NCBI RefSeq assembly: GCF_003367705.1
Contig: NZ_CP031425.1
Span: forward strand, 1,612,001-1,676,000
DNA: 64,000 bases
Source of the DNA: Microbacterium foliorum
GTDB lineage: Bacteria; Actinomycetota; Actinomycetes; Actinomycetales; Microbacteriaceae
Direction of reading: 5' to 3'
In this document: one piece after another, positions 1 through 64,000 of the stretch
Position numbering within the stretch: position 1 is the stretch's first letter
How the letters are laid out: every line of letters starts with the position of its first letter
The notes under the pieces: model-generated
The model's database searches: none
What the model saw: the letters and a program-made list of their open reading frames with translations, nothing else
Told to the model about the DNA's origin: nothing
Position numbers and translations under genes: made by a program

Positions 1-18
1 AGTCAACACTGGGAGACG

Positions 19-24
19 TACAGT
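19..24 (+). promoter_or_regulatory. -10 hexamer of leaderless DUF427 gene
   Basis: TACAGT sits 6 nt before the ATG at 31, with only GAAAAG between. This fits a -10 element whose transcript starts at the A of the start codon. A GGGAG at 11-15 is too far away to be a normal ribosome binding site for that ATG. Confidence 0.5.
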
Positions 25-30
25 GAAAAG

Positions 31-528
31 ATGCGCAGACCGAGTCCCCTCGTCCCGTCTCCCGGCCAGGAATCCGTCTGGGACTATCCGCGGCCTCCGA
101 GGATCGAGAAGGTGGACGAGCGTGTCACCATCCGCCTCGGCGGCGTGCTCGTCGCCGACACCCGGGCGGCGATGCGGGTGCTCGAGACGAGTCATCCCCC
201 GGTGTACTACCTGCCGATAGCCGATTTCATCGACGGAGCGCTCTCCGATGCTCCCGGTTCGTCGTTCTGCGAGTTCAAGGGGGCCGCCCGCTATCTCGAC
301 GTGCGCGGCGGAGGTCTTGTGGCCGCGGGCGCCGCGTGGAACTACCCGGATCCCACCCCCGGATTCGAGGCGCTGACCGATCGTGTCGCGGTCTACGCGG
401 GGCCGATGGACGAGTGCACGGTGGGAGGTGAGGTCGTGGTCCCGCAGCCGGGCGGGTTCTACGGCGGCTGGGTCACGTCCTCCGTCGTCGGTCCGTTCAA
501 GGGCGGGCCGGGCTCGATGGGCTGGTAG
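31..528 (+). CDS. DUF427 domain-containing protein
   Basis: The 165-residue product matches the DUF427 family: a QESVWDYPRPPRIE segment near the N-terminus, then VRIRL-type strands and VVDT/ADT motifs, and a conserved tail containing GGFYGGW. Members are small soluble proteins of unknown activity with a beta-rich fold. ATG 31 is preferred because the family normally begins a few residues before this conserved segment. The frame stays open to the left window edge, so a longer form cannot be excluded. It is convergent with the monooxygenase gene, with 16 nt between the stops. No operon partner is visible in the window. Confidence 0.85.
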   Translation: MRRPSPLVPSPGQESVWDYPRPPRIEKVDERVTIRLGGVLVADTRAAMRVLETSHPPVYYLPIADFIDGALSDAPGSSFCEFKGAARYLDVRGGGLVAAGAAWNYPDPTPGFEALTDRVAVYAGPMDECTVGGEVVVPQPGGFYGGWVTSSVVGPFKGGPGSMGW

Positions 529-544
529 CCGGTCGCCAGATCGG

Positions 545-1858
545 TCAGAAGGCGCGGAGGTTCGCCTGCAGCCCGCCGTCGACGTACTTGCGGCGGAGGA
601 TGCCGCGGCGTCGCAGTTCCGGGACGAGCTCGTCCAGCGTGCGGTGCAGGGTGACCGGGTGGAAGTCCCCCCACAGCAGTACGCCGTCGTTGCCCCACTC
701 GCCGAGTTCCTCGACGAGATCCGCGAACTCGACCGCCGTGCCGACGAACCCCGAACGATCGGACAGGCGTCCACTGCGTGCGAGCGCCGTGAGGTGCGCA
801 CGCAGCGGGGCATCGTCGCCGCGATCGCCGATCAGTCGACGGATGCTGCCCTGCGACACATGCTCCCCGAACACCGCGAGATCGAGCGGGCGGTCGAGAT
901 CGAGTGCGGTGAGGTCGGTCTCGAGGTCGCTCGACTGCTTTCTGGCGATCTGCACGAGCGCCGCATCGTCGGGGCGGGCGGAGGCGGCGACGATACGGTC
1001 GGCCTCCTCGGCCGAGGAGACGATGACGGGCTGGATGGCGAACAGGATCCTGATGTCCTCGGCGGAGCGGCCGGCGGCGGTCGCCGCATCGTGGATCTTC
1101 GCGCGATAGGCGCGGACCGAGGCCTCGTCGAGAGGAGCCAGCGCGAGCTGGACGTCGGAGTTGGCGCCGGCGAAGCCGAGGCCCCGACCCGATCCGCCCG
1201 GCGAGACGATGGCCGGTTCGCCGTCGGTGAAGGGCAGCGCGTTGAGGGGGCCGTCGAATGAGTAGTGCGAGCCGCGGTGGTGCACGGCGCGCAGCCGTGC
1301 ACCGTCTGCGAACACATCGCTCGGCCTGTCGCGGACCAGTGCGCCGTCCTCCCAGCTGCGCCAGAGCGAGCGGATGCCGTCGAGCCACTCCTCGGCACGG
1401 TCGTAGGCCTCATCGTGACCGAGCTGCGCGTCGGCGGAGAAGTGCCGCGCGCTTCCCGTGTCGGTGACGACGTTCAGACCGAGCCGATGGCCGCTGAGGT
1501 GCTGCAGCGTGGCGAATTGCCTCGCAGCCGTATAGGGCAGGTAGGCCGCCGGGTTGACGGTGGGGACCACACCGAGGTGGCGGGTGGCCTGGAACAGGTA
1601 CGGAGCGAGCAGCAGCGGGTCGTGCTTGGGCCCGCCGAAGGCGTGTCGCACCCGCAGGTCGATCGTCGACGGGGATCCGAGCGAGGGGGCGTCCTCGATG
1701 ATGACCAGGTCGAATCCCGCCTGCTCCAGGGTGCGGGCCGCCTCCTGGTAGATCTCGGGTCGCGTCCAGTCGTAGTCCCAGTCGAGAGAGGGGTGGCCCC
1801 AACCCTGGGGGCCGAAACCGCGGGCGAGGAACCACCCGAAGTGCTGGGGTCTGCTCAT
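545..1858 (-). CDS. FMN-dependent LLM-class monooxygenase (NtaA/SnaA/DszA type)
   Basis: The 437-residue protein resembles the NtaA/SnaA/DszA/SoxA group of two-component flavin monooxygenases. These take reduced FMN from a separate reductase and often act on organosulfur or chelating compounds. Visible hallmarks are the GFDLVIIEDAPSLGSP region, the TVNPAAYLPYTAARQFATL segment, a GLNVVTDTG motif, and a long insertion ending in SPGGSGRG. The ATG overlaps the stop of metY by 4 nt (ATGA), so the two are translationally coupled. That pairing suggests a role in releasing sulfur for methionine or cysteine synthesis. The substrate is unknown and no reductase gene is adjacent. Confidence 0.85.
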   Translation of the reverse strand: MSRPQHFGWFLARGFGPQGWGHPSLDWDYDWTRPEIYQEAARTLEQAGFDLVIIEDAPSLGSPSTIDLRVRHAFGGPKHDPLLLAPYLFQATRHLGVVPTVNPAAYLPYTAARQFATLQHLSGHRLGLNVVTDTGSARHFSADAQLGHDEAYDRAEEWLDGIRSLWRSWEDGALVRDRPSDVFADGARLRAVHHRGSHYSFDGPLNALPFTDGEPAIVSPGGSGRGLGFAGANSDVQLALAPLDEASVRAYRAKIHDAATAAGRSAEDIRILFAIQPVIVSSAEEADRIVAASARPDDAALVQIARKQSSDLETDLTALDLDRPLDLAVFGEHVSQGSIRRLIGDRGDDAPLRAHLTALARSGRLSDRSGFVGTAVEFADLVEELGEWGNDGVLLWGDFHPVTLHRTLDELVPELRRRGILRRKYVDGGLQANLRAF

Positions 1859-3150
1859 GCCGCGACCTCCCGCGCCGGCTGGAGGACGCGATCGAGGTCG
1901 GCGATCAGGTCGGCGACGTCCTCGATGCCGATCGAGAGCCTCAGCGTTCCCGGTCTCACACCCAGCAGATCGCGCTCCTGCCGGCTGCGATGCGAATGAC
2001 TCGTGGTCTCGGGATGCAGCACCAGTGAGCGGACATCGCCGATGTGGGTCATGTGGGTGAACACTCTGACGCCGTCGACGAAGGAGCGCGCCGCATCGAT
2101 TCCACCGCGCAGGGTGAAGGTGAACACCGAGCCGTGCCCGCCGTCGAGATACTTCTGCGCGAGGGCGTGATCGGGGTGGCTCTCCAGCCCGAGATAGTCG
2201 ACGCTCTCGACCTCGTCGTGCGCGGCGAGCCATCGCGCCACGTCGAGCGCGTTGCGCGACTGACGCTCGACCCGGAGTCCGAGCGTCTCGGCGCCCTGGC
2301 CGATCAGGAAGGCGTTGAGCGGAGACGGCGAGGCGCCGAAACGCGGGGCGACGGACTCTCTCGCGTAGGCGATCCGCGCCGCACCGCCGTGCCGACTGGC
2401 GACGCTGGGGAATCCGCCACGACCGGGGAGCACGAGGTGCGGGGCGTTGTGCCCCGCTGCTGCGGCGTCGAAGCGTCCGTCGTCGACGATGACGCCGCCG
2501 AGCACCGACCCGTGCCCGGCCAGGAACTTCGAGGCCGAGTGCACGACGATCGCGGCCCCGTGCTCCAGCGGACGCACGAGGAACGGGGTCGCCAGCGTGT
2601 TGTCGACGATCAGCGGGACCGCCGCCTCGTCCGCCACGGCACTGATCGCGGCGATGTCGAGAAGGTCGTTGCGGGCGTTCGCGATCGACTCCGCGAAGAG
2701 CGCGCGGGTGTTCGGGCGGATCTCTGCGCGCCAGGCATCCGGGTCGCCGATGTCGTCGACGAAGGTCGTCTCGATGCCCAGTCGCGCGAGGTTGTCGAGG
2801 AAGAGACCCCTGCTGCCCTCGTAGATGTGCGTCGACGAGATGATGTGATCGCCCGCCCCGGCGACCGTCAGCAGGGCGGTGACGACGGCGGCCTGGCCGC
2901 TCGCGACGAGGACCGCGTCGACGCCGGACTCGAGGGTCGCCAGCTGCCGTTCGACTGCACGGACGGTGGGATTCCCTGTGCGGGTGTATCCGAACCCGCT
3001 GCCGGTGCCGAAGTGGTCGGCCGCGTGGTCGAAGTCGTCGAACTCGAACCCCGCGGTCAGATAGATCGGGGTCGCCCGAGACGTCGCGGCCGTCTGATTC
3101 CTGGCCGAGTGGAGGGCTCTGGTGGCGAAGCCGGTGGATTCGTCGGTCAT
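1855..3150 (-). CDS. metY: O-acetylhomoserine sulfhydrylase (PLP-dependent)
   Basis: The 431-residue protein belongs to the Cys/Met metabolism PLP family. It should join O-acetylhomoserine with sulfide to give homocysteine, in direct-sulfhydrylation methionine synthesis. The PLP lysine is Lys208 in [10 protein letters not shown], and the YTRTGNPT and DNTLATPFL motifs are present. The length (about 430) and the insertion before the C-terminal domain fit MetY rather than cystathionine gamma-synthase (about 380). The start was chosen at MTDESTGF, preceded by a GAGAGG site. It leads a two-gene unit with the flavin monooxygenase and is divergent from leuCD. No SAM riboswitch was recognised upstream. 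Confidence 0.88.
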
Positions 3151-3201
3151 TCGGGGGCCTCTCGATGCGTCGGGTGTCAGTAGCGTGTCACGGCGCGTCA
3201 T

Positions 3202-3219
3202 CCACCGCCCGAGCGGTGG
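3202..3219. promoter_or_regulatory. Palindrome between metY and leuCD, possible operator
   Basis: CCACCGC-CCGA-GCGGTGG forms a 7-bp perfect inverted repeat directly upstream of the TAATCT hexamer of the leuCD leader. It would cover the -35 region of that promoter and lies about 50 nt upstream of metY. It could be an operator or a chance hairpin; no regulator is assigned. Confidence 0.35.
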
Positions 3220-3225
3220 TAATCT
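3220..3225 (+). promoter_or_regulatory. -10 hexamer of the leuCD leader
   Basis: TAATCT is followed by 6 nt and then the ATG of the leader peptide at 3232, so the transcript probably starts at that ATG. No good TTGACA-like -35 is visible. Confidence 0.5.
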
Positions 3226-3231
3226 GACGTC

Positions 3232-3279
3232 ATGCGGATCGTGCTCCTTCTTAGCTGCCGCGACGAGACCTCGTTCTGA
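3232..3279 (+). CDS. Putative leucine leader peptide of leuCD
   Basis: This 15-codon ORF encodes [15 protein letters not shown]. Three consecutive leucine codons (CTC CTT CTT) at positions 5-7 include two CTT codons, which are rare in this high-GC sequence. It lies 58 nt upstream of leuC and ends inside the loop of a strong hairpin whose 5' arm overlaps codons 9-12. Leader peptides rich in the end-product amino acid are the hallmark of ribosome-mediated attenuation, and leucine attenuators are known in Actinobacteria. The peptide appears to be translated from a leaderless message. Function is inferred from position and codon content. Confidence 0.7.
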
Positions 3280-3296
3280 GCCCCTCCTCGTCGCGG
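3258..3296 (+). promoter_or_regulatory. Attenuator-type hairpin upstream of leuC
   Basis: CCGCGACGAG (3258-3267) and CTCGTCGCGG (3287-3296) form a 10-bp perfect stem with a 19-nt loop that holds the leader stop codon. A ribosome stalled on the leucine codons would cover the 5' arm. There is no T-run after the stem, so it may act by Rho-dependent termination or by controlling access to the downstream region rather than as a classical intrinsic terminator. Confidence 0.6.
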
Positions 3297-3337
3297 AGTC
3301 CATCGTGGGCCGAACCGCCAGCTTCAGGAGAAACGCA

Positions 3338-4789
3338 ATGAACAGCCCCGCAGCAGACTCCGCTTCCGTCCGCCCGAGAACCCTCGCCGAGAAGGTCTGG
3401 GACGACCACCTCGTCGTGAAGGGCGAGGACGGGGAGCCGGACCTCATCTACATCGATCTGCACCTCGTGCACGAGGTGACGAGCCCGCAGGCCTTCGACG
3501 GCCTGCGTGCCGAGGGGCGTCCGCTCCGGCGGCTCGATCTGACGATCGCCACCGAGGACCACAACACCCCGACCTGGGACATCGACAAGCCGATCGCCGA
3601 CCTCACCAGCCGGACGCAGATCGAGACGCTCCGTCGCAACGCGTCCGAGTTCGGCGTGCGCCTGCATTCGCTCGGCGACGCCGAGCAGGGCATCGTCCAC
3701 GTCGTCGGACCGCAGCTCGGGCTCACCATGCCGGGCATCACCGTCGTCTGCGGAGACTCGCACACCTCGACCCACGGAGCCTTCGGAGCGATGGCCTTCG
3801 GGATCGGCACCAGCGAGGTGGAGCACGTCATGGCGACGCAGACGCTCCCGCTGAAGCCGTTCAAGACGATGGCGATCACCGTCGACGGCACGCTGCGCCC
3901 CGGCGTCACGGCGAAGGACATCATCCTCGCGGTCATCGCGAAGATCACCACCGGCGGTGGCCAGGGCTACGTGCTGGAGTTCCGCGGCAGCGCGATCCGT
4001 GCGCTGTCGATGGAAGGCCGCATGACGATCTGCAACATGTCGATCGAGGCGGGTGCTCGCGCGGGCATGGTGGCGCCCGACGAGACGACCTTCGAGTACC
4101 TGAAGGGCCGCCCGCACGCCCCGAAGGGGCAGGACTGGGAGGATGCTGTCGCCTACTGGCGCACGCTGCCCACGGACGAGGGCGCGACCTTCGACGCGGA
4201 GGTCTTCATCGACGCCGACGAGCTGGAGCCGTTCGTGACCTGGGGAACCAACCCCGGTCAGGGCAGCTCGCTGTCGGCATCCGTTCCCGATCCCGCCGAC
4301 ATCACGGACCCCAACGAGCGCGCCGCCGCCCAGCGCGCGCTGGAGTACATGGACCTGGCGCCGGGGACCCCGCTGAAGGAGGTCCCTGTCGACGCCGTGT
4401 TCATGGGCTCGTGCACCAACAGCCGCATCGAAGACCTGCGAGCCTTCGCCTCGATCGTCGAGGGCAGGAAGAAGGCCGACGGCGTGCGCGTGATGGTCGT
4501 CCCCGGCTCGGCGCGCGTTCGTCTCGAGGCGGAGGCCGAGGGCCTCGACAAGGTGATCACGGACTTCGGAGCCGAGTGGCGGTTCGCCGGCTGCTCGATG
4601 TGCCTGGGCATGAACCCGGATCAGCTCGCACCGGGGGAGCGCTGCGCGTCGACCTCGAACCGCAACTTCGAGGGCAGGCAGGGCAAGGGCGGCCGCACGC
4701 ATCTGGTCTCGCCCCTGGTCGCCGCCGCGACGGCGATCCGCGGCACGCTGTCGAGTCCGAGTGATCTGCACGAGATGGCGGAGGTCTGA
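3338..4789 (+). CDS. leuC: 3-isopropylmalate dehydratase large subunit
   Basis: LeuC isomerises 2-isopropylmalate to 3-isopropylmalate together with LeuD, the second step of leucine synthesis. The 483-residue protein has the aconitase-type [4Fe-4S] ligands Cys359 (GSCTNSR) and Cys419/Cys422 (CSMC), plus the [13 protein letters not shown] and TEDHNTPT motifs. The ATG at 3338 follows AGGAG at 3326-3330. The frame is open further upstream to 3122, but that stretch overlaps the leader and metY start and has no family similarity. leuD begins 2 nt after the stop, so they form an operon, probably controlled by the leader at 3232-3296. Confidence 0.96.
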
Positions 4790-4791
4790 CC

Positions 4792-5388
4792 ATGGAGAAG
4801 TTCACCACGCACACCGGCGTCGCCGCTCCTCTCAAGCGCTCGAACGTCGACACCGACCAGATCATCCCCGCCGTGTTCCTCAAGCGGGTGACCAAGACCG
4901 GCTTCGAAGACGCGCTGTTCCACGGATGGCGTCAGGATCCTGACTTCGTCCTCAATCAGCCGCAGTTCCAGGGAGCCTCCGTGCTCGTCGCAGGTCCCGA
5001 TTTCGGCACCGGCTCGAGCCGGGAGCATGCGGTGTGGGCGCTGCGCGACTTCGGATTCGCCGTCGTGCTCAGCCCCCGTTTCGCCGACATCTTCCGTGGC
5101 AACTCCGGCAAGCAGGGCCTTCTCGCAGCGACGATCTCCGAAGAGGATCTCGAGCGCATCTGGGCCGAGATCGACCGCGAGCCCGGGGCATCGATCACCG
5201 TGGACCTCGAGGCGCGCACCGCGTCGATCGGCGACGTCCAGGCTGAGATCGGTATCGACGATTACACTAGATGGCGGCTCCTCGAAGGGCTCGATGACAT
5301 CGGGCTCACGCTGCGCAACGAAGACAAGATCGCGCAGTTCGAGGCCCGTCGCGAGTCGTGGCGGCCCCGGACCCTCCCCGTTCAGTGA
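4792..5388 (+). CDS. leuD: 3-isopropylmalate dehydratase small subunit
   Basis: The 198-residue protein is the swivel-domain partner of LeuC. It shows the N-terminal [15 protein letters not shown] motif and the [17 protein letters not shown] loop characteristic of LeuD, at the usual length of about 200. It begins 2 nt downstream of leuC and acts in the cytoplasm as the LeuCD heterodimer. Confidence 0.96.
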
Positions 5389-5390
5389 AC

Positions 5391-5423
5391 GGCGGGGCAG
5401 GGGGAGCCGAGGGCGACCCCGCC
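5391..5423 (+). other. Hairpin between leuD and murA
   Basis: GGCGGGG (5391-5397) pairs with CCCCGCC (5417-5423) just after the leuD stop. The stem is 7 bp with a long G-rich loop and no T-run. It may partly separate leuCD from the murA-gpsA-ddl unit. Confidence 0.3.
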
Positions 5424-5453
5424 CCGAATTCCCTGAATGAAGTGAGGCTCCGA

Positions 5454-6821
5454 ATGACCACACCTGTGCGCGACGCTCTTGCGGACGGAGTCCCCCCACT
5501 GACCGGAGACGTCCTCGCGATCCGCGGCGGACGACCGCTGCGCGGCCGTGTCGATGTCAAGGGCGCGAAGAACCTCGCGACCAAGGCGATGGTGGCCTCG
5601 CTCCTCGGCGAGACGGTGAGCACCCTTCGGGATGTTCCCGCGATCAGCGACGTCGCCGTGGTGCGCTCGCTGCTCGAGGTGCACGGCGTGCGGGTGTCCG
5701 ACGGCGATGAGCCCGGCGCCCTGGTGTTCGACCCGAGCGACGTCGAGTCCGCGCACTTCGAGGAGATCGACGCGCACGCGGGTGCGTCGCGGATCCCGAT
5801 CCTCTTCTGCGGTCCTCTGCTGCACCGTCTCGGACAGGCGTTCATCCCCGACCTCGGCGGCTGCCGCATCGGCGACCGCCCCATCGACTTCCACCTCGAC
5901 GCACTGCGCAAGTTCGGCGCGATCGTCGAGAAGCTGCCGAGCGGCATCCGCCTGTCGACGGGTGGCGCGCGTCTGCACGGCGCGAACATCCACCTGCCGT
6001 ACCCGAGCGTCGGAGCGACCGAGCAGGTCCTGCTGACGGCCGTCCGTGCCGAGGGCACCACCGAGCTGCGCAACGCGGCCATCGAGCCCGAGATCATGGA
6101 CCTGATCGCTGTGCTGCAGAAGATGGGCGCGATCATCTCCTACGAGCCCAATCGCGTCATCGTCATCGAGGGCGTCGAGAAGCTCCGCGGATACGACCAC
6201 CGCTCGATCTTCGACCGCAACGAGGCCGCGTCCTGGGCGTCTGCCGCGCTGGCGACCGACGGCGAGATCTTCGTCGGCGGCGCCAAGCAGCAGGAGATGC
6301 TCACCTTCCTCAACGTGTTCCGCAAGGCGGGGGGATGGTTCGACATCCAGGAGGACGGCATCCTCTTCCGTCGTGACGGCGAGCTCAAGCCCGTCGTCGT
6401 CGAGACCGACGTGCACCCCGGCTTCATGACCGACTGGCAGCAGCCTCTCGTCGTCGCGCTCACTCAGGCGAACGGCCGCTCGGTCGTGCACGAGACCGTG
6501 TACGAGAACCGACTCGGCTTCACCGACGCGCTGGTCAAGATGGGCGCCGACATCGTCGTGCACCCGCGCGGTCTGCAGGACGGCCCTCGTCGTGTTCCGC
6601 GCCGCGATCTGGAGCAGGCCGCCGTGATCACCGGGCCGACGCCGCTGCACGCCGCAGACATCGTCGTCCCCGATCTCCGTGGCGGATACAGCCACGTGAT
6701 CGCCGCGCTCACCGCCGAGGGCGAGTCGAGGGTCTCCGGCGTCGACATCCTCAGCCGCGGGTACGAGAAGTTCCTCACCAAGCTCGACGCCGTGGGTGCC
6801 GACTTCGACGTCATCCGGTGA
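5454..6821 (+). CDS. murA: UDP-N-acetylglucosamine 1-carboxyvinyltransferase
   Basis: MurA transfers enolpyruvate from PEP to UDP-GlcNAc, the first committed step of peptidoglycan synthesis. The 455-residue protein has the substrate-contact KGAKN motif and the catalytic loop LGGCRIGDRPIDFHL with Cys137, the residue normally attacked by fosfomycin, so sensitivity would be expected. The ATG at 5454 follows GTGAGG. An in-frame ATG at 5358 lies inside leuD and would add an unrelated 32-residue tail. The last codon overlaps the GTG of the next gene, placing it at the head of an envelope-precursor operon. Confidence 0.95.
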   Translation: MTTPVRDALADGVPPLTGDVLAIRGGRPLRGRVDVKGAKNLATKAMVASLLGETVSTLRDVPAISDVAVVRSLLEVHGVRVSDGDEPGALVFDPSDVESAHFEEIDAHAGASRIPILFCGPLLHRLGQAFIPDLGGCRIGDRPIDFHLDALRKFGAIVEKLPSGIRLSTGGARLHGANIHLPYPSVGATEQVLLTAVRAEGTTELRNAAIEPEIMDLIAVLQKMGAIISYEPNRVIVIEGVEKLRGYDHRSIFDRNEAASWASAALATDGEIFVGGAKQQEMLTFLNVFRKAGGWFDIQEDGILFRRDGELKPVVVETDVHPGFMTDWQQPLVVALTQANGRSVVHETVYENRLGFTDALVKMGADIVVHPRGLQDGPRRVPRRDLEQAAVITGPTPLHAADIVVPDLRGGYSHVIAALTAEGESRVSGVDILSRGYEKFLTKLDAVGADFDVIR

Positions 6822-7582
6822 CCGCGATGGGTTCCCGCTCGCCGGAGTCCACGCGGCCCAGCGTGTTCTGGCCGCTGGCGGCCATCATCGTCCCGATCGT
6901 GTCGCTGATCGCGAAGATCCGCATCAGGGGCGCGGAGAAGCTGCCTCAGGACGGCGCATACGTGCTCGCCCCGAACCACTACTCGGAGTTCGATCCGCTC
7001 ATCGTCGCCGTGGCGGTATGGCGGATCGGCCGCGCTCCGCGCTTCATGGCGAAGGAGAGCCTCTTCCGCGTCCCCGTGCTGGGAGCCGCCTTGCGGGCCA
7101 CCGGCATGATCCCGGTGGCGAGGTCGTCGTCGGCGGCGGCGGCGAAGCAGACCCTCAAGCAGTCGGCCGAACTCGTCGAGCACCGGCGCGGCGTGATCGT
7201 CTACCCGGAGGGGACGCTGACGCGCGACCCCGACCTCTGGCCGATGCGCGGCAAGTCGGGTGCGGTGCGACTGGCGCTGACGGACGGCATCCCGCTGATC
7301 CCGATGGCGCACTGGGGCGCTCAGGAGATCATGGGCAGGTACCAGAAGGGCCTGAGCCTGTGGCCGCCGCGCAAGCGGGTCGACGTCATCATCGGTGATC
7401 CGGTCGACGTGTCCGATCTGCAGGGGCGTGCGGGCGAGGCCTCGGCGCTGAACGAGGCGACCACCCGTCTGATGAACGCGATCACCGTGCTCCTCGAGGA
7501 GCTGCGGGACGAGAAGGCGCCGGCGGAGCGATGGAACCCGTCGACGCACGGACAGAAGGAGACGGGTCGCCTTGACTCCTAA
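6818..7582 (+). CDS. 1-acyl-sn-glycerol-3-phosphate acyltransferase family protein
   Basis: The 254-residue protein is a PlsC/LPLAT acyltransferase that should acylate lysophosphatidic acid or a related acceptor at the membrane. The catalytic NHYSEFD (HX4D) box and the later YPEGTLTRDP motif are present, and residues around 15-32 are hydrophobic. GTG 6818 overlaps the murA stop (GTGA); ATG 6827 is an alternative start. The C-terminus overlaps gpsA by 11 nt. Being next to gpsA, which makes glycerol-3-phosphate, fits a role in phospholipid synthesis. Confidence 0.88.
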   Translation: MTAMGSRSPESTRPSVFWPLAAIIVPIVSLIAKIRIRGAEKLPQDGAYVLAPNHYSEFDPLIVAVAVWRIGRAPRFMAKESLFRVPVLGAALRATGMIPVARSSSAAAAKQTLKQSAELVEHRRGVIVYPEGTLTRDPDLWPMRGKSGAVRLALTDGIPLIPMAHWGAQEIMGRYQKGLSLWPPRKRVDVIIGDPVDVSDLQGRAGEASALNEATTRLMNAITVLLEELRDEKAPAERWNPSTHGQKETGRLDS

Positions 7583-8705
7583 ACGCGGCGTGCCGGCGGG
7601 ACCGAGAGTCGCCGTCATCGGTGCCGGGAGCTGGGGAACCACGTTCGGAAAGATCCTGGCCGACGGCGGTGCCCAGGTCACGATGTGGGCCCGGCGCGCC
7701 GAGCTCGCACACGAGATCGACGAGGCCAAGCGCAACTCGCGCTACCTGCCGGGCATCAACCTGCCCCGCACCATGGCTGCCACCCATGAGCTGGCCATCG
7801 CACTGCAGGACGTCGATCAGGTGTATCTGTCGGTGCCGAGCCAATCGCTGCGAGAGAACCTCAAGGCGCTGCGCCCGCTGCTGGCCGACAACGACGCGAA
7901 GATCGTCAGCCTGATGAAGGGTGTCGAGCGCACCACCGGGCTGCGGATGAGCCAGGTCATCGAGCAGGAGCTGCGCTGCGACCCCGACCGCATCGCCGTG
8001 GCCTCCGGGCCGAACCTGGCGCTGGAGATCGCACGGGAGCAGCCGACCGCCGCCGTCATCTCGTCGCGCAGCCGGGAGACGGCCGAGGAGGTCGCGCGGG
8101 CTGCCCGCAACAGCTACTTCCGCACGTTCGTGAACACCGACGTGATCGGCACCGAGTTCGGCGGGGTGCTGAAGAACCTCATCGCCGTGGCCATCGGCAT
8201 CGTCGACGGCGTCGGATACGGCGAGAACACGAAGGCGTCGATCATCACCCGCGGTCTCGTCGAGATGACGGACTTCGCAGTGGCGAACGGCGCCCACCCC
8301 GAGACGCTTCAGGGACTCGCGGGGCTCGGCGATCTGATCGCCACGTGCCAGTCGCCGCTGAGCCGCAACAACACGGCCGGGCGCCTGCTCGGCCAGGGAT
8401 ACAGCTTCCAGGACGTCGTCAAGCAGATGCAGCAGACGGCCGAGGGACTCGCCTCCGTCGCACCGGTGCTGCAGCTGGCCCGCGAATCCGAGGTCGACAT
8501 GCCCATCGTCGAGCAGGTGAAGATGGTGCTCGACGGCAAGATGAACCCGCGCGACATCGCACCCCACCTGACGACGGACGACGACACCCCGCAGGGTGAG
8601 AGGACCAACCATGGACAAGCAGACGGTGGTGGTGCTCTTCGGAGGGCGCTCCAGCGAGCATTCGATCAGTTCCGCAACGGCGGGAGGGGTGCTGGGCGCG
8701 ATTGA
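7572..8705 (+). CDS. gpsA: NAD(P)-dependent glycerol-3-phosphate dehydrogenase
   Basis: GpsA reduces dihydroxyacetone phosphate to sn-glycerol-3-phosphate for phospholipid synthesis. The Rossmann motif GAGSWG is at residues 17-22, and KGVERTTGLRMS and the FGGVLKN motif with its catalytic Lys follow. A TTG start at 7572 lies 10 nt after GGAG. The conserved body ends near residue 335, the usual family length. The frame runs on for about 40 residues and overlaps ddl out of frame by 95 nt. That tail may be real or may reflect loss of an earlier stop. Confidence 0.9.
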   Translation: MTPKRGVPAGPRVAVIGAGSWGTTFGKILADGGAQVTMWARRAELAHEIDEAKRNSRYLPGINLPRTMAATHELAIALQDVDQVYLSVPSQSLRENLKALRPLLADNDAKIVSLMKGVERTTGLRMSQVIEQELRCDPDRIAVASGPNLALEIAREQPTAAVISSRSRETAEEVARAARNSYFRTFVNTDVIGTEFGGVLKNLIAVAIGIVDGVGYGENTKASIITRGLVEMTDFAVANGAHPETLQGLAGLGDLIATCQSPLSRNNTAGRLLGQGYSFQDVVKQMQQTAEGLASVAPVLQLARESEVDMPIVEQVKMVLDGKMNPRDIAPHLTTDDDTPQGERTNHGQADGGGALRRALQRAFDQFRNGGRGAGRD

Positions 8706-9693
8706 TCGCGACCGCTACGCCGTGATCCCGGTGGGGATCACCCGAGAGGGCGCCTTCGTGCTGGAGGACGACGATCCGGCGAAGTTCCCGCTCGATGCCG
8801 CGCATCTCCCCGAGGTGGCCGACAACGGCACTCGGGTGCGCTGGCCGGAGCCGGGGGGAGACCGCACTCTGCGCGTCGTGCGCCCCGACGGCACCACCGA
8901 CGACCTGGGAGAGATCGACATCGTGCTGCCGATCCTGCACGGGACGCATGGCGAGGACGGGACCATCCAGGGGTACTTCGACACCCTCGAGGTGCCCTAC
9001 GCGGGTGGCGGCGTTCTGGATTCGGCGCTGTGCATGGACAAGCACTTCATGAAGATCGCGCTGGGCGCGGCAGGCATCTCGGTGGCCCCGGGGCTGACCG
9101 TGCGCGCCCGTCAGTGGCAGCAGGATGCCGAGCGCATCCGCTCGCAGGCGGTCGAGCTGGGTCTTCCCCTGTTCGTCAAGCCCGCGCGGGCCGGCTCCAG
9201 CGTGGGCGTCTCGAAGGTGACGCAGGCGCAGGAGCTGGACGCCGCCCTCGCGATCGCGTTCGCCGAAGACGACAAGGTGCTGATCGAGTCGGGCGTGGTG
9301 GGTCGCGAGATCGAGGTCGCCGTGCTCGAAGGGGCCGAGGGTGTGCGCGCGTCCCTTCCCGGTGAGATCGTGTTGACCTCGCGCGGGTTCTACGACTTCG
9401 AGGGCAAGTACCTCGGTGGCGACGGCGTCGATGTCGTGTGCCCCGCCGAGCTCGAGCAGTCCGAGATCGACGCCATCCAGGAGACCGCGATCCGGGCCTT
9501 CGAGGCGGTCGACGGACGCGGGCTCGCTCGGGTGGACATGTTCCTCACCGCGCCGGGGGAGCTCGTCGTCAACGAGCTGAACACCATGCCGGGATTCACT
9601 CCGATCTCGATGTTCCCCAAGTGCTGGGTGGCGTCGGGCCTGAGCTACGGCGACCTGATCACCGAGCTCATCGAGGCGGGCCTGCGCCGCTGA
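8611..9693 (+). CDS. ddl: D-alanine--D-alanine ligase
   Basis: Ddl uses ATP to join two D-alanines for the peptidoglycan stem peptide. The 360-residue ATP-grasp protein has VLFGGRSSEHSIS at the N-terminus, HGTHGEDGTIQG, KPARAGSSVGVSK and a C-terminal NELNTMPGFT with metal-binding Asn/Glu. The ATG at 8611 follows GAGAGGA. It overlaps the 3' end of gpsA by 95 nt. Nothing indicates a D-Ala-D-Lac variant, but specificity was not tested. Confidence 0.95.
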   Translation: MDKQTVVVLFGGRSSEHSISSATAGGVLGAIDRDRYAVIPVGITREGAFVLEDDDPAKFPLDAAHLPEVADNGTRVRWPEPGGDRTLRVVRPDGTTDDLGEIDIVLPILHGTHGEDGTIQGYFDTLEVPYAGGGVLDSALCMDKHFMKIALGAAGISVAPGLTVRARQWQQDAERIRSQAVELGLPLFVKPARAGSSVGVSKVTQAQELDAALAIAFAEDDKVLIESGVVGREIEVAVLEGAEGVRASLPGEIVLTSRGFYDFEGKYLGGDGVDVVCPAELEQSEIDAIQETAIRAFEAVDGRGLARVDMFLTAPGELVVNELNTMPGFTPISMFPKCWVASGLSYGDLITELIEAGLRR

Positions 9694-9703
9694 AGGTCGG
9701 AGC

Positions 9704-10207
9704 TCACCCCTCGGGGGCGGGCTCGCTCTGGTCGTCGGTGGGGATGCGGTCGGTGCATCGCGCCGTGGCGGGTGCGAGACCCGCGCGGATGCTGGTCGAG
9801 AGCCGCTCGACGACCGAGCGGAAATCGATCTCCTCCCCGCGGCGGATGATCACCTCTATCGCGGGATCACGACCGTAGGTCACGAGCCGCTGGCGTTCCT
9901 CCTCCTGGTCGAGGACGAGCCAGTCGACATTGCCGATGGTGGTGCACACTTCGGCGGAGGGTGCGGGAGGCTCGACCCCGCAGCGCAGCACGACGGTCGG
10001 GTCGCCCCAGGCTCCGGTCGCCTGCGCGTCGGTCCAGACGCGGTCGAGATCGCCGACGGCATCGGGGAGGAGCACCGACACCTCGGCGCACGCGGGGTTG
10101 TCGGCATCGTCGGCGGGCTCGAGATGAACGGTGGTCGAGCATCCGGAGAGCAGCGCCACGAGGGCCGCAGCACCCGCGACGACGGCGAGACGACGAGATC
10201 GGGGCAT
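9704..10207 (-). CDS. DUF3515 family lipoprotein
   Basis: The 167-residue protein begins with a basic and hydrophobic segment ending in the lipobox LLSGC at about residues 19-23, so it should be exported and anchored to the outer face of the membrane. The rest matches the actinobacterial DUF3515 family, including the conserved PTVVLRCGV and a late Cys-containing TARCTD segment that could form a disulfide. Function is unknown. The family usually sits between ddl and thiL, as here. It is divergent from thiL and appears leaderless. Confidence 0.85.
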   Translation of the reverse strand: MPRSRRLAVVAGAAALVALLSGCSTTVHLEPADDADNPACAEVSVLLPDAVGDLDRVWTDAQATGAWGDPTVVLRCGVEPPAPSAEVCTTIGNVDWLVLDQEEERQRLVTYGRDPAIEVIIRRGEEIDFRSVVERLSTSIRAGLAPATARCTDRIPTDDQSEPAPEG

Positions 10208-10213
10208 GCGTCC

Positions 10214-10223
10214 AGGCTACCTT
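10214..10223. promoter_or_regulatory. Overlapping divergent -10 hexamers of DUF3515 and thiL
   Basis: On the minus strand TAGCCT (10219-10214) stands 6 nt before the DUF3515 ATG. On the plus strand TACCTT (10218-10223) stands 7 nt before the thiL ATG. The two hexamers share 2 bp, so both leaderless promoters compete for the same DNA. Confidence 0.5.
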
Positions 10224-10230
10224 TGACTGC

Positions 10231-11232
10231 ATGCCCTCCCGACCTCGCGACGCCGATCCTCTGCTGGGTGACCTCTCCGAGGGGGAGATACTGCGAGCGA
10301 TCCTGTCGCGGACCGCACGCGGCAGTCATACGCTGCTCGGTCCCGGCGACGATGCGGCGGTCGTCGCCGCCCCGTCGGGATCCGTGGTCGCCACCACCGA
10401 CACCCTCGTGCACGGTCCGGACTTCCGTCTCGCATGGTCGTCGGGGTACGACCTCGGCTGGAAGGCGGCGGCCGTCAATCTCGCCGACATCGCCGCGATG
10501 GGAGCGCGTCCCACCGCGCTGCTCGTCGCGCTGGCGATCCCGCGCGACCTGCGGCTGTCGTTCGTGGAGCGTCTCGCTGACGGCTTCCGGGAGGCCTGCG
10601 CAGCGCTCGCCCCCGGGTGCGCCGTCGTCGGGGGAGACCTGACCGTCTCCGACGTGCTCACGGTCGCGGTGACCGCACTCGGCGACCTCGAGGGCCGCGC
10701 ACCGGTCACGAGAGCGGGTGCGCGGGTGGGCGATGTCATCGCGGTCGCGGGCGAGCTCGGTCACGCCGCACACGGCCTGTCGGTGCTTTTCGGCAGGTTC
10801 CGCGAGACCGGCACCGGGGTGCCGCTGCCTGTCGACGTGTCGGCGCTCGGCTCCGGCGAGAGCGCCGCACTGCAGGCGCAGCTCCGGCCGTCTCCGCCGA
10901 TCGGCCTCGGCGCGTTCGCGGCGACCGCCGGCGCCACCGCGATGATGGACGTCTCGGACGGTCTCGCCCTCGACGCGCGACGGATGGCGGCAGCATCCGA
11001 GGTGACGATCGCCCTCGACGCGGCGACGCTCGGCGACGATCCTCTGCGTGCGCTCGCGGGCGGGGAGGATCATGCCCTGCTGGCCGCCTTCCCTCCGGGG
11101 ATGCTGCCGTCGGGGTTCCGCCCGATCGGCGAGGTGCGGGCCCGTGGCGATCACGACCTCCTTGTCGACGACGCTCCCGTCGATGTCTCGGGCTGGGATC
11201 CCTACCGTGACTGGGATTCGACGGCCGGCTGA
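10231..11232 (+). CDS. thiL: Thiamine-monophosphate kinase
   Basis: ThiL phosphorylates thiamine monophosphate to the coenzyme thiamine diphosphate. The 333-residue protein has the N-terminal GDDAAVV metal/ATP motif, NLADIAAMGARPTALLV, GGDLTVSD and a C-terminal MDVSDGLALDARR motif typical of the AIR-synthase-related superfamily. The ATG at 10231 was chosen over upstream in-frame codons because it follows a leaderless-type hexamer and begins 6-10 residues before the conserved region. No TPP riboswitch was seen upstream. Its 3' end overlaps convergent rsmD by 31 nt. Confidence 0.93.
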   Translation: MPSRPRDADPLLGDLSEGEILRAILSRTARGSHTLLGPGDDAAVVAAPSGSVVATTDTLVHGPDFRLAWSSGYDLGWKAAAVNLADIAAMGARPTALLVALAIPRDLRLSFVERLADGFREACAALAPGCAVVGGDLTVSDVLTVAVTALGDLEGRAPVTRAGARVGDVIAVAGELGHAAHGLSVLFGRFRETGTGVPLPVDVSALGSGESAALQAQLRPSPPIGLGAFAATAGATAMMDVSDGLALDARRMAAASEVTIALDAATLGDDPLRALAGGEDHALLAAFPPGMLPSGFRPIGEVRARGDHDLLVDDAPVDVSGWDPYRDWDSTAG

Positions 11233-11801
11233 CCGGCGTCCACGCGAGCAGGCTGCGCCCACCACAGCGCGGTGTCGCCGTAGGACTTCTCGCGCACGAG
11301 CTCGAGTCCGGCCGAGTCGAGGTCGGGCGGCGTGGAACGGCGAGCCCGTTCGATGATCACCAGGGCGTCGGGCGCGAGCAGCGGCGCCAGACCCACGAGA
11401 TCGGCGGTCATCGCGGCGTCGTCGAGGTCGTAGGGAGGGTCGGAGAAGACGAGATCGTACGGGCCTGTCGCGCGCTGGAGGAACGCGCGCACGCTGCTCT
11501 GGTGCACCCGGGCCGAGGGGACCCCCGCCTTGGCCACCGCAGCGGCGTTCCGCCGGATGAGCCCCGCCGCGGTCCGGCCCTGCTCGACGAGGTCGGCGCT
11601 CGCGGCTCCTCGGCTGAGGGTCTCCAGTCCGAGGGCGCCGGAGCCGGCGTACAGATCGAGCACGCGTGCGCCGATGATGACGTCGGCCGAGTCGAGACCG
11701 CCGAAGAGCGACTCCCGCACGCGGTCGCTGGTCGGTCGTGTTCCCGACGAGGGCACGTCGAGTCGCGCGCCTCCCGCCCTGCCCGCGATGATCCTCGTCA
11801 C
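11202..11801 (-). CDS. rsmD: 16S rRNA (guanine966-N2)-methyltransferase
   Basis: RsmD methylates G966 of 16S rRNA. The 199-residue protein has MTRIIAGRAGG at the start, the SAM-binding LDLYAGSGALGLE and the N-methyltransferase SDPPYDL motif. Codon 1 follows GAGGAGGTGAC, a clear ribosome binding site, so unlike several neighbours it has a leadered transcript, with TATCGT just upstream as a possible -10. In many genomes rsmD lies next to coaD; here recG lies between them on the other strand. Confidence 0.93.
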   Translation of the reverse strand: MTRIIAGRAGGARLDVPSSGTRPTSDRVRESLFGGLDSADVIIGARVLDLYAGSGALGLETLSRGAASADLVEQGRTAAGLIRRNAAAVAKAGVPSARVHQSSVRAFLQRATGPYDLVFSDPPYDLDDAAMTADLVGLAPLLAPDALVIIERARRSTPPDLDSAGLELVREKSYGDTALWWAQPARVDAGQPAVESQSR

Positions 11802-11850
11802 CTCCTCACGATACGACAGCCGCGGTGCACGTCGTGTCGGCGCCGCCTTC

Positions 11851-11856
11851 TAGACT
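11851..11856 (+). promoter_or_regulatory. -10 hexamer of leaderless recG
   Basis: TAGACT lies 6 nt before the recG ATG, with CGGAGC between. No other ribosome binding site is present. Confidence 0.5.
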
Positions 11857-11862
11857 CGGAGC

Positions 11863-14037
11863 ATGTCGCTCACGCTCGATTCGTCGCTGGAGGACGCGCT
11901 CGGCGCGACACCCTCGAAGACGCTCGGTCGCGCGTTCGGCATGAAGACCGTCGGCGACCTGCTCTCGCACTATCCGCGGCGGTATGCCGACCCCGGCGAG
12001 CTCACGCCGATCCGAGAGCTCCCGATCGGTGAGACCGTGACGATCGTCGCCGAGGTGCTGTCCTCGAGTGCGCGGGCCATGCGCAACCGCCGTGGCGCGA
12101 TGGTCGATGTGGTGATCGGCGATGGGATCGGCAAGATGTCGCTGACCTTCTTCGCGAAGAACCTGGGGGCGGCGAAGTGGCGCTCAGAAGATCTGGCGGT
12201 GGGGCGCCGTGGCGTATTCTCCGGCAAAGTCGGCGAGTTCAACGGCATGACCCAGTTCGCGCATCCGGAGTACGAGCTCTTCGACGACGAAGACGCGGCG
12301 CGGCGTCGCGCCGATGCCAGAGCGGCCGTGCTCATCCCCATCTACCCGGCGACGTCGACCCTGCAGACCTGGCAGATCGCGAAGTTCATGGCTCGTGTCC
12401 TCGATGCGGTCGATGACGTCCCCGAACCGCTCGCCGACGATGTGCGGGCGCGGGAGGAACTGCTGACGGCGCGAGAGGCGCTCGAACTGATCCACCGCCC
12501 CAAGACGCGCAATGACATCGATCCCGCGGTGCGCACCCTGCGCATGCACGAAGCTCTCACGCTGCAGACCGCACTGCTGCAGCAGCGCGATGCGGTGCGC
12601 TCGCTCTCGGCGACGGCCCGACCTGCCAGGCCCGGCGGGTTGCTCGAGCGATTCGACGCATCCCTGCCCTACGACCTCACCCCCGATCAGCAGACGGTCG
12701 GAGCGCAGGTCGCCGACGACCTCGTCGGCTCCTGGCCGATGAATCGCCTGGTGCAGGGAGAGGTGGGTTCGGGAAAGACGCTGGTGGCGCTGCGCGCGAT
12801 GCTGCAGGTGGCCGAGTCCGGTGGGCAGGCGGCGCTCATCGCCCCGACCGAGGTGCTCGCAGGACAGCACCTGCGGTCGATCGCGAAGATGCTCGGACCC
12901 CAGCTCGGGCCCCTGGTCATGCCCACGCTCCTGACCGGTCAGATGCCGGCGGCGGAGCGCCGCAAAGCGGCGCTGCGGGTCGCCTCCGGTCAGGCGTTGA
13001 TCGTGGTCGGCACACACGCCCTGCTCGGTGAGAAGACGACTTTCGCGGATCTCGGTCTGGTCGTCGTCGACGAGCAGCACCGTTTCGGCGTGGAGCAGCG
13101 CGAGGCGCTCCGCGCGAAGGGATCCAGCCCGCACGCTCTCGTGCTCACGGCCACGCCGATCCCTCGCACCGTCGCGATGACGGTGTTCGGCGACCTCGAC
13201 ACCTCGGTGATCCGCACGATGCCGAAGGGGAGAGCGGGGATCGAGTCGTTCGTCGCACCGCTCGCAGAGCACCCCGGCTGGTTCAACCGGGTCTGGGACA
13301 GGGCGGCCGAGGAGATCGCGCAGGGGCGGCAGGTGTTCGCCGTCTGCGCGGCGATCGACACCGCGAAGAAGACGGCCGAGTCGGGCGAGCAGCCGCTCGT
13401 GCAACCCGAGGGCGCGGCGGGCCCTCGGTGGGGCGTCGTGCAGCTCGATGAGGCGCTCGAGACGCACCCACGACTCGGAGGCGTGCGGCGGGCCGTGCTG
13501 CATGGACGCATGCCCTCGGACGAGAAGGACGCGGTGATGCAGGCGTTCGCCCGTGGGGAGATCGATCTGCTCGTGGCGACCACCGTGATCGAGGTGGGCG
13601 TCGACGTGCCGAATGCGTCGACGATGATCGTCCTCGACGCCGACCGGTTCGGAGTGTCGCAGCTGCATCAGCTGCGCGGCCGTGTGGGCCGAGGCGGGGT
13701 CCCCGGTCTCTGCCTGCTCGTGACCGAGGCGGAGTCCGGCTCGGTCGCCCGTGAACGGGTCGATGCGGTCGCCGCCACCCTCGACGGCTTCGCTCTCGCC
13801 GAGGTGGATCTCGAGCTCCGCGGTGAGGGAGACGTGCTCGGTGCCGCGCAGGCGGGGGTGCGCTCGTCGTTGAAGCTGCTGCGCGTGGTCAAGGACTCGG
13901 GGCTCATCGTCAGGGCGCGCGAGCTCGCCGAGAGCATCCTCGCCGCCGATCCCGATCTCGTGGCCAACTCGGGGCTGCGGTCGGCGATCGAGAGGCGTGT
14001 GACCGACGACGACCGCGCGGCACTCGCCAAGAACTGA
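11863..14037 (+). CDS. recG: ATP-dependent DNA helicase RecG
   Basis: RecG remodels stalled replication forks and branch-migrates recombination intermediates. The 724-residue protein has an N-terminal wedge/OB domain (about residues 1-230), Walker A GEVGSGKT at 299-306, a DEQH box (VVDEQHRFGVEQRE), the LTATPIPRT motif III and the C-terminal QLHQLRGRVGRGG motif. Full length for actinobacterial RecG. It stands alone behind its own leaderless promoter and is followed by coaD after 30 nt. Confidence 0.96.
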   Translation: MSLTLDSSLEDALGATPSKTLGRAFGMKTVGDLLSHYPRRYADPGELTPIRELPIGETVTIVAEVLSSSARAMRNRRGAMVDVVIGDGIGKMSLTFFAKNLGAAKWRSEDLAVGRRGVFSGKVGEFNGMTQFAHPEYELFDDEDAARRRADARAAVLIPIYPATSTLQTWQIAKFMARVLDAVDDVPEPLADDVRAREELLTAREALELIHRPKTRNDIDPAVRTLRMHEALTLQTALLQQRDAVRSLSATARPARPGGLLERFDASLPYDLTPDQQTVGAQVADDLVGSWPMNRLVQGEVGSGKTLVALRAMLQVAESGGQAALIAPTEVLAGQHLRSIAKMLGPQLGPLVMPTLLTGQMPAAERRKAALRVASGQALIVVGTHALLGEKTTFADLGLVVVDEQHRFGVEQREALRAKGSSPHALVLTATPIPRTVAMTVFGDLDTSVIRTMPKGRAGIESFVAPLAEHPGWFNRVWDRAAEEIAQGRQVFAVCAAIDTAKKTAESGEQPLVQPEGAAGPRWGVVQLDEALETHPRLGGVRRAVLHGRMPSDEKDAVMQAFARGEIDLLVATTVIEVGVDVPNASTMIVLDADRFGVSQLHQLRGRVGRGGVPGLCLLVTEAESGSVARERVDAVAATLDGFALAEVDLELRGEGDVLGAAQAGVRSSLKLLRVVKDSGLIVRARELAESILAADPDLVANSGLRSAIERRVTDDDRAALAKN

Positions 14038-14055
14038 CCTGCGCACCATGTGCTT

Positions 14056-14061
14056 TAGGCT
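14056..14061 (+). promoter_or_regulatory. -10 hexamer of coaD
   Basis: TAGGCT lies 6 nt before the coaD ATG. The intervening GGGGGG could weakly serve as a ribosome binding site if transcription starts further upstream. Confidence 0.45.
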
Positions 14062-14067
14062 GGGGGG

Positions 14068-14565
14068 ATGAGCAGTCGGATCGCCGTCGTCCCGGGTTCC
14101 TTCGATCCGCCGACCCTGGGTCATCTCGATGTGATCCGTCGTGCGGCCAAGCTGTACGACGAACTCCACGTGCTCGTCGTGCACAACCCGGGCAAGGAGG
14201 CGATGCTCCCGATCGCCCAGCGCATGTCGCTGATCGAGCAGTCCATCGCCGACGAGGGCATCGGCGACAACGTCGTGGTGGGCTCGTGGAGCATGGGCCT
14301 GCTGGTCGACTACGCGCGTGATGTGGGTGCCGGAGTGCTGGTCAAGGGCATCCGCTCTCAGATCGACGTCGCCTACGAATCGCCCATGGCGATCGTGAAT
14401 CGTCATCTCGCCGACATCGAGACGGTCTTCCTGCTGCCGGATCCCGCCCACGCGCTGGTATCCAGCTCGCTGGTCAGGCAGGTCGCCGGACTCGGCGGCG
14501 ATGTGTCGCCGTTCGTGCCACCCGCCGTCGCCGCGTTCCTCGACACCGGCTCGCGCGGCATCTAG
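14068..14565 (+). CDS. coaD: Phosphopantetheine adenylyltransferase
   Basis: CoaD adenylates 4'-phosphopantetheine to dephospho-CoA in coenzyme A synthesis. The 165-residue protein has the nucleotidyltransferase motif [11 protein letters not shown] (TxGH at residues 16-19) and the C-terminal SSSLVR motif in place of the classical ISST. Length is normal. Confidence 0.95.
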
Positions 14566-14624
14566 AGCGCAGCCGGGCGCTGTCGCGCTCAGCCCGGAAC
14601 CAGCCTCGCACGCCCAGGAGCCGG

Positions 14625-14630
14625 TACCAT
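14625..14630 (+). promoter_or_regulatory. -10 hexamer of the yceD-rpmF-rnc-mutM unit
   Basis: TACCAT is 6 nt before the GTG at 14637, consistent with a leaderless first gene. It would drive the yceD-rpmF-rnc-mutM operon. Confidence 0.5.
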
Positions 14631-14636
14631 TGCGGG

Positions 14637-15197
14637 GTGCGTTCCCGAATGAATGGTCCTTTCGTCCTGCCCGTCCGCGACATCGTCCGTAGACCGGGCG
14701 AGATGCGCGAGCACGAGTTCTCGGTGACCCTGAAGGACGGTTGGGGGGAGGGGATCGTGGCCTTCGAGGCCGGTTCCGAGCTCGACCTCGACGTGCGTCT
14801 GGAGTCCGTCCACGAGGGCATCCTGGTGTCGGGAACCGCCGATGCGGAGTACTCCGGCGTGTGCGGTCGCTGCCTCATCGACATCACCCGGCCCGTCGAA
14901 GTCGAGTTCCAGGAGCTTTTCGCGTATCCTGGTGAGGAAGAAACTGACTTCGAGGTTCAAGACGACCACGTGGATCTTGAAACTCTGGTCAGGGATGCTG
15001 CCGTACTGGCACTTCCTTTTCAGCCGGTGTGTCAGCCGGATTGCCCGGGTCTCGACCCGGAAACGGGCGAGAGGCTGACCGAGAGCACCGGAACGGAGCA
15101 CGCCGCTCCCATCGATCCTCGGTGGAGTGCGCTCCAGAACATCACAGACCAAGACGGCACGGAAGAATCTCGTGCCGCCGAGAAAGAAGAGAGCTAG
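14637..15197 (+). CDS. YceD family protein (DUF177), probable 23S rRNA accumulation factor
   Basis: The 186-residue protein belongs to the YceD/DUF177 family, which in bacteria is regularly encoded just before rpmF and has been linked to 23S rRNA maturation. Two Cys pairs, CGRC near residue 79 and CQPDC near residue 129, could bind zinc. The GTG start at 14637 is chosen because of the adjacent -10 hexamer; ATG 14649 is an alternative. The stop lies 2 nt before rpmF, so the two are coupled. Confidence 0.85.
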   Translation: MRSRMNGPFVLPVRDIVRRPGEMREHEFSVTLKDGWGEGIVAFEAGSELDLDVRLESVHEGILVSGTADAEYSGVCGRCLIDITRPVEVEFQELFAYPGEEETDFEVQDDHVDLETLVRDAAVLALPFQPVCQPDCPGLDPETGERLTESTGTEHAAPIDPRWSALQNITDQDGTEESRAAEKEES

Positions 15198-15199
15198 TC

Positions 15200-15409
15200 A
15201 TGGCTGGTAACCCCCCGAAGCGCAAGGTATCCCGTTCGAACACCCGCTCGCGCCGCGCGCAGTGGAAGGCGGCGCCCGTCGCGCTCGTCAAGACCGTCGA
15301 GAACGGCCAGGTCGTCTACAGCCGTCCGCACCAGGCGAAGGTCGTCACCGACTCGCAGGGCACCGAGCTGTTCCTCGAGTACAAGGGTCGCAAGGTCGCC
15401 GACGTCTGA
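15200..15409 (+). CDS. rpmF: 50S ribosomal protein L32
   Basis: The 69-residue basic protein has the L32 N-terminal KRKVSRSNTRSRRAQW segment. No cysteines are present, so this is a zinc-free form. The ATG lies 2 nt after yceD with GAAAGAAGAG upstream. It is followed by rnc after 17 nt in the classic actinobacterial order. Confidence 0.96.
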   Translation: MAGNPPKRKVSRSNTRSRRAQWKAAPVALVKTVENGQVVYSRPHQAKVVTDSQGTELFLEYKGRKVADV

Positions 15410-15426
15410 GTCGCGACTTCACTACT

Positions 15427-16119
15427 GTGACGAAGGTCCCTGAGGGGACGAGACATCTCCCAGAGAAGCTCCGCGTCGATATCGACGCGGAGCTTCTGGA
15501 GTTGGCTCTCACCCATCGCTCCTACGCGTACGAGCATGGGGGAATCCCTCACAACGAGCGCCTGGAGTTCCTCGGCGATTCTGTGCTCGGTCAGGCCGTC
15601 ACGGTGATGCTCTTCACCACACACCCCACGCTCGACGAGGGTGAGCTCGCCAAGCGGCGCGCCAGCGTGGTGTCGACGGTCGCCCTGGCGGAGGTCGCAC
15701 GAGCCATCGGTCTCGGCAGCCATCTGCGGCTCGGCCGAGGCGAGGAGCAGACCGGCGGACGCGACAAGGACTCGATCCTCGCCGACACCATGGAGGCTGT
15801 GATCGGGGCGACGTACCTGTCGGCCGGCCCCGACGCCGCGACCGAGCTCGTGCTGCGGTTGACGGCACCGCTGCTGGCCGATCCCGAGCGCTACGGTGCC
15901 GCGATGGACCCGAAGACGAGCCTCCAGGAACTCGCGGCTCGCGCCGGATCCACTCCGCCCGTGTACTCGGTCGAGGCGAGCGGACCCGACCATGATCGTC
16001 GTTTCCTCGCGACGGTCGTCGTCGGCGATGTCGCGATGACCGGCAAGGGCAGCAGCAAGAAGACCGCCGAGATGGCCGCGGCGCTCAGCGCGTGGCGGCT
16101 GCTCAACGAGCGTGCCTGA
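15427..16119 (+). CDS. rnc: Ribonuclease III
   Basis: RNase III cuts double-stranded RNA, including the rRNA precursor. The 230-residue protein has the signature HNERLEFLGDSVLG with the catalytic acidic residues, a second acidic cluster DTMEAVIGATYL, and a C-terminal dsRNA-binding domain ending GKGSSKKTAEMAAA. The GTG at 15427 gives the normal length, and its ribosome binding site is weak, suggesting coupling to rpmF. A 34-bp perfect palindrome lies in codons 13-24. The 3' end overlaps mutM by 8 nt. Confidence 0.94.
   Translation: MTKVPEGTRHLPEKLRVDIDAELLELALTHRSYAYEHGGIPHNERLEFLGDSVLGQAVTVMLFTTHPTLDEGELAKRRASVVSTVALAEVARAIGLGSHLRLGRGEEQTGGRDKDSILADTMEAVIGATYLSAGPDAATELVLRLTAPLLADPERYGAAMDPKTSLQELAARAGSTPPVYSVEASGPDHDRRFLATVVVGDVAMTGKGSSKKTAEMAAALSAWRLLNERA
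15464..15497. repeat. 34-bp perfect palindrome inside rnc
   Basis: AGAAGCTCCGCGTCGAT is followed directly by its exact reverse complement. In RNA it gives a stem of about 15 bp with a 4-nt loop. After a 3-nt bulge, a further CTCC (15457-15460) can pair with GGAG (15498-15501), making about 19 bp. It is a possible self-cleavage site for the enzyme this message encodes. Confidence 0.85.
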
Positions 16120-16975
16120 GCTCCCCGAGGTAGAGGTCGTCAGAGCCGGTCTCGCTCCGGCAGCGACGGGGTCGCTGATCACCGCGGTCTCGGTCCTCGA
16201 CGAGAGGGCGCTGACCCGTCACGCCGCCGGCGCGGCCGACTTCGTCTCCCGTCTCGAGGGCCGAACGTTCCGCGGAGCCGAGCGGCGGGGCAAGTTCCTC
16301 TGGCTGCCGCTCGACTCCGACGTCGATGCGGTGATCGCGCATCTCGGCATGAGCGGACAGATGCTCCTGCGTGCTCCGGATGCCGCAGCCGAACGTCATG
16401 AGCGGATCCGCATCTTCGTCGAGCATCCTCAGCACGGCGAGCTTGCGATCGTCTTCGCCGACCAACGCACCTTCGGCTCGCTCGCCGTCGATCGTCTGGT
16501 GCCGGATGGCCCGTCGCGCATCCCCACCCAGGTCGCGCACATCGCCAGGGACCCTGTCGATCCGCTGTTCCACGACGCCGAATTCATTCGCGCGCTGACA
16601 CGCCGGCGGAGTGCCGTGAAGCGGGTGCTGCTCGACCAGCAGGTCATCAGCGGGGTGGGGAACATCTACGCCGACGAATCGCTGTGGGCTGCTCGCATCC
16701 ACCCCGAGACTTCTGCCGATGCGCTCTCGACGGTGGCGGTGAAGCGGCTGCTCGCCGAGATCAGGATCGTGCTGGCGAAGGCACTCGCCGAGGGCGGGAC
16801 GAGCTTCGACGCGCAGTACGTGAACGTGAACGGCCAGGCCGGCTACTTCGCCCACTCCCTCAATGCGTACGGGCGGGGCGGCCAGCCGTGCCCACGGTGC
16901 GGCACCCTGATCGTCCGGGAGGCGTTCATGAATCGCTCGAGCCACTACTGCCCGAGGTGCCAGCGACGCCGCTGA
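16112..16975 (+). CDS. mutM: Formamidopyrimidine-DNA glycosylase
   Basis: MutM/Fpg removes 8-oxoguanine and related damage and nicks the abasic site. The 287-residue protein starts with the invariant PELPEVE (Pro2 nucleophile after Met removal). It has the helix-2-turn-helix segment QQVISGVGNIYADE and a C-terminal zinc finger CPRCG...CPRCQ. The GTG overlaps rnc by 8 nt, so it is the last gene of the yceD-rpmF-rnc-mutM unit. Confidence 0.95.
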   Translation: MPELPEVEVVRAGLAPAATGSLITAVSVLDERALTRHAAGAADFVSRLEGRTFRGAERRGKFLWLPLDSDVDAVIAHLGMSGQMLLRAPDAAAERHERIRIFVEHPQHGELAIVFADQRTFGSLAVDRLVPDGPSRIPTQVAHIARDPVDPLFHDAEFIRALTRRRSAVKRVLLDQQVISGVGNIYADESLWAARIHPETSADALSTVAVKRLLAEIRIVLAKALAEGGTSFDAQYVNVNGQAGYFAHSLNAYGRGGQPCPRCGTLIVREAFMNRSSHYCPRCQRRR

Positions 16976-17030
16976 GCGCACGCCGACACCTCGGATGCCC
17001 GACCGTGTTCTGCGGACGATCCGGGCCGCG

Positions 17031-18353
17031 TCATACGGCCCGGAACGAGCGGCCCAGCAGCGGCGCGGTCGCCCGCGTGCTGGCCCAGACCAGCCCGATG
17101 CCGAGCGCCAGGACCCCGCCGATCGTGAGCAGGGATTCCGGCGCGACGATCACTGCGATGCCGAGTAGCGGGAACACCAGCACGGCCGCGCACAGGGCGG
17201 AACCGAGCGCGGTGATCAGCAGCGGCGACATGATCGCACGCTGACGGGCGCGGTCGACGGTCGAGACCGGCACCCCGAGCCGGTGCAGGCTCTGGTGCAG
17301 CTCACTCTGATCGAGGACGGCGGAGGCCTGATTCACTCCGACGGATGCGGCCACCATCAGGAACGAGGCGACGAGCGTGATGATGAGCCCGGTGCGCATG
17401 TCGACCGCGAGCGCGACGTCCGAGGCCGCGGCGGCCTCACCGCCGATCGCGTTGATCAGTGAGACGCCGGTTCCGGCGAACACGGCCATGAAGCTGGCCA
17501 TGGCGATCCCGTTGACCTGACGCCAGGCGGCCTTGGGGGAGTCGAGCACCATGCGGGCCGCGAGCAGTCTCTCGGGTGTCTGCGCTCGACGGAGGTGACG
17601 TGAGGCGGTGATCTTGAGAACCCAGGGCCCGACGAGATTGAGCACCGCGAGCGCGAGCGCGAACGTGGCCGCGAGCACGGCGATCGTGACGGCGAGACCC
17701 GCGACCGTGGGGAAGACCTTCACGACCGCGAAGGCGACTGCGATGACCGCGATCCCGATGACGGCTCGAACCCAATGCACGGGGGCGGCCGTCGCCCGCA
17801 ACCGCACGCCCAGCGGCGAGATGATCACGCGCCGGAGTCCGAGCGCGGAGCTTCCTGCAGCTACGACGAGGATCCCACCGACGACGGCGGCGATGCCGAG
17901 CGGCCTCAGCAGCACGGCATCGAGGCCGAGGGCGGCGCCGCGGAAGGGGATCAGCCCGATCAACGGCGAGATCAGCAAGTAGGCGAGCACGCCGGCGATC
18001 GCACCAGCGGCGGCGACGATCACCGACTCGATCACCGTGGCGATCCCCACGCCCATCGGCGTGACTCCGAGCAGACGCAGGGTGGAGAGCCGCTCATCCC
18101 TCCGACGTGCGGAGAGTCGCGCCGCGGCACCGCCGAGGGTCGTCAGCGGCACCACCAGCAGTACGAGAGCGATCGCGGCCAGCGCCTGATAGAGCGGGGC
18201 GAATTCGTCGGTCCATCCCCAGAACGACTGAGCGCCGCCGACGACGGTGAGCACGAGGGCGGTCACGACGCCGAAGGCGACGACGGGAAGCACCACCACG
18301 CCGGTCTGCTCCTTCGTGGGACGCAGGAGCAGCGCGAGCACGTTCGGGTTCAT
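17031..18353 (-). CDS. FtsX-like ABC transporter permease
   Basis: The 440-residue integral membrane protein has about ten hydrophobic segments and two FtsX-type regions (about residues 60-180 and 300-430), each next to long polar stretches. It overlaps the ATPase gene by 4 nt (ATGA), so the two make an exporter. Such pairs resemble MacB/YtrF or bacitracin-exporter-like systems, but the substrate cannot be told from sequence. No two-component system is adjacent in the window. Confidence 0.85.
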   Translation of the reverse strand: MNPNVLALLLRPTKEQTGVVVLPVVAFGVVTALVLTVVGGAQSFWGWTDEFAPLYQALAAIALVLLVVPLTTLGGAAARLSARRRDERLSTLRLLGVTPMGVGIATVIESVIVAAAGAIAGVLAYLLISPLIGLIPFRGAALGLDAVLLRPLGIAAVVGGILVVAAGSSALGLRRVIISPLGVRLRATAAPVHWVRAVIGIAVIAVAFAVVKVFPTVAGLAVTIAVLAATFALALAVLNLVGPWVLKITASRHLRRAQTPERLLAARMVLDSPKAAWRQVNGIAMASFMAVFAGTGVSLINAIGGEAAAASDVALAVDMRTGLIITLVASFLMVAASVGVNQASAVLDQSELHQSLHRLGVPVSTVDRARQRAIMSPLLITALGSALCAAVLVFPLLGIAVIVAPESLLTIGGVLALGIGLVWASTRATAPLLGRSFRAV

Positions 18354-19045
18354 GCCGACACCCCCGCCGACACGACCATGCCATCGCGGACCGCGATGAT
18401 CCGCGAGCACCGTGCGGCGACGTCGGCGTCGTGGGTGACGACAAGCAGGGTTCGCCCCTGACCGGTCGTCGACCACAGGAGCGCGTCCATCACCTCCTGC
18501 GACGTGTGCGAGTCCAGGGCGCCTGTCGGCTCGTCGGCGAACACCAGATCGGCGCCGGTCGCCTGGGCGCGTGCGATCGCGACGCGTTGCGCCTGGCCGC
18601 CGGAGAGTTCGCCGATGCGGCGATCCTCCATTCCGGCGAGACCGAGTGCGGCGAGCCAGGCGGCGGCGTGAGTGACGGCATCCGCTCTCTTGACGCCGTT
18701 GATCATCGAGGCGAGTGCGACGTTCTCGACGGCGGTCAGCTCGGGGATGAGCAGACCCTGCTGGAAGACGAAACCGAACCGCTCCCGCCTCAGGCGCGAG
18801 CGCGCGGACTCGCCGAGGGCGGACAGCTCGATCGGCGCACCGGTCGCCGGATGATACGTGACGGCGCCGGTCTCAGGGACGATGATGCCGGCGAGCACGT
18901 GCAGCAGAGTGGATTTACCCGACCCCGATGCGCCCATGATGGCGACGGATTCGCCGCGGGCGATGGACAGATCGACGCCGGCGAGAGCATGTGTCTCGCC
19001 ATAGGTCTTGGTCAGGGTGTGCGCATCGAGGACGGAATTGTTCAT
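18350..19045 (-). CDS. ABC transporter ATP-binding protein
   Basis: The 231-residue ATPase has Walker A GASGSGKST, the signature LSGGQAQRVAIARA, Walker B LVFADEP and a switch His in VVTHDAD. It belongs to the LolD/MacB-type group that partners FtsX-like permeases. The ATG at 19045 follows GAGG 8 nt upstream on the minus strand. It is the first gene of the two-gene exporter. Confidence 0.93.
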   Translation of the reverse strand: MNNSVLDAHTLTKTYGETHALAGVDLSIARGESVAIMGASGSGKSTLLHVLAGIIVPETGAVTYHPATGAPIELSALGESARSRLRRERFGFVFQQGLLIPELTAVENVALASMINGVKRADAVTHAAAWLAALGLAGMEDRRIGELSGGQAQRVAIARAQATGADLVFADEPTGALDSHTSQEVMDALLWSTTGQGRTLLVVTHDADVAARCSRIIAVRDGMVVSAGVSA

Positions 19046-19131
19046 GTGTCCAGCCTCGCGGCAGGCACCCGATCGGTGCATCGGCCGGGGGGATGATCCG
19101 CCGCGCGCCGAGTACACCGATCGGATGACCT

Positions 19132-20217
19132 TCACAGACGCCTCTGCCATGCCCCCGAGTACGAGACCGGAACGAAGCCGAGGGCCTCGTTGATGCTCAG
19201 CATCGGACGGTTCTCCTCGGCATTGAAGGTCGAGACCGTCGGCGACTGGGGCATGACCTCGCGCCAGTGCAGGAGGTTCACGGTCTTCACCAGTGCACCC
19301 AGGCGGTGACCTCGGTGCGCGCTCGAGACCAGTGTGCCGAACTGATGGGTCGCTCCCGTACGGTCCGCCCCGATGAGCAGCTCGTTGTAAGCGACGATGT
19401 CACCCGTGGAGATGTGTTGCACGGCCACGATCGAGAGGGCTTGGCCGGCGCCGGCGAGGCGTCTCTCCCGGCGCTCCACCCGGTCGGCGTCCCAGACCTC
19501 GGCGACGAAGTCCATGTCTCCGCTCGGCGCGTCGGTCGAGAGACGTGCGAGGATCGCCGCGTATCCCGCGCGGAGCTCCGGGGGAGTCGGCGCCATCCAT
19601 TGCAGAACGCGATAGTCGTCGCCGGCGGCCGACTCGGCAGCCAGCCTCGCCGCCTGCAGGGGTGCCGGGTCCGTGCGGAGATCGAACTCGCTGTTGCGCT
19701 CGACCTGCTCGAGTTCGTACCCCCGTCCCTCCAGGAGGTCGGAGAGGGGGATCGCCGGGATGCGCCCCCATCCGGTGCGCGGCGCGAGCATGCGCTTCGT
19801 CTCGATGGGGCGATGCAGCGACCAGATCTGCACCAGCGAGCGATCGCGGGCGCGAGCCTCGATCTCGGCCAGATCGAGCAGGGCGTCCTCGACTCCGTGC
19901 CCCCAGTACCGCTCGGGCACCATCAGGTCGACCTCCGCGGCGTGCGCGTCGGCCTCCTGGGCGTAGTCGATCGTGATCATGCCGACGATCTCGTCTCCGC
20001 GCCGCGCGACGAAGCCCGTGTGGAGGGTGTCGGTCCCGTCCTGCCATCCGGCCAGCAGCTGAGCGGCGTCAGGAGCGAGATCCGGGAGACCCACGGACTC
20101 GTCGCAGATCTGCCGGTTGAGCTCGGCGTAGGCCCGGAAGTCCGCGGCATCCTCGTCGCCGAGCGCGCTCGGCACGGTCAGCGGGGAGATGATCGGCGCG
20201 ATCTCGATCGTGGTCAT
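19132..20217 (-). CDS. GNAT family N-acetyltransferase (tandem paralog B)
   Basis: The 361-residue protein carries two GNAT-type domains, as in mycothiol-synthase-like acetyltransferases: an N-terminal one (about residues 1-170, degenerate) and a C-terminal one with the acetyl-CoA loop HRGHRLGALVK and the closing NAEENRPMLSINEALGF. It overlaps its upstream paralog by 4 nt. The two proteins match along the whole length (RTGATHQFGTL versus RTGTTHQHDTL), so they arose by duplication. The acceptor substrate is unknown. Confidence 0.85.
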   Translation of the reverse strand: MTTIEIAPIISPLTVPSALGDEDAADFRAYAELNRQICDESVGLPDLAPDAAQLLAGWQDGTDTLHTGFVARRGDEIVGMITIDYAQEADAHAAEVDLMVPERYWGHGVEDALLDLAEIEARARDRSLVQIWSLHRPIETKRMLAPRTGWGRIPAIPLSDLLEGRGYELEQVERNSEFDLRTDPAPLQAARLAAESAAGDDYRVLQWMAPTPPELRAGYAAILARLSTDAPSGDMDFVAEVWDADRVERRERRLAGAGQALSIVAVQHISTGDIVAYNELLIGADRTGATHQFGTLVSSAHRGHRLGALVKTVNLLHWREVMPQSPTVSTFNAEENRPMLSINEALGFVPVSYSGAWQRRL

Positions 20218-21302
20218 GACAGGTCCTTCTTCCAGGCGCCCTCGTAGGCGATGGCGGTGAAGCCCATGGCCTCGTTGATGGCGAGCATGGGCCGGTTCTC
20301 CTCGGCGTTGTAGGTGATGATGTCCGTCGACTCCGGTGCGACGTCGATCCACGACAGCAGCGCGGCGCACTTCACCAGCTGGCCGAGACGGTGGCCACGG
20401 TGTTCTTTCAGGACGAGAGTGTCGTGCTGATGCGTCGTGCCCGTGCGGTCGGGCCCGATGCCGAGCTCGGTGAAAGCCGCCAGCGCACCCGTCTCGAGGT
20501 GCTGTGCGACCGTGACCTGGTATGTCTGGCCCATTTCGGCCAGACGAGCCTCACCCGCGATCAGGCGGTCCGCATCCCACGCCTCTTCGTCGGCTTCGAG
20601 ATCGGCCGAGGGGGCGTCGGTGGACATGCGCGACTTGAGCCATGCGTAGCCGTCCCGGTGCTCGGGTGGGGTGGGCGCCATCCACTGCCGCACTCGATAT
20701 CCCGGCGCATGAGCCTCCGCCTCCTCGAAGAGCGAGGCCGCGAGTGCGCGCGCACCGGCGGTCAGATCGAGGCGGCTCACCCGATACACCTGCTCGAGCG
20801 TGAAGCCGTGGCGCCGCAGGAACCGTGCGACATGGTCGTCCGGCACGCTTCCGAACCCGGTGCGCGCCTCCAGCCGGGCGCCGTCGCTCGCCTGCTGCTC
20901 GGTCCAGTCCTGGATGACGGTGCGACCGTGCTCGCGCACGACTGCTTCCAGATGGGGCAGGATGGCCGTCCCGATACCGCGACCCCACGCCCGTGGGTGC
21001 AGTTCGATCGAAGCGTTGGACACCTTCGACCCCTCTTCGTGAGGGATGTCGACCACTGCGCGACCGACCATCTCGCCGGAGACGCGCACGATCCACGCGA
21101 CCGTGCTCCGTTCCCTGCGGGAGCGGAGCAGAGGCAGCAGGGCCTCGGGGGTGAGGTCCTGCTCCGTGCGGCCCGTCAGCTCGCGGTACACCTCGTTGCG
21201 CACGCGGGTCAGCTCGCGGAACTCGTCCGCGTCCGCGGCATCCGCTCGTGCCGGCAGCACGAGCGGATGCAGCGTCGCGTCCTCGATCAGAGAGATGCTC
21301 AT
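20214..21302 (-). CDS. GNAT family N-acetyltransferase (tandem paralog A)
   Basis: The 362-residue protein is a double-GNAT acetyltransferase. Its N-terminal domain keeps a recognisable acetyl-CoA loop, RAWGRGIGTAILP, and its C-terminal domain has EHRGHRLGQLVK and NAEENRPMLAINEAMGF. The ATG at 21302 follows TGGAGG. It lies 14 nt after the small unknown gene and overlaps the second paralog by 4 nt. Tandem acetyltransferases of this kind can modify antibiotics or small amines, but no substrate is indicated. Confidence 0.85.
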   Translation of the reverse strand: MSISLIEDATLHPLVLPARADAADADEFRELTRVRNEVYRELTGRTEQDLTPEALLPLLRSRRERSTVAWIVRVSGEMVGRAVVDIPHEEGSKVSNASIELHPRAWGRGIGTAILPHLEAVVREHGRTVIQDWTEQQASDGARLEARTGFGSVPDDHVARFLRRHGFTLEQVYRVSRLDLTAGARALAASLFEEAEAHAPGYRVRQWMAPTPPEHRDGYAWLKSRMSTDAPSADLEADEEAWDADRLIAGEARLAEMGQTYQVTVAQHLETGALAAFTELGIGPDRTGTTHQHDTLVLKEHRGHRLGQLVKCAALLSWIDVAPESTDIITYNAEENRPMLAINEAMGFTAIAYEGAWKKDLS

Positions 21303-21316
21303 CTGTGGCCTCCAGG

Positions 21317-21598
21317 TCAGCGCAGCTGACGCTGCAGGTCGTAGGTGAGCAGAGCGAACGATTCGGCGGGGGTCCGCCCGCGTCGTTCGAGATGCAGCGA
21401 GTCGTACGCGGTGGGAGATGCGACGCGATGCTCCCGCCGCGGTCGTTGCGCCCGCTGCAGCAGCCAGAGGCCGATTCGCAGTGACAGTCGATCCGAGAGG
21501 GCGAGACGACGCAGCTCGTCGGGGGCGGGGAGATGGAGGACCAGCTGGTCCTCGGTATCGGGCGGATGGGTGAGGTTGCGGTGCAACGTCGTGTTCAC
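21317..21598 (-). CDS. Hypothetical 93-residue protein
   Basis: Not recognised as a named family. The GTG at 21598 follows AAGGA with good spacing, and the stop lies 14 nt before the first GNAT gene. The protein is basic, with a predicted amphipathic or hydrophobic stretch SLRIGLWLLQRAQR (about residues 39-52) after a PAPDELRRLALSDR segment. It could associate with the membrane surface. An in-frame extension upstream exists but looks like non-coding sequence, rich in Arg, Ser and Pro. Confidence 0.6.
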   Translation of the reverse strand: MNTTLHRNLTHPPDTEDQLVLHLPAPDELRRLALSDRLSLRIGLWLLQRAQRPRREHRVASPTAYDSLHLERRGRTPAESFALLTYDLQRQLR

Positions 21599-21828
21599 GA
21601 TGTGTCCTTCGAGAGTGTGTGCGGAGCGAGAAGCAGCGCAGGCGCCGTCGACGCGGAGTCTGGGCGCTGTGCTGCGGCGCGCGATCCGGGCTGCGCCGAA
21701 GAGGCGACCGCCGGATGCGGCGGGGATCCGTGCTCCGAGGCGGAGCAGAGGGTGGGCGTGCGTACACGCGTCGGAGGAGCCCGAGACGGGCAGAGCGCTG
21801 CGGATGCCGCTGCGCGGGATCCTCGGCT

Positions 21829-21933
21829 CTACGAGAGAGAGCTGGTGCGGACGCCGGCGGCTACCGAATGCGCAAGACGCGGCGCGAACGGCGCGGCGAG
21901 GCCAGTGGCCTGTGCAGTGATTGTGATCATCAT
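21829..21933 (-). CDS. Putative 34-residue small protein or leader peptide
   Basis: A short ORF starting MMITITAQ and ending RTSSLS has an exceptionally strong Shine-Dalgarno, AAAGGAGG, 6 nt before its ATG. It also has a good promoter (-35 TTGACG, 18-nt spacer, -10 TACCGT). It is the first ORF of the message that continues, after 230 nt, into the 93-residue gene and the two GNAT genes. It is Ala-rich, with no clear domain. It could be a translated small protein or a regulatory leader. Confidence 0.5.
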   Translation of the reverse strand: MMITITAQATGLAAPFAPRLAHSVAAGVRTSSLS

Positions 21934-21967
21934 CGGTAACCTCCTTTCGTGTGGCGATCCGCAGGTT

Positions 21968-21997
21968 ACGGTAGCGACACCCGGGCGTGTCCGTCAA
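21968..21997 (-). promoter_or_regulatory. Promoter of the small-ORF/GNAT operon
   Basis: Read on the minus strand, TTGACG (21997-21992) and TACCGT (21973-21968) are separated by 18 nt. This is the best sigma70-like promoter seen in the window. The expected start near 21961 gives a leader of about 28 nt with AAAGGAGG. Confidence 0.6.
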
Positions 21998-22084
21998 GCA
22001 CGGACGTGTCCGGTCGGCGTGTCGCGACGAGGTCGAGTTCGTCGTCGACCAGCGCGGGATGCCTGTCGTGCCGCGTGATTCCGG

Positions 22085-22090
22085 TAGCGT
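22085..22090 (+). promoter_or_regulatory. -10 hexamer upstream of smc
   Basis: TAGCGT would start a transcript near 22097, giving a 5' leader of about 29 nt before the smc ATG. It contains GGAAGCG as a weak ribosome binding site. Confidence 0.4.
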
Positions 22091-22125
22091 ATGGGCGTGA
22101 TCCACCCCGGAAGCGCGGTACGCGC

Positions 22126-25100
22126 ATGCACCTGAAGAGCCTGACCCTCAAAGGGTTCAAGTCCTTCGCGCAGCCCACGAGCTTCGTCTTCGAACCGGGT
22201 GTCACCTGCATCGTCGGACCCAACGGCTCCGGCAAGTCGAATGTCGTCGACGCCCTTGCCTGGGTGATGGGCGAACAGGGTGCCAAGACACTGCGCGGCG
22301 GCAAGATGGAGGACGTCATCTTCGCCGGCACCTCGACGAGGGGGCCGCTGGGGCGCGCCGAGGTGCAGCTCACGATCGACAACAGCGACGGCGCGCTGCC
22401 CATCGAGTTCGCCGAGGTGACGATCAGCAGGACGCTGTTCCGCAGCGGCTCGAGCGAGTACGCCATCAACGGGGAGACCTGCCGTCTGCTCGACCTGCAG
22501 GAACTGCTCAGTGACTCCGGGCTCGGGCGCGAGATGCACGTGATCGTCGGGCAGGGTCGTCTGGACACCGTGCTGCAGGCGTCCCCCGAGGACCGTCGCG
22601 GCTTCATCGAAGAAGCCGCGGGCATCCTCAAACATCGACGGCGCAAGGAGAAGACGCTCCGCAAGCTCGATGCGATGGAGACGAACCTCACCCGCCTCAG
22701 CGACCTCGCGGGGGAGATCCGCCGACAGCTCAAGCCCCTCGGGCGCCAGGCCGAGGTCGCTCGAGAGGCCGCGACGATCGCTGCCGTGGTCCGTGATGCC
22801 AAGGCGCGTATCTTCGCCGACGACGTGGTCGCACTGCGTACCGCGTTGGCGGACCACACCCGTACGGAGCACGAGCGGCACACCGAGCGTCTGGTGCTGT
22901 CGGATCAGGCCGAGGCCGTTCGAGCCGGCATCGCGCGACTCGAACAGGATCAGAACTCCGTCGCGGTCGACCAGGCACGCGGCGTCGCTTTCGGACTCGA
23001 ACAGGTTCAGGAGCGGATGCGCGGTCTGTACACGCTCGCCAATCAGCGGCTCGCGCTCCTCGGATCCGAGGAGGACGATGCGGCCGTGGCCTCCGTCACC
23101 GTGACGCAGAGCACGATCGACGATGCGAAGGACGAGATCACCGAGATCTCCGCCGGACTCGGCGATGCTCAGGAAGCAGCGACGGCGGCGAGCAGGGAGG
23201 TCGTGCTGGCGCGTGCCGAGCTCGACACCCTCGACGTCGACATCGCCGAGCAGAGCGCTCTGGTCTCGGCCTACGACATGCGCATCAGCTCTCTTCGGGG
23301 AACGGCCGATGCTGCGGCCTCCGCTCTGGCCGCCGTGCGTGGTGCCGTGCTGCGCCAGGAGAATGCGCTCGAGGCCGCCGAGAACCGCCGTCGTGAGGCC
23401 GCGGAGGCACTCGAGGCGATCGACGATGCCGAGGCACCCGAGGGGACGGCCGCCGAGCATTCCGCTGCGTACGAGACGGCACAACGCGCGGCGACGGCTG
23501 CGGAGACCGAGCGGGAGGCACTGCGCGAGCGGCTGCACGCGGCGGAGCGGGAGGTCGATGCGCTCACCGCGAAGTCCGCCGCACTCGGCAGCGCCCTGGC
23601 CATCTCGGGCGGCGCGGCAGAGATCGTCAAGAACGGTGGTGACGGCATCCTCGGTCTGGTCGGTGATGCGGTGCAGGTCAGAGCCGGATTCGAGGCGGCG
23701 ATCGCTGCGGTTCTCGGCCCGCTCGCCGAGGGGGTGCTGGTCGGCGATTCCGCCGATGCCTTCTCCCTCGCCCACGATGCGGCCGCACAGCGCAGGGGAG
23801 TGGTCGACTTCGTGGTCGCCGATGCCCCGCGACCGACGGTCGATCTTCCCGTTCTCGAGGGCGTGACGCCCGCGGTCGACACGGTCACCGCACCTGACGG
23901 AGTGCTCGGGATCCTGTCGCACGTGCTGATCGCAGACGGGCTCGACGCCGCCCGCAGCGCCCGCGCCGCACTCGATGCCACAGGCGACACCACCACGACG
24001 ATCGTCACCACCGGAGGCGATGTCGTCACCGCACAGACTCTGCGCACAGGGTCGGGCGGCGAGCGATCCCGACTCGAGCTCGCGGCCGAGCGCGACGCCG
24101 CGAACGAGCGGCTCGCTGAGGTGCAGGTGATCGTCGACACGCTGCGCGAGGCGCGCGAGGAGGCGAACGAGGCCGTCGAGGTCTCTCGTCGACATGCCAA
24201 GGACGCGCTGCGTGCTCTGCGCGAGCACGACGCAGCGCTCGCCAGTCACGCCGAGCAGGTGAACCGCATCACGGTCACACACGAGTCGGCGGTCGCCGAG
24301 TGCGAGCGCCTGGAGGCCGGACTGGAACAGGCGCAGAAGGCGGTCGAAGACGCCGCGGCGAAGGCGGAGTCCACGAAGGCGGAGTTGGACGCGGCAGTGT
24401 CGGCGCCGCGTCCGGTGCTCGACGCATCCGCGCGAGACGGTCTTCTGGAGACCCTCGAGCTCGCTCGCGAGGCCGAGGTGCGGGCGCGACTCGACATCGA
24501 GACGCTCCGTGAGCGCGTACGTGCGGCGCAGTCGAGGGTCGCGAGCCTGGAGCGACAACGCGAACAGGAGCGGGACGCCGCGGCCGAGGCCGCCCGCCGC
24601 GCGGTCGTCAGGCGGGCGCAGCGCGAAGCCGCCGCCGGTGTCGCGTCGGAGCTGCCGCGGATCCTGGATTCGATAGATCGGTCCGTCACCGAGGCGAGGG
24701 TCGTGCTGGCCGAGGCCGAAGCCGCGCGCTCGGCGCAGAACGAGGAGCTCACCGCACTGCGCGCGCAGGAATCGTCGTTGCGGGAGCGTCTCGCAGGACT
24801 GACGGAGAGCGTCCACGGACTCGAACTGCAGATCCACGAGAAGAAGCTCCACCTCAACAGCCTGCTCGAGCGCGTCGCGTCCGAACTCGCACTGGACGAA
24901 GATATTCTCGTTACGGAATATGGCCCGGATCAGCTTGTTCCACGCGACCCCGGTGCGGCGGCCAGCGATGGCGACCAGGCGGACGACCCGGCGATCCCGT
25001 TCGATCGCCGCATCCAGCAGCGTCGACTCGCTGATGCCGAACGCAAGCTCGCTCAGCTCGGTCGCGTCAATCCGCTTGCCCTGGAGGAGTTCGCAGCCCT

Positions 25101-25665
25101 CGAGCAGCGGCACGCGTTCCTGACCGAGCAGCTGGCAGATCTGACGCAGACCCGTCAGGATCTGCTGACCATCATCGCGGACCTCGACGAGCGCATGCAG
25201 ATCATCTTCGCGAGCGCATTCGAGGACACGAAGCGAGCGTTCGGCGAGGTGTTCCCCCTGCTGTTCCCCGGCGGGTCGGGCAGCATCTCGCTCACCGACC
25301 CCGACAACATGCTGACGACGGGCATCGAGGTCTCCGTGCGACCTGTCGGCAAGAAGATCGAGAGGCTCTCGCTCCTCTCCGGTGGCGAGCGCTCACTCGC
25401 GGCGGTGGCGCTTCTGGTCGCCATCTTCAAAGCGCGGCCGAGCCCGTTCTACATCCTCGACGAGGTCGAGGCGGCTCTCGACGACGCGAACCTCGGCCGG
25501 CTCCTGACCGTGTTCGAACAGCTTCGCGAGAGTTCCCAGCTCCTCGTCATCACGCATCAGAAGCGCACGATGGAGATCGCGGATGCGCTGTACGGCGTCT
25601 CGATGCGCCAGGACGGCGTCTCGGCCGTCGTCGGTCAGCGTGTCGGCGACCGCGCTGCCGTCTGA
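22126..25665 (+). CDS. smc: Chromosome segregation protein SMC
   Basis: SMC is the condensin ATPase that compacts and aligns replicated chromosomes with ScpA and ScpB. The 1179-residue protein has Walker A GPNGSGKS at 31-38, a long coiled coil, a hinge at about 500-660, a second coiled coil, the ABC signature LLSGGERSLAA near 1083 and Walker B FYILDEVEAALDD near 1110. The ATG at 22126 begins the invariant MHLKSLTLKGFKSF segment; the frame upstream is not conserved. ScpA/B genes are not in the window. Confidence 0.97.
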   Translation: MHLKSLTLKGFKSFAQPTSFVFEPGVTCIVGPNGSGKSNVVDALAWVMGEQGAKTLRGGKMEDVIFAGTSTRGPLGRAEVQLTIDNSDGALPIEFAEVTISRTLFRSGSSEYAINGETCRLLDLQELLSDSGLGREMHVIVGQGRLDTVLQASPEDRRGFIEEAAGILKHRRRKEKTLRKLDAMETNLTRLSDLAGEIRRQLKPLGRQAEVAREAATIAAVVRDAKARIFADDVVALRTALADHTRTEHERHTERLVLSDQAEAVRAGIARLEQDQNSVAVDQARGVAFGLEQVQERMRGLYTLANQRLALLGSEEDDAAVASVTVTQSTIDDAKDEITEISAGLGDAQEAATAASREVVLARAELDTLDVDIAEQSALVSAYDMRISSLRGTADAAASALAAVRGAVLRQENALEAAENRRREAAEALEAIDDAEAPEGTAAEHSAAYETAQRAATAAETEREALRERLHAAEREVDALTAKSAALGSALAISGGAAEIVKNGGDGILGLVGDAVQVRAGFEAAIAAVLGPLAEGVLVGDSADAFSLAHDAAAQRRGVVDFVVADAPRPTVDLPVLEGVTPAVDTVTAPDGVLGILSHVLIADGLDAARSARAALDATGDTTTTIVTTGGDVVTAQTLRTGSGGERSRLELAAERDAANERLAEVQVIVDTLREAREEANEAVEVSRRHAKDALRALREHDAALASHAEQVNRITVTHESAVAECERLEAGLEQAQKAVEDAAAKAESTKAELDAAVSAPRPVLDASARDGLLETLELAREAEVRARLDIETLRERVRAAQSRVASLERQREQERDAAAEAARRAVVRRAQREAAAGVASELPRILDSIDRSVTEARVVLAEAEAARSAQNEELTALRAQESSLRERLAGLTESVHGLELQIHEKKLHLNSLLERVASELALDEDILVTEYGPDQLVPRDPGAAASDGDQADDPAIPFDRRIQQRRLADAERKLAQLGRVNPLALEEFAALEQRHAFLTEQLADLTQTRQDLLTIIADLDERMQIIFASAFEDTKRAFGEVFPLLFPGGSGSISLTDPDNMLTTGIEVSVRPVGKKIERLSLLSGGERSLAAVALLVAIFKARPSPFYILDEVEAALDDANLGRLLTVFEQLRESSQLLVITHQKRTMEIADALYGVSMRQDGVSAVVGQRVGDRAAV

Positions 25666-25713
25666 CCCGGCATCCGTTCGGGCGCCCTGATCACGACAGA
25701 TTCGGATTCATTC

Positions 25714-25771
25714 GGGCACGGATTCGCCCGCTCCCGAACACGGACTCGCCCGCTCCCGGGCACGGATGCGG
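25714..25771. repeat. Short tandem repeat downstream of smc
   Basis: A 22-nt unit beginning GGGCACGGATTCGCCCG occurs at 25714-25735, again with 2-3 changes at 25736-25757, and partly at 25758-25771. It lies in the 210-nt gap between the convergent smc and hydrolase genes (25666-25875), where nothing else is recognised. Each unit can form a small GGGC/GCCC hairpin, so it may help end transcription. Confidence 0.55.
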
Positions 25772-25875
25772 ATGCTGCGCCACGCCACGCCGACCGGAGC
25801 CTCCGATCCCCGGCGCGCCGCATCCGTCATCCGAAGTCGTGCTCAGGATGCGGCCGCCGATGGTGTGCTGGATCG

Positions 25876-26538
25876 TCAGGCGCGGAGATCCGCGGCGAAC
25901 CTGCTGACGAGTTCGCGGAAACCCGGAGCATCCTGCGGTCTGTGCCCGTGACCGCTCAGGATCTCGTGGGTGGCGCCCCCATGCGTGAGGTCGGCGGCGA
26001 TCTGCTCATACTCGTCGTTCCAGCCGCCGGTCACGACCAGGGTCGGGATGCCGTGCACCATCCGCTCGCGCACTCCGTGGCCCCAGGGAAGAGCCGTCCG
26101 GGCCCAGTGCCGCGCGAGAGCCTGTTCCCTGTCCCACAGCTCGGGCCGGAATGACCCGCCGAACATGACTGGGCGCAGCATCATCCAGAAGCCACGGACA
26201 TCGCCTGCTGCGGCCAGTGCCCGAGCCTCGGTGACGATGGCGATGTGGCGTTCGATGGACGGGTGCCCGCGGGAGATGTCATACAGTGCCGGCTCGACGA
26301 GGACCATCCCGGCCACGTCGAGGTGAGCGGCGGCGAGCACAGTCGGTACCGCGCCGATGGAGTGAGCGACGAACAGCGTTCGAGCATGCGCTCGTGTCGA
26401 CAGCAGCTCGCTCACCTGCGTGGCGATCGCGCTGTCGGGGGTGAACGAGACGAAGTCGCCGTCCGCGGCGTCGAGTCTCGGCCATGCGTCCGTGCCACGC
26501 CGTCCGGCCCCATGGACGAACACGTGTTCGGGAGGCAT
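25876..26538 (-). CDS. Alpha/beta hydrolase family protein
   Basis: The 220-residue protein has an early FVHGAG oxyanion-hole motif, the nucleophile elbow AHSIGAVP (Ser in the GXSXG position, with Ala-His in place of Gly), and a C-terminal HGHRP carrying the likely catalytic His. The start at 26538 (MPPEHVFVHG) is chosen because TACCAT lies 6 nt upstream. An alternative ATG at 26568 would overlap the ftsY start codon. Substrate is unknown. It is divergent from ftsY. Confidence 0.8.
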   Translation of the reverse strand: MPPEHVFVHGAGRRGTDAWPRLDAADGDFVSFTPDSAIATQVSELLSTRAHARTLFVAHSIGAVPTVLAAAHLDVAGMVLVEPALYDISRGHPSIERHIAIVTEARALAAAGDVRGFWMMLRPVMFGGSFRPELWDREQALARHWARTALPWGHGVRERMVHGIPTLVVTGGWNDEYEQIAADLTHGGATHEILSGHGHRPQDAPGFRELVSRFAADLRA

Positions 26539-26544
26539 CTCAGG

Positions 26545-26560
26545 ATGGTACCCGTAGGCT
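26545..26560. promoter_or_regulatory. Back-to-back -10 hexamers of the hydrolase and ftsY
   Basis: On the minus strand TACCAT (26550-26545) stands 6 nt before the hydrolase ATG. On the plus strand TAGGCT (26555-26560) stands 6 nt before the ftsY ATG. They are 4 bp apart, and each -35 region would fall on the other gene's start codon. Confidence 0.5.
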
Positions 26561-26566
26561 GGACCC

Positions 26567-27439
<873 letters not shown>

Positions 27440-27483
27440 CGACGGGACTACCGCCGCGAGCACGAGGCTGGTTTCATAGCGTT

Positions 27484-27984
27484 ATGGCGATCGAACACGA
27501 CTACTTCGGACTCCTGTCGTCAGGACCCGACGGCTCGATCTTCTGGTCGGAGACCGTGGAACTCGGTGACCAGAGCGTCACCGTCGATCTCACGGCCCCT
27601 GATCAGGACGACGTCTCCACTGACGCCCTCGACATCGCAGCGTCGCTGATCGCCGGGCTGGAGAGCGTCGACGACACCTCCCGCCGTGGGATGCTCGCAG
27701 AGGTCGACGACCGCACCAGCGAGGTGACCGAGTACATCCTGCAGCAGCAGGAGGCGTACGGCGACGAGCTGGAGGATGTGCTGGTCGATGTGAGCGGCGA
27801 TGCCGCCGTCGACATCATCCGCTCGCTGCGGCTGATGAGCATGACGATCCTGGCCGACGAGCACGGAGGATCCGAGCCGTTCGCCGTGCTCGAGTACGCA
27901 CTCGACGCCGGCACCACAGACGATGTGCTGCTCGTGAACCTCGGTTCCGACGGCAGCGTGCAGTCGGTGATGAGTGCCGACTGA
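27484..27984 (+). CDS. DUF2004-like hypothetical protein
   Basis: The 166-residue acidic soluble protein (MAIEHDYFGLLSSG at the start) resembles DUF2004 proteins in its N-terminal strand pattern and the repeated acidic helices, but this is by eye only. It has no signal peptide or membrane segment. It follows ftsY by 44 nt and ends 42 nt before convergent lipA. Function is unknown. Confidence 0.6.
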   Translation: MAIEHDYFGLLSSGPDGSIFWSETVELGDQSVTVDLTAPDQDDVSTDALDIAASLIAGLESVDDTSRRGMLAEVDDRTSEVTEYILQQQEAYGDELEDVLVDVSGDAAVDIIRSLRLMSMTILADEHGGSEPFAVLEYALDAGTTDDVLLVNLGSDGSVQSVMSAD

Positions 27985-28026
27985 GAGGTCGGCACGGGTG
28001 GGACTCCGTATGACGGAAGCCGCCGC

Positions 28027-29016
28027 TCAGACGGCCTGAGCGAACCCGAGGTCGGCGCTCTCGGCGATATGCGCGAGGTGCGGGGGGATCTCCCGTCCCT
28101 TCGACACCATCGACTGGGCCCACAGGCGACCGGCGCGGTATGACGAGCGCACCAGGGGACCGGCGAGCACGCCGAGGAAGCCGATCCGCTCCGCCTCCTC
28201 CTTGAACTCCACGAACTCTGCGGGCTTCACCCACCGGGAGACCGGCAGGTGCCGAGGCGACGGGCGCAGGTACTGGGTGATGGTGATGATGTCGCACCCG
28301 GCGTCATGCAGGTCCTGCAGCGCCTGCACCACCTCCTCCGGTTCCTCGCCCATGCCGAGGATGAGGTTGGACTTGGTGATCAGGCCCGCGGTGCGCCCCT
28401 GGGTGAGCACGTCGAGTGAGCGCTCGTACCGGAATGCCGGACGGATGCGCTTGAAGATGCGGGGCACCGTCTCGACATTGTGCGCGAACACCTCGGGACG
28501 CGCGTCGAAGATCTGGTCGAGGAATGCGGGATCCGCGTTGTGCTCGTTCGCCAGCAGCTCGACACCCGTGTTCGGGTTGAGCTCGTGGATCCTGCGGACG
28601 GTCTCGGCGTTGAGCCATGCGCCGGTGTCGGGGAGGTCGTCGCGGGCCACGCTCGTGACTGTGGCGTAGCGGAGGTTCATGCGCGCCACGCTCTCGGCGA
28701 CCCGGCGCGGTTCGTCGGTGTCGTAGGCGTCGGGCTTGCCCGTGTCGATCTGGCAGAAGTCGCAGCGTCTCGTGCACTGCGAGCCGCCGATCAGGAACGT
28801 CGCCTCGCGGTCCTCCCAGCATTCGAAGATGTTGGGGCAGCCGGCCTCCTGGCAGACGGTATGGAGGTCTTCGCTCTTCACCAGCGAATGCAGAGCCGTG
28901 TACTCGGGCCCCATCTTCGCCTTGGTCTTGATCCATTCGGGCTTGCGCTCGATGGGGGTCTCCGCGTTGCGGATCTCGAGGCGGAGGAGCTTGCGTCCCT
29001 CGGGTGCGGCGGTCAT
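28027..29016 (-). CDS. lipA: Lipoyl synthase
   Basis: LipA is a radical-SAM enzyme that inserts two sulfurs into octanoyl-carrier proteins to make the lipoyl cofactor. The 329-residue protein has the auxiliary cluster ligands Cys55, Cys60 and Cys66 ([12 protein letters not shown]) and the radical-[11 protein letters not shown] motif at Cys81, Cys85 and Cys88. It closes with RSSYRAG, holding the Ser that ligates the auxiliary cluster. It overlaps lipB by 4 nt. Confidence 0.97.
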
Positions 29017-29672
29017 GCGGGAACTCCTGCGTGGTGGGCGGTCGAGTACTCGGCGAGGAAGGCGGCGGACACGGCGTCGACGATGTCGGCGGGGGAGAGG
29101 TCAGCTCCGACGACCTCGCTCACAGTCGTGACGCCCGCGTCGGTGATGCCGCAGGGGATGATGCCTCCGAAACCGGCGAGGCTGTTGTCGCAGTTGATCG
29201 CGAAGCCGTGCATGGTGACGCCCTGCTGCACACGCACACCGATCGCGGCGACCTTGTCCTCCGAGAGGGGGCGACGCACCCAGACGCCGCTCCGGCCGTC
29301 GACCTGATATCCGTCGACACCGAATGGGCGCAGCACGTCGATCAGCACGCGTTCGAGACGACGCACATGGGCCACGACGTCCATCGGCTCAGGGAGGCGG
29401 ACGATCGGATACCCGACGAGCTGCCCCGGGCCGTGCCAGGTGATCTTCCCACCGCGATCGACATCGATGACGGGCGTGCCGTCGTGGGGTCTCTCCTGTG
29501 GTTCCGTGCGCTTGCCCGCCGTGTACACGGCCTCGTGTTCCAGAAGGATGAGCGTGTCGGGGCGAACGCCTGAGACCACGTCGGCGTGCACGCGGCGCTG
29601 CAGATCCCATCCCTCGGCATAGGGGATGCAGTCAGGCGCGAGGCCCGGAGTCAGGATGTCGAGCGTGGTCAT
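29013..29672 (-). CDS. lipB: Octanoyl-(acyl-carrier-protein):protein N-octanoyltransferase
   Basis: LipB moves octanoate from ACP to the E2/GcvH lysine, feeding LipA. The 219-residue protein has the catalytic Lys140 (KVAAIGVRV) and Cys174 (IIPCGITD) plus [10 protein letters not shown]. Its start at 29672 follows GGGAG on the minus strand. It is first in the lipB-lipA operon. The 92 nt to the divergent TetR gene hold a 17-bp palindrome. Confidence 0.95.
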
Positions 29673-29727
29673 GTCACTCCCACTCGGGATAGATGGATTG
29701 CGTCTAACAATACCCTCATCTGTGATC

Positions 29728-29744
29728 CGCGTCACCGTGACGCG
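29728..29744. promoter_or_regulatory. 17-bp palindrome, likely TetR operator
   Basis: CGCGTCAC-C-GTGACGCG is a perfect inverted repeat with 8-bp arms. It lies just upstream of the TAGCGT hexamer of the TetR gene, over its -35 region, which fits autorepression. Confidence 0.6.
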
Positions 29745-29752
29745 TCGCGCGG

Positions 29753-29758
29753 TAGCGT
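29753..29758 (+). promoter_or_regulatory. -10 hexamer of leaderless tetR-family gene
   Basis: TAGCGT stands 6 nt before the ATG at 29765. Confidence 0.5.
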
Positions 29759-29764
29759 GTGAGC

Positions 29765-30361
29765 ATGACCAGCACGAGCCGCGCCGGACGCCCCAGGGCG
29801 TCATCCCGCGAGACGCTGGCCGACGCTGCATGCGAGCTCTTCCTCGAGCGCGGCTACGACGCGACCTCCGTGGCTGACATCACCCAGCGGGCAGGGGTGA
29901 GCCGGTCGAGCTTCTTCAACTACTTCTCCTCGAAGAGCGACGTGCTGTGGTCGGGCTTGGACGACCGGATCGCGGCAGCGGTCGATGACCTGAGCGCCGT
30001 GCCGCAGGATCGCCAGGGAAGCGAGGTCCGGCGGATCCTCACGACCCTGGTCGCGGACTTCGCACCGGACAGTCTTGCCCTCGCCATGACGAACGCGTCC
30101 GCGATGGGGCTCGACGATGAACTGGTGCAGGATGCGGCGCTGCGCCAGGCACGGCTCTCGGCGGCACTTCGAGACCTCGCCCTGCGGTCGGGCGTCGCCG
30201 CGGTGGCCGCGGACATCGTCGCCGCCACCTGGTCGGCGGCCGTCCTCGCGGCAGTGCGGGCATGGGCGGAGAGCGGCGCCGGGCGGGGCACGGTCTCGGA
30301 GAGGTTCGACGACGCGGTGCAGGCCGTCGACGCGCTGCCCTGGCGGGCGTCGACGCGCTGA
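29765..30361 (+). CDS. TetR family transcriptional regulator
   Basis: The 198-residue protein has a TetR N-terminal helix-turn-helix (ACELFLERGYDATSVADITQRAGVSRSSFFNYFSSK, about residues 22-57) and a variable ligand-binding C-terminal domain rich in Ala and Leu. The start is ATG 29765, 6 nt after TAGCGT; a GTG at 29759 is less likely. It faces lipB across 92 nt. The palindrome at 29728-29744 suggests self-regulation and possibly control of lipBA. The effector is unknown. Confidence 0.9.
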   Translation: MTSTSRAGRPRASSRETLADAACELFLERGYDATSVADITQRAGVSRSSFFNYFSSKSDVLWSGLDDRIAAAVDDLSAVPQDRQGSEVRRILTTLVADFAPDSLALAMTNASAMGLDDELVQDAALRQARLSAALRDLALRSGVAAVAADIVAATWSAAVLAAVRAWAESGAGRGTVSERFDDAVQAVDALPWRASTR

Positions 30362-30406
30362 CCGCGTTCGCGCGCATCCCGCGCCGAGATCTGTCTCCGA
30401 GTCGCG

Positions 30407-30412
30407 TAAACT
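30407..30412 (+). promoter_or_regulatory. -10 hexamer of ffh
   Basis: TAAACT lies 10 nt before the ffh ATG, giving a leader of only a few nucleotides. Confidence 0.4.
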
Positions 30413-30422
30413 CGGTGTCACC

Positions 30423-31976
30423 ATGGCTACCTTTGGCACGCTCTCCGATCGGCTCACCGAGACCTTCCGCAATCTGCGCACGAAGGGAAAGCTCACCGCG
30501 GCCGACGTCGACGGCACAGTGCGCGAGATCCGTCGCGCACTGCTCGATGCCGACGTCGCGCTCGTCGTCGTCAAGGAGTTCACTGCGAAGGTGCGCGAGC
30601 GAGCACTGGGTGATGAGGTCAACAAGGCGCTCAACCCGGCGCAGCAGGTCGTGCAGATCGTCAACGAGGAGCTCGTCCAGATCCTGGGCGGAGAGCAGCG
30701 CCGCCTGCGGTTCGCCAAGACCGCGCCGACCGTGATCATGCTCGCAGGACTGCAGGGCTCAGGAAAGACGACCTTCGCCGGCAAGCTCGCCAAGCAGCTC
30801 GAGGGAGAGGGGCACACGCCTCTGCTCGTCGCCGCCGACCTGCAGCGTCCGAACGCCGTCAACCAGCTGCAGGTCGTGGCCGCGCAGGCGGGCGCCACGG
30901 TCTACGCCCCCGAACCCGGCAACGGCGTCGGTGACCCGGTGCGCGTGTCACGCGACGGCGTCGAGCATGCGCGTCGTCACCAGCACGATGTCGTCATCAT
31001 CGACACCGCCGGTCGTCTCGGTGTCGATGCCGAGCTGATGAAGCAGGCTTCGGACATCCGCAAGGCGACAGACCCCGACGAGGTGCTCTTCGTCATCGAC
31101 GCGATGATCGGTCAGGATGCGGTCAACACCGCGAAGGCCTTCCAGGAGGGTGTGGACTTCACCGGCGTCGTGCTCTCCAAGCTCGACGGTGACGCGCGCG
31201 GTGGTGCAGCGCTGTCCGTCGCCTCGGTGACCGGCCGGCCGATCATCTTCGCCTCGACCGGCGAGCGACTCGAGGACCTCGAGCCCTTCTACCCCGACCG
31301 TATGGCGAGTCGCATCCTCGACCTCGGTGACATCCTCACCCTCATCGAACAGGCCCAGCAGGCCTTCGATGAGGAAGAGGCCGTCAAGATGGCCGAGAAG
31401 CTCGCCACCGAGCAGTTCACCCTCGAAGACTTCCTCGACCAGCTTCAGCAGATGAAGAAGATGGGATCGATGAAGAAGATGCTGGGGATGCTCCCCGGCA
31501 TGGGGCAGATGAAGCAGCAGCTCGATGACTTCGATGAGCGCGAGATCGATCGCACCGAGGCCATCATCCGGTCGATGACGCCGGGCGAGCGCCGCAACCC
31601 GAAGGTCCTGAACGGATCGCGTCGGCTGCGCATCGCGCGCGGCTCAGGGATGACGGTCACCGACGTCAATCAGCTCGTGCAGCGCTTCGACCAGGCGGCC
31701 AAGATGATGAAGACCGTCGCACGCGGAGGCACACCGAACATTCCGGGTATGGGATCGATGCCCGGAATGGGCAAGCCCGGCGCGTCGTCGAAGCGCGGCA
31801 AGAAGGGCAAGTCCGCCGCCGGTTCTCGCTCCGGTAACCCCGCGAAGCGCGCTGCCGAGAACGCGGGGATCGCGCCGTCTTCGTCGCCGACGGGATCGGG
31901 CTTCGGCCTCGGCGGTGCGAAGGCGCCCAGCGAAGCCGACCTCGCCGAGATCCAGAAACTGTTCGGCAAGGGCTGA
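30423..31976 (+). CDS. ffh: Signal recognition particle protein Ffh
   Basis: Ffh binds signal peptides and 4.5S RNA and targets membrane proteins via FtsY. The 517-residue protein has an N domain, G1 GLQGSGKTT near residue 107, DTAGRLGVDAELM and SKLDGDARGG. The methionine-rich M domain (about residues 325-440) has the RNA-binding SGMTVTDVNQL region. The C-terminal 70 residues are basic and low in complexity. Frame upstream of ATG 30423 overlaps the TetR gene and is not conserved. The SRP RNA gene is not in this window. Confidence 0.97.
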   Translation: MATFGTLSDRLTETFRNLRTKGKLTAADVDGTVREIRRALLDADVALVVVKEFTAKVRERALGDEVNKALNPAQQVVQIVNEELVQILGGEQRRLRFAKTAPTVIMLAGLQGSGKTTFAGKLAKQLEGEGHTPLLVAADLQRPNAVNQLQVVAAQAGATVYAPEPGNGVGDPVRVSRDGVEHARRHQHDVVIIDTAGRLGVDAELMKQASDIRKATDPDEVLFVIDAMIGQDAVNTAKAFQEGVDFTGVVLSKLDGDARGGAALSVASVTGRPIIFASTGERLEDLEPFYPDRMASRILDLGDILTLIEQAQQAFDEEEAVKMAEKLATEQFTLEDFLDQLQQMKKMGSMKKMLGMLPGMGQMKQQLDDFDEREIDRTEAIIRSMTPGERRNPKVLNGSRRLRIARGSGMTVTDVNQLVQRFDQAAKMMKTVARGGTPNIPGMGSMPGMGKPGASSKRGKKGKSAAGSRSGNPAKRAAENAGIAPSSSPTGSGFGLGGAKAPSEADLAEIQKLFGKG

Positions 31977-31979
31977 CGC

Positions 31980-32846
31980 TCAGGCGCGAGGGCGGCGCAG
32001 CGCTCCGAGCTGCCCCGCGACGAGAGCCAGCAGGACGAGTGCGAGGCCGACCGTCTGCACAGGAGCGAACCTCTCTCCGGCGACCAGCGTGCCCAGAATC
32101 GCTGCGACCACGGGGGAGAGCAGCGCGAGCAACCCCGGCGCGATCACCGGCAGCTGCTGGATGCCGCGGAACCAGAGCGTGTACGCGAGCAGGCCGCCGA
32201 CGCTCCCGAGCCACAGGTAGCCGAGGGCTGCAGTGCCGTCGATCGCCGGGGGGAGACCTTCGAACATGAGCGTGAGCGGCAGCAGAAAGAGCCCACCGGC
32301 GGTCAGCTGCCAGCCCGCATACGCGACAGGGCCGACGCCGGACGGCCGACCCCAGCGTTTGGTGAGAACCATCCCGAGAGCGGTCGCGGTCACGCCCCCG
32401 GTCGCCGCGAGCACACCGAGCAGGTCGAGCGATGCCGCCGGACTCAGCACGATCAGTGCCACGCCGGCCGCGCCTACGACGGCGGCAGTCGCCGCCGTCG
32501 GGCGGATGCGCTCCTGCACGACGAGTGCGCCCAACGCGAGGATGATCAGTGGCTGCACGCCGGCCACGGCGGCGGCGACACCTCCGGGCAGCCGCTCTGC
32601 AGCGACGAAAAGGAGCGCGAAGAAGGCGCCGATGTTGAGGATGCCGAGGATCACGGCTTTGCCCCACCAGCCCCCACGCGGCAGCGTGCCGCCGATCGCG
32701 AGAGCGATGATGCCGGCGGGGAGAGCCCTCAGCACGCCTGCCAGAAGGGGATGACCTGCGGGGAGGAGCGCGGTCGTCACCAGGTACGTGGTGCCCCAGG
32801 AGATCGGGGCCAGCGCAGTGAGGAGGAGTGTCGCGGTGCGGTTCAT
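31980..32846 (-). CDS. EamA family (DMT superfamily) transporter
   Basis: The 288-residue protein has about ten transmembrane segments arranged as two EamA repeats (about residues 5-135 and 145-280), with the typical PISWGTTYLVT start of drug/metabolite exporters. The start at 32846 begins the first membrane helix. It is divergent from a LysR gene 78 nt away, a common regulator/exporter pairing, so it is likely an amino-acid or metabolite efflux pump controlled by that regulator. It ends 3 nt from the ffh stop (convergent). Confidence 0.85.
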   Translation of the reverse strand: MNRTATLLLTALAPISWGTTYLVTTALLPAGHPLLAGVLRALPAGIIALAIGGTLPRGGWWGKAVILGILNIGAFFALLFVAAERLPGGVAAAVAGVQPLIILALGALVVQERIRPTAATAAVVGAAGVALIVLSPAASLDLLGVLAATGGVTATALGMVLTKRWGRPSGVGPVAYAGWQLTAGGLFLLPLTLMFEGLPPAIDGTAALGYLWLGSVGGLLAYTLWFRGIQQLPVIAPGLLALLSPVVAAILGTLVAGERFAPVQTVGLALVLLALVAGQLGALRRPRA

Positions 32847-32924
32847 CCTTCCATCGTGGGATGCACCTTCGAATGAGTCCAATGCATGCTTGTCACCGAA
32901 GACATGAGGATAGATCATGGATAC
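32847..32924. promoter_or_regulatory. Divergent control region of eamA and lysR-family gene
   Basis: The 78-nt gap holds an ATGCA-N16-TGCAT inverted repeat and TAGATC (32911-32916), 8 nt before the LysR ATG. LysR proteins usually bind T-N11-A sites in such gaps, but no single site stands out. Confidence 0.35.
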
Positions 32925-33914
32925 ATGGAACTGCAGCAGCTGAGGTACGTCATCGAGGTCGCCGCGACGTCGAGCTTCACCCGCGCGGCGGAGCGATGCT
33001 TCGTGACGCAATCCGCTCTCAGCCATCAGGTGGCAGCACTCGAGCGCGAGCTCGGAGAGCGTCTGTTCGTCCGATCGAGTCGCAGCGTCCGCGTCACCGA
33101 GGCGGGGGAGGCCTTCCTCGAGCACGCGCGCACCGCAGTCGCCGCGGCAGAGAACGCCAGGGATGCGGCGAGCTCGGCAGGAGGACGGGTCGTGGGCACG
33201 CTCCGTCTGGGCATCATCCCCACGGTCACCGCGCTCGACGTGCCCGCGCTCATCGCGCGATTCCGCTCCGCCCATCCGGACGCCAGGGTCGAGCTCACCG
33301 TCGGGAACAGCGACGCGCTCGTCGACGCGCTGCGCCGGGGCGAGCTCGATGCCGCACTGCTCGGCCTGCGGCCAGGCGTGGAGCCTCGCGGCGTCGCGGT
33401 GCGTGAGCTCTCGCGGGAGCGGCTCGTGGCAGCGGTGCCGCGAGCACATCGCCTGGCTGGGCGCCGGCGCGTGCGCCTGGCCGACCTCGCGGACGAGACC
33501 TTCGCGGACTTCCCGTCCGGCACGTCGGGGCGCGCGCAGAGCGACGCCGCATTCGCTGCGGCGGGCATCGCGCGTGACGTGGCCTTCGAGGCGGACTCTG
33601 CCGCGCTCATGCTCGGACTCGTGAGCGCCGGGGTCGCCGTGACGCTGCTGGCGCCGGGGGCGGTCGCCTCCGCCGCCTCCGGCGTGGTCGCCGTCGCGGT
33701 GTCCGACGGGCCGGAGCGGATCGAGTACGCGGCGTGGGACGCCCGCTCGCCACGCGGTGTCACATCCGCTCTGCTCCGCGCGATCGAGGGGCTCGCCCCG
33801 GTCGGGAGAGACGCGGCGACCCCTGACGACGAAGCGGGCCCCGACGACGAAGCGGGCCCGGACGACGAAGCGGGCCCGGAGGAATCCTCCGAGCCCGCTC
33901 CCTCACGACACTGA
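32925..33914 (+). CDS. LysR family transcriptional regulator
   Basis: The 329-residue protein starts with the canonical LysR helix-turn-helix (MELQQLRYVIEVAATSSFTR; AAERCFVTQSALSHQVAALE) followed by a periplasmic-binding-like effector domain (about residues 90-295). ATG 32925 is chosen over an in-frame ATG at 32886 because the HTH begins there. The last 30 residues are odd: three copies of an Asp/Glu/Ala/Gly/Pro unit encoded by 18-nt repeats, then EESSEPAPSRH. This tail overlaps a transcription terminator-like hairpin, so it probably arose by read-through into the intergenic region. Confidence 0.88.
   Translation: MELQQLRYVIEVAATSSFTRAAERCFVTQSALSHQVAALERELGERLFVRSSRSVRVTEAGEAFLEHARTAVAAAENARDAASSAGGRVVGTLRLGIIPTVTALDVPALIARFRSAHPDARVELTVGNSDALVDALRRGELDAALLGLRPGVEPRGVAVRELSRERLVAAVPRAHRLAGRRRVRLADLADETFADFPSGTSGRAQSDAAFAAAGIARDVAFEADSAALMLGLVSAGVAVTLLAPGAVASAASGVVAVAVSDGPERIEYAAWDARSPRGVTSALLRAIEGLAPVGRDAATPDDEAGPDDEAGPDDEAGPEESSEPAPSRH
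33825..33878. repeat. Three 18-nt tandem repeats at the 3' end of the LysR gene
   Basis: The unit GACGACGAAGCGGGCCC(C/G) is repeated exactly three times, encoding DDEAGP in phase. Confidence 0.9.
33870..33897. terminator. Bidirectional terminator-like hairpin
   Basis: GCGGGC-C-CGGAGGA and TCCTCCG-A-GCCCGC face each other with a single mismatch and a very short centre. The hairpin sits between the convergent LysR and glpK genes, partly inside the LysR coding end. Confidence 0.5.
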
Positions 33915-33916
33915 GG

Positions 33917-35431
33917 TCACTTCACGTCTTCGTCGACCCAGTCCATCGACTTGTCGACGGCCTTGCGCCACAGGCGCAGCTGGCGATCGCGCTCGGCCTC
34001 GTCGAGCGACGGCTCCCACCGGCGGTCCTCCTGCCAGTTCGCGGAGAGGTCGTCGAGACCGTTCCAGAAGCCGACCGCGAGCCCGGCCGCGTATGCCGCG
34101 CCGAGGGCGGTGGTCTCTGCGACCACGGGACGGACCACCGGCACGCCGAGGACGTCCGCCTGGAACTGCATGAGCGCATCGTTCGCGACCATGCCGCCGT
34201 CGACCTTGAGCTCGGTGAGATCCACGCCCGCATCCGCGTTCACCGCGTCGAGCACGTCGCGGGTCTGGAAGGCCACGGCCTCCAGAGCGGCGCGCGCGAT
34301 GTGGTTCTTGTTCGCGTAGCGGGTGAGACCGACGATCGCGCCGCGCGCGTCCGGGCGCCAGTACGGGGCGAACAGGCCGGAGAAGGCCGGCACGATGTAC
34401 ACGCCGCCGTTGTCCTCGACCTTCTCGGCCAGCTCCTCGACCTCGGGGGCAGAGGAGATGATCCCCAGCTGATCGCGCAGCCACTGGATCAGCGACCCGG
34501 TGACGGCGATCGAGCCCTCGAGCGCGTAGTGCGTGGGCTGGTCGCCGAGCTTGTAGCCGACGGTGGTCAGCAGGCCGTTCTTCGAGTGGACGATCTCCTC
34601 GCCCGTGTTGAAGATCAGGAAGCAACCGGTGCCGTAGGTGTTCTTGCTCTCGCCCTGCTGGAACGCGGCCTGGCCGAAGGTGGCGGCCTGCTGGTCGCCG
34701 AGGATGCCTGCGATCGGGGTCTCCCGCAGCAGCGAGGAGTCCTCTGCGGCGCCGTAGACCTCGGAGGAGGAGCGGATCTCCGGCATCATCGAGCGCGGGA
34801 CGCCGAAGGCCTCGAGGATGTCGTCACGCCACTCGAGCGTCTCGAGATCCATGAACATCGTGCGCGAGGCGTTCGTGACGTCCGTGACGTGCACGCCGCC
34901 GTCGACGCCGCCCGTGAGGTTCCAGAGCACCCAGCTGTCGGTGGTGCCGAAGATCAGGTCACCGGCCTCCGCCTTCTCGCGGGCCCCGTCGACGTTCTCG
35001 AGGATCCACGCGATCTTCGTGCCCGAGAAGTAGGTCGCGAGCGGAAGGCCGACGATGGGCTTGAAGCGCTCGACGCCGCCGTCCGCCGCGAGGCGGTCGA
35101 CGATCGCCTGCGTACGGGTGTCCTGCCAGACGATGGCGTTGTAGGCGGGCTTGCCGGTGGTCTTGTCCCAGACGACTGCGGTCTCGCGCTGGTTGGTGAT
35201 TCCGACCGCGGCGATGTCATGACGGGTCAGGTCGGCGCGGCTCAATGCCAGACCGATGACCTCCTGCACGTTGCGCCAGATCTCGGAGGCATCGTGCTCG
35301 ACCCACCCGGCCTTGGGCAGGATCTGCTCGTGCTCCTTCTGGCCCGTCGCGATGATGCTGCCCTTCTTGTCGAAGATGATCGCGCGGCTCGATGTGGTTC
35401 CCTGGTCGATGGCGAGGATGTAGTCAGCCAT
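33917..35431 (-). CDS. glpK: Glycerol kinase
   Basis: GlpK phosphorylates glycerol to sn-glycerol-3-phosphate. The 504-residue FGGY kinase begins [18 protein letters not shown], with the phosphate-1 motif, and has [10 protein letters not shown] and the [18 protein letters not shown] region, at normal length. AAAGGAG precedes the ATG, and glpF ends 28 nt upstream. It is third in the glpD-glpF-glpK operon, and its stop is 2 nt from the convergent LysR stop. Confidence 0.97.
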
Positions 35432-35459
35432 GGTGTTCTCCTTTGAAGTCAGGTTCGGA

Positions 35460-36212
35460 TCAGGCGAGGTTCAGCAGGACCGGGGCGGCGAGAGCGGCGA
35501 GAGCTCCACCGATCAGCGGGCCCACGACCGGAACCCACGAGTAGGACCAGTCGCTCGAGCCCTTGCCCTTGATCGGCAGGATGGCGTGCGCGATACGAGG
35601 ACCGAGGTCACGTGCGGGGTTGATCGCGTACCCGGTCGGTCCACCGAGCGATGCGCCGATGGCCACCACGACGAGGGCGACGGGCAGTGCGCTGAGCGGT
35701 CCGAGGCCTCCGGGGGTACCGATGTCTGCGACGCCGTAGTCGGCGAACGCGAAGACCGCGAAGACGAGCACGAAGGTGCCGATGATCTCTGTGACGAGAT
35801 TCCATCCGTAGGACCGGATCGCCGGGCCGGTCGAGAAGACGCCGAGCTTGTTGGCCGCGTCGGGCTCCTCGTCGAAGTGCTGCTTGTAGGCGAGCCAGGT
35901 GAGGATCGCACCGACGATGGCACCGAGGAGCTCGGCGCCGGTGGCGACGGCGAACTGCGAGAAGTCGATCTTCCCGCCGATGAGCAGTCCGATGCCGACG
36001 GCGGGGTTCAGGATCGCACCGGAGTACGCGGAGGCGAGGACACCGACGAAGACCGCGAGGCCCCATCCCCAGTTGACCATCAGGAAGCCGCCGCCGAAGC
36101 CCTTGTTCTTCGCCAGGGCGACGTTCGCGACCACACCACAACCCAGGAGGATCAGCATCGCTGTGCCGACGAACTCCGACAGGAAGTAGAGACCGAGATT
36201 CACATCAGTCAT
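35460..36212 (-). CDS. glpF: Glycerol uptake facilitator (aquaglyceroporin)
   Basis: The 250-residue MIP-family channel has six membrane segments and the two pore motifs NPAVG and NPARD. The Asp after the second NPAR is the mark of glycerol-conducting members. The start at 36212 ([10 protein letters not shown]) follows GAAAGG; the frame is open 12 codons further but into the hairpin region. It sits between glpD (92 nt upstream) and glpK. Confidence 0.95.
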
Positions 36213-36232
36213 GTCTTCATTGACCTTTCTTG

Positions 36233-36260
36233 AGTACCGGGGCCCCATAGCCCCGGTACT
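36233..36260 (-). terminator. Strong hairpin between glpD and glpF
   Basis: AGTACCGGGGC and GCCCCGGTACT form an 11-bp perfect stem with a 6-nt loop in the 92-nt glpD-glpF gap. No T-run follows on the minus strand. It may cause partial termination or block decay, setting different glpD and glpFK levels. Confidence 0.55.
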
Positions 36261-36304
36261 TGTTGGGAGTTACACCGCGTGGAGGGCGGCGTTCGGATCT
36301 CTCG

Positions 36305-38014
36305 TCACCCGCGCGCGCGAGACGAGATCTGGAGTCCATGTCGTTCGTTCAGGAGCAGTCGCGTCTGCTCGAGTTCGGCGTCGTGCCGTGCACGGTCCCA
36401 GTCGAGCAGAGAAGCGAGCGCGTCTGCAAGCTCCTCGAGCACATCCGCGTCGGCGTTGCCGGTGAAGGCGATGCTGGTGCGGCGCAGAATGACGTCCTGC
36501 AGTCGCGCGACCATCTCGTTCTCGACCATCCAGGCGAGCTCGCGGGTGGACAGGTCGCCGCCGGCGAGGGGCGCGTCCTCGCCCTGCTCGATGTGGGCCC
36601 AGACCTGGGCCGCTCGCGTGCCGTACCGGGCGAGCAGACGCTCGGCACGGTCTCCGGCACCGGGGAGGTTCTCCTGGATCCAGATCCGACGTGCCTTCTC
36701 CGTGCGAGGGAAGTCCCGGCCGCCACCGATCGCACGGCCCACCGTCGACACGGTGCGCGTGCGTCCGAGGAGTCCGAGGACCACGTCCGACAGGGACTCG
36801 CCGAGCGCGCGGAACGTCGTCCACTTTCCTCCGACCAGGCTGACGAGCGGGGCGGCGCCCTTCTCGTCGACCTCGATGCGGTAGTCGCGGGACACGAACC
36901 CGGGTGCCGTGTCCTCGTGACGAGGAAGCGGGCGGATGCCGGAGAAGTTGAAGACGATCTGCTCGCGCGTCACATCGATCTCGGGGAACACGTGGTGGAT
37001 GAGGTCGAAGAAGTAGTCGATCTCCTCTTCGGTGCACACCGGGACCTCGCGCGGGTCCGCGTCGATGTCGGTGGTCCCGACGAGCACGCGGCCCTTGAGC
37101 GGGTAGATGAGCACGATGCGGCCGTCGGAGTGCTCGAAGAAGATCTCCCGACCGCGGGTCGCCTCGAGCAGCTCGGGGTGATCCAGCACGATGTGCGACC
37201 CCTTGGTGCCGCCCATGAAGCGGGTGTCGGTGCCGAGCGCGTCGTTGGTGAGGTCGGTCCACGGACCCGACGCGTTGACCACGACGTCGGCGGTGATCGG
37301 GAACTCGGTGCCGCTCTCGCGGTCGCGAAGCACGATGTTCGCGCCGTCGCGCGAGATCGCCTCGACGTAGTTCAATGCGCGCGCTCCCGGGTGCGCGGCG
37401 AGTCCGTCCTGGAGGACGTCCAGGGCCAGGCGCTCGGGATCGTGCATCGAGGCGTCGTAGTAGGTCGCGGTGTACTTGATGTTCGGGTCGATCGCGGGGA
37501 GTTCGGCGAGCGACTTCTTGCGTCCGAGGAACCGGTGACGCGGCACGGTGCCGCCGTCTCGCGAGAACGTGTCGTAGATCGTGAGACCGATCTTGATGAG
37601 GAACGCACCGCGCTCCTGGGGCTTCCCGCTCTTGTGGGTCAGGAAGCGCAACGGCGCCGAGAGGATGCCCGAGAACGTGGAGTAGATCGGGATCGTGGTC
37701 TGCAGCGGCTTGACGTAGTGCGGAGCGATCTTGAGCAGACCGTTGCGCTCCTCGACCGATTCGCGAACGAGTCGGAACTCGCCGTTCTCGAGGTAGCGGA
37801 TGCCGCCGTGGATCATGTGGCTCGATGCGGCGGACGCACCCGAGGCGAAGTCACCGCGCTCGACGAGCACGACGTCGACGCCCTGAAGGGCGAGATCTCG
37901 GAATGTGGAGATGCCGTTGATGCCGGCTCCGATGACAAGGACGGTCGTGCGTCCGGATTCACGGACCGCGCGGACTTCGGCGCGTTCCGGTGATGAGTGT
38001 GTCGACTCGATCAT
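36305..38014 (-). CDS. glpD: Glycerol-3-phosphate dehydrogenase (FAD-dependent)
   Basis: GlpD oxidises glycerol-3-phosphate to dihydroxyacetone phosphate at the membrane, passing electrons to quinone. The 569-residue protein has the FAD motif VIGAGINGIS near residue 26, the HGGIRYLE signature, and a C-terminal DUF/GlpA_C-like region after about residue 400. The start ATG at 38014 was chosen because residues 1-20 lead directly into the FAD fold. It is first gene of glpDFK, divergent from the SorC regulator. Confidence 0.95.
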   Translation of the reverse strand: MIESTHSSPERAEVRAVRESGRTTVLVIGAGINGISTFRDLALQGVDVVLVERGDFASGASAASSHMIHGGIRYLENGEFRLVRESVEERNGLLKIAPHYVKPLQTTIPIYSTFSGILSAPLRFLTHKSGKPQERGAFLIKIGLTIYDTFSRDGGTVPRHRFLGRKKSLAELPAIDPNIKYTATYYDASMHDPERLALDVLQDGLAAHPGARALNYVEAISRDGANIVLRDRESGTEFPITADVVVNASGPWTDLTNDALGTDTRFMGGTKGSHIVLDHPELLEATRGREIFFEHSDGRIVLIYPLKGRVLVGTTDIDADPREVPVCTEEEIDYFFDLIHHVFPEIDVTREQIVFNFSGIRPLPRHEDTAPGFVSRDYRIEVDEKGAAPLVSLVGGKWTTFRALGESLSDVVLGLLGRTRTVSTVGRAIGGGRDFPRTEKARRIWIQENLPGAGDRAERLLARYGTRAAQVWAHIEQGEDAPLAGGDLSTRELAWMVENEMVARLQDVILRRTSIAFTGNADADVLEELADALASLLDWDRARHDAELEQTRLLLNERHGLQISSRARG

Positions 38015-38061
38015 CTTCGACCCTTCTCTCTGCTTGCCCCCAGCTTCGACCCATGCGACCG

Positions 38062-38091
38062 TTGCGCGCAAGCCTGATGCACATATGTGCA
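38062..38091. promoter_or_regulatory. Two palindromes in the glp control region, likely operators
   Basis: TTGCGCGCAA (38062-38071) and TGCACATATGTGCA (38078-38091) are perfect palindromes 6 nt apart, between glpD and the divergent SorC-type regulator. They share TGC/GCA half sites. The second is 23 nt upstream of the regulator start, well placed for autoregulation and control of glpDFK. Confidence 0.6.
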
Positions 38092-38114
38092 AGTATCGAG
38101 GGGAGGAGGTCGTC

Positions 38115-39086
38115 ATGAGCCAACCCGACGCGGGATTCCGCGATGCGAAGCTGGTCGCCGCGCTCACCGCCGCGCAGCTCTATTACATGCAGGACAAGAC
38201 GATGGAGGTCATCGCCAAGGAGTTGAAGACGTCGCGCTCCTCGGTGTCGAGACTGCTGAGCTTCGCACGGGAGAGCGGACTCGTCGACATCCGCATCAAT
38301 TCCCCGCTGGAACGGCTCGGGATGCTGGAGCAGCACATCAAGGACCGCTATCACGTGGTCGCGCACGTCGTGCCGATCCCGGAGATCGTCAGCGAGGTCG
38401 AGCGGCTCGACCGGGTCGCCCTGACGGCGGGACGCCTGCTCTCGCAGTTCGTGGACTCCAACATGATCGTCGGTGTGGCCTGGGGATCCACGATCAGCGC
38501 GGTCAGTCGGGGCCTCACCCAGAAGGAGACCCACAACACCACGTTCGTGCAGCTGAACGGCGCGGGCAACACGCAGACCAGCGGCGTGGAGTACTCCAGC
38601 GACATCCTGCAGAGATTCGGCAGCGCCTTCGGAGCGCAGGTGCAGCAGTTCCCGGTGCCGGCGTTCTTCGACGACCCGTCGACCCGGGAGGCCATGTGGC
38701 GCGAACGCAGCACACGACGCGTTCTCGATCTGCAGTCCAAGATGGACATCGCCGTGTTCAGCCTCGGTTCACCTGCGGCCGAAGTGCCGAGCCGGGTGTA
38801 CGTCGGCGGCTACCTCAGCCGGGACGACTACCGCAGTCTGCGCGAGGACCACGCGATCGGCGACGTCGCCACCGTGTTCTTCCGTGCCGACGGGTCGTGG
38901 CGGGACATCCGTGTCAATGCGCGGGCGACGGGCCCCGGCCTCGACAGGCTCCGTCGCGTGCCACGACGGGTCTGCGTGGTCTCGGGTGTGCCCAAGCTCG
39001 TCAGCCTGCGTGCGGCGATCGCGGCCGAGCTCGTCACCGACGTCGTCCTCGACGAGGGGCTCGCGCGCCGGCTCCTCGACGACTGA
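38115..39086 (+). CDS. SorC family sugar-binding transcriptional regulator
   Basis: The 323-residue protein has an N-terminal helix-turn-helix (AAQLYYMQDKTMEVIAKELK; TSRSSVSRLL, about residues 16-48) and a SorC/CggR-type sugar-phosphate-binding domain (about 60-320) with GVAWGSTISAV and an effector-loop GSP motif. ATG 38115 follows GAGGAGGT. Its divergent position beside glpDFK suggests it senses glycerol-3-phosphate or a related triose phosphate. That is inference, since actinobacterial glp genes elsewhere are often under IclR-type GylR. Confidence 0.88.
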   Translation: MSQPDAGFRDAKLVAALTAAQLYYMQDKTMEVIAKELKTSRSSVSRLLSFARESGLVDIRINSPLERLGMLEQHIKDRYHVVAHVVPIPEIVSEVERLDRVALTAGRLLSQFVDSNMIVGVAWGSTISAVSRGLTQKETHNTTFVQLNGAGNTQTSGVEYSSDILQRFGSAFGAQVQQFPVPAFFDDPSTREAMWRERSTRRVLDLQSKMDIAVFSLGSPAAEVPSRVYVGGYLSRDDYRSLREDHAIGDVATVFFRADGSWRDIRVNARATGPGLDRLRRVPRRVCVVSGVPKLVSLRAAIAAELVTDVVLDEGLARRLLDD

Positions 39087-39106
39087 GGACTCCCGAGGAT
39101 CGGGTG

Positions 39107-40258
39107 CTACGGCTCCTGCGTCGACGCCTCGGGGCCGGTGCGGAATTCTCTGATCAGGTGCTGCACCACCGCACGGAGATCCCCGCCAGTCGCGTTCGCG
39201 ATGGTCAGCTGGCGTTCGTAGCTGGCGCCGTCGTTCAGGATCGTGCCGATGCTGCCGAACTCCCGGACGCAGCCCAGCTCGACTGCCACCGGGGCCAGTT
39301 CCTCGAGGATCTCATCGAGATGCTCCCGCACCGGTCGCTGCGTGCCGTCGGCATCCAGGATGACGCGCGCGTCGAGTCCGTAGCGTGCCGCCCGCCATTT
39401 GTTCTCGCGGTGGAACCACGCCGGCATCTGCGCAAGGGTGCGACCCTCGTCGAGCTGACGCGAGAGATGCTCCACGAGAACCTGCACGAGAGCCGCGACC
39501 GCTGCCAGCTCGGGCAGTGAGGAGAGGCCGTCGCACGCGCGCACCTCGATCGTGCCCCACCGCGGCGCCGGACGGATGTCCCACCGGACCTCTGTGGCAT
39601 CGGCCATCACTCCGGTGCGCACCATGTCGTCGAGGTACGACTCGTAGTCCGACCAGTCCTGCAGCGGCCAGGGCAGACCTGCCGTCGGGAGCTGTTGGAA
39701 GACGAGCGCGCGGTTCGAGGCGTAGCCCGTGCGTTCGCCGGCCCAGAACGGGCTGGAGGCCGACAGCGCCTGAAGATGCGGCAGGTACGCGGCGAGGGCG
39801 TTGATGATCGGGATGACCTTGCGCTGATCCTCCACGCCGATGTGCACGTGGATGCCCCAGATCATCATGTTGCGGCCCCACCACTGGGTCCGCTCTATCA
39901 GCGTGTGATACCGCGTCTTGTCGGTGACGCCCTGGTCGAACCACTGGGCGAACGGGTGGCTCCCCGCGGAGAGCAGTTCGATCCCGGCGGGATCCGTCGC
40001 GGATCGGACCGCGGCGATCGCGTTGGCGATGTCGTCGACCGCATGGGCTACGGAATCGCCGATCCCGCTGGTCACCTCGATCGTGTTGGTGAGAAGCTCG
40101 CCGGTCACCGTGTGGCGCTCGTCGGCGCTCTCCGCCTCGAGGGCCGAGAGGAGCTCCGGTGCGCGCCCGACGAGATCGCCGCTCACCGGATCGGCGAGCA
40201 TGATCTCCCACTCCAGGCCGACGGTGGACCGCGCCGATGGCGCGAATTCGAGCTTCAC
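39107..40258 (-). CDS. YbdK-type carboxylate-amine ligase (glutamate--cysteine ligase family 2)
   Basis: The 383-residue protein shows the GCS2/YbdK features: TVGLEWEIMLAD at the start, HPFAQWFDQ, GIHVHIGVEDQRK and a late FHRENKWRAARYGL. Family members have weak gamma-glutamylcysteine ligase activity, and their true substrate is often unknown; Actinobacteria use mycothiol instead of glutathione. GTG 40258 is chosen because CAGACT lies 6 nt upstream. A GTG at 40264 adds two residues. Confidence 0.85.
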   Translation of the reverse strand: MKLEFAPSARSTVGLEWEIMLADPVSGDLVGRAPELLSALEAESADERHTVTGELLTNTIEVTSGIGDSVAHAVDDIANAIAAVRSATDPAGIELLSAGSHPFAQWFDQGVTDKTRYHTLIERTQWWGRNMMIWGIHVHIGVEDQRKVIPIINALAAYLPHLQALSASSPFWAGERTGYASNRALVFQQLPTAGLPWPLQDWSDYESYLDDMVRTGVMADATEVRWDIRPAPRWGTIEVRACDGLSSLPELAAVAALVQVLVEHLSRQLDEGRTLAQMPAWFHRENKWRAARYGLDARVILDADGTQRPVREHLDEILEELAPVAVELGCVREFGSIGTILNDGASYERQLTIANATGGDLRAVVQHLIREFRTGPEASTQEP

Positions 40259-40264
40259 GACCAC

Positions 40265-40270
40265 AGTCTG
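40265..40270 (-). promoter_or_regulatory. -10 hexamer of leaderless ybdK
   Basis: Read on the minus strand, CAGACT stands 6 nt before the GTG at 40258. Confidence 0.4.
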
Positions 40271-40336
40271 ACACGCGTCGTCGGCGACACGACACCCGCC
40301 GTGTCGCCGCGTTTCGCTCCTGCGCCGGGAATCTGG

Positions 40337-40342
40337 CAGAAT
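40337..40342 (+). promoter_or_regulatory. -10 hexamer of the rpsP operon
   Basis: CAGAAT, within TGGCAGAAT, is the same 9-mer as in the rplS promoter. The resulting leader is about 118 nt long (to 40466). A TTCGCT about 18 nt upstream may serve as -35. The rest of the 208-nt gap holds only a 12-codon ORF of no evident meaning. Confidence 0.5.
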
Positions 40343-40466
40343 AGAAGGTCGGACGACGTGCTCGACCCTCTATCCAGCGCTCGTCCTCCTATTTGAGCTT
40401 CCGCCGGGTGTGCACCCCACGCTCCAGGCGATCGGTTCGTCACCTTCCACACAATTCAGGAGAATC

Positions 40467-40898
40467 GTGGCTGTCAAGATTCGTCTCAAGCGCCTGGGCA
40501 AGATCCGCGCGCCTTACTACCGCATCGTCGTCGCCGACTCGAAGACCAAGCGCGATGGTCGCGTCATCGAGGAGATCGGCAAGTACCACCCCACCGAGGA
40601 GCCCTCGTTCATCGAGATCGACTCCGAGCGTGCACAGTACTGGCTCTCCGTCGGCGCGCAGCCGACCGAGCAGGTCGCCGCTCTGCTCAAGATCACGGGC
40701 GACTGGGGCAAGTTCAAGGGCGACAAGGACGCCAAGTCCACGCTGAAGGTCAAGGAGCCCAAGGTTCCGTTCGAGATCGACGCGTCCAAGAAGTCCGTCG
40801 TCAAGCCCAAGGCCGAGAAGAAGGAGGCTCCCGCTGCGGAGGCTCCCGCCAAGGCCGACGCGGAGGCCGCTGAGGCTCCCGCCGCCGACGCAGAGTAA
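40467..40898 (+). CDS. rpsP: 30S ribosomal protein S16
   Basis: The 143-residue protein has the S16 core [25 protein letters not shown] (first 85 residues) plus an extended Ala/Glu/Lys-rich C-terminal tail typical of Actinobacteria. The GTG at 40467 follows CAGGAGA. It heads the rpsP-khpA-rimM-trmD unit. Confidence 0.97.
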
Positions 40899-40904
40899 TC
40901 CGTC

Positions 40905-41135
40905 GTGCTCGCCGCCGCGCTCGAACACATCGTCAAGGGGATCGTCGATCACCCTGAGGATGTCCGTATCAACGCCTCCACATCGCCGCGAGGCGACATC
41001 CTCGAGGTGCGTGTGCACCCCGATGACCGTGGGCGCGTGATCGGGCGCGGCGGCCGCACCGCGAAGGCACTGCGTACGCTCATCTCGGCATTGGCCGATG
41101 GGCGTCGCGTCCGCGTCGATGTCGCGGACGACTGA
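40905..41135 (+). CDS. khpA: KH-domain RNA-binding protein KhpA
   Basis: The 76-residue protein is a single KH domain with the RNA-binding GXXG loop GRVIGRGGRTAKALR. In other bacteria KhpA, often with KhpB/Jag, binds many RNAs and affects cell division. The GTG at 40905 follows rpsP by 6 nt, the usual order before rimM. Confidence 0.93.
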   Translation: MLAAALEHIVKGIVDHPEDVRINASTSPRGDILEVRVHPDDRGRVIGRGGRTAKALRTLISALADGRRVRVDVADD

Positions 41136-41136
41136 C

Positions 41137-41730
41137 GTGGTTGCGAAGGATCGCAACCAGGGCAAGAACCAGCTGCGCGTCGGGCGTCTCGTCAAGGCCC
41201 ACGGCCTCAAGGGCGCACTCAAGCTGGAGTTGTACACCGACAACCCGGAGCGACGCTTCACGCCGGGTGCGGAGTTCACGTTGCAGGTGCCCGAGGCATC
41301 TCCGTGGCACGGCAAGACCGTCACCGTCCGCGAGTACCGCGTGATGAACGGCAATCCTGTCGTCTTCCTGAACGACGTCGACGACCGCGAGGGTGCCGAG
41401 ACGCTCGTCCGGGCCATCCTCTGGATCGACCAGGACGTCGACGAGGTCGAGGACGACGCCTGGTTCGACCACGAGCTCGTCGGGCTCGACGTGGTCCGTG
41501 ACGACGTGGTGATCGGCAAGGTCGCTCGCGTCGAGCACTTCCCGGCACAGGATCTGCTGATCGTCCGTGCCGGCGAGGCCGAGGTCCTCGTCCCGTTCGT
41601 CAAGGCGATCGTCCCCACCGTCGATGTCGCGGCAGGGCGGGTCATCGTCACGCCCCCTCCCGGGCTCTTCGAAGAGCTTCCCGACACCGCGGATGCGGGG
41701 GAGCCCGAGGGCTCCGACGCATCCGAGTGA
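41137..41730 (+). CDS. rimM: 16S rRNA processing protein RimM
   Basis: RimM assists maturation of the 30S head and binds S19. The 197-residue protein has the N-terminal [22 protein letters not shown] motif and a PRC-barrel domain ([14 protein letters not shown] onwards). GTG 41137 follows the khpA stop by 1 nt; an ATG at 41119 inside khpA is an alternative. The C-terminus has an acidic tail. Confidence 0.93.
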
Positions 41731-41737
41731 CCGCGGG

Positions 41738-41743
41738 TACGGT
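41738..41743 (+). promoter_or_regulatory. -10 hexamer of trmD
   Basis: TACGGT lies 6 nt before the GTG at 41750, inside the 19-nt rimM-trmD gap. It suggests an extra leaderless start within the operon. Confidence 0.45.
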
Positions 41744-41749
41744 TCCTCC

Positions 41750-42460
41750 GTGCGCATCGACGTCCTCTCGATCTTCCCGTCGTACTTCGACGGTCTGACT
41801 CTCTCGCTGCTGGGCCGGGCGCAGAGCGCCGGCATCATCGACCTGCGCGTGCGCGACCTGCGGGACTGGACCTCGGACCGCCATCGCACCGTCGACGACA
41901 CCCCGTACGGCGGTGGTGCGGGCATGGTGATGAAGCCCGAGCCGTGGGGACTGGCGATCGACGAGCTGACGGCGTCCTCGGAATCCGTCGGGACGTCCGT
42001 GCCGACGATCATCTTCCCCTCACCCGCGGGCGAGGTGTTCACGCAGGCGACCGCCCGCGATCTGAGCACCCGTGATCACCTCATCTTCGGCTGCGGCCGC
42101 TACGAGGGCATCGACGAACGGGTGTTCGAGTACGCCGCGTCCCGGGGCGAGGTGCGCCTGGTCAGCCTCGGCGACTACGTGCTCAACGGGGGCGAGGTCG
42201 CCACCATGGCGATGATCGAGGCCATCGGTCGGCTCATCCCCGGCGTCGTGGGCAACCCCGAGAGCCTGGTGGAGGAGTCCCACGAGGACGGCCTGCTCGA
42301 GTACCCGTCTTACACGAAGCCCGCGATCTGGCGGGACCGGAGCGTTCCCGACGTCCTGCTCAGCGGCAACCACGGCGTGATCGCCTCCTGGCGTAGAGAT
42401 CAGCAGATCGAGCGGACCCGTCGGCGACGGCCCGACCTGCTGCCCGACGACCCGTCCTAG
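41750..42460 (+). CDS. trmD: tRNA (guanine37-N1)-methyltransferase
   Basis: TrmD methylates G37 of tRNAs to prevent frameshifting. The 236-residue SPOUT-fold protein has [28 protein letters not shown], the knot motif [13 protein letters not shown] and the [13 protein letters not shown] loop. GTG 41750 is supported by family start position and the upstream hexamer. Confidence 0.97.
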
Positions 42461-42482
42461 AGAGGCCGTTTCCTCGCGCTGA

Positions 42483-42488
42483 TAGCGT
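42483..42488 (+). promoter_or_regulatory. -10 hexamer of leaderless methyltransferase gene
   Basis: TAGCGT stands 6 nt before the ATG at 42495. Confidence 0.5.
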
Positions 42489-42494
42489 CGCACC

Positions 42495-43232
42495 ATGGCT
42501 GATGAGGTTCTGGCGAAGTCGTTCGAGTCGATCGGGACGGAGTACGACCGCTATCGTCCCGGGTTTCCCCCTGCGGCGGTCGACGTGCTCTGTCCGAGAC
42601 CCGTCCGCGCCGCCCTCGATCTCGGTGCCGGCACCGGCAAGTTCACCGAGGTGCTCGTGGACAGGGCGCAAAGCGTCGTCGCGGTCGAGCCCTCCGAGGC
42701 GATGATCTCGGTGCTGCGTTCCAAGCTCCCTGACGTCGAGGCGATGCTCGGCAGCGCCGAGCAGATCCCGGTGGAGTCGGGATCGATCGATCTCGTCACC
42801 GTCGCGCAGGCCTTCCACTGGTTCGACCGCGACCCGGCCTGCGCCGAGATCTCCAGGGTGCTGGTCAGCGGGGGAGCACTCGGGCTCATCTGGAACCGCT
42901 CGGATCCGGAGTGCGCCTGGGACAGAGCGGCGCACCGGATCGCGCACCCCGCCGTGGCCGCGTCGGATGACACGACCAGCAGCGCCGGCGAGGAGCTTCC
43001 GGGATTCGAGCTCGTCCGGCGTGAGGAGATCCGATGGGTGGACAGGATCAGCCGCGACGCGTATGTGAAGCGCTGGTCGACGGTCAGCACGTTCCTGGTG
43101 GCGGACTCCGCGACCAGGGCGGAGATGTCGGCGCAGATCGAGGCCGTGCTGGACGGCGATCCGCAGACGCGCGGACGCGCCGAGTTCGACCTCCCGGTCG
43201 TCACCGACGTCTATCTCTACCGGAGCCTCTGA
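42495..43232 (+). CDS. Class I SAM-dependent methyltransferase
   Basis: The 245-residue protein has the SAM motif I ALDLGAGTGKFTEVL (about residues 37-51), motif II VEPSEAMISVL and the FHWFDRDPACAEISRVL region of UbiE/Coq5-like small-molecule methyltransferases. The substrate is unknown. It stands alone behind its own leaderless promoter after trmD and is convergent with map. Confidence 0.87.
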   Translation: MADEVLAKSFESIGTEYDRYRPGFPPAAVDVLCPRPVRAALDLGAGTGKFTEVLVDRAQSVVAVEPSEAMISVLRSKLPDVEAMLGSAEQIPVESGSIDLVTVAQAFHWFDRDPACAEISRVLVSGGALGLIWNRSDPECAWDRAAHRIAHPAVAASDDTTSSAGEELPGFELVRREEIRWVDRISRDAYVKRWSTVSTFLVADSATRAEMSAQIEAVLDGDPQTRGRAEFDLPVVTDVYLYRSL

Positions 43233-43248
43233 AAGAGGCGGGCCCGTC

Positions 43249-44031
43249 TCAGTCGACGCCGAGGAAGGAACGGTCGGTGAGGACGATCGGTCCATCGGCT
43301 GTCACTGCGACCGTGTGCTCGGAGTGCGCTCCGCGTGAGCCGTCGACGCTGCGCAGCGTCCAGCCGTCGGGATCGGTGACGAGTTCGTCCGTCGTCTCGA
43401 GCAGCCAGGGCTCGAGTGCGAACACGAGACCCTCTCGAAGCGGGAATCCGCGGCCGGCGCGGCCGTCGTTCGGCACGTGCGGATCGCCGTGCATGATGCG
43501 CCCGACGCCGTGGCCGCCGAAATCCGTGTTGATGGAGTAGCCCTCGCCGTGCGAGATCCCGGCGATGGCGGCCGAGATGTCGCCGATCCGGTTGCCCACG
43601 ACGGCGGCGGCGATGGCGGCGTCGAGCGCTCGCTCCGTCGTCTCGATGATCCGCAGATCCTCGTCTCTCGGGGTGCCGACGACGAAGGACACGGCCGAAT
43701 CCGCGACCCATCCGTCGACGGAGACGGCGAAGTCGAGGGAGACCAGATCGCCGTCGCGCAGCACGTAGTCGTGGGGGAGCCCGTGCAGCACGGCGTCGTT
43801 GATGGAGGTGCAGATCACCTTGCCGAAGGGGCTCGCTCCGAAGGACGGGTGGTAGTCGATGTAGCAGGACTCCGCTCCCGCCTTCCGGATCAGATCGTGC
43901 GCACGACGGTCGATCGACAGCAGATTGGTGCCGACCTTCGTCTCCTCACGCAGGGTGGCCAGCGTCTCGGCCACGAAGCGGCCCGCGGCGCGCATCTCGT
44001 CGATCTCGGCAGGGGTGCGCAGTTCGATCAT
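43249..44031 (-). CDS. map: Type I methionine aminopeptidase
   Basis: Map removes the initiator methionine from nascent proteins. The 260-residue enzyme has the five metal ligands in the expected places (SLDFAVSVDGWVADSA, GHGVGRIMHGDP, EPWLL, HSEHTVAV). It lacks the long zinc-finger N-terminal extension. The ATG at 44031 follows GAGAGGAC. The 141 nt to the divergent membrane-protein gene carry both promoters. Confidence 0.95.
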   Translation of the reverse strand: MIELRTPAEIDEMRAAGRFVAETLATLREETKVGTNLLSIDRRAHDLIRKAGAESCYIDYHPSFGASPFGKVICTSINDAVLHGLPHDYVLRDGDLVSLDFAVSVDGWVADSAVSFVVGTPRDEDLRIIETTERALDAAIAAAVVGNRIGDISAAIAGISHGEGYSINTDFGGHGVGRIMHGDPHVPNDGRAGRGFPLREGLVFALEPWLLETTDELVTDPDGWTLRSVDGSRGAHSEHTVAVTADGPIVLTDRSFLGVD

Positions 44032-44159
44032 CGGGGGGTGTCCTCTCGTCTCCTCCATTCTCTCTGATCCATGCGGTTCCGGCATTCGTCGAGACGGGCC
44101 CGCGCGAGCATCCCGCCCTGCTCTCAGCGAACACCGAGTGCGGACCGCCTCACGGGTCG

Positions 44160-44165
44160 TAGCAT
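44160..44165 (+). promoter_or_regulatory. -10 hexamer of leaderless membrane-protein gene
   Basis: TAGCAT stands 7 nt before the ATG at 44173. Confidence 0.45.
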
Positions 44166-44172
44166 CGAAGAC

Positions 44173-44661
44173 ATGAGGTTGCGTCAGGCGTTCTTCCGGT
44201 GGCTGATCCCCGCGGCCTTCCTGCTGCCACTGTGGCTCTTCATCGGCTGGGGCGTGTTCCAGGGCGGATGGGCGATCCTCTGGGTGTTGTTCATCGCGGT
44301 GCCCTCGGTCTTCGTCGGACAGCTCTTCCTCACCCTCCTCACGCGATCGCGTCCCTCGGTGCGCGCCGAGCGCGCGGTGTCCTGGTGGGACGTCGCGGGC
44401 TTCACCGTCTGGCACGGACTGACCATCGCCGTCGGGTGCTTCATCGACGGGGCATTCGGCTGGCTGCTCGCCGCGGCCGTCGTGGTCGGCATCGGCCTGG
44501 TCTGGCTGCAGCTCTGGCAGCTGTGGAGCGAAGCGAAGGGCAACGGGGCGCGCTTCCGAGAGACGATCGCCTGGTCGACCGTGCCCGGTGTCGACGAACC
44601 GGCGCCGGCGACCCGCGCGCACGAGGTCATCGTGGTCCGTGAGAGCGACGACCGGGCCTGA
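44173..44661 (+). CDS. Hypothetical four-helix membrane protein
   Basis: Not recognised as a named family. The 162-residue protein has four hydrophobic segments at about residues 8-30, 36-55, 76-95 and 99-120, separated by an Arg-rich loop, and a polar C-terminal tail. It lies alone between map and rplS with its own leaderless-type start. It is an inner-membrane protein of unknown role. Confidence 0.75.
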   Translation: MRLRQAFFRWLIPAAFLLPLWLFIGWGVFQGGWAILWVLFIAVPSVFVGQLFLTLLTRSRPSVRAERAVSWWDVAGFTVWHGLTIAVGCFIDGAFGWLLAAAVVVGIGLVWLQLWQLWSEAKGNGARFRETIAWSTVPGVDEPAPATRAHEVIVVRESDDRA

Positions 44662-44701
44662 GCCCGGCCTCGGCAGGATTCGGCGACGCCTCAGCGACGT
44701 T

Positions 44702-44730
44702 TTGGTCGCGCGAGGCATCCGTGGCAGAAT
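44702..44730 (+). promoter_or_regulatory. Promoter of rplS
   Basis: TTGGTC (44702-44707) and CAGAAT (44725-44730) are 17 nt apart. The -10 lies in TGGCAGAAT, identical to the rpsP promoter. It gives a leader of about 124 nt before rplS that contains a GGCT...AGCC hairpin around 44750-44769, a possible site for feedback control by L19. Confidence 0.55.
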
Positions 44731-44860
44731 GAATGTTTGTGCCGTGACCGGCTCTGCCCCAGGGGAGCCCGCGGACGCTTAGGCGCCGTTCAGCACACAT
44801 CGTTCTTATTCCTTCCTACATCATGCATCCGACCTGAGGCGAGTGCAGAGAGAGACGATC

Positions 44861-45208
44861 ATGCAGATCCTCGACGCCGTCGACGCAGCATCGCTGCGTA
44901 CCGACGTTCCCGTTTTCAACCCCGGTGACACGATCAACGTGCACGTGAACATCACCGAGGGCACCCGCTCGCGTATCCAGGTCTTCAAGGGCGTCGTCAT
45001 CGGCCGCCAGGGAGATGGCGTTCGCGAGACCTTCACCGTCCGCAAGATCAGCTTCCAGGTGGGCGTCGAGCGCACCTTCCCGGTGCACTCCCCGGTGATC
45101 GACCACATCGAGGTCGTCACCCGCGGTGACGTGCGTCGCGCGAAGCTGTACTACCTCCGCCAGCTGCGGGGCAAGAAGGCCAAGATCAAGGAGAAGCGCT
45201 TCAACTGA
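44861..45208 (+). CDS. rplS: 50S ribosomal protein L19
   Basis: The 115-residue protein has the L19 core ([61 protein letters not shown]). ATG 44861 gives the family's usual length and follows GAGAGAGAC; an upstream GTG at 44843 adds six residues. A very strong terminator follows. Confidence 0.96.
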
Positions 45209-45222
45209 CGCGCAGGTTCTCC

Positions 45223-45257
45223 ACAGCACCCCGGGACACGATGTCCCGGGGTGCTGT
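45223..45257 (+). terminator. Strong terminator after rplS
   Basis: ACAGCACCCCGGGACA (45223-45238) and TGTCCCGGGGTGCTGT (45242-45257) form a 16-bp perfect stem with a 3-nt loop, followed by GTTCT. It separates rplS from lepB. Confidence 0.85.
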
Positions 45258-45325
45258 GTTCTCCCCGGGGTGTGCGACCCTTGATACTGCCGTCTCCGAG
45301 CGGTGCGAGACAGTGAAGGAACCTG

Positions 45326-46060
45326 ATGACGAACGACTCCGCGAGCGCATCCACGCCGTCCACCGGACGACGCCGCGGGTTCCTCGTCTTCCTGCGCGAC
45401 GTACTGGTGATCGTGGTCATCGCCGCGCTCGTGTCCTTCGTCGTGAAGACGTTCGTCGTGCGATCGTTCTACATCCCCTCGGCCTCGATGGAGCGCACGC
45501 TCATCGTCGATGACCGCATCCTCGTCGACGAGCTCACCCCGCGCTGGGCGCCCTATGAGCGAGGCGACGTCGTGGTGTTCAAGGACCCGGGCGGATGGCT
45601 CGACGGCCAGCCGCAGACGCCCGCGCAGCCTCCGCTGATGGAGGCCGTCGACTGGGTGCTCACCCTCGTCGGCATCTCGGCCACCGACTCCCAGGACCAC
45701 CTCGTCAAGCGCGTCATCGGTCTTCCCGGCGACCATGTCGTATGCTGCAACGCTCTCGGTCAGATCACGATCAACGGTGCGCCGATCGATGAGCTCAGCT
45801 ATCTCAATCTGCCTGACGGCGACACCGCCGCCTCCAACGAGCCGTTCGACGTCGTCGTCCCGGAGGGCTCCCTCTGGCTCCTCGGAGACAATCGCGACCG
45901 GTCGCGGGATGCCCGTGCGCATCAGGACCTGCCGTCAGGCGGATTCGTGCCGATAGACAACGTGGTCGGCAAGGCGTTCCTCACCACGTGGCCGTTCGAC
46001 CGCCTCGGCCCGATCGACGGACACCACGACATCTTCAACGGCGTTCCGGACCCGGAATGA
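45326..46060 (+). CDS. lepB: Signal peptidase I
   Basis: LepB cleaves signal peptides from exported proteins. The 244-residue membrane protein has one N-terminal membrane anchor (about residues 22-42), the catalytic Ser54 in SASMERTL, Lys128 in HLVKRVIGLPGD, and the closing GDNRDRSRDAR motif. The ATG follows AAGGAA. Its stop overlaps the rnhB start (ATGA), so the two are coupled. Confidence 0.95.
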   Translation: MTNDSASASTPSTGRRRGFLVFLRDVLVIVVIAALVSFVVKTFVVRSFYIPSASMERTLIVDDRILVDELTPRWAPYERGDVVVFKDPGGWLDGQPQTPAQPPLMEAVDWVLTLVGISATDSQDHLVKRVIGLPGDHVVCCNALGQITINGAPIDELSYLNLPDGDTAASNEPFDVVVPEGSLWLLGDNRDRSRDARAHQDLPSGGFVPIDNVVGKAFLTTWPFDRLGPIDGHHDIFNGVPDPE

Positions 46061-46716
46061 GCGCGGTGGCTCCCACGCTGGCTCTCGAGCGTCGCCTGCT
46101 GCGCGAGTGCGAGATCGTGATCTCCCTCGACGAGGTCGGTCGAGGTGCACTCGCGGGCCCGGTCGCGGTGGGGGCGGCGGTGATGGACGCCGCAGGTGCG
46201 CGTCGCCGAGTTCCGGAGGGCCTGCGGGATTCCAAGCTCGTGACCGAGAAGCGACGACCCGATGTCGCCGCGAGGGCGACCGCCTGGGTGCAGGCATCGA
46301 GCGTGGGATGGGCCAGCGCCGCGGAGGTGGACCAGGTCGGCATCATGCGGGCACTGGGACTCGCCGCCTCCCGGGCCGTGCAGAGCGTGCTCGACCAGGG
46401 TGTCGCCGCCGACGGCGCGCTGGTGCTGCTCGACGGCAACCACGACTATCTCTCGGCCGTGCATCCCACGCCGCTGACTGTGCGACCTGTGATCAAGGCG
46501 GACCGCGACTGCGCCTCGGTGTCGGCGGCGTCGGTGATCGCGAAAGTGGCGCGCGACACGTATATGGCGGAGCTCCACGACGGGCATCCCGCCTATCAGT
46601 GGAATCGCAACAAGGGCTACGCGAGCCTGGAGCACCGGGATGCGATCCGGGTGCTCGGGCTGTCTCCGCACCACCGTGCATCCTGGGCCATCGCGGATGC
46701 GCCGACCCTGTTCTGA
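46057..46716 (+). CDS. rnhB: Ribonuclease HII
   Basis: RNase HII removes ribonucleotides from DNA and RNA-DNA hybrids. The 219-residue protein has the catalytic motif SLDEVGRGALAGPV, DGNHDYL, a KADRDCASVSAASVIAKVARD segment and NKGYASLEH. ATG 46057 overlaps the lepB stop by 4 nt. Confidence 0.95.
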   Translation: MSAVAPTLALERRLLRECEIVISLDEVGRGALAGPVAVGAAVMDAAGARRRVPEGLRDSKLVTEKRRPDVAARATAWVQASSVGWASAAEVDQVGIMRALGLAASRAVQSVLDQGVAADGALVLLDGNHDYLSAVHPTPLTVRPVIKADRDCASVSAASVIAKVARDTYMAELHDGHPAYQWNRNKGYASLEHRDAIRVLGLSPHHRASWAIADAPTLF

Positions 46717-46763
46717 GCTGCGGTGCGTCATGGTCGCGCCGCCGACTCTAGGATGGAGTGATC

Positions 46764-47090
46764 ATGGATGAGGAAGCCTTCGACGACTACGACCGCGAGC
46801 TCGAGCTGGCGCTGTTCCGCGAGTACCGCGATGTTGTCGCGCAGTTCCAGTACGTCGTGGAGACCGAGCGACGCTTCTACCTGGCCAACGAGGTCAACGT
46901 GGTGCGTCGTGACACCGAGAACGACTTCTACTTCGAGATCTCGATGAGTGATGTCTGGGTATGGGACATCTACCGGGCCGACCGCTTCGTGAAGGCGGTC
47001 CGCGTGCTCACCTTCAAAGACGTCAACGTCGAGGAGCTGCAGCGTCGCGAGTTCGAGATCCCTCAGGAGCTGTCGCTCGACGGAGAGTGA
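46764..47090 (+). CDS. DUF2469 family protein
   Basis: The 108-residue acidic protein matches the actinobacterial DUF2469 family, found between rnhB and yraN: YDRELELALFREYRDVVAQFQYVVETERRFYLANEV and YFEISMSDVWVWDIYR. Function is unknown. ATG 46764 is chosen; a GTG at 46758 is possible. TAGGAT (46749-46754) nearby may be its -10. Confidence 0.92.
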   Translation: MDEEAFDDYDRELELALFREYRDVVAQFQYVVETERRFYLANEVNVVRRDTENDFYFEISMSDVWVWDIYRADRFVKAVRVLTFKDVNVEELQRREFEIPQELSLDGE

Positions 47091-47192
47091 TCTCTCCTCC
47101 CCGACGCAGCTCGACGACGGGTTATCCTCAGCGGTCGGCGGATCGACTGATCGGGCGCATGGCCGGAGGCGTGCGCACGCGACGCTGTCCTC

Positions 47193-47552
47193 ATGGCAGC
47201 GAAAGACGAACTCGGCAGAGACGGTGAACAGCGAGCGGTCCGTCATCTGACGGAAGCCGGCTACGAGGTGGTCGACCGCAACTGGCGGTGTCCACAGGGA
47301 GAGATCGACATCGTCGCGGTGCACGGCGATGTCCTCGCGATCGTCGAGGTGAAGACACGGCGGACAGTCGGCTTCGGGCATCCGCTCGAAGCGATCGATG
47401 CCCGCAAGGCGCGCAGGCTGTGGCAACTGGCGCACGCTTGGGCTGCTGCGCATCCCGAGACGTCACGGGGCCGCACGATACGTGTCGAGGCGATCGGCAT
47501 CGTCGGCGATCCTGCTGACGGAACGGTCGAGCACCTCGAGGATGTGTCATGA
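47193..47552 (+). CDS. yraN: UPF0102 family protein YraN
   Basis: The 119-residue protein has the endonuclease-like core QGEIDIVAVHGDVLAIVEVKTRR typical of YraN, which resembles Holliday-junction resolvase folds. Its activity is not settled. It overlaps comM by 4 nt (ATGA) and heads the yraN-comM-dprA unit. Confidence 0.92.
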   Translation: MAAKDELGRDGEQRAVRHLTEAGYEVVDRNWRCPQGEIDIVAVHGDVLAIVEVKTRRTVGFGHPLEAIDARKARRLWQLAHAWAAAHPETSRGRTIRVEAIGIVGDPADGTVEHLEDVS

Positions 47553-49078
47553 CGACGGCCCGCACGTGGGCTGTCGCTCTCACCGGAGTGGACGGACATC
47601 TCGTCGAGGTCGAGGCCGACCTCTCGAATCAGACCCCCGACTTCAAGATCATCGGCCTGCCCGACAAGTCGTTGGCCGAGGCCGTCCAGCGCGTGCACAA
47701 CGCGTGCAAGAACTCCGCTCTGGATCTGCCGCGGCGGCGTCTGACCGTGAACCTGTCCCCGGCGAGCCTGCCGAAGCAGGGGTCGGGATTCGACCTGAGC
47801 ATCGCAGTGTCCGCGCTGGCTGCGGGCGGAGCGATCTCGACGCGCGCGATCGCAGGAACCGTGCACCTCGGTGAACTCGGGCTCGACGGTCGGCTGCGCC
47901 CCGTGCCCGGTGTGCTGCCCGCGGTCTTCGCGGCCGCGCGCGCCGGGTTCGACACGGTGATCGTGCCCCGCGGCAACGAGGCCGAGGCTCGTCTCGTCCC
48001 CGGGGTGGAGGTGCGCTCCGCCAGCACTCTGTCGGAGGTCGCCGTCTGGCATGGGGCCGACATCGAGGTTCAGGACGCGGACCCCGTGCCCTCGTCCGCT
48101 CCCGCGATCGAGGAGATGCCAGATCTCGACCTCGCCGACGTGGTGGGACAGGAAGATGCGGTGAACGCTCTGGTCGCTGCCGCGGCCGGAGGACATCATC
48201 TGCTCCTCAGCGGGCCGCCCGGAGCAGGAAAGACGATGATGGCCCGCAGGCTCCCGGGCATCCTGCCTGCGCTTTCCGAGGACGAGTCGTTGGAGGTCGC
48301 CTCGATCCGTTCTCTCTCCGGTGAATCCGTGCGGAGCCTCACCGTCATGCCTCCTCTCGAGGCGCCGCACCACAGCGCCTCCGTGGCAGCCCTGGTCGGC
48401 GGAGGGTCGAAAGTGGTGAGACCTGGGGCGATCTCGCGAGCGCACAGAGGCGTGCTCTTCCTCGACGAGGCCGCGGAGTTCTCGAGGGTCGCGCTCGACG
48501 CGCTGAGGCAGCCGCTCGAGACCGGGTCGATCGAAGTCAGTCGGTCCGGCATGACTGCGCTGTTCCCCGCCCGGTTCCAACTGGTCATGGCGCTGAATCC
48601 GTGTCCTTGCGGCAATTACGGCGTGCGAGGTGCCGAGTGTCTCTGTCCCTCGCTCGCGATCCGCCGCTATGCGACGAGACTGTCGGGTCCGCTTCGGGAT
48701 CGCATCGACATCGAACTGCGCGTCGCGCGTGTGTCCGCGAGCCGCGCGATGACCGGCGATCAGGCGGCGCTGACCAGCGAGGTCGCCAGAAGTCGGGTTC
48801 TGCGGGCTCGGGAGTGTGCAGCAGAGCGATGGCGCGGGACACCGTGGCGACGCAACGGCGATGTGCCGGGCGCCCGGCTTCGACAGCCCGACCTCAGGAT
48901 CCCGGCGGCCGCACGGGCTCCGCTCGACCGCGCGTTGGAGCGTGGCACGCTCACGCTGCGCGGCTACGACCGCGTGCTGAGGCTGGCATGGACGATGGCC
49001 GACCTCGAGGGTGTGGCCCGACCGGGGCCGGACGAGGTCGGACGCGCACTGTATCTGAAGCGGGGGTTCGCATCATGA
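47549..49078 (+). CDS. comM: YifB/ComM family Mg-chelatase-like AAA+ ATPase
   Basis: The 509-residue protein has an N-terminal Lon-protease-like domain (about residues 20-140), Walker A GPPGAGKT near 222, Walker B VLFLDEAAEF, the CPCGNYG zinc-like motif and a C-terminal Mg-chelatase region. ComM promotes branch migration in natural transformation in some bacteria; in Actinobacteria its role is uncertain. It overlaps yraN and dprA by 4 nt each. Confidence 0.93.
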   Translation: MTTARTWAVALTGVDGHLVEVEADLSNQTPDFKIIGLPDKSLAEAVQRVHNACKNSALDLPRRRLTVNLSPASLPKQGSGFDLSIAVSALAAGGAISTRAIAGTVHLGELGLDGRLRPVPGVLPAVFAAARAGFDTVIVPRGNEAEARLVPGVEVRSASTLSEVAVWHGADIEVQDADPVPSSAPAIEEMPDLDLADVVGQEDAVNALVAAAAGGHHLLLSGPPGAGKTMMARRLPGILPALSEDESLEVASIRSLSGESVRSLTVMPPLEAPHHSASVAALVGGGSKVVRPGAISRAHRGVLFLDEAAEFSRVALDALRQPLETGSIEVSRSGMTALFPARFQLVMALNPCPCGNYGVRGAECLCPSLAIRRYATRLSGPLRDRIDIELRVARVSASRAMTGDQAALTSEVARSRVLRARECAAERWRGTPWRRNGDVPGARLRQPDLRIPAAARAPLDRALERGTLTLRGYDRVLRLAWTMADLEGVARPGPDEVGRALYLKRGFAS

Positions 49079-50259
49079 TCGACGAACTGCGCAGCGACGG
49101 GGAACTCGTCTCGGCGATGGCGGCGGTCCGCAGCGCGGCGGGCGATCTCGAGGCGCTGGCCAGGGTCGCGTGGTCCGTCGTCGCAGAACCGGGTGACGGT
49201 GTCGCGGGCGCGCTGGTTCAGGCATTGGGCGCGTCGGAGGCCCTCAGAGTCGCTCTCGATGACGGTGTCGGTCCGGTCCCCGGGCGGGGCAGGGCGGAGC
49301 TGGCCGAGGGGCGGGCACGATGGCGGGTGCGTGCAGAGGTCCGAGCGGTCGCCGCCGCTGTCCGCGCCGCGGGCGATGTGCAGGCGCGACTGCTGATACC
49401 CGGCGATCCCGAGTGGCCGCACGCGGTCGACGATCTCGGTGCGCATGCGCCGATGGTGCTCTGGGTGCGCGGCGATGCATCGCTGCTCTCCGCCGCGCCA
49501 CGCGTGGCGATCGTCGGAGCACGCGCCGCGAGCGGATACGGGGAGATGCTGGCGGGCGACTTCGCCGGGGAGCTCGCCGCCTCGGGCGCGGTCATCGTCT
49601 CCGGGGGAGCGTACGGGATCGACGGTGCCGCGCATCGTGCCGCCCTCGGCGTAGAGGGCCGCACGATCGCGTTCCTCGCCGGTGGAGTCGATCGCGCCTA
49701 TCCGCAGGGGCATCGTCAGCTGCTCCAGCGCATCGTCGCGACCGGTGCCGTGGTGAGCGAGGTCCCCTGCGGCACGGCACCGACGAAGTGGCGCTTCCTC
49801 GCGCGCAATCGCCTGATCGCCGCGCTGGCCGACGCGACCGTCGTCGTCGAGGCGGGGTGGCGCAGCGGCTCGCTCAACACTGCCGGGCATGCGGCGGCAC
49901 TGGGGCGTCCGCTGGGTGCCGTGCCGGGACCGGTGACCTCCGCGGCATCGGCGGGGTGCCACCGGCTGCTCCGTGAATACGATGCGAGATGCGTGACCAC
50001 CTCCGAGGAGATCCGGGAGCTGTGGGGCATCTCGGGGTACGTGGAGGGTTCCGCGCAGGAGGGCCCGGGTGTCGACCCCGAGCGACGGCGTCTGCGGGAT
50101 GCGCTGGGAGTGCGCACGCCGTCGACGGTCACCGAGTTGGCCCGCCGGTCGGGTCTGGCGCCCACGCGCGTGAGCGCGCTGCTCGGGCTCCTCGAACTGG
50201 AGGGCGACGCCCGTCGCGCCGACGGCGGCTGGTTGAGTGGGCACAGTGATCGACGATGA
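49075..50259 (+). CDS. dprA: DNA-processing protein DprA
   Basis: DprA loads RecA onto incoming single-stranded DNA. The 394-residue protein has the Rossmann-like core VAIVGARAASGYG, SGGAYGIDGAAHRAAL, GGVDRAYPQGH and RFLARNRLIAALADATVVVEAG, then a C-terminal winged-helix domain (about 330-390). The N-terminal 120 residues are variable. ATG 49075 overlaps comM by 4 nt. A 36-bp palindrome follows the stop. Confidence 0.94.
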   Translation: MIDELRSDGELVSAMAAVRSAAGDLEALARVAWSVVAEPGDGVAGALVQALGASEALRVALDDGVGPVPGRGRAELAEGRARWRVRAEVRAVAAAVRAAGDVQARLLIPGDPEWPHAVDDLGAHAPMVLWVRGDASLLSAAPRVAIVGARAASGYGEMLAGDFAGELAASGAVIVSGGAYGIDGAAHRAALGVEGRTIAFLAGGVDRAYPQGHRQLLQRIVATGAVVSEVPCGTAPTKWRFLARNRLIAALADATVVVEAGWRSGSLNTAGHAAALGRPLGAVPGPVTSAASAGCHRLLREYDARCVTTSEEIRELWGISGYVEGSAQEGPGVDPERRRLRDALGVRTPSTVTELARRSGLAPTRVSALLGLLELEGDARRADGGWLSGHSDRR

Positions 50260-50267
50260 GCCGTAGG

Positions 50268-50303
50268 CCGCCCGCCGGGCCCACCGGTGGGCCCGGCGGG
50301 CGG
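50268..50303. terminator. 36-bp perfect palindrome after dprA
   Basis: CCGCCCGCCGGGCCCACC is directly followed by its reverse complement, 8 nt after the dprA stop. In RNA it gives a stem of about 16 bp. There is no T-run. It likely ends the yraN-comM-dprA transcript. Confidence 0.65.
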
Positions 50304-50335
50304 GGGAGCTCCGACGGGCGGGGAAGCGCCAGTGG

Positions 50336-50365
50336 CGGGAAGCTCCGGCCGGGGAAGCTCCGGCC
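50336..50365. repeat. Two 15-nt tandem repeats before xerC
   Basis: A GGGAAGCTCCGGCC-based 15-nt unit occurs twice in a row (50336-50350 and 50351-50365), with a related GGGGAAGCGCC just upstream. Function unknown. Confidence 0.7.
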
Positions 50366-50424
50366 GGGGATGGCCGGCGGCGCGGCTGACGTCGGGGCGG
50401 CGCACGGTCCGGCAAGCTGGAGGT

Positions 50425-51327
50425 ATGGAGTTCCCGGCGGCAGTGGACGCCTTCGCCGACCATCTCGAGCGGGTGCGTCGGCTGTCCTCGGCGACCGTGC
50501 GTGCGTACAGGTCCGACCTTCGCGACCTCGGCGCGTCCTCGTCCGGTCTCTCTCTGGAGCAGATCACGCTGGACACGCTGCGGGACTGGCTGTGGGAGGC
50601 CACGCAGCGGGGAGACGCCCGCTCGACTCTCTCCCGTCGCGCCGCTGCCGCGCGGTCCTTCTTCAGCTGGGCGGTGGAGCAGGAACTCCTCACGCACGAC
50701 CCGAGCCTGCGTCTGGTCGCACCCAAGCGCGGGAGGACGCTGCCGACCGTCGCCTCGAAAGACGCCATGACGGCCCTCCTCGACACACAGCGGCAGGCGG
50801 CGGAATCCGGCGAACCGACGGCGCTTCGCGACCACGGTGTCCTCGAGCTTCTCTACGGTGCGGGCATCCGCGTCTCGGAGCTGTGCGGCCTGGACGTCGA
50901 CGACCTGGACCTCGATCGCGGCACTGCCCGGGTGATGGGAAAGGGGGCCAAGGAGCGTGTCGTCCCGTTCGGGGTGCCCGCGCGGGATGCCATCGGCACG
51001 TATCTCACCCGCGGTCGCCCCGCGCTTCTCGCCCGAGCGGCGCATCCGTCCGCTGCGCTGTTCCTGGGAACTCGTGGGGGCCGCATCGGACCTCGCGCCG
51101 TCTACACCCTGGTCGCCGAGGTGCTCGCCCCTTTCGTCGGGGCCGACACGGTCGGACCGCACGCGCTGCGGCACACGGCGGCCACGCACCTGCTCGACGG
51201 CGGTGCCGACCTGCGCGCCGTCCAGGAGATCCTCGGGCACGCGAGCCTCGGGACCACGCAGATCTACACGCACGTCTCGGCGGAGCGACTCACCGCCACG
51301 TACCGTCTGGCGCACCCCCGCGCGTGA
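50425..51327 (+). CDS. xerC: Tyrosine recombinase XerC
   Basis: XerC with XerD resolves chromosome dimers at dif. The 300-residue protein has an N-terminal SAM-like core-binding domain (about 1-95) and the catalytic residues Arg149, His246, Arg249, His272 and Tyr281. The chromosomal position between dprA and rpsB and the normal length argue for housekeeping XerC rather than a phage integrase. ATG 50425 follows CTGGAGGT; an in-frame ATG at 50287 would add a low-complexity tail read from repeats. Confidence 0.92.
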
Positions 51328-51364
51328 CCCGACGGGTCAAGACATACGGGTGATGACCTACAGG

Positions 51365-51937
51365 TCACGACCCGTCGCAGCAGGGGAGGAGCACTGCTCT
51401 CGCTGCAGGCTCGAACAGGAGCAGCGGATCGATGTACACCCCGTGCAGTCTGACTCCGAGGTGCACCGTGTCTGCCGCGGCATGTCCGCCGACAGCGACG
51501 GTCCCGATCACCTCGCCGGCCGCCACCGTGTCGCCGGGCTCCCATGTCGAGATCAGAGGTTCGAATGTGGACACATACCCTCCGGGATGCTCGATGGTGA
51601 GCAGCGGCCTGTCGACGACAGTCCCGCGGAAGGCGACCCGACCCTCCGCCGGCGCGGTGACCTCCGCACCGATCGCCGACATCACGTCGATGCCACGGTG
51701 CCCTGCGCCGTACTCGTGGGCGGGTGCCCGATAGGGCGACGTCACTTCGCGAGGCCCCTCGAGCGGCCAGTGCCATCGGGGGTGGACAGCGTCGGGAACC
51801 GGATCCGCGCTCACGGCGATGCCGCTCGCCGGCGTCGCCGGCATCTCAGACGCGTCCGCGCGACCGCCCAGAGCGACGAGAAGCATGACGAGCGCGAGGG
51901 CGACGACGGGTGCGCGCGGGGGCAGGTGGGTTCGCAT
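51365..51937 (-). CDS. Secreted M23 family peptidase (LytM domain)
   Basis: The 190-residue protein has a signal peptide (about residues 1-29, ending RADASEM) and an M23 domain with the metal-binding GHRGIDV motif and a C-terminal HLGVRLHG in place of the usual HXH, a pattern common in Actinobacteria. It may cut peptidoglycan cross-bridges or regulate an amidase. It is convergent with xerC. Its ATG stands 6 nt after CAGGAT on the minus strand. Confidence 0.85.
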
Positions 51938-52246
51938 CGGATCATCCTGTGCGCTCCCGTCTGCTCGCGCCTCGCGTCACCCGTGATCTGCCCGGCAGGT
52001 GTGCGCCACACGGTCGAGATGCGTTCGGTGCAGAGCGGGTGTGCGAGCCGCGCGTCCTGTATGCTGGAGGAGCACCTCGATCTCGAGGTGACTACGCGTG
52101 CCCACAGCGACTTCGGTCGTGGCATCCACTCCCACAGGTCTCGCCTCACGGCGGGCGGGTGTGCGCCGGGTACCAGGGAGTTCGATCGTTCCGATCGACT
52201 TGACAACCTCAACGACGCAGAACCGCGTCAGAACAAGGAGACGACC
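51938..52246. promoter_or_regulatory. Divergent M23/rpsB control region and rpsB leader
   Basis: This 309-nt gap contains the M23 -10 hexamer (CAGGAT, minus strand, 51944-51949) and an rpsB -10 TATGCT at 52060-52065. The rpsB transcript would start near 52072 and open at once with the hairpin CACCTCGA/TCGAGGTG (52073-52090), then run about 155 nt to a good AAGGAG before rpsB. A translational operator for S2 is plausible. No further ORF is convincing. Confidence 0.55.
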
Positions 52247-53188
52247 ATGGCTGTGGTCACCATCCGCCAGCTGCTCGACAGCGGCGTGCACTTCGGACAC
52301 CAGACCCGTCGGTGGAACCCGAAGGTGAAGCGCTTCATCCTCACCGAGCGCAGCGGAATCCACATCATCGACCTGCAGCAGTCCCTCGGCTACATCGACA
52401 AGGCCTACGACTTCGTCAAGGAGACCGTCGCCCACGGCGGCACGATCCTCTTCGTCGGCACCAAGAAGCAGGCGCAGGAGATCCTCGCAGAGCAGGCGAC
52501 CCGCGTCGGCCAGCCCTTCGTGAACCAGCGCTGGCTCGGTGGCCTCCTCACCAACTTCCAGACGATCTCCAAGCGACTCGCTCGCATGAAGGAGCTCGAG
52601 GAGCTCGACTACGAGACCCCTGCGAACAGCGGTTTCACGAAGAAGGAGCTCCTGCTCAAGAAGCGTGAGCTCGACAAGCTGCACAAGTCGCTCGGCGGAA
52701 TCCGCAACCTCACGAAGACGCCGTCGGCCATCTGGGTCGTCGACGCCAAGCGCGAGCACCTCGCGATCGATGAGGCCAAGAAGCTCGGCATCCCCGTGAT
52801 CGGAATCCTCGACACGAACGCCGACCCCGACGACTTCCAGTACCCGATCCCCGGCAACGACGACGCGATCCGCTCCGTCTCGCTGCTCACCCGCATCATC
52901 GCGGACGCGGCCGCCGAGGGCCTGCAGCAGAAGCACAACCCCGAGACGGGCGACGCCGAGCCGCTCGCCGACTGGGAGAAGGAGCTTCTCGAGACTCCCG
53001 TCCAGGAGTCCGCGGACGCCGCGACCGTCGAGACCGCCGCCGATGAGGCTGCTGTCGTCGAGACGCCGGCCGACGACAAGACCGCCGCCGACGCGGCCGG
53101 TGCAGAGGCACACGACGAGGCGATCGCCGCCGCTTCCGGTGAGGAGACCTCCGAGGTCGCCGCCGCCGAGGCCGCAGACGCCAAGTAA
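52247..53188 (+). CDS. rpsB: 30S ribosomal protein S2
   Basis: The 313-residue protein has the S2 motifs [30 protein letters not shown] and [19 protein letters not shown], followed by a long Ala/Glu-rich C-terminal tail (about residues 255-313) seen in Actinobacteria. AAGGAG precedes the ATG. It is followed by tsf. Confidence 0.97.
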
Positions 53189-53231
53189 TTCCGCGACCAC
53201 CACACATTTACGAAGCAAGGAGCCACCACAC

Positions 53232-54059
53232 ATGGCCAACTTCACCATCGCTGACCTCAAGGCGCTGCGTGAGCAGCTCGGAACCGGAATGGTCGACACC
53301 AAGAAGGCGCTCGAGGAGGCTGACGGAGACGTCGAGAAGGCCACCGAGATCCTGCGTCTCAAGGGTGCCAAGGGCAACGCGAAGCGTGCCGACCGCTCCA
53401 CGAGCGAGGGACTCGTCGTCGCTCGCGAGCAGGATGGCGCCGTGACGCTCATCGAGCTCGCCTGCGAGACCGACTTCGTCGCGAAGAACGAGCGATTCAT
53501 CACGCTCGCCGAGAAGGTCGCGGATGCTGTCGCCGCCGTCAAGGCCGATTCGGTCGAGGCGGCTCTCGCCGCGCCCGCCGGCGACAAGAACGTCGAGCAG
53601 GTCATCTCGGAAGAGGCCGCGATCATCGGCGAGAAGGTCGAGCTGCGCCGCGTGCGCACGATCTCCGGCGACCACGTCGAGGTCTACCTGCACCGCACCA
53701 GCAAGGACCTGCCGCCGCAGATCGGCGTCGTCGTCGCCTACTCGGGTGACGATGCCGAGACCGCTCGCAGCATCGCCCAGCACATCTCGTTCGCGAACCC
53801 GTCGTACCTGTCCCGCGAGGACGTCCCGGCAGACGCCGTGGAGAAGGAGCGCGTGATCGTCACCGAGATCTCCCGCAACGAGGGCAAGCCGGAAGCGGCT
53901 CTGCCCAAGATCGTCGAGGGCCGTGTCTCCGCGTTCATCAAGCAGGTCGCCCTGCTCGAGCAGGACTACGCGAAGGACAACAAGCTCTCTGTCGCCCAGG
54001 TGGCGAAGGACGCCGGTATCACCGTGACGGACTTCGCGCGCTTCAAGGTCGGCGCGTAG
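53232..54059 (+). CDS. tsf: Elongation factor Ts
   Basis: EF-Ts recycles EF-Tu by nucleotide exchange. The 275-residue protein has the N-terminal UBA-like [22 protein letters not shown], the [12 protein letters not shown] signature and the conserved [24 protein letters not shown] precedes the ATG. It forms the rpsB-tsf unit, ended by a strong hairpin. Confidence 0.97.
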
Positions 54060-54066
54060 CAGAGTC

Positions 54067-54101
54067 GAAGGGGTTCGGATCAACGAGATCCGAACCCCTT
54101 C
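54067..54101 (+). terminator. Terminator after tsf
   Basis: GAAGGGGTTCGGATC (54067-54081) and GATCCGAACCCCTTC (54087-54101) form a 15-bp perfect stem with a 5-nt loop, followed by TTCAT. Confidence 0.85.
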
Positions 54102-54119
54102 TTCATGCCCACAAGGCAC

Positions 54120-54125
54120 TATCTT
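54120..54125 (+). promoter_or_regulatory. -10 hexamer of pyrH
   Basis: TATCTT would start pyrH transcription about 20 nt before its ATG, after the tsf terminator. Confidence 0.4.
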
Positions 54126-54150
54126 GAATCGGGACGAGAGGAACACCCCC

Positions 54151-54867
54151 ATGACCGAAGGCACTGGACGCCGTCGTGTACTTCTGAAGCTCTCCGGCGA
54201 GGCGTTCGGCGCCGGCCAGCTGGGCGTCAACCCCGACATCGTCAGCCAGATCGCTCGCGACATCGCCGCGGCGGTCGATCGCGTCGAGATCGCGATCGTC
54301 GTCGGTGGCGGCAACTTCTTCCGCGGAGCCGAGCTCAGCCAGCGCGGCATGGATCGCGGCCGTGCCGACTACATGGGCATGCTCGGGACCGTGATGAACG
54401 CGCTCGCGCTGCAGGACTTCCTCGAGCAGGCCGGCGCGCCGACGCGCGTGCAGTCCGCCATCTCGATGACCCAGGTCGCCGAGCCCTACATCCCTCTGCG
54501 CGCCGAGCGCCACATGGAGAAGGGACGCGTCGTGATCTTCGGCGCAGGAGCGGGACTTCCTTACTTCTCCACAGACACCGTCGCCGCGCAGCGTGCTCTC
54601 GAGATCGGTGCGCAGGAGGTCCTCGTCGCCAAGAACGGCGTAGACGCGATCTATACGGCGGATCCCAACAAGCATGCGGATGCCGAGCGCATCGAACGGG
54701 TCACCTACCGTGACGCCCTGCAGCGTGGTCTGAAGGTCGTCGACTCGACCGCGTTCAGCCTGTGCATGGACAACAACATGGACATGCGCGTCTTCGGCAT
54801 GGAGCCTGCGGGCAACGTCACGCGCGCACTGCTCGGAGAGCCCATCGGAACTCTCGTCACGTCCTGA
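54151..54867 (+). CDS. pyrH: UMP kinase
   Basis: PyrH phosphorylates UMP to UDP and is regulated by nucleotides as a hexamer. The 238-residue protein has [41 protein letters not shown] and [15 protein letters not shown] 54151 gives the usual length and follows GAGAGG; the frame is open to 54124. Confidence 0.96.
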
Positions 54868-54933
54868 GTGCCTGCGGATGCCCGGCGTCCGCGACCGATA
54901 GAATTTCAGAACACCCCGACGATAGGAGTCACC

Positions 54934-55488
54934 GTGATCGCGGATGTCCTCGCTGAAACCACCTCCCGTATGGCGCGCGCCGTCGAGGCCGCCAAGGAGG
55001 ACTTCTCCACGGTCCGCACCGGCCGCGCCAACCCGCAGCTCTTCCAGAAGGTGCTCATCGACTACTACGGGACGCCGACTCCGCTCTCGCAGCTCGCCTC
55101 TCTGGCGAACCAGGAGGCGCGCACGCTCATCATCACGCCGTACGACAAGTCGGCGTTGAAGAGCATCGAGCAGGCGATCCGCGACATGCCCAACCTCGGC
55201 GCGAACCCGACGAACGACGGCAACCTCGTGCGCGTGACCATGCCCGAGCTCACTGCCGATCGCCGCAAGGAGTATGTCAAGCTCGTGAAGTCCAAGGGTG
55301 AGGACGCGAAGGTCCACGTCCGCGGCATCCGTCGCAAGGCGAAGGACGAGCTCGACGCCCTCAAGAGCGAACTCGGCGAAGACGAGATCGCTCGGGGGGA
55401 GAAGGAGCTCGACGTCCTCACGCGCCAGCACGTCGACCTGATCGACGACGCACTCAAGCGCAAAGAGGCTGAGCTTCTCGAGGTGTAG
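54934..55488 (+). CDS. frr: Ribosome recycling factor
   Basis: RRF splits the post-termination ribosome with EF-G. The 184-residue protein has the [25 protein letters not shown] segment and a long helical C-terminal arm. The GTG at 54934 follows AGGAG and gives the family length; a codon at 54868 directly after pyrH would add 22 unrelated residues. TAGAAT at 54899-54904 is a possible extra -10. Confidence 0.96.
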
Positions 55489-55493
55489 GCGGC

Positions 55494-56645
55494 ATGTCCG
55501 ACGATCCGACCGCTGACGACACCGACACGCCGCCGATGCGCCGCAAGGTGAGTGACTCGGCGAACCCGGGCGGCGGGCCCCTCGAAGACCGGGCGTTCCC
55601 GGCGTTCGACCCCGCAGCGGTTCCTCCGAGACCGCCCGTACCCGACGTCTCCCCACGTGGTGCCTCGCCCGCGGCGGTCTCCACCCCGCTGGACACCGCT
55701 GATCACAATGCGATCAGAGAGCAGTGGCGCGCGGCCAGGGATGAACTGGGCACGCATGTGTCGAACGCACGAGGTCAACTCGATCAGGCGAACGAACGCA
55801 TCAAGGAGCGCACGGGCCGCGACCTGATCCTCGCCATCCTGATCGGTCTGGCGTTCGGAGCAGCGCTCCTCGCATCCTTGCTCTTCATCAAGGTGCTCTT
55901 CGTGCCGTTCGCCCTCGCGGCAGCGCTGCTCGGCGTGTACGAGCTGTCGCTGGCGCTGCGAGGCTCGGGGCGTCGGATCGATGTCGTCCCGCAATTCGCG
56001 GCGGCGACGATGATCGTCCTGTCGGCGTTCTTCCTCGATCTGTGGCTCGTCTGGATCGTCCTGTTCCTCGCCGTCGCGTTCGTCATCGTCTGGCGGCTGG
56101 TCGGGCAGATGATCGCCGCGGACGGTCGAACATACGGCGACGTCCTCGGCGATGTGGTCATCGGCGGCTTCGTGCAGATCTACGTCCCGTTCCTCGCCGC
56201 CATCGCGCTGATCCTCCTCAAACAGGAGGACGGGCAGTGGTGGGTGCTGAGCTTCATCGCGATCGCCGTGGCGGCGGACACGGGGGCGTACGCCGCCGGC
56301 CTCGCGTTCGGACGGCATCCGATGGCCCCGAAGATCAGCCCCAAGAAGACCTGGGAGGGGTTCGCGGGCGCGGTAGTCGCATCGGTCGCGGCCGGAGTGC
56401 TTCTCGCCCTCTTCCTGCTGCAGCTGCCGTGGTGGATCGGCGTCATCTTCGGGGCAGCGATCCTGCTGTCCGCGACGCTGGGCGACCTCGGCGAGTCCAT
56501 GCTCAAACGCGACCTCGGGATCAAGGACATGAGCTCCTGGCTTCCCGGCCACGGCGGACTGCTGGACCGGCTCGACAGCATCCTGCCGTCGACGATCCCG
56601 GCACTCTGCCTCTACTTCCTCTTCTCCTCCTGGATGGTGCTCTGA
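55494..56645 (+). CDS. cdsA: Phosphatidate cytidylyltransferase
   Basis: CdsA makes CDP-diacylglycerol for phospholipid synthesis. The 383-residue membrane protein has a disordered Pro/Asp-rich N-terminus (about 1-105), about eight membrane segments, SPKKTWEGF and the signature ending DMSSWLPGHGGLLDRLDS. It follows frr by 5 nt, and its stop overlaps the next ATG by 1 nt. Confidence 0.95.
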   Translation: MSDDPTADDTDTPPMRRKVSDSANPGGGPLEDRAFPAFDPAAVPPRPPVPDVSPRGASPAAVSTPLDTADHNAIREQWRAARDELGTHVSNARGQLDQANERIKERTGRDLILAILIGLAFGAALLASLLFIKVLFVPFALAAALLGVYELSLALRGSGRRIDVVPQFAAATMIVLSAFFLDLWLVWIVLFLAVAFVIVWRLVGQMIAADGRTYGDVLGDVVIGGFVQIYVPFLAAIALILLKQEDGQWWVLSFIAIAVAADTGAYAAGLAFGRHPMAPKISPKKTWEGFAGAVVASVAAGVLLALFLLQLPWWIGVIFGAAILLSATLGDLGESMLKRDLGIKDMSSWLPGHGGLLDRLDSILPSTIPALCLYFLFSSWMVL

Positions 56646-57229
56646 TGGTTGACGATGTCGAGCAGGTCGCTGACGGTGCCGAGCAGGCACCGCCGGCATT
56701 CTCGATGACGAGCGGCAGAGTGCGCGGATACCACCGTGCCGCCGTCGACACCTTCCTCGCCGCGGCCCGGGCTGCCTTCGAGGCGGACACCGACGAGCTC
56801 AGCGCGGCCGACGTGCGCGTCGCCTCCTTCCCCCTGGTCAAGAACGGGTACGTCGTCACCGAGGTCGATGCCGCACTCGGTCGTGTGGAGGACGCTCTGG
56901 CGGCACGCGCCCGAGAACGCGCCGTCCGCTCGTCGGGTGCCGGTGCGTGGGTGGAGCAGGCGCGTGACGAGGCTCAGGTCATCCTCGATCATCTCGCGCG
57001 TCCTGCGAAGCACCGCTTCGCGCGAACGGGTGTGCTCACCTTCGGTTACCGGATCGACGAGGTCGACCACGTCGGTGGACGGATCGCCCGGTATCTCCGT
57101 GACGGGGAGCCGCTGACGGCCGAGCAGCTGCGGTCCGCGGCGTTCCGTATGCAGCGGGGCGGGTACCGCGAAGAGCAGGTCGATGCGTTGCTCGACGCAG
57201 CCGTCGACGTGATCCTGGCCGTTCGCTGA
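56645..57229 (+). CDS. DivIVA-repeat domain protein
   Basis: The 194-residue protein has two DivIVA-type repeats, each with a GY/GYR...VD motif: RGYHRAAVDTFL and KNGYVVTEVDAAL, then FGYRIDEVDHV and RGGYREEQVDALL. Such short-repeat proteins are common next to cdsA in Actinobacteria and are thought to link to cell-wall or pole proteins. There is no membrane segment or long coiled coil as in Wag31. TGATG coupling to cdsA suggests co-expression. Confidence 0.85.
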   Translation: MVDDVEQVADGAEQAPPAFSMTSGRVRGYHRAAVDTFLAAARAAFEADTDELSAADVRVASFPLVKNGYVVTEVDAALGRVEDALAARARERAVRSSGAGAWVEQARDEAQVILDHLARPAKHRFARTGVLTFGYRIDEVDHVGGRIARYLRDGEPLTAEQLRSAAFRMQRGGYREEQVDALLDAAVDVILAVR

Positions 57230-57277
57230 GCGTTCTCGTGGCCTCGTCGAGCCGCACCGGGTAGACTCGCCTCTATC

Positions 57278-57961
57278 GTGAACTCCCGAAACGACATGAC
57301 CCCCCTCCGCGACGACGTCTCGCCGATGCCTGCATCAGCGACTCTCTCCGCGCGCTCGGGCAGTCGTCGGCGAGGTGTGGTCGGGTTCTTCAGTGCGCTG
57401 GCGGTCGTGGGTTTCGCCGCTGCCATGGTCGCGCCGACGGGCGTGGCGCTGGCTGAGCAGCCCGTGGCGGATGGGCCCGAATCCGCGTATTCGGCTGCGC
57501 TCACCGAGACGCAGAACCTCACCGTGACCGTCGAGGGCGCCCAGATCGCTCCGATCCAGCGCGGGACCTTCTCGGTGTACGTCACCCCGAAGCCCACGCC
57601 GACGCCCACTCCCTCCACGGAGTCCTCCGGGAACTCGGGCTCCGGCTCGGGCGGCGGTGGCGGACCGCTCTTCTACACCGGCGGCGGCGCCCCTGCGGAA
57701 TGGATGGCTGCGGCCGGAATCGCCGAGTCCGACTGGGGATACGTCGACTACATCGTCTCGCGTGAGAGCGGGTGGAACCCGAACGCGACCAACAAGTCGT
57801 CGGGTGCCTGTGGCCTCGTCCAGGCGCTCCCGTGCAGCAAGGTGCCGGGCAACGGCTACGACCCGGTCGACAACCTCCGGTGGGCGACGGGTTACGCCAC
57901 CGGTCGCTATGGCAGCTGGGCCGGGGCGCACGCGTTCTGGACGAACAACCACTGGTGGTGA
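57278..57961 (+). CDS. Secreted lytic transglycosylase-like protein
   Basis: The 227-residue protein has a signal peptide or anchor (about residues 33-60), a Thr/Pro and Ser/Gly-rich linker (about 105-135), and a C-terminal domain like those of aggregation-promoting factors and SLT transglycosylases: YVDYIVSRESGWNPNATNKSSGACGLVQALPC, whose Glu is the likely acid. It ends NNHWW, typical of the family. GTG 57278 is chosen; TAGACT at 57262-57267 lies 10 nt before it. It probably cuts peptidoglycan. Confidence 0.85.
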   Translation: MNSRNDMTPLRDDVSPMPASATLSARSGSRRRGVVGFFSALAVVGFAAAMVAPTGVALAEQPVADGPESAYSAALTETQNLTVTVEGAQIAPIQRGTFSVYVTPKPTPTPTPSTESSGNSGSGSGGGGGPLFYTGGGAPAEWMAAAGIAESDWGYVDYIVSRESGWNPNATNKSSGACGLVQALPCSKVPGNGYDPVDNLRWATGYATGRYGSWAGAHAFWTNNHWW

Positions 57962-57970
57962 GCGGCCGTC

Positions 57971-58258
57971 ATGGCCCGCTCCCGCAGACGCCGTCCGTCG
58001 CGCCCGGACGCTGAGGATTCGCTCGAGCGACTGCTCGCCTCCTGGAAGCGCACCGAGGTGCGCCGCGGGTCGGAGTGGACGGTCCAGCCGGTGTCGGCGG
58101 CCCAGGCGCTCAAGGAGTACGTCTGCCCGGGGTGCGGACGCAGCGTCGTGCCCGGCACGGCGCACCTGGTCGTCTGGCGCGCCGATGGCGTACTCGGCGA
58201 CGCGGCAGATCTCGCCTCCCGGCGACACTGGCACACACACTGTTGGAGGATCGCATGA
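57971..58258 (+). CDS. Small hypothetical protein with Cys/His-rich motif
   Basis: Not a named family. The 95-residue basic protein carries CPGCG (residues about 52-56) and a C-terminal HWHTHCW, a pattern that could bind one metal in a treble-clef-like fold. It begins 9 nt after the transglycosylase stop and overlaps the following hydrolase by 4 nt (ATGA). Short Actinobacterial homologs are often mislabelled ATP/GTP-binding proteins. Confidence 0.75.
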   Translation: MARSRRRRPSRPDAEDSLERLLASWKRTEVRRGSEWTVQPVSAAQALKEYVCPGCGRSVVPGTAHLVVWRADGVLGDAADLASRRHWHTHCWRIA

Positions 58259-58974
58259 GCATCGAGATTCGCGGACCATTGGAGCTTCCGGCTCGACGCG
58301 AGGACATCGTCCTGGAGACGGCCGACGGGCTGAGCCTCGTCGGAGAACTGGCGAAGCCGGAGTCGGCCGAGCCGGTGGCGACGCTCGTCACACTGCATCC
58401 GCTGCCCACCGCCGGTGGCTTCATGGACTCCCACATCATCCGCAAGGCGGCGGCACGTCTGCCGGCACTGGCGGACCTCGCCGTGCTGCGCTTCAACACC
58501 CGGGGCACCACCTCGCCGCGAGGCACCAGCGACGGGGCGTTCGACGGGGGAGCGGCGGAGCAGTTCGACGTGGCCGCCGCGATGGACTTCGTGCGCGAAC
58601 GCGGCTTGCCTCGCCCCTGGTTGCTCGGTTGGTCTTTCGGCACGGAGCTCGCGCTCAAGTACGGGCGCCAGCACGACGTGGAGGGCATCATCCTCCTCTC
58701 GCCTCCGCTGCACCGTGCGACAGCCGCAGAGGTCGCGGCGTGGGCGGATTCGGACGTCGACGTGGTCGTCCTCGTGCCTGAGCTCGACGACTACCTCCGC
58801 CCGCCCGAGGCCCGGGAGCGCTTCGCCTCCATCCCGCACGCGACACTGATCGCGGTCGAGGGCGGCAAGCACCTGTGGGTGGGGGAGAGCCAGACGCGCC
58901 GCGTGCTGACGGAGATCGTCGCAGCGGTGAATCCGACGGCGCTCCCGCTGCCGACCGAGTGGCCGTCGGCCTAG
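58255..58974 (+). CDS. Alpha/beta hydrolase
   Basis: The 239-residue protein has the nucleophile elbow GWSFGTELA (Ser in GXSXG), RFNTRGTTSPRG and a C-terminal EGGKHLW with the likely catalytic His. It resembles CocE/dienelactone-type esterases and YfhR-like hydrolases, but no substrate is evident. It overlaps the upstream small gene and shares the stop-codon CTAG with the convergent permease. Confidence 0.85.
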   Translation: MSIEIRGPLELPARREDIVLETADGLSLVGELAKPESAEPVATLVTLHPLPTAGGFMDSHIIRKAAARLPALADLAVLRFNTRGTTSPRGTSDGAFDGGAAEQFDVAAAMDFVRERGLPRPWLLGWSFGTELALKYGRQHDVEGIILLSPPLHRATAAEVAAWADSDVDVVVLVPELDDYLRPPEARERFASIPHATLIAVEGGKHLWVGESQTRRVLTEIVAAVNPTALPLPTEWPSA

Positions 58975-60032
58975 AGCTCGTTCATCCGCGGGATCAGCAC
59001 CTGGCGGTAGAGGATCAGGATGCTCGCTGCCACCGGGATGGCGATCAGAGCGCCGAGAAGGCCCAGCAGGCTTCCACCCGCGAGCGCCGCGACGACGACG
59101 ACCGCGCCAGGCACGGAGACGGCCCGGCTCATGATGCGCGGCGAGATCACGTACGCCTCGATCTGCATGTAGATGAGGTAGTAGACCGCCGCGGCGATCG
59201 CGGTGGCCGGTGAGCCGAGGCCCGGGATCAGGCACACGAGCACGATGATCGTCGAACCCGTGAGTGTTCCCACGAGCGGGATCAGAGAGAAGAAGAAAGC
59301 GACGACGGCGAGCACGGCCGGGAACGGCGCATCGATGATCGTGAGGAAGATCATGCTCAGGATGCCGTTGATCACCCCCTGCGTGACCTGCCCCATGACG
59401 TAGTAGCCGACGGAGTCCGTGATCTGCTCGGCCAGGTCGATGAAGCGCTCCCGCTTCGACGCGGGGGCGAGCTGGTAGACAGCGCGCTTCAGCGACGGAG
59501 TGGAGGCGGTCAGATAGATCGTCAGGATGAGGACGATGAACGCGCCGAAGAGCCCGCTGACCACGGCGCCGCTCGCCGCGAGAACGCTCTGGCCGATGGA
59601 TCCGCCGATCTGCGCGAGATTGGTCTCGAGCCAGTTCGAGACGTAGGCGAACACCTCGTCGACCTTCAGGTTCGGGAAGGTGTCGACCATCCACTGTCGG
59701 AGGTCGGCGAGCAGAGTGTCGCGCTGCACGAGGACCGTGATCTGGGCGATGAGCTGCGAGATCTGGTCGACCAGCACCGGGATGACGATCAGGATGATGC
59801 CGGCGAAGATGCTGAGGACGCCGAGGATCGTGATCAGCACCGCGACCCAGCGGGGCAGCTTCTTGCGCTCGAGGAACGAGACGAGCGGATCGAGTCCCAG
59901 GCTCAGGAAGAGGGCGGTGCCGACATAGAGCAGCACGGTCGACAGACTCTCGACGCTGCCGATCAGCAGGATGCCGAGTCCCACGCCGAGCGTCGCCACC
60001 AGGGCGGTGCGGAACGGGTTGTGGATCTTCAT
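58971..60032 (-). CDS. AI-2E family transporter
   Basis: The 353-residue protein has seven to eight membrane helices in the AI-2E pattern and the conserved FFFSLIPLVGTLTGSTIIVLV and PGLGSPATAIAA segments. The family includes the TqsA autoinducer-2 exporter and many permeases of unknown substrate, so the name does not imply quorum sensing. ATG 60032 follows GAGGAG on the minus strand. Confidence 0.88.
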   Translation of the reverse strand: MKIHNPFRTALVATLGVGLGILLIGSVESLSTVLLYVGTALFLSLGLDPLVSFLERKKLPRWVAVLITILGVLSIFAGIILIVIPVLVDQISQLIAQITVLVQRDTLLADLRQWMVDTFPNLKVDEVFAYVSNWLETNLAQIGGSIGQSVLAASGAVVSGLFGAFIVLILTIYLTASTPSLKRAVYQLAPASKRERFIDLAEQITDSVGYYVMGQVTQGVINGILSMIFLTIIDAPFPAVLAVVAFFFSLIPLVGTLTGSTIIVLVCLIPGLGSPATAIAAAVYYLIYMQIEAYVISPRIMSRAVSVPGAVVVVAALAGGSLLGLLGALIAIPVAASILILYRQVLIPRMNEL

Positions 60033-60130
60033 CGCGGCTCCTCGGGAATGCGTGTGCTGCAAGGCTATCGAGCGCACCGGGACTCGCCGACACGACGTGC
60101 CGCGCGACCGGGTGAGGCATGCCCTCGTGG

Positions 60131-60174
60131 GCAACACTCAGGAGCTTTCGCTAGTCTGAAACGTCGAGTGTTGC
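60131..60174. promoter_or_regulatory. Inverted repeat around the promoter of the 711-residue gene
   Basis: GCAACACTC (60131-60139) and GAGTGTTGC (60166-60174) are exact inverted repeats. A TAGTCT -10 hexamer (60152-60157) lies between them, so a regulator could bind across -35 and +1. Confidence 0.5.
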
Positions 60175-60213
60175 GACTCGGGTGTGCGCCCGCGTCGTGT
60201 GAGGAGACTATTC

Positions 60214-62349
60214 GTGCGTTTCGTATGGGCCGTCGTGGCCTTCGTGCTGGCCGCGGGACTGATCGCTGCAGGCATAGCCCAGCGAACCATCTTCATGGGT
60301 CCGTCGACCCAGGAGGCGGCGGTCGCCGTGGAAGAACCCGCCCCGTATGTGCTGCTGGACGGCGACGTCCTGCGCGAGCACCCGGGCGCTCAGACCCTGC
60401 TCGTGCGTGGTGACGGCGACATCTTCGCGGCGTATGGCAGGACCGCCGACATGGAGGCGTGGCTCGCCGGTTCGTCGTACAACCACGCCTCGGTCGGCGC
60501 GGACGGCGACATCGACGTCGCGTTCGTCGACGCCGCAGAGCCGGAGGATGACGGAGGCGACGGGGCGGGGGAGACCCCGGCCCCGGAGGAGACCCCTGCG
60601 GTGGAGGAGACTCCCGCACCCGAGGAGTCCGCTGCCACGGAGGAGACTCCCGCCACCGAGGAGACCCCTGCGGCAGAAGAGACGCCGACCACCGAGGAGG
60701 CTCCTGCCGAGGAGGCTCCCGCCGAGGAGGCTCCTGCCGAGGAGAGCACGACCGCGCGCAGCCCTGTGGGGTCCGACCTCTGGCTCGACTCCTTCACCGA
60801 CACCGATTCGCTCATCGCCGACATGCAGCTCCCGGAGGGCGTGAGCGTGATCATCGCGCGCGACGGCACCGCAGACGCACCCGAGGACATCGCGGTCTCC
60901 TGGCCGCTCGACACGTCGACGCCGCTCGCGGGGCCGCTGCTCTCCGCCGGAGCCGCGATGCTCCTCGTCGGCCTCGTCCTCTACGTCCTGGCGATCCGCC
61001 ACCAGCGCCGAGGCCGCGGTCCGCGACGCAAGGGACCCGGCCCGCTTCCGCCCACGGAGCCCATCGACATCGCACAGCTCCCGCCGGCGGAGCGCGCGGC
61101 GATCGAGGAGACGCCGTCGGCGGGCTCGCCGGACGCCTCGACGCCCGTCACACCGGCGCCGGACACCTCGGCGACTGACGCTCCGGCACCGGATGGGAAG
61201 CCCGCGGACGCGTCGGCCACGCCCGGCAGCGACACGTCCGGCAGCGATGTCCGCACGTCGGAGCGACGCGCATCCGGGCCGGTGCGGAGGCGACGTCTTC
61301 TGGCGATCCCGGCCATCGCTCTGACCGCGCTCATCGCGACGGGATGCTCGGCGGAGTCCTGGCCGCAGTTCGGCGAGGGCACTCCGTCGCCGACACCGAC
61401 TGCGACCATCATCGCCCCCGAGAACCAGAAGCCGCCGGCCGTCACCGAGGCGCAGGCCAAGCGCATCCTGCAGGAGGTGTCGGCCACGCTGTCCGATGCG
61501 GATGCGGCGATGGACATCGATCTCGCGGCCACCAGGCTCGACGGGCCGGCATTGACCGCCCGCACCACGGAGTACGCGTTGCGCACCGCGCTGCCCGACA
61601 CCACCCCACCTGCGACGATCCCGACCGATGAGGTCGAGGTCGTGCTCCCCGAGGCGACCGACCGTTGGCCGCGCACTGTGCTGCTGCTGTCGAAGAGCAG
61701 CGGGGACGACACCATCCCGCCGGTCATCCTGACGATGACCCAGCAGGACCCGTGGTCGAACTACAAGGTCGACAACATGGCCGAGATGTCGGCGGACGCC
61801 GCCTTCCCGAAGGTCGCCGCAGCCTGGCTCGGCACGTCGCTCATCCCCGATGACTCCGCGTTCCTGAGTATTCGACCCGCGGACCTCGCGACGATGTTCG
61901 CGGATGCGGTCGACGAGGGTGAGCAGAGCGCGTCGTACGGACAGTTCGACGAACTCTCGCAGAACCTCGCGCAGTCGATCCGCGACAGTCGGCAGGCAGT
62001 GGTGCAGAACCTGGCTGACAACGGCGCAGCCGAGACCAGCCAGACGTCGTTCGACATCGTGCCGGCGGATTCCGCACCGGTGTCGATGGCCACGCTCGAC
62101 AGCGGCGCGATCGTCGCGGTCTCGCTCATCGACACCGAGTCGGTGACGCCGACCTCCGCAGACGCGGTGATCCGCTTCGGCGACAACGCCCAGGCGAAGG
62201 CGCTCACCGGGGTGACCGAGTCCGCCAAGGGCGTGACCACCAAGTACGAATTCCAGCTGTTCTTCTCGGTCCCCGCCCAGGGTTCCTCCGAGCAGATCCG
62301 GCTTCTCGCCGTCCGTCAGGACCTTCTCTCCGTCGAGGTGATCAAGTGA
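60214..62349 (+). CDS. Hypothetical membrane protein with internal lipobox
   Basis: Not recognised. The 711-residue product has a membrane segment (about 5-22), an exported region with a repeated PEETPA/EEAPAEEAP stretch (about 119-176), a second membrane segment (about 242-262), a basic cytoplasmic patch and a Pro/Thr/Ala linker. Then comes RRRRLLAIPAIALTALIATGC, a complete lipoprotein signal with Cys378, followed by an exported-looking C-terminal domain (about 400-711). GTG 60214 follows GAGGAG; a GTG at 61282 could start the lipoprotein alone. It overlaps the next gene by 4 nt. Confidence 0.65.
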   Translation: MRFVWAVVAFVLAAGLIAAGIAQRTIFMGPSTQEAAVAVEEPAPYVLLDGDVLREHPGAQTLLVRGDGDIFAAYGRTADMEAWLAGSSYNHASVGADGDIDVAFVDAAEPEDDGGDGAGETPAPEETPAVEETPAPEESAATEETPATEETPAAEETPTTEEAPAEEAPAEEAPAEESTTARSPVGSDLWLDSFTDTDSLIADMQLPEGVSVIIARDGTADAPEDIAVSWPLDTSTPLAGPLLSAGAAMLLVGLVLYVLAIRHQRRGRGPRRKGPGPLPPTEPIDIAQLPPAERAAIEETPSAGSPDASTPVTPAPDTSATDAPAPDGKPADASATPGSDTSGSDVRTSERRASGPVRRRRLLAIPAIALTALIATGCSAESWPQFGEGTPSPTPTATIIAPENQKPPAVTEAQAKRILQEVSATLSDADAAMDIDLAATRLDGPALTARTTEYALRTALPDTTPPATIPTDEVEVVLPEATDRWPRTVLLLSKSSGDDTIPPVILTMTQQDPWSNYKVDNMAEMSADAAFPKVAAAWLGTSLIPDDSAFLSIRPADLATMFADAVDEGEQSASYGQFDELSQNLAQSIRDSRQAVVQNLADNGAAETSQTSFDIVPADSAPVSMATLDSGAIVAVSLIDTESVTPTSADAVIRFGDNAQAKALTGVTESAKGVTTKYEFQLFFSVPAQGSSEQIRLLAVRQDLLSVEVIK

Positions 62350-63278
62350 CCGAAATGTCTCCCGCCGCTCTCCGAGGTGCGGTCGACCTCTCCTCCCTCC
62401 GCAATCGTCCCGCGGCTCCCGCGCCCGGTGCACAACCACAGGCAGGCGCGCCAGTCGCCGATCTGGTGGTCGACGCGACCGATGAGTCGTTCGGCCAGAT
62501 CCTCGAGCTGTCGCGCACCGTTCCGGTGGTCGTCGACCTCTGGGCCGAGTGGTGCGGACCCTGCAAGCAGCTCAGCCCCATCATCGAGAAGGTCACGCGC
62601 GAGCTCGGCGGCAAGGTGCTGCTCGCGAAGGTCGACGTCGATGCCAACCCTCAGCTCGCACAGGGGTTCCGTGCGCAGTCGATCCCCATGGTGGTCGCGC
62701 TCATCGCGGGTCAGCCGGTCCCCATGTTCACCGGCGCCGTTCCCGAGCAGCAGGTGCGCGAGGTGTTCGCACAGCTCCTGCAGCTCGCGGCACAGAACGG
62801 CGTCACCGGCTCACTCGACGTGGGGGCGCCTTCCGAGCAGCCGGACGCGCCCGAGGAGCCGCCGATGCCCCCGCTGCACGCGGAGGCGTTCGCCGCGATC
62901 GAGACGGGTGACTACGCCGCCGCGATCGTCGCTTATGAGAAGGCGCTCGCGGAGAACCCCCGCGACGAAGACGCCATCGCGGGTCTCGGGCAGGTGCGCC
63001 TCCTGGAGCGCGTGCAGAAGCTCGACCTTCAGGACGCACGGGCCGCGGCCGCCGCGGGGCCGCTGGACATCGCGGCGCAGTTCGACGTCGCCGACCTCGA
63101 TCTCGCCGGCGGCCATGTCGAGGATGCCTTCGGGCGCCTCCTGGATCTCTTCGCGCAGCTGCCGTCGGACGAGCGCACGCCGGTGCGCGAGCGCCTCGTC
63201 GAGCTCTTCGGGCTCATCGGCGTGACCGACCCCCGCGTCGTCACGGCGCGCAACAGGCTCACGTCACTGCTCTTCTGA
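62346..63278 (+). CDS. Thioredoxin-TPR co-chaperone (YbbN/CnoX-like)
   Basis: The 310-residue protein has a thioredoxin domain with the redox motif WCGPCK (about residues 68-73) and two TPR-like helices later (AFAAIETGDYAAAIVAYEKAL). This layout matches E. coli YbbN/CnoX, which protects proteins during oxidative stress; here the WCGPC motif is complete, so redox activity is possible. The GTG overlaps the upstream stop (GTGA), linking it to the lipobox protein. Confidence 0.88.
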   Translation: MTEMSPAALRGAVDLSSLRNRPAAPAPGAQPQAGAPVADLVVDATDESFGQILELSRTVPVVVDLWAEWCGPCKQLSPIIEKVTRELGGKVLLAKVDVDANPQLAQGFRAQSIPMVVALIAGQPVPMFTGAVPEQQVREVFAQLLQLAAQNGVTGSLDVGAPSEQPDAPEEPPMPPLHAEAFAAIETGDYAAAIVAYEKALAENPRDEDAIAGLGQVRLLERVQKLDLQDARAAAAAGPLDIAAQFDVADLDLAGGHVEDAFGRLLDLFAQLPSDERTPVRERLVELFGLIGVTDPRVVTARNRLTSLLF

Positions 63279-63339
63279 GGCGTCCGCCGCGCGGTCGACA
63301 CTCGGCGTCTGCCGATCAGCGCCCGCGCGGCGCAGACGG

Positions 63340-64000
63340 TCACCCGTGGGTGATCGTCGGGACGTGCGGTTCTCCCTCGTAGCGCAGCCAGATCGTCGAC
63401 AGCGCAGGCAGCGTCATCGTCGCGGACGCGACGCCATCGCCGTCGTCATGAGCGACCACCATGCCGAGGTTGCCGGAGCCACGGCCGCCGTAGGCAGACG
63501 CGTCGGTGTTGAGGATCTCCTGCCACACCCCGGCGCCGGGGAGCGTCAGCCGGTATCCGCTGCGTTCCAGGCCGGCGAAGTTGCTGATCACAGCCACCCG
63601 GCCGCCGTGCGCGTCGCGACGCTCGAACGCGATCACGTTCGGATCCCAACTCGGCGCCCCGAGGCGCGAGAACGATGAGCCGTCGCTGTCCCGCTCCCAC
63701 AGCGGCGCCTGCGCGCGGTATGCGCGGTTGAGTTCGCCGACGAAGCTCTGCAGCTGTGCGTGCGAGGGCTGGTCCAGCAGCCACCAGTCGAGCTCGCGGG
63801 ACTCCGACCACTCGCCGAGCTGGCCGAATTCCTGCCCCATGAAGAGGAGCTTCTTGCCGGGGTGACCCCACATGTAGCCGAGGTACGCCCGCACGTTCGC
63901 GAGCTTGTGCCAGTGGTCGCCCGGCATCTTCGAGACCAGGCTGCCCTTGCCGTGCACGACCTCGTCGTGACTGATCGGCAGCAGGTAGTTCTCGCCGAAG
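63340..64000 (-). CDS. glgB: 1,4-alpha-glucan branching enzyme, 3' part
   Basis: The gene is cut by the right window edge; the visible 219 codons cover the C-terminal third. SHDEVVHGKGSL and MPGDHWHKLANVRAYLGYMWGHPGKKLLFMGQEFGQ are diagnostic of GlgB, and the C-terminal beta domain ends IWLRYEGEPH. GlgB makes alpha-1,6 branches in glycogen. It is convergent with the thioredoxin-TPR gene. Confidence 0.95.
   Translation of the reverse strand, partial: FGENYLLPISHDEVVHGKGSLVSKMPGDHWHKLANVRAYLGYMWGHPGKKLLFMGQEFGQLGEWSESRELDWWLLDQPSHAQLQSFVGELNRAYRAQAPLWERDSDGSSFSRLGAPSWDPNVIAFERRDAHGGRVAVISNFAGLERSGYRLTLPGAGVWQEILNTDASAYGGRGSGNLGMVVAHDDGDGVASATMTLPALSTIWLRYEGEPHVPTITHG

Follow-up and report, generated by a model that had tools for sequence, protein, structure and literature searches.

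The RNase III gene (rnc) of Microbacterium foliorum carries a perfect 34-bp palindrome early in its reading frame, and the question it raises is whether this is an accident of codon choice, a signal in the DNA, or an mRNA hairpin at which RNase III could cut its own message. The gene lies in a window of 64,000 nucleotides (contig NZ_CP031425.1, positions 1,612,001 to 1,676,000), which is the whole stretch of DNA that was analysed and from whose first letter positions are counted here. It occupies 15427..16119 on the + strand, starts with GTG and encodes 230 aa, an intact RNase III with catalytic and dsRNA-binding domains (Pfam PF14622, PF00636 and PF00035), a score of 220.8 bits against TIGR02191 (cut-off 166.25) and a visible NERLEFLGD signature. 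Directly upstream is rpmF, for ribosomal protein L32 (15200..15409, + strand), and 17 nt separate its stop codon from the start of rnc; the yceD/DUF177 gene (14637..15197, + strand) precedes rpmF in the same gene run, and mutM/fpg (16112..16975, + strand) shares its first 8 nt with the end of rnc. From the computed Pfam domains, the gene order is the one that we take to be recG, coaD, yceD, rpmF, rnc and mutM.

The palindrome itself, at 15464-15497 within codons 13-24 (with the GTG at 15427 as codon 1), is as the original prediction described it: two arms of 17 nt each, 100% complementary and with a spacer of 0. The 5' arm, AGAAGCTCCGCGTCGAT, covers codons 13-18 (15464..15480, + strand), and the 3' arm, ATCGACGCGGAGCTTCT, covers codons 19-24 (15481..15497, + strand). 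Its skeleton, CTCNNNGTCGANATCGACNNNGAG, has a single site in the 3.57-Mb genome, listed on both strands since it is palindromic, and only one perfect palindrome in the window is longer (half-length 18, against 17 here; the third has 9). As RNA, the region is predicted to fold into a 15-bp stem closed by the tetraloop AUAU (15479..15482, + strand), followed outwards by a 3-nt bulge, 4 bp of CUCC/GGAG and then 2 + 3 further pairs. The extension of the palindrome by CTCC (15457..15460, + strand) and GGAG (15498..15501, + strand) that had been proposed is thus recovered in the predicted fold, across the bulge. The predicted energy is -59.9 kcal/mol (z -5.69), with 0 of 200 shuffles as low, and the hairpin starts 37 nt past the first base of the start codon. 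An intrinsic terminator was considered and rejected: the stem is followed by GGAGTTGGCTCTC, with no T-run, and the reading frame continues. A comparison of the rnc hairpin with the Rfam families gave only chance-level matches (23.4 bits, against a gathering score of 99).

For the encoded peptide EKLRVDIDAELL and the codon usage of Microbacterium rnc, the probability of 17 of 17 pairs arising by chance is 2.4e-4, and that of all 15 stem pairs is 8.7e-4. The peptide alone, though, yields a mean of 12.6 of 17 pairs under a synonymous-codon null, and because it is so palindrome-prone the single-genome probability is weak when taken alone. The earlier statement that chance is unlikely under amino-acid constraint therefore stands as to the p value of the full palindrome, and is a moderate argument as far as one genome goes. 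In our reading of the alignments, it is the comparative evidence, not the single-genome probability, that is the strong part of the case.

The comparison within the genus used 199 rnc rows labelled Microbacterium or belonging to the window's genus, named contigs included, of which 176 are distinct. Two rows were dropped before these counts and the 117-segment count given below: L050, whose N-terminal part is unalignable, and L071, which NCBI labels Microbacterium and which yet has another register. Rows not so labelled (e.g. L016, L027, L046, L060) stand outside the Microbacterium counts, though their stems look alike. The 149 genomes of the genus gave 147 matches; 145 of these loci were used, and those of G124 and G055, which are partial, were left out. 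All 176 distinct rows keep at least 12 of the 15 stem pairs, and 151 of them keep 14 or 15. The mean of 14.28 pairs compares with 11.23 +/- 0.07 under the synonymous-codon null, and 157 of the 176 rows exceed their own 95% level of that null. When centres were scanned along rnc in 122 genus rows (the remainder once identical rows common to the named contigs were collapsed), the hairpin centre gave 14.3 of 15 pairs and the runner-up 10.1, with positions counted from the conserved ALTH motif as a landmark, not from an alignment. Codon-aware folding gave a mean z of -2.84 at the site (29 rows); six control windows gave -0.19 to -0.86. A perfect palindrome of half-length at least 17, on the other hand, is found in only 22 of the 176 related genes; in 105 of them the central position is already unpaired, and the two central codons vary (GAC followed by ATC in 68, GAT and ATC in 67, GAG and ATC in 19). 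The predicted stem is conserved and the palindromic centre is not, as expected of a loop.

The original prediction stood or fell with pairing at synonymous sites in related genes, and that pairing persists, maintained by compensatory changes both synonymous and non-synonymous. Among 117 distinct segments, 94.8% of cells are paired, against 88.8 +/- 0.4 in shuffles, and pairing falls to 31-45% when the partner is slid by 1-3 columns. Cells changed on both sides number 82, against 22.8 +/- 3.4 in shuffles (0 of 500 reach 82), and the covariation score is 0.153; shuffles give 0.059 and slid versions no more than 0.076. Two of the slide measures do not single out the true register: a slide of +2 gives 71 double-changed cells, against 82 in the true register, and a slide of -2 gives 10 double-changed pairs, against 8, with pairing at 31-41% in these controls. 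Covariation can be followed codon by codon between codon 16 on the 5' side (15472..15474, + strand; CGC here and GGG, GGC, AGG, GGA or GAG in relatives) and codon 21 on the 3' side (15487..15489, + strand; GCG here and CCC, GCC, CCT, TCC or CTC in relatives). The two are exactly complementary in 147 of 176 rows. Independent columns would give an expected 60.3 such rows, and the residues together with codon usage 22.3. The forms are GGG/CCC (G/P) in 83 rows, CGC/GCG (R/A) in 33 and GGC/GCC (G/A) in 21, with AGG/CCT (R/P) in 6, GGA/TCC (G/S) in 3 and GAG/CTC (E/L) in 1; of the remainder, 4 rows pair via G.U and 25 are not fully paired, 17 of these being GGA/CCC. Judged by these counts, the bases predicted to pair change jointly even where the amino acids differ. 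Codon 23 (15493..15495, + strand), which faces the AAG of codon 14 (15466-15468), is the rare Leu codon CTT in 159 of 176 rows (154 with AAG opposite); in the rest of rnc, downstream, CTT accounts for 3.2% of Leu codons. Rows with CAG instead of the Lys codon have CTG for Leu (5 rows), and an unpaired AAG/CTG combination occurs in 7 rows.

On a tree of rnc minus the hairpin, in which branch support is low, 12 changes are required to account for five codon-pair states, with 7 changes on each side of pair 7. Within Microbacterium, the supported branches provide one phylogenetically independent contrast per pair, an underpowered comparison that used 181 rows from a separate de-duplication with L071 included. 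Across 315 family rows, genera without the hairpin among them, none of the contrasts listed was significant; pair 7 gave 7 contrasts there, of which on average 2.0 went the same way, 0.8 the opposite way and 4.2 showed no difference.

How far the hairpin extends beyond the genus was assessed with a strict test, in which stems of score at least 13 were counted in the 100-nt bin at the rnc 5' end and in all other bins. Such stems occupy the 5' end in 124 of 145 loci of the window's genus, against 4 of 2068 other bins, and in 31 of 31 loci of a second group (g32), whose sequences match named Curtobacterium contigs, against 1 of 1018. The counts are 19 of 86 loci (15 of 64 genera) against 24 of 2679 bins for other Microbacteriaceae, 12 of 29 loci (6 of 22 genera) against 6 of 957 for other Micrococcales, and 61 of 79 against 14 of 3850 for the named contigs, which overlap the other groups; outside Micrococcales, this stem test gave 0 of 28 loci. 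The window's genus and g32 apart, 115 genomes of the family gave a match; the 86 best-scoring loci (64 genera) form the family sample, the 29 lowest-scoring matches having been left out. For the order and the class, the top 30 matches by score were taken out of 98 and 79, so these two samples are non-random, and one locus in each is without the landmark. A looser fold test counted loci whose lowest z in the windows at the rnc 5' end was -3 or less, using dinucleotide shuffles on 166 loci and five other window sets for comparison. It was positive in 28 of 30 loci of the genus (0-2 in the other windows), 30 of 30 of g32 (0-2), 39 of 64 of the family (1-7) and 14 of 22 of the order (0-3), and showed no excess in the class, with 3 of 20 (0-3). 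As both tests lack an excess outside the order, we claim no class-wide rule. Several genera, and L268 and L271 from two other families, share the Microbacterium register, the g32 register lies at about codons 2-18, and various upstream registers are used elsewhere; the codon-aware folding window of -75..0 leaves the Curtobacterium-like register uncovered, with a score of only -1.02 for the group there. On these predictions, strong stems are clustered at the rnc 5' end in many Micrococcales, at differing registers.

Two observations on individual loci can be added. In L233, L300, L301, L313 and L288, which belong to several other Microbacteriaceae genera, a GGCCC or AGCCC that overlaps or immediately precedes a GTG-type start region is predicted, by eye, to pair with a GGGC in the codons for D-R-A-D-L or its equivalent; folds of this kind may enclose the rnc start codon. 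L027, from a contig titled Stenotrophomonas maltophilia, has a Microbacterium-type rnc with 78% identity, and the record is probably contaminated or mislabelled.

Outside the order, a Streptomyces-like genus is an exception. At the equivalent rnc codons it has an interrupted and irregular hairpin, some 24 bp long, whose 14 successive core pairs are present in 30 of 30 distinct sequences and whose two innermost pairs are present in 22 and 24 of the 30 (codon-aware z -3.11). It spans the codons for LEGRLGYxLESALLV, from which the Microbacterium site is shifted by about one codon according to a hand alignment, and its stem contains GAA and CTT codons, presumably rare ones in that genus. In the same genes (L349-L352, L403-L431) the next window, +45..+120, has a mean z of -2.16, and more than one structured element may be present in Streptomyces-like rnc.

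Self-cleavage of rnc elsewhere, Streptomyces included, had been invoked in the original prediction, and it is indeed reported. The available text on S. coelicolor describes RNase III as cutting its own polycistronic transcript once in the rnc cistron, at a site in a stem-loop, and once upstream (PMC10126417). This AbsB system resembles the present case as an actinomycete one with a polycistronic rnc transcript and one reported self-cleavage stem-loop inside rnc, and differs in its second reported site, upstream of rnc; the Streptomyces-like stem is also longer and interrupted, unlike that of Microbacterium. In S. aureus, the corresponding excerpt has RNase III cutting its own coding sequence in a stem-loop said to be conserved among staphylococci (PMC3386247). 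The likeness here is a self-cleavage stem-loop within the rnc coding sequence, whereas the S. aureus structure is a long irregular helix with a one-sided cut at U+296 and that of Microbacterium a short regular stem at codons 13-24 (PMC3386247). The leader hairpin of E. coli rnc-era is likewise described, in part of a further source, as a structure in RNase III's own message at which the enzyme cuts and destabilises it (PMC8708148), but that site is in the 5' untranslated region and the Microbacterium hairpin is coding. For S. venezuelae, an excerpt reports that the rnc transcript is up in an RNase J mutant, and its authors suggest that internal cleavage by RNase III precedes. A limited literature search returned, in the titles and abstract openings of the matches listed, no prior description of an rnc hairpin in Microbacterium or other Micrococcales; within that search the function is of a known kind, and the covarying residues and the shifting site look new. 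The primary paper on autoregulation of AbsB (RNase III) in S. coelicolor is reportedly that of Xu et al. 2008.

The interpretation that we favour, and hold to be likely, makes the palindrome the local form of an mRNA hairpin under selection, a dual-coding self-target of RNase III that provides negative feedback. That the RNA structure exists is well supported by the comparisons, and of the self-target claim in the original prediction the structure, the kept pairing and the 5' clustering hold, while binding, putative cleavage and decay at the hairpin are what we infer. A cut in the stem would take away the first part of the rnc reading frame; the rnc portion of the transcript would then decay and the level of RNase III would fall, and with the upstream rpmF message spared, the outcome would be negative feedback. 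Because RNase III would read a double-stranded shape, not a fixed sequence, the site should be free to drift and to be re-sited in the 5' part of the gene, which matches the pattern seen. A stem at the rnc start that appears constrained in shape, free in sequence and movable, together with the self-cleavage reported elsewhere, is the reason for favouring feedback; an uninterrupted stem of 15 bp is short for an RNase III substrate and counts against it. On the wider proposal we are evenly divided, namely that the self-target hairpin at the rnc start is a recurrent, mobile Micrococcales element, its function kept while it is re-sited within the first codons, with the RNA stem and not the protein dictating, wherever the two arms both lie in coding sequence, the paired replacements at residues 16/21 in the N-terminal part of RNase III (R/A, G/P, G/A, R/P, G/S, E/L).

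The main rival also assumes a selected mRNA structure, here acting without RNase III: the stem would slow early elongation or lower ribosome loading, and RNase III would be kept low relative to L32. Structure early in a coding sequence can lower expression, the distance of 37 nt from the start codon fits this, and so do the other genera (L233, L300, L301, L313) in which the GTG/ATG start region is predicted, by eye, to fold onto later codons. Nevertheless, the Microbacterium stem is beyond the usual initiation footprint, there is no obvious need for it to be uninterrupted, and such stems are seldom found in flanking genes, and we regard a brake on translation as unlikely. Constitutive processing by RNase III at the stem, parting the rpmF mRNA from that of rnc with no feedback, strikes us as more doubtful still. 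It would suit the position of rpmF, directly upstream and 17 nt away, and the available excerpts have RNase III cutting between rpsO and pnp in E. coli (PMC8708148) and acting on the rpsO-pnp operon in S. coelicolor (PMC10126417); the site, however, is inside rnc and not between genes, so that every cut would destroy rnc, and an enzyme-dependent cut of the enzyme's own message would be feedback in effect.

A DNA element, whether an operator dyad or a cruciform, would account for a perfect DNA palindrome in the M. foliorum genome, and the wobble on the sense strand (31 G.U cells and 20 A.C) is not decisive for RNA over DNA and is compatible with such a reading. We consider it very improbable all the same, as the bases change while staying complementary (six codon-pair forms), which a sequence-specific protein would not allow, and the operator dyad was set aside given the lack of a fixed half-site sequence, the single copy of the motif in the genome, a centre that is not kept and a register that shifts between lineages. 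Hardly credible, finally, is a by-product of the peptide K-L-G-V-x-I-D-P-E-L being encoded by palindrome-prone codons: random synonymous codons still give about 11 of 15 pairs, but the synonymous-codon null contradicts it with an observed excess that averages about 3 pairs per gene across the 176 rows, the rare CTT is kept, codon choice tracks the opposite codon and residues covary, and the codon nulls (synonymous redraws and codon-aware folding) rule out chance or peptide by-product.

If the hairpin is indeed a self-target of RNase III with negative feedback, stem-breaking synonymous changes should raise RNase III. A few model species are known to autoregulate this enzyme, at sites that differ. 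To these, the comparison of about two hundred Microbacterium genes and about eighty other Micrococcales genera would add a stem under selection inside the gene. The comparative data give a base-by-base test of which pairs are important and could predict sites in further actinobacteria. RNA pairing, not protein contact, probably links the two covarying residues, which would be a trap for covariation-based contact methods.

The window holds other hairpins as well. The longest palindrome, a perfect one of 36 bp at 50268-50303 (half-length 18, longer than that of rnc), lies 8 nt past a + strand ORF ending at 50259 and is possibly a terminator-type structure. At 45222-45258 and 54067-54101, just past + strand ORFs ending at 45208 and 54059, are two further perfect stems (17 and 15 bp); they are as strong on one strand as on the other and are likely terminators. 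A second early-CDS hairpin, with a stem score of 15.5, is present at 21234-21274 on the - strand, at about codons 10-23 of another coding sequence, which starts with the ATG at 21302 (- strand), is preceded by GGAGG and looks acetyltransferase-like by eye.
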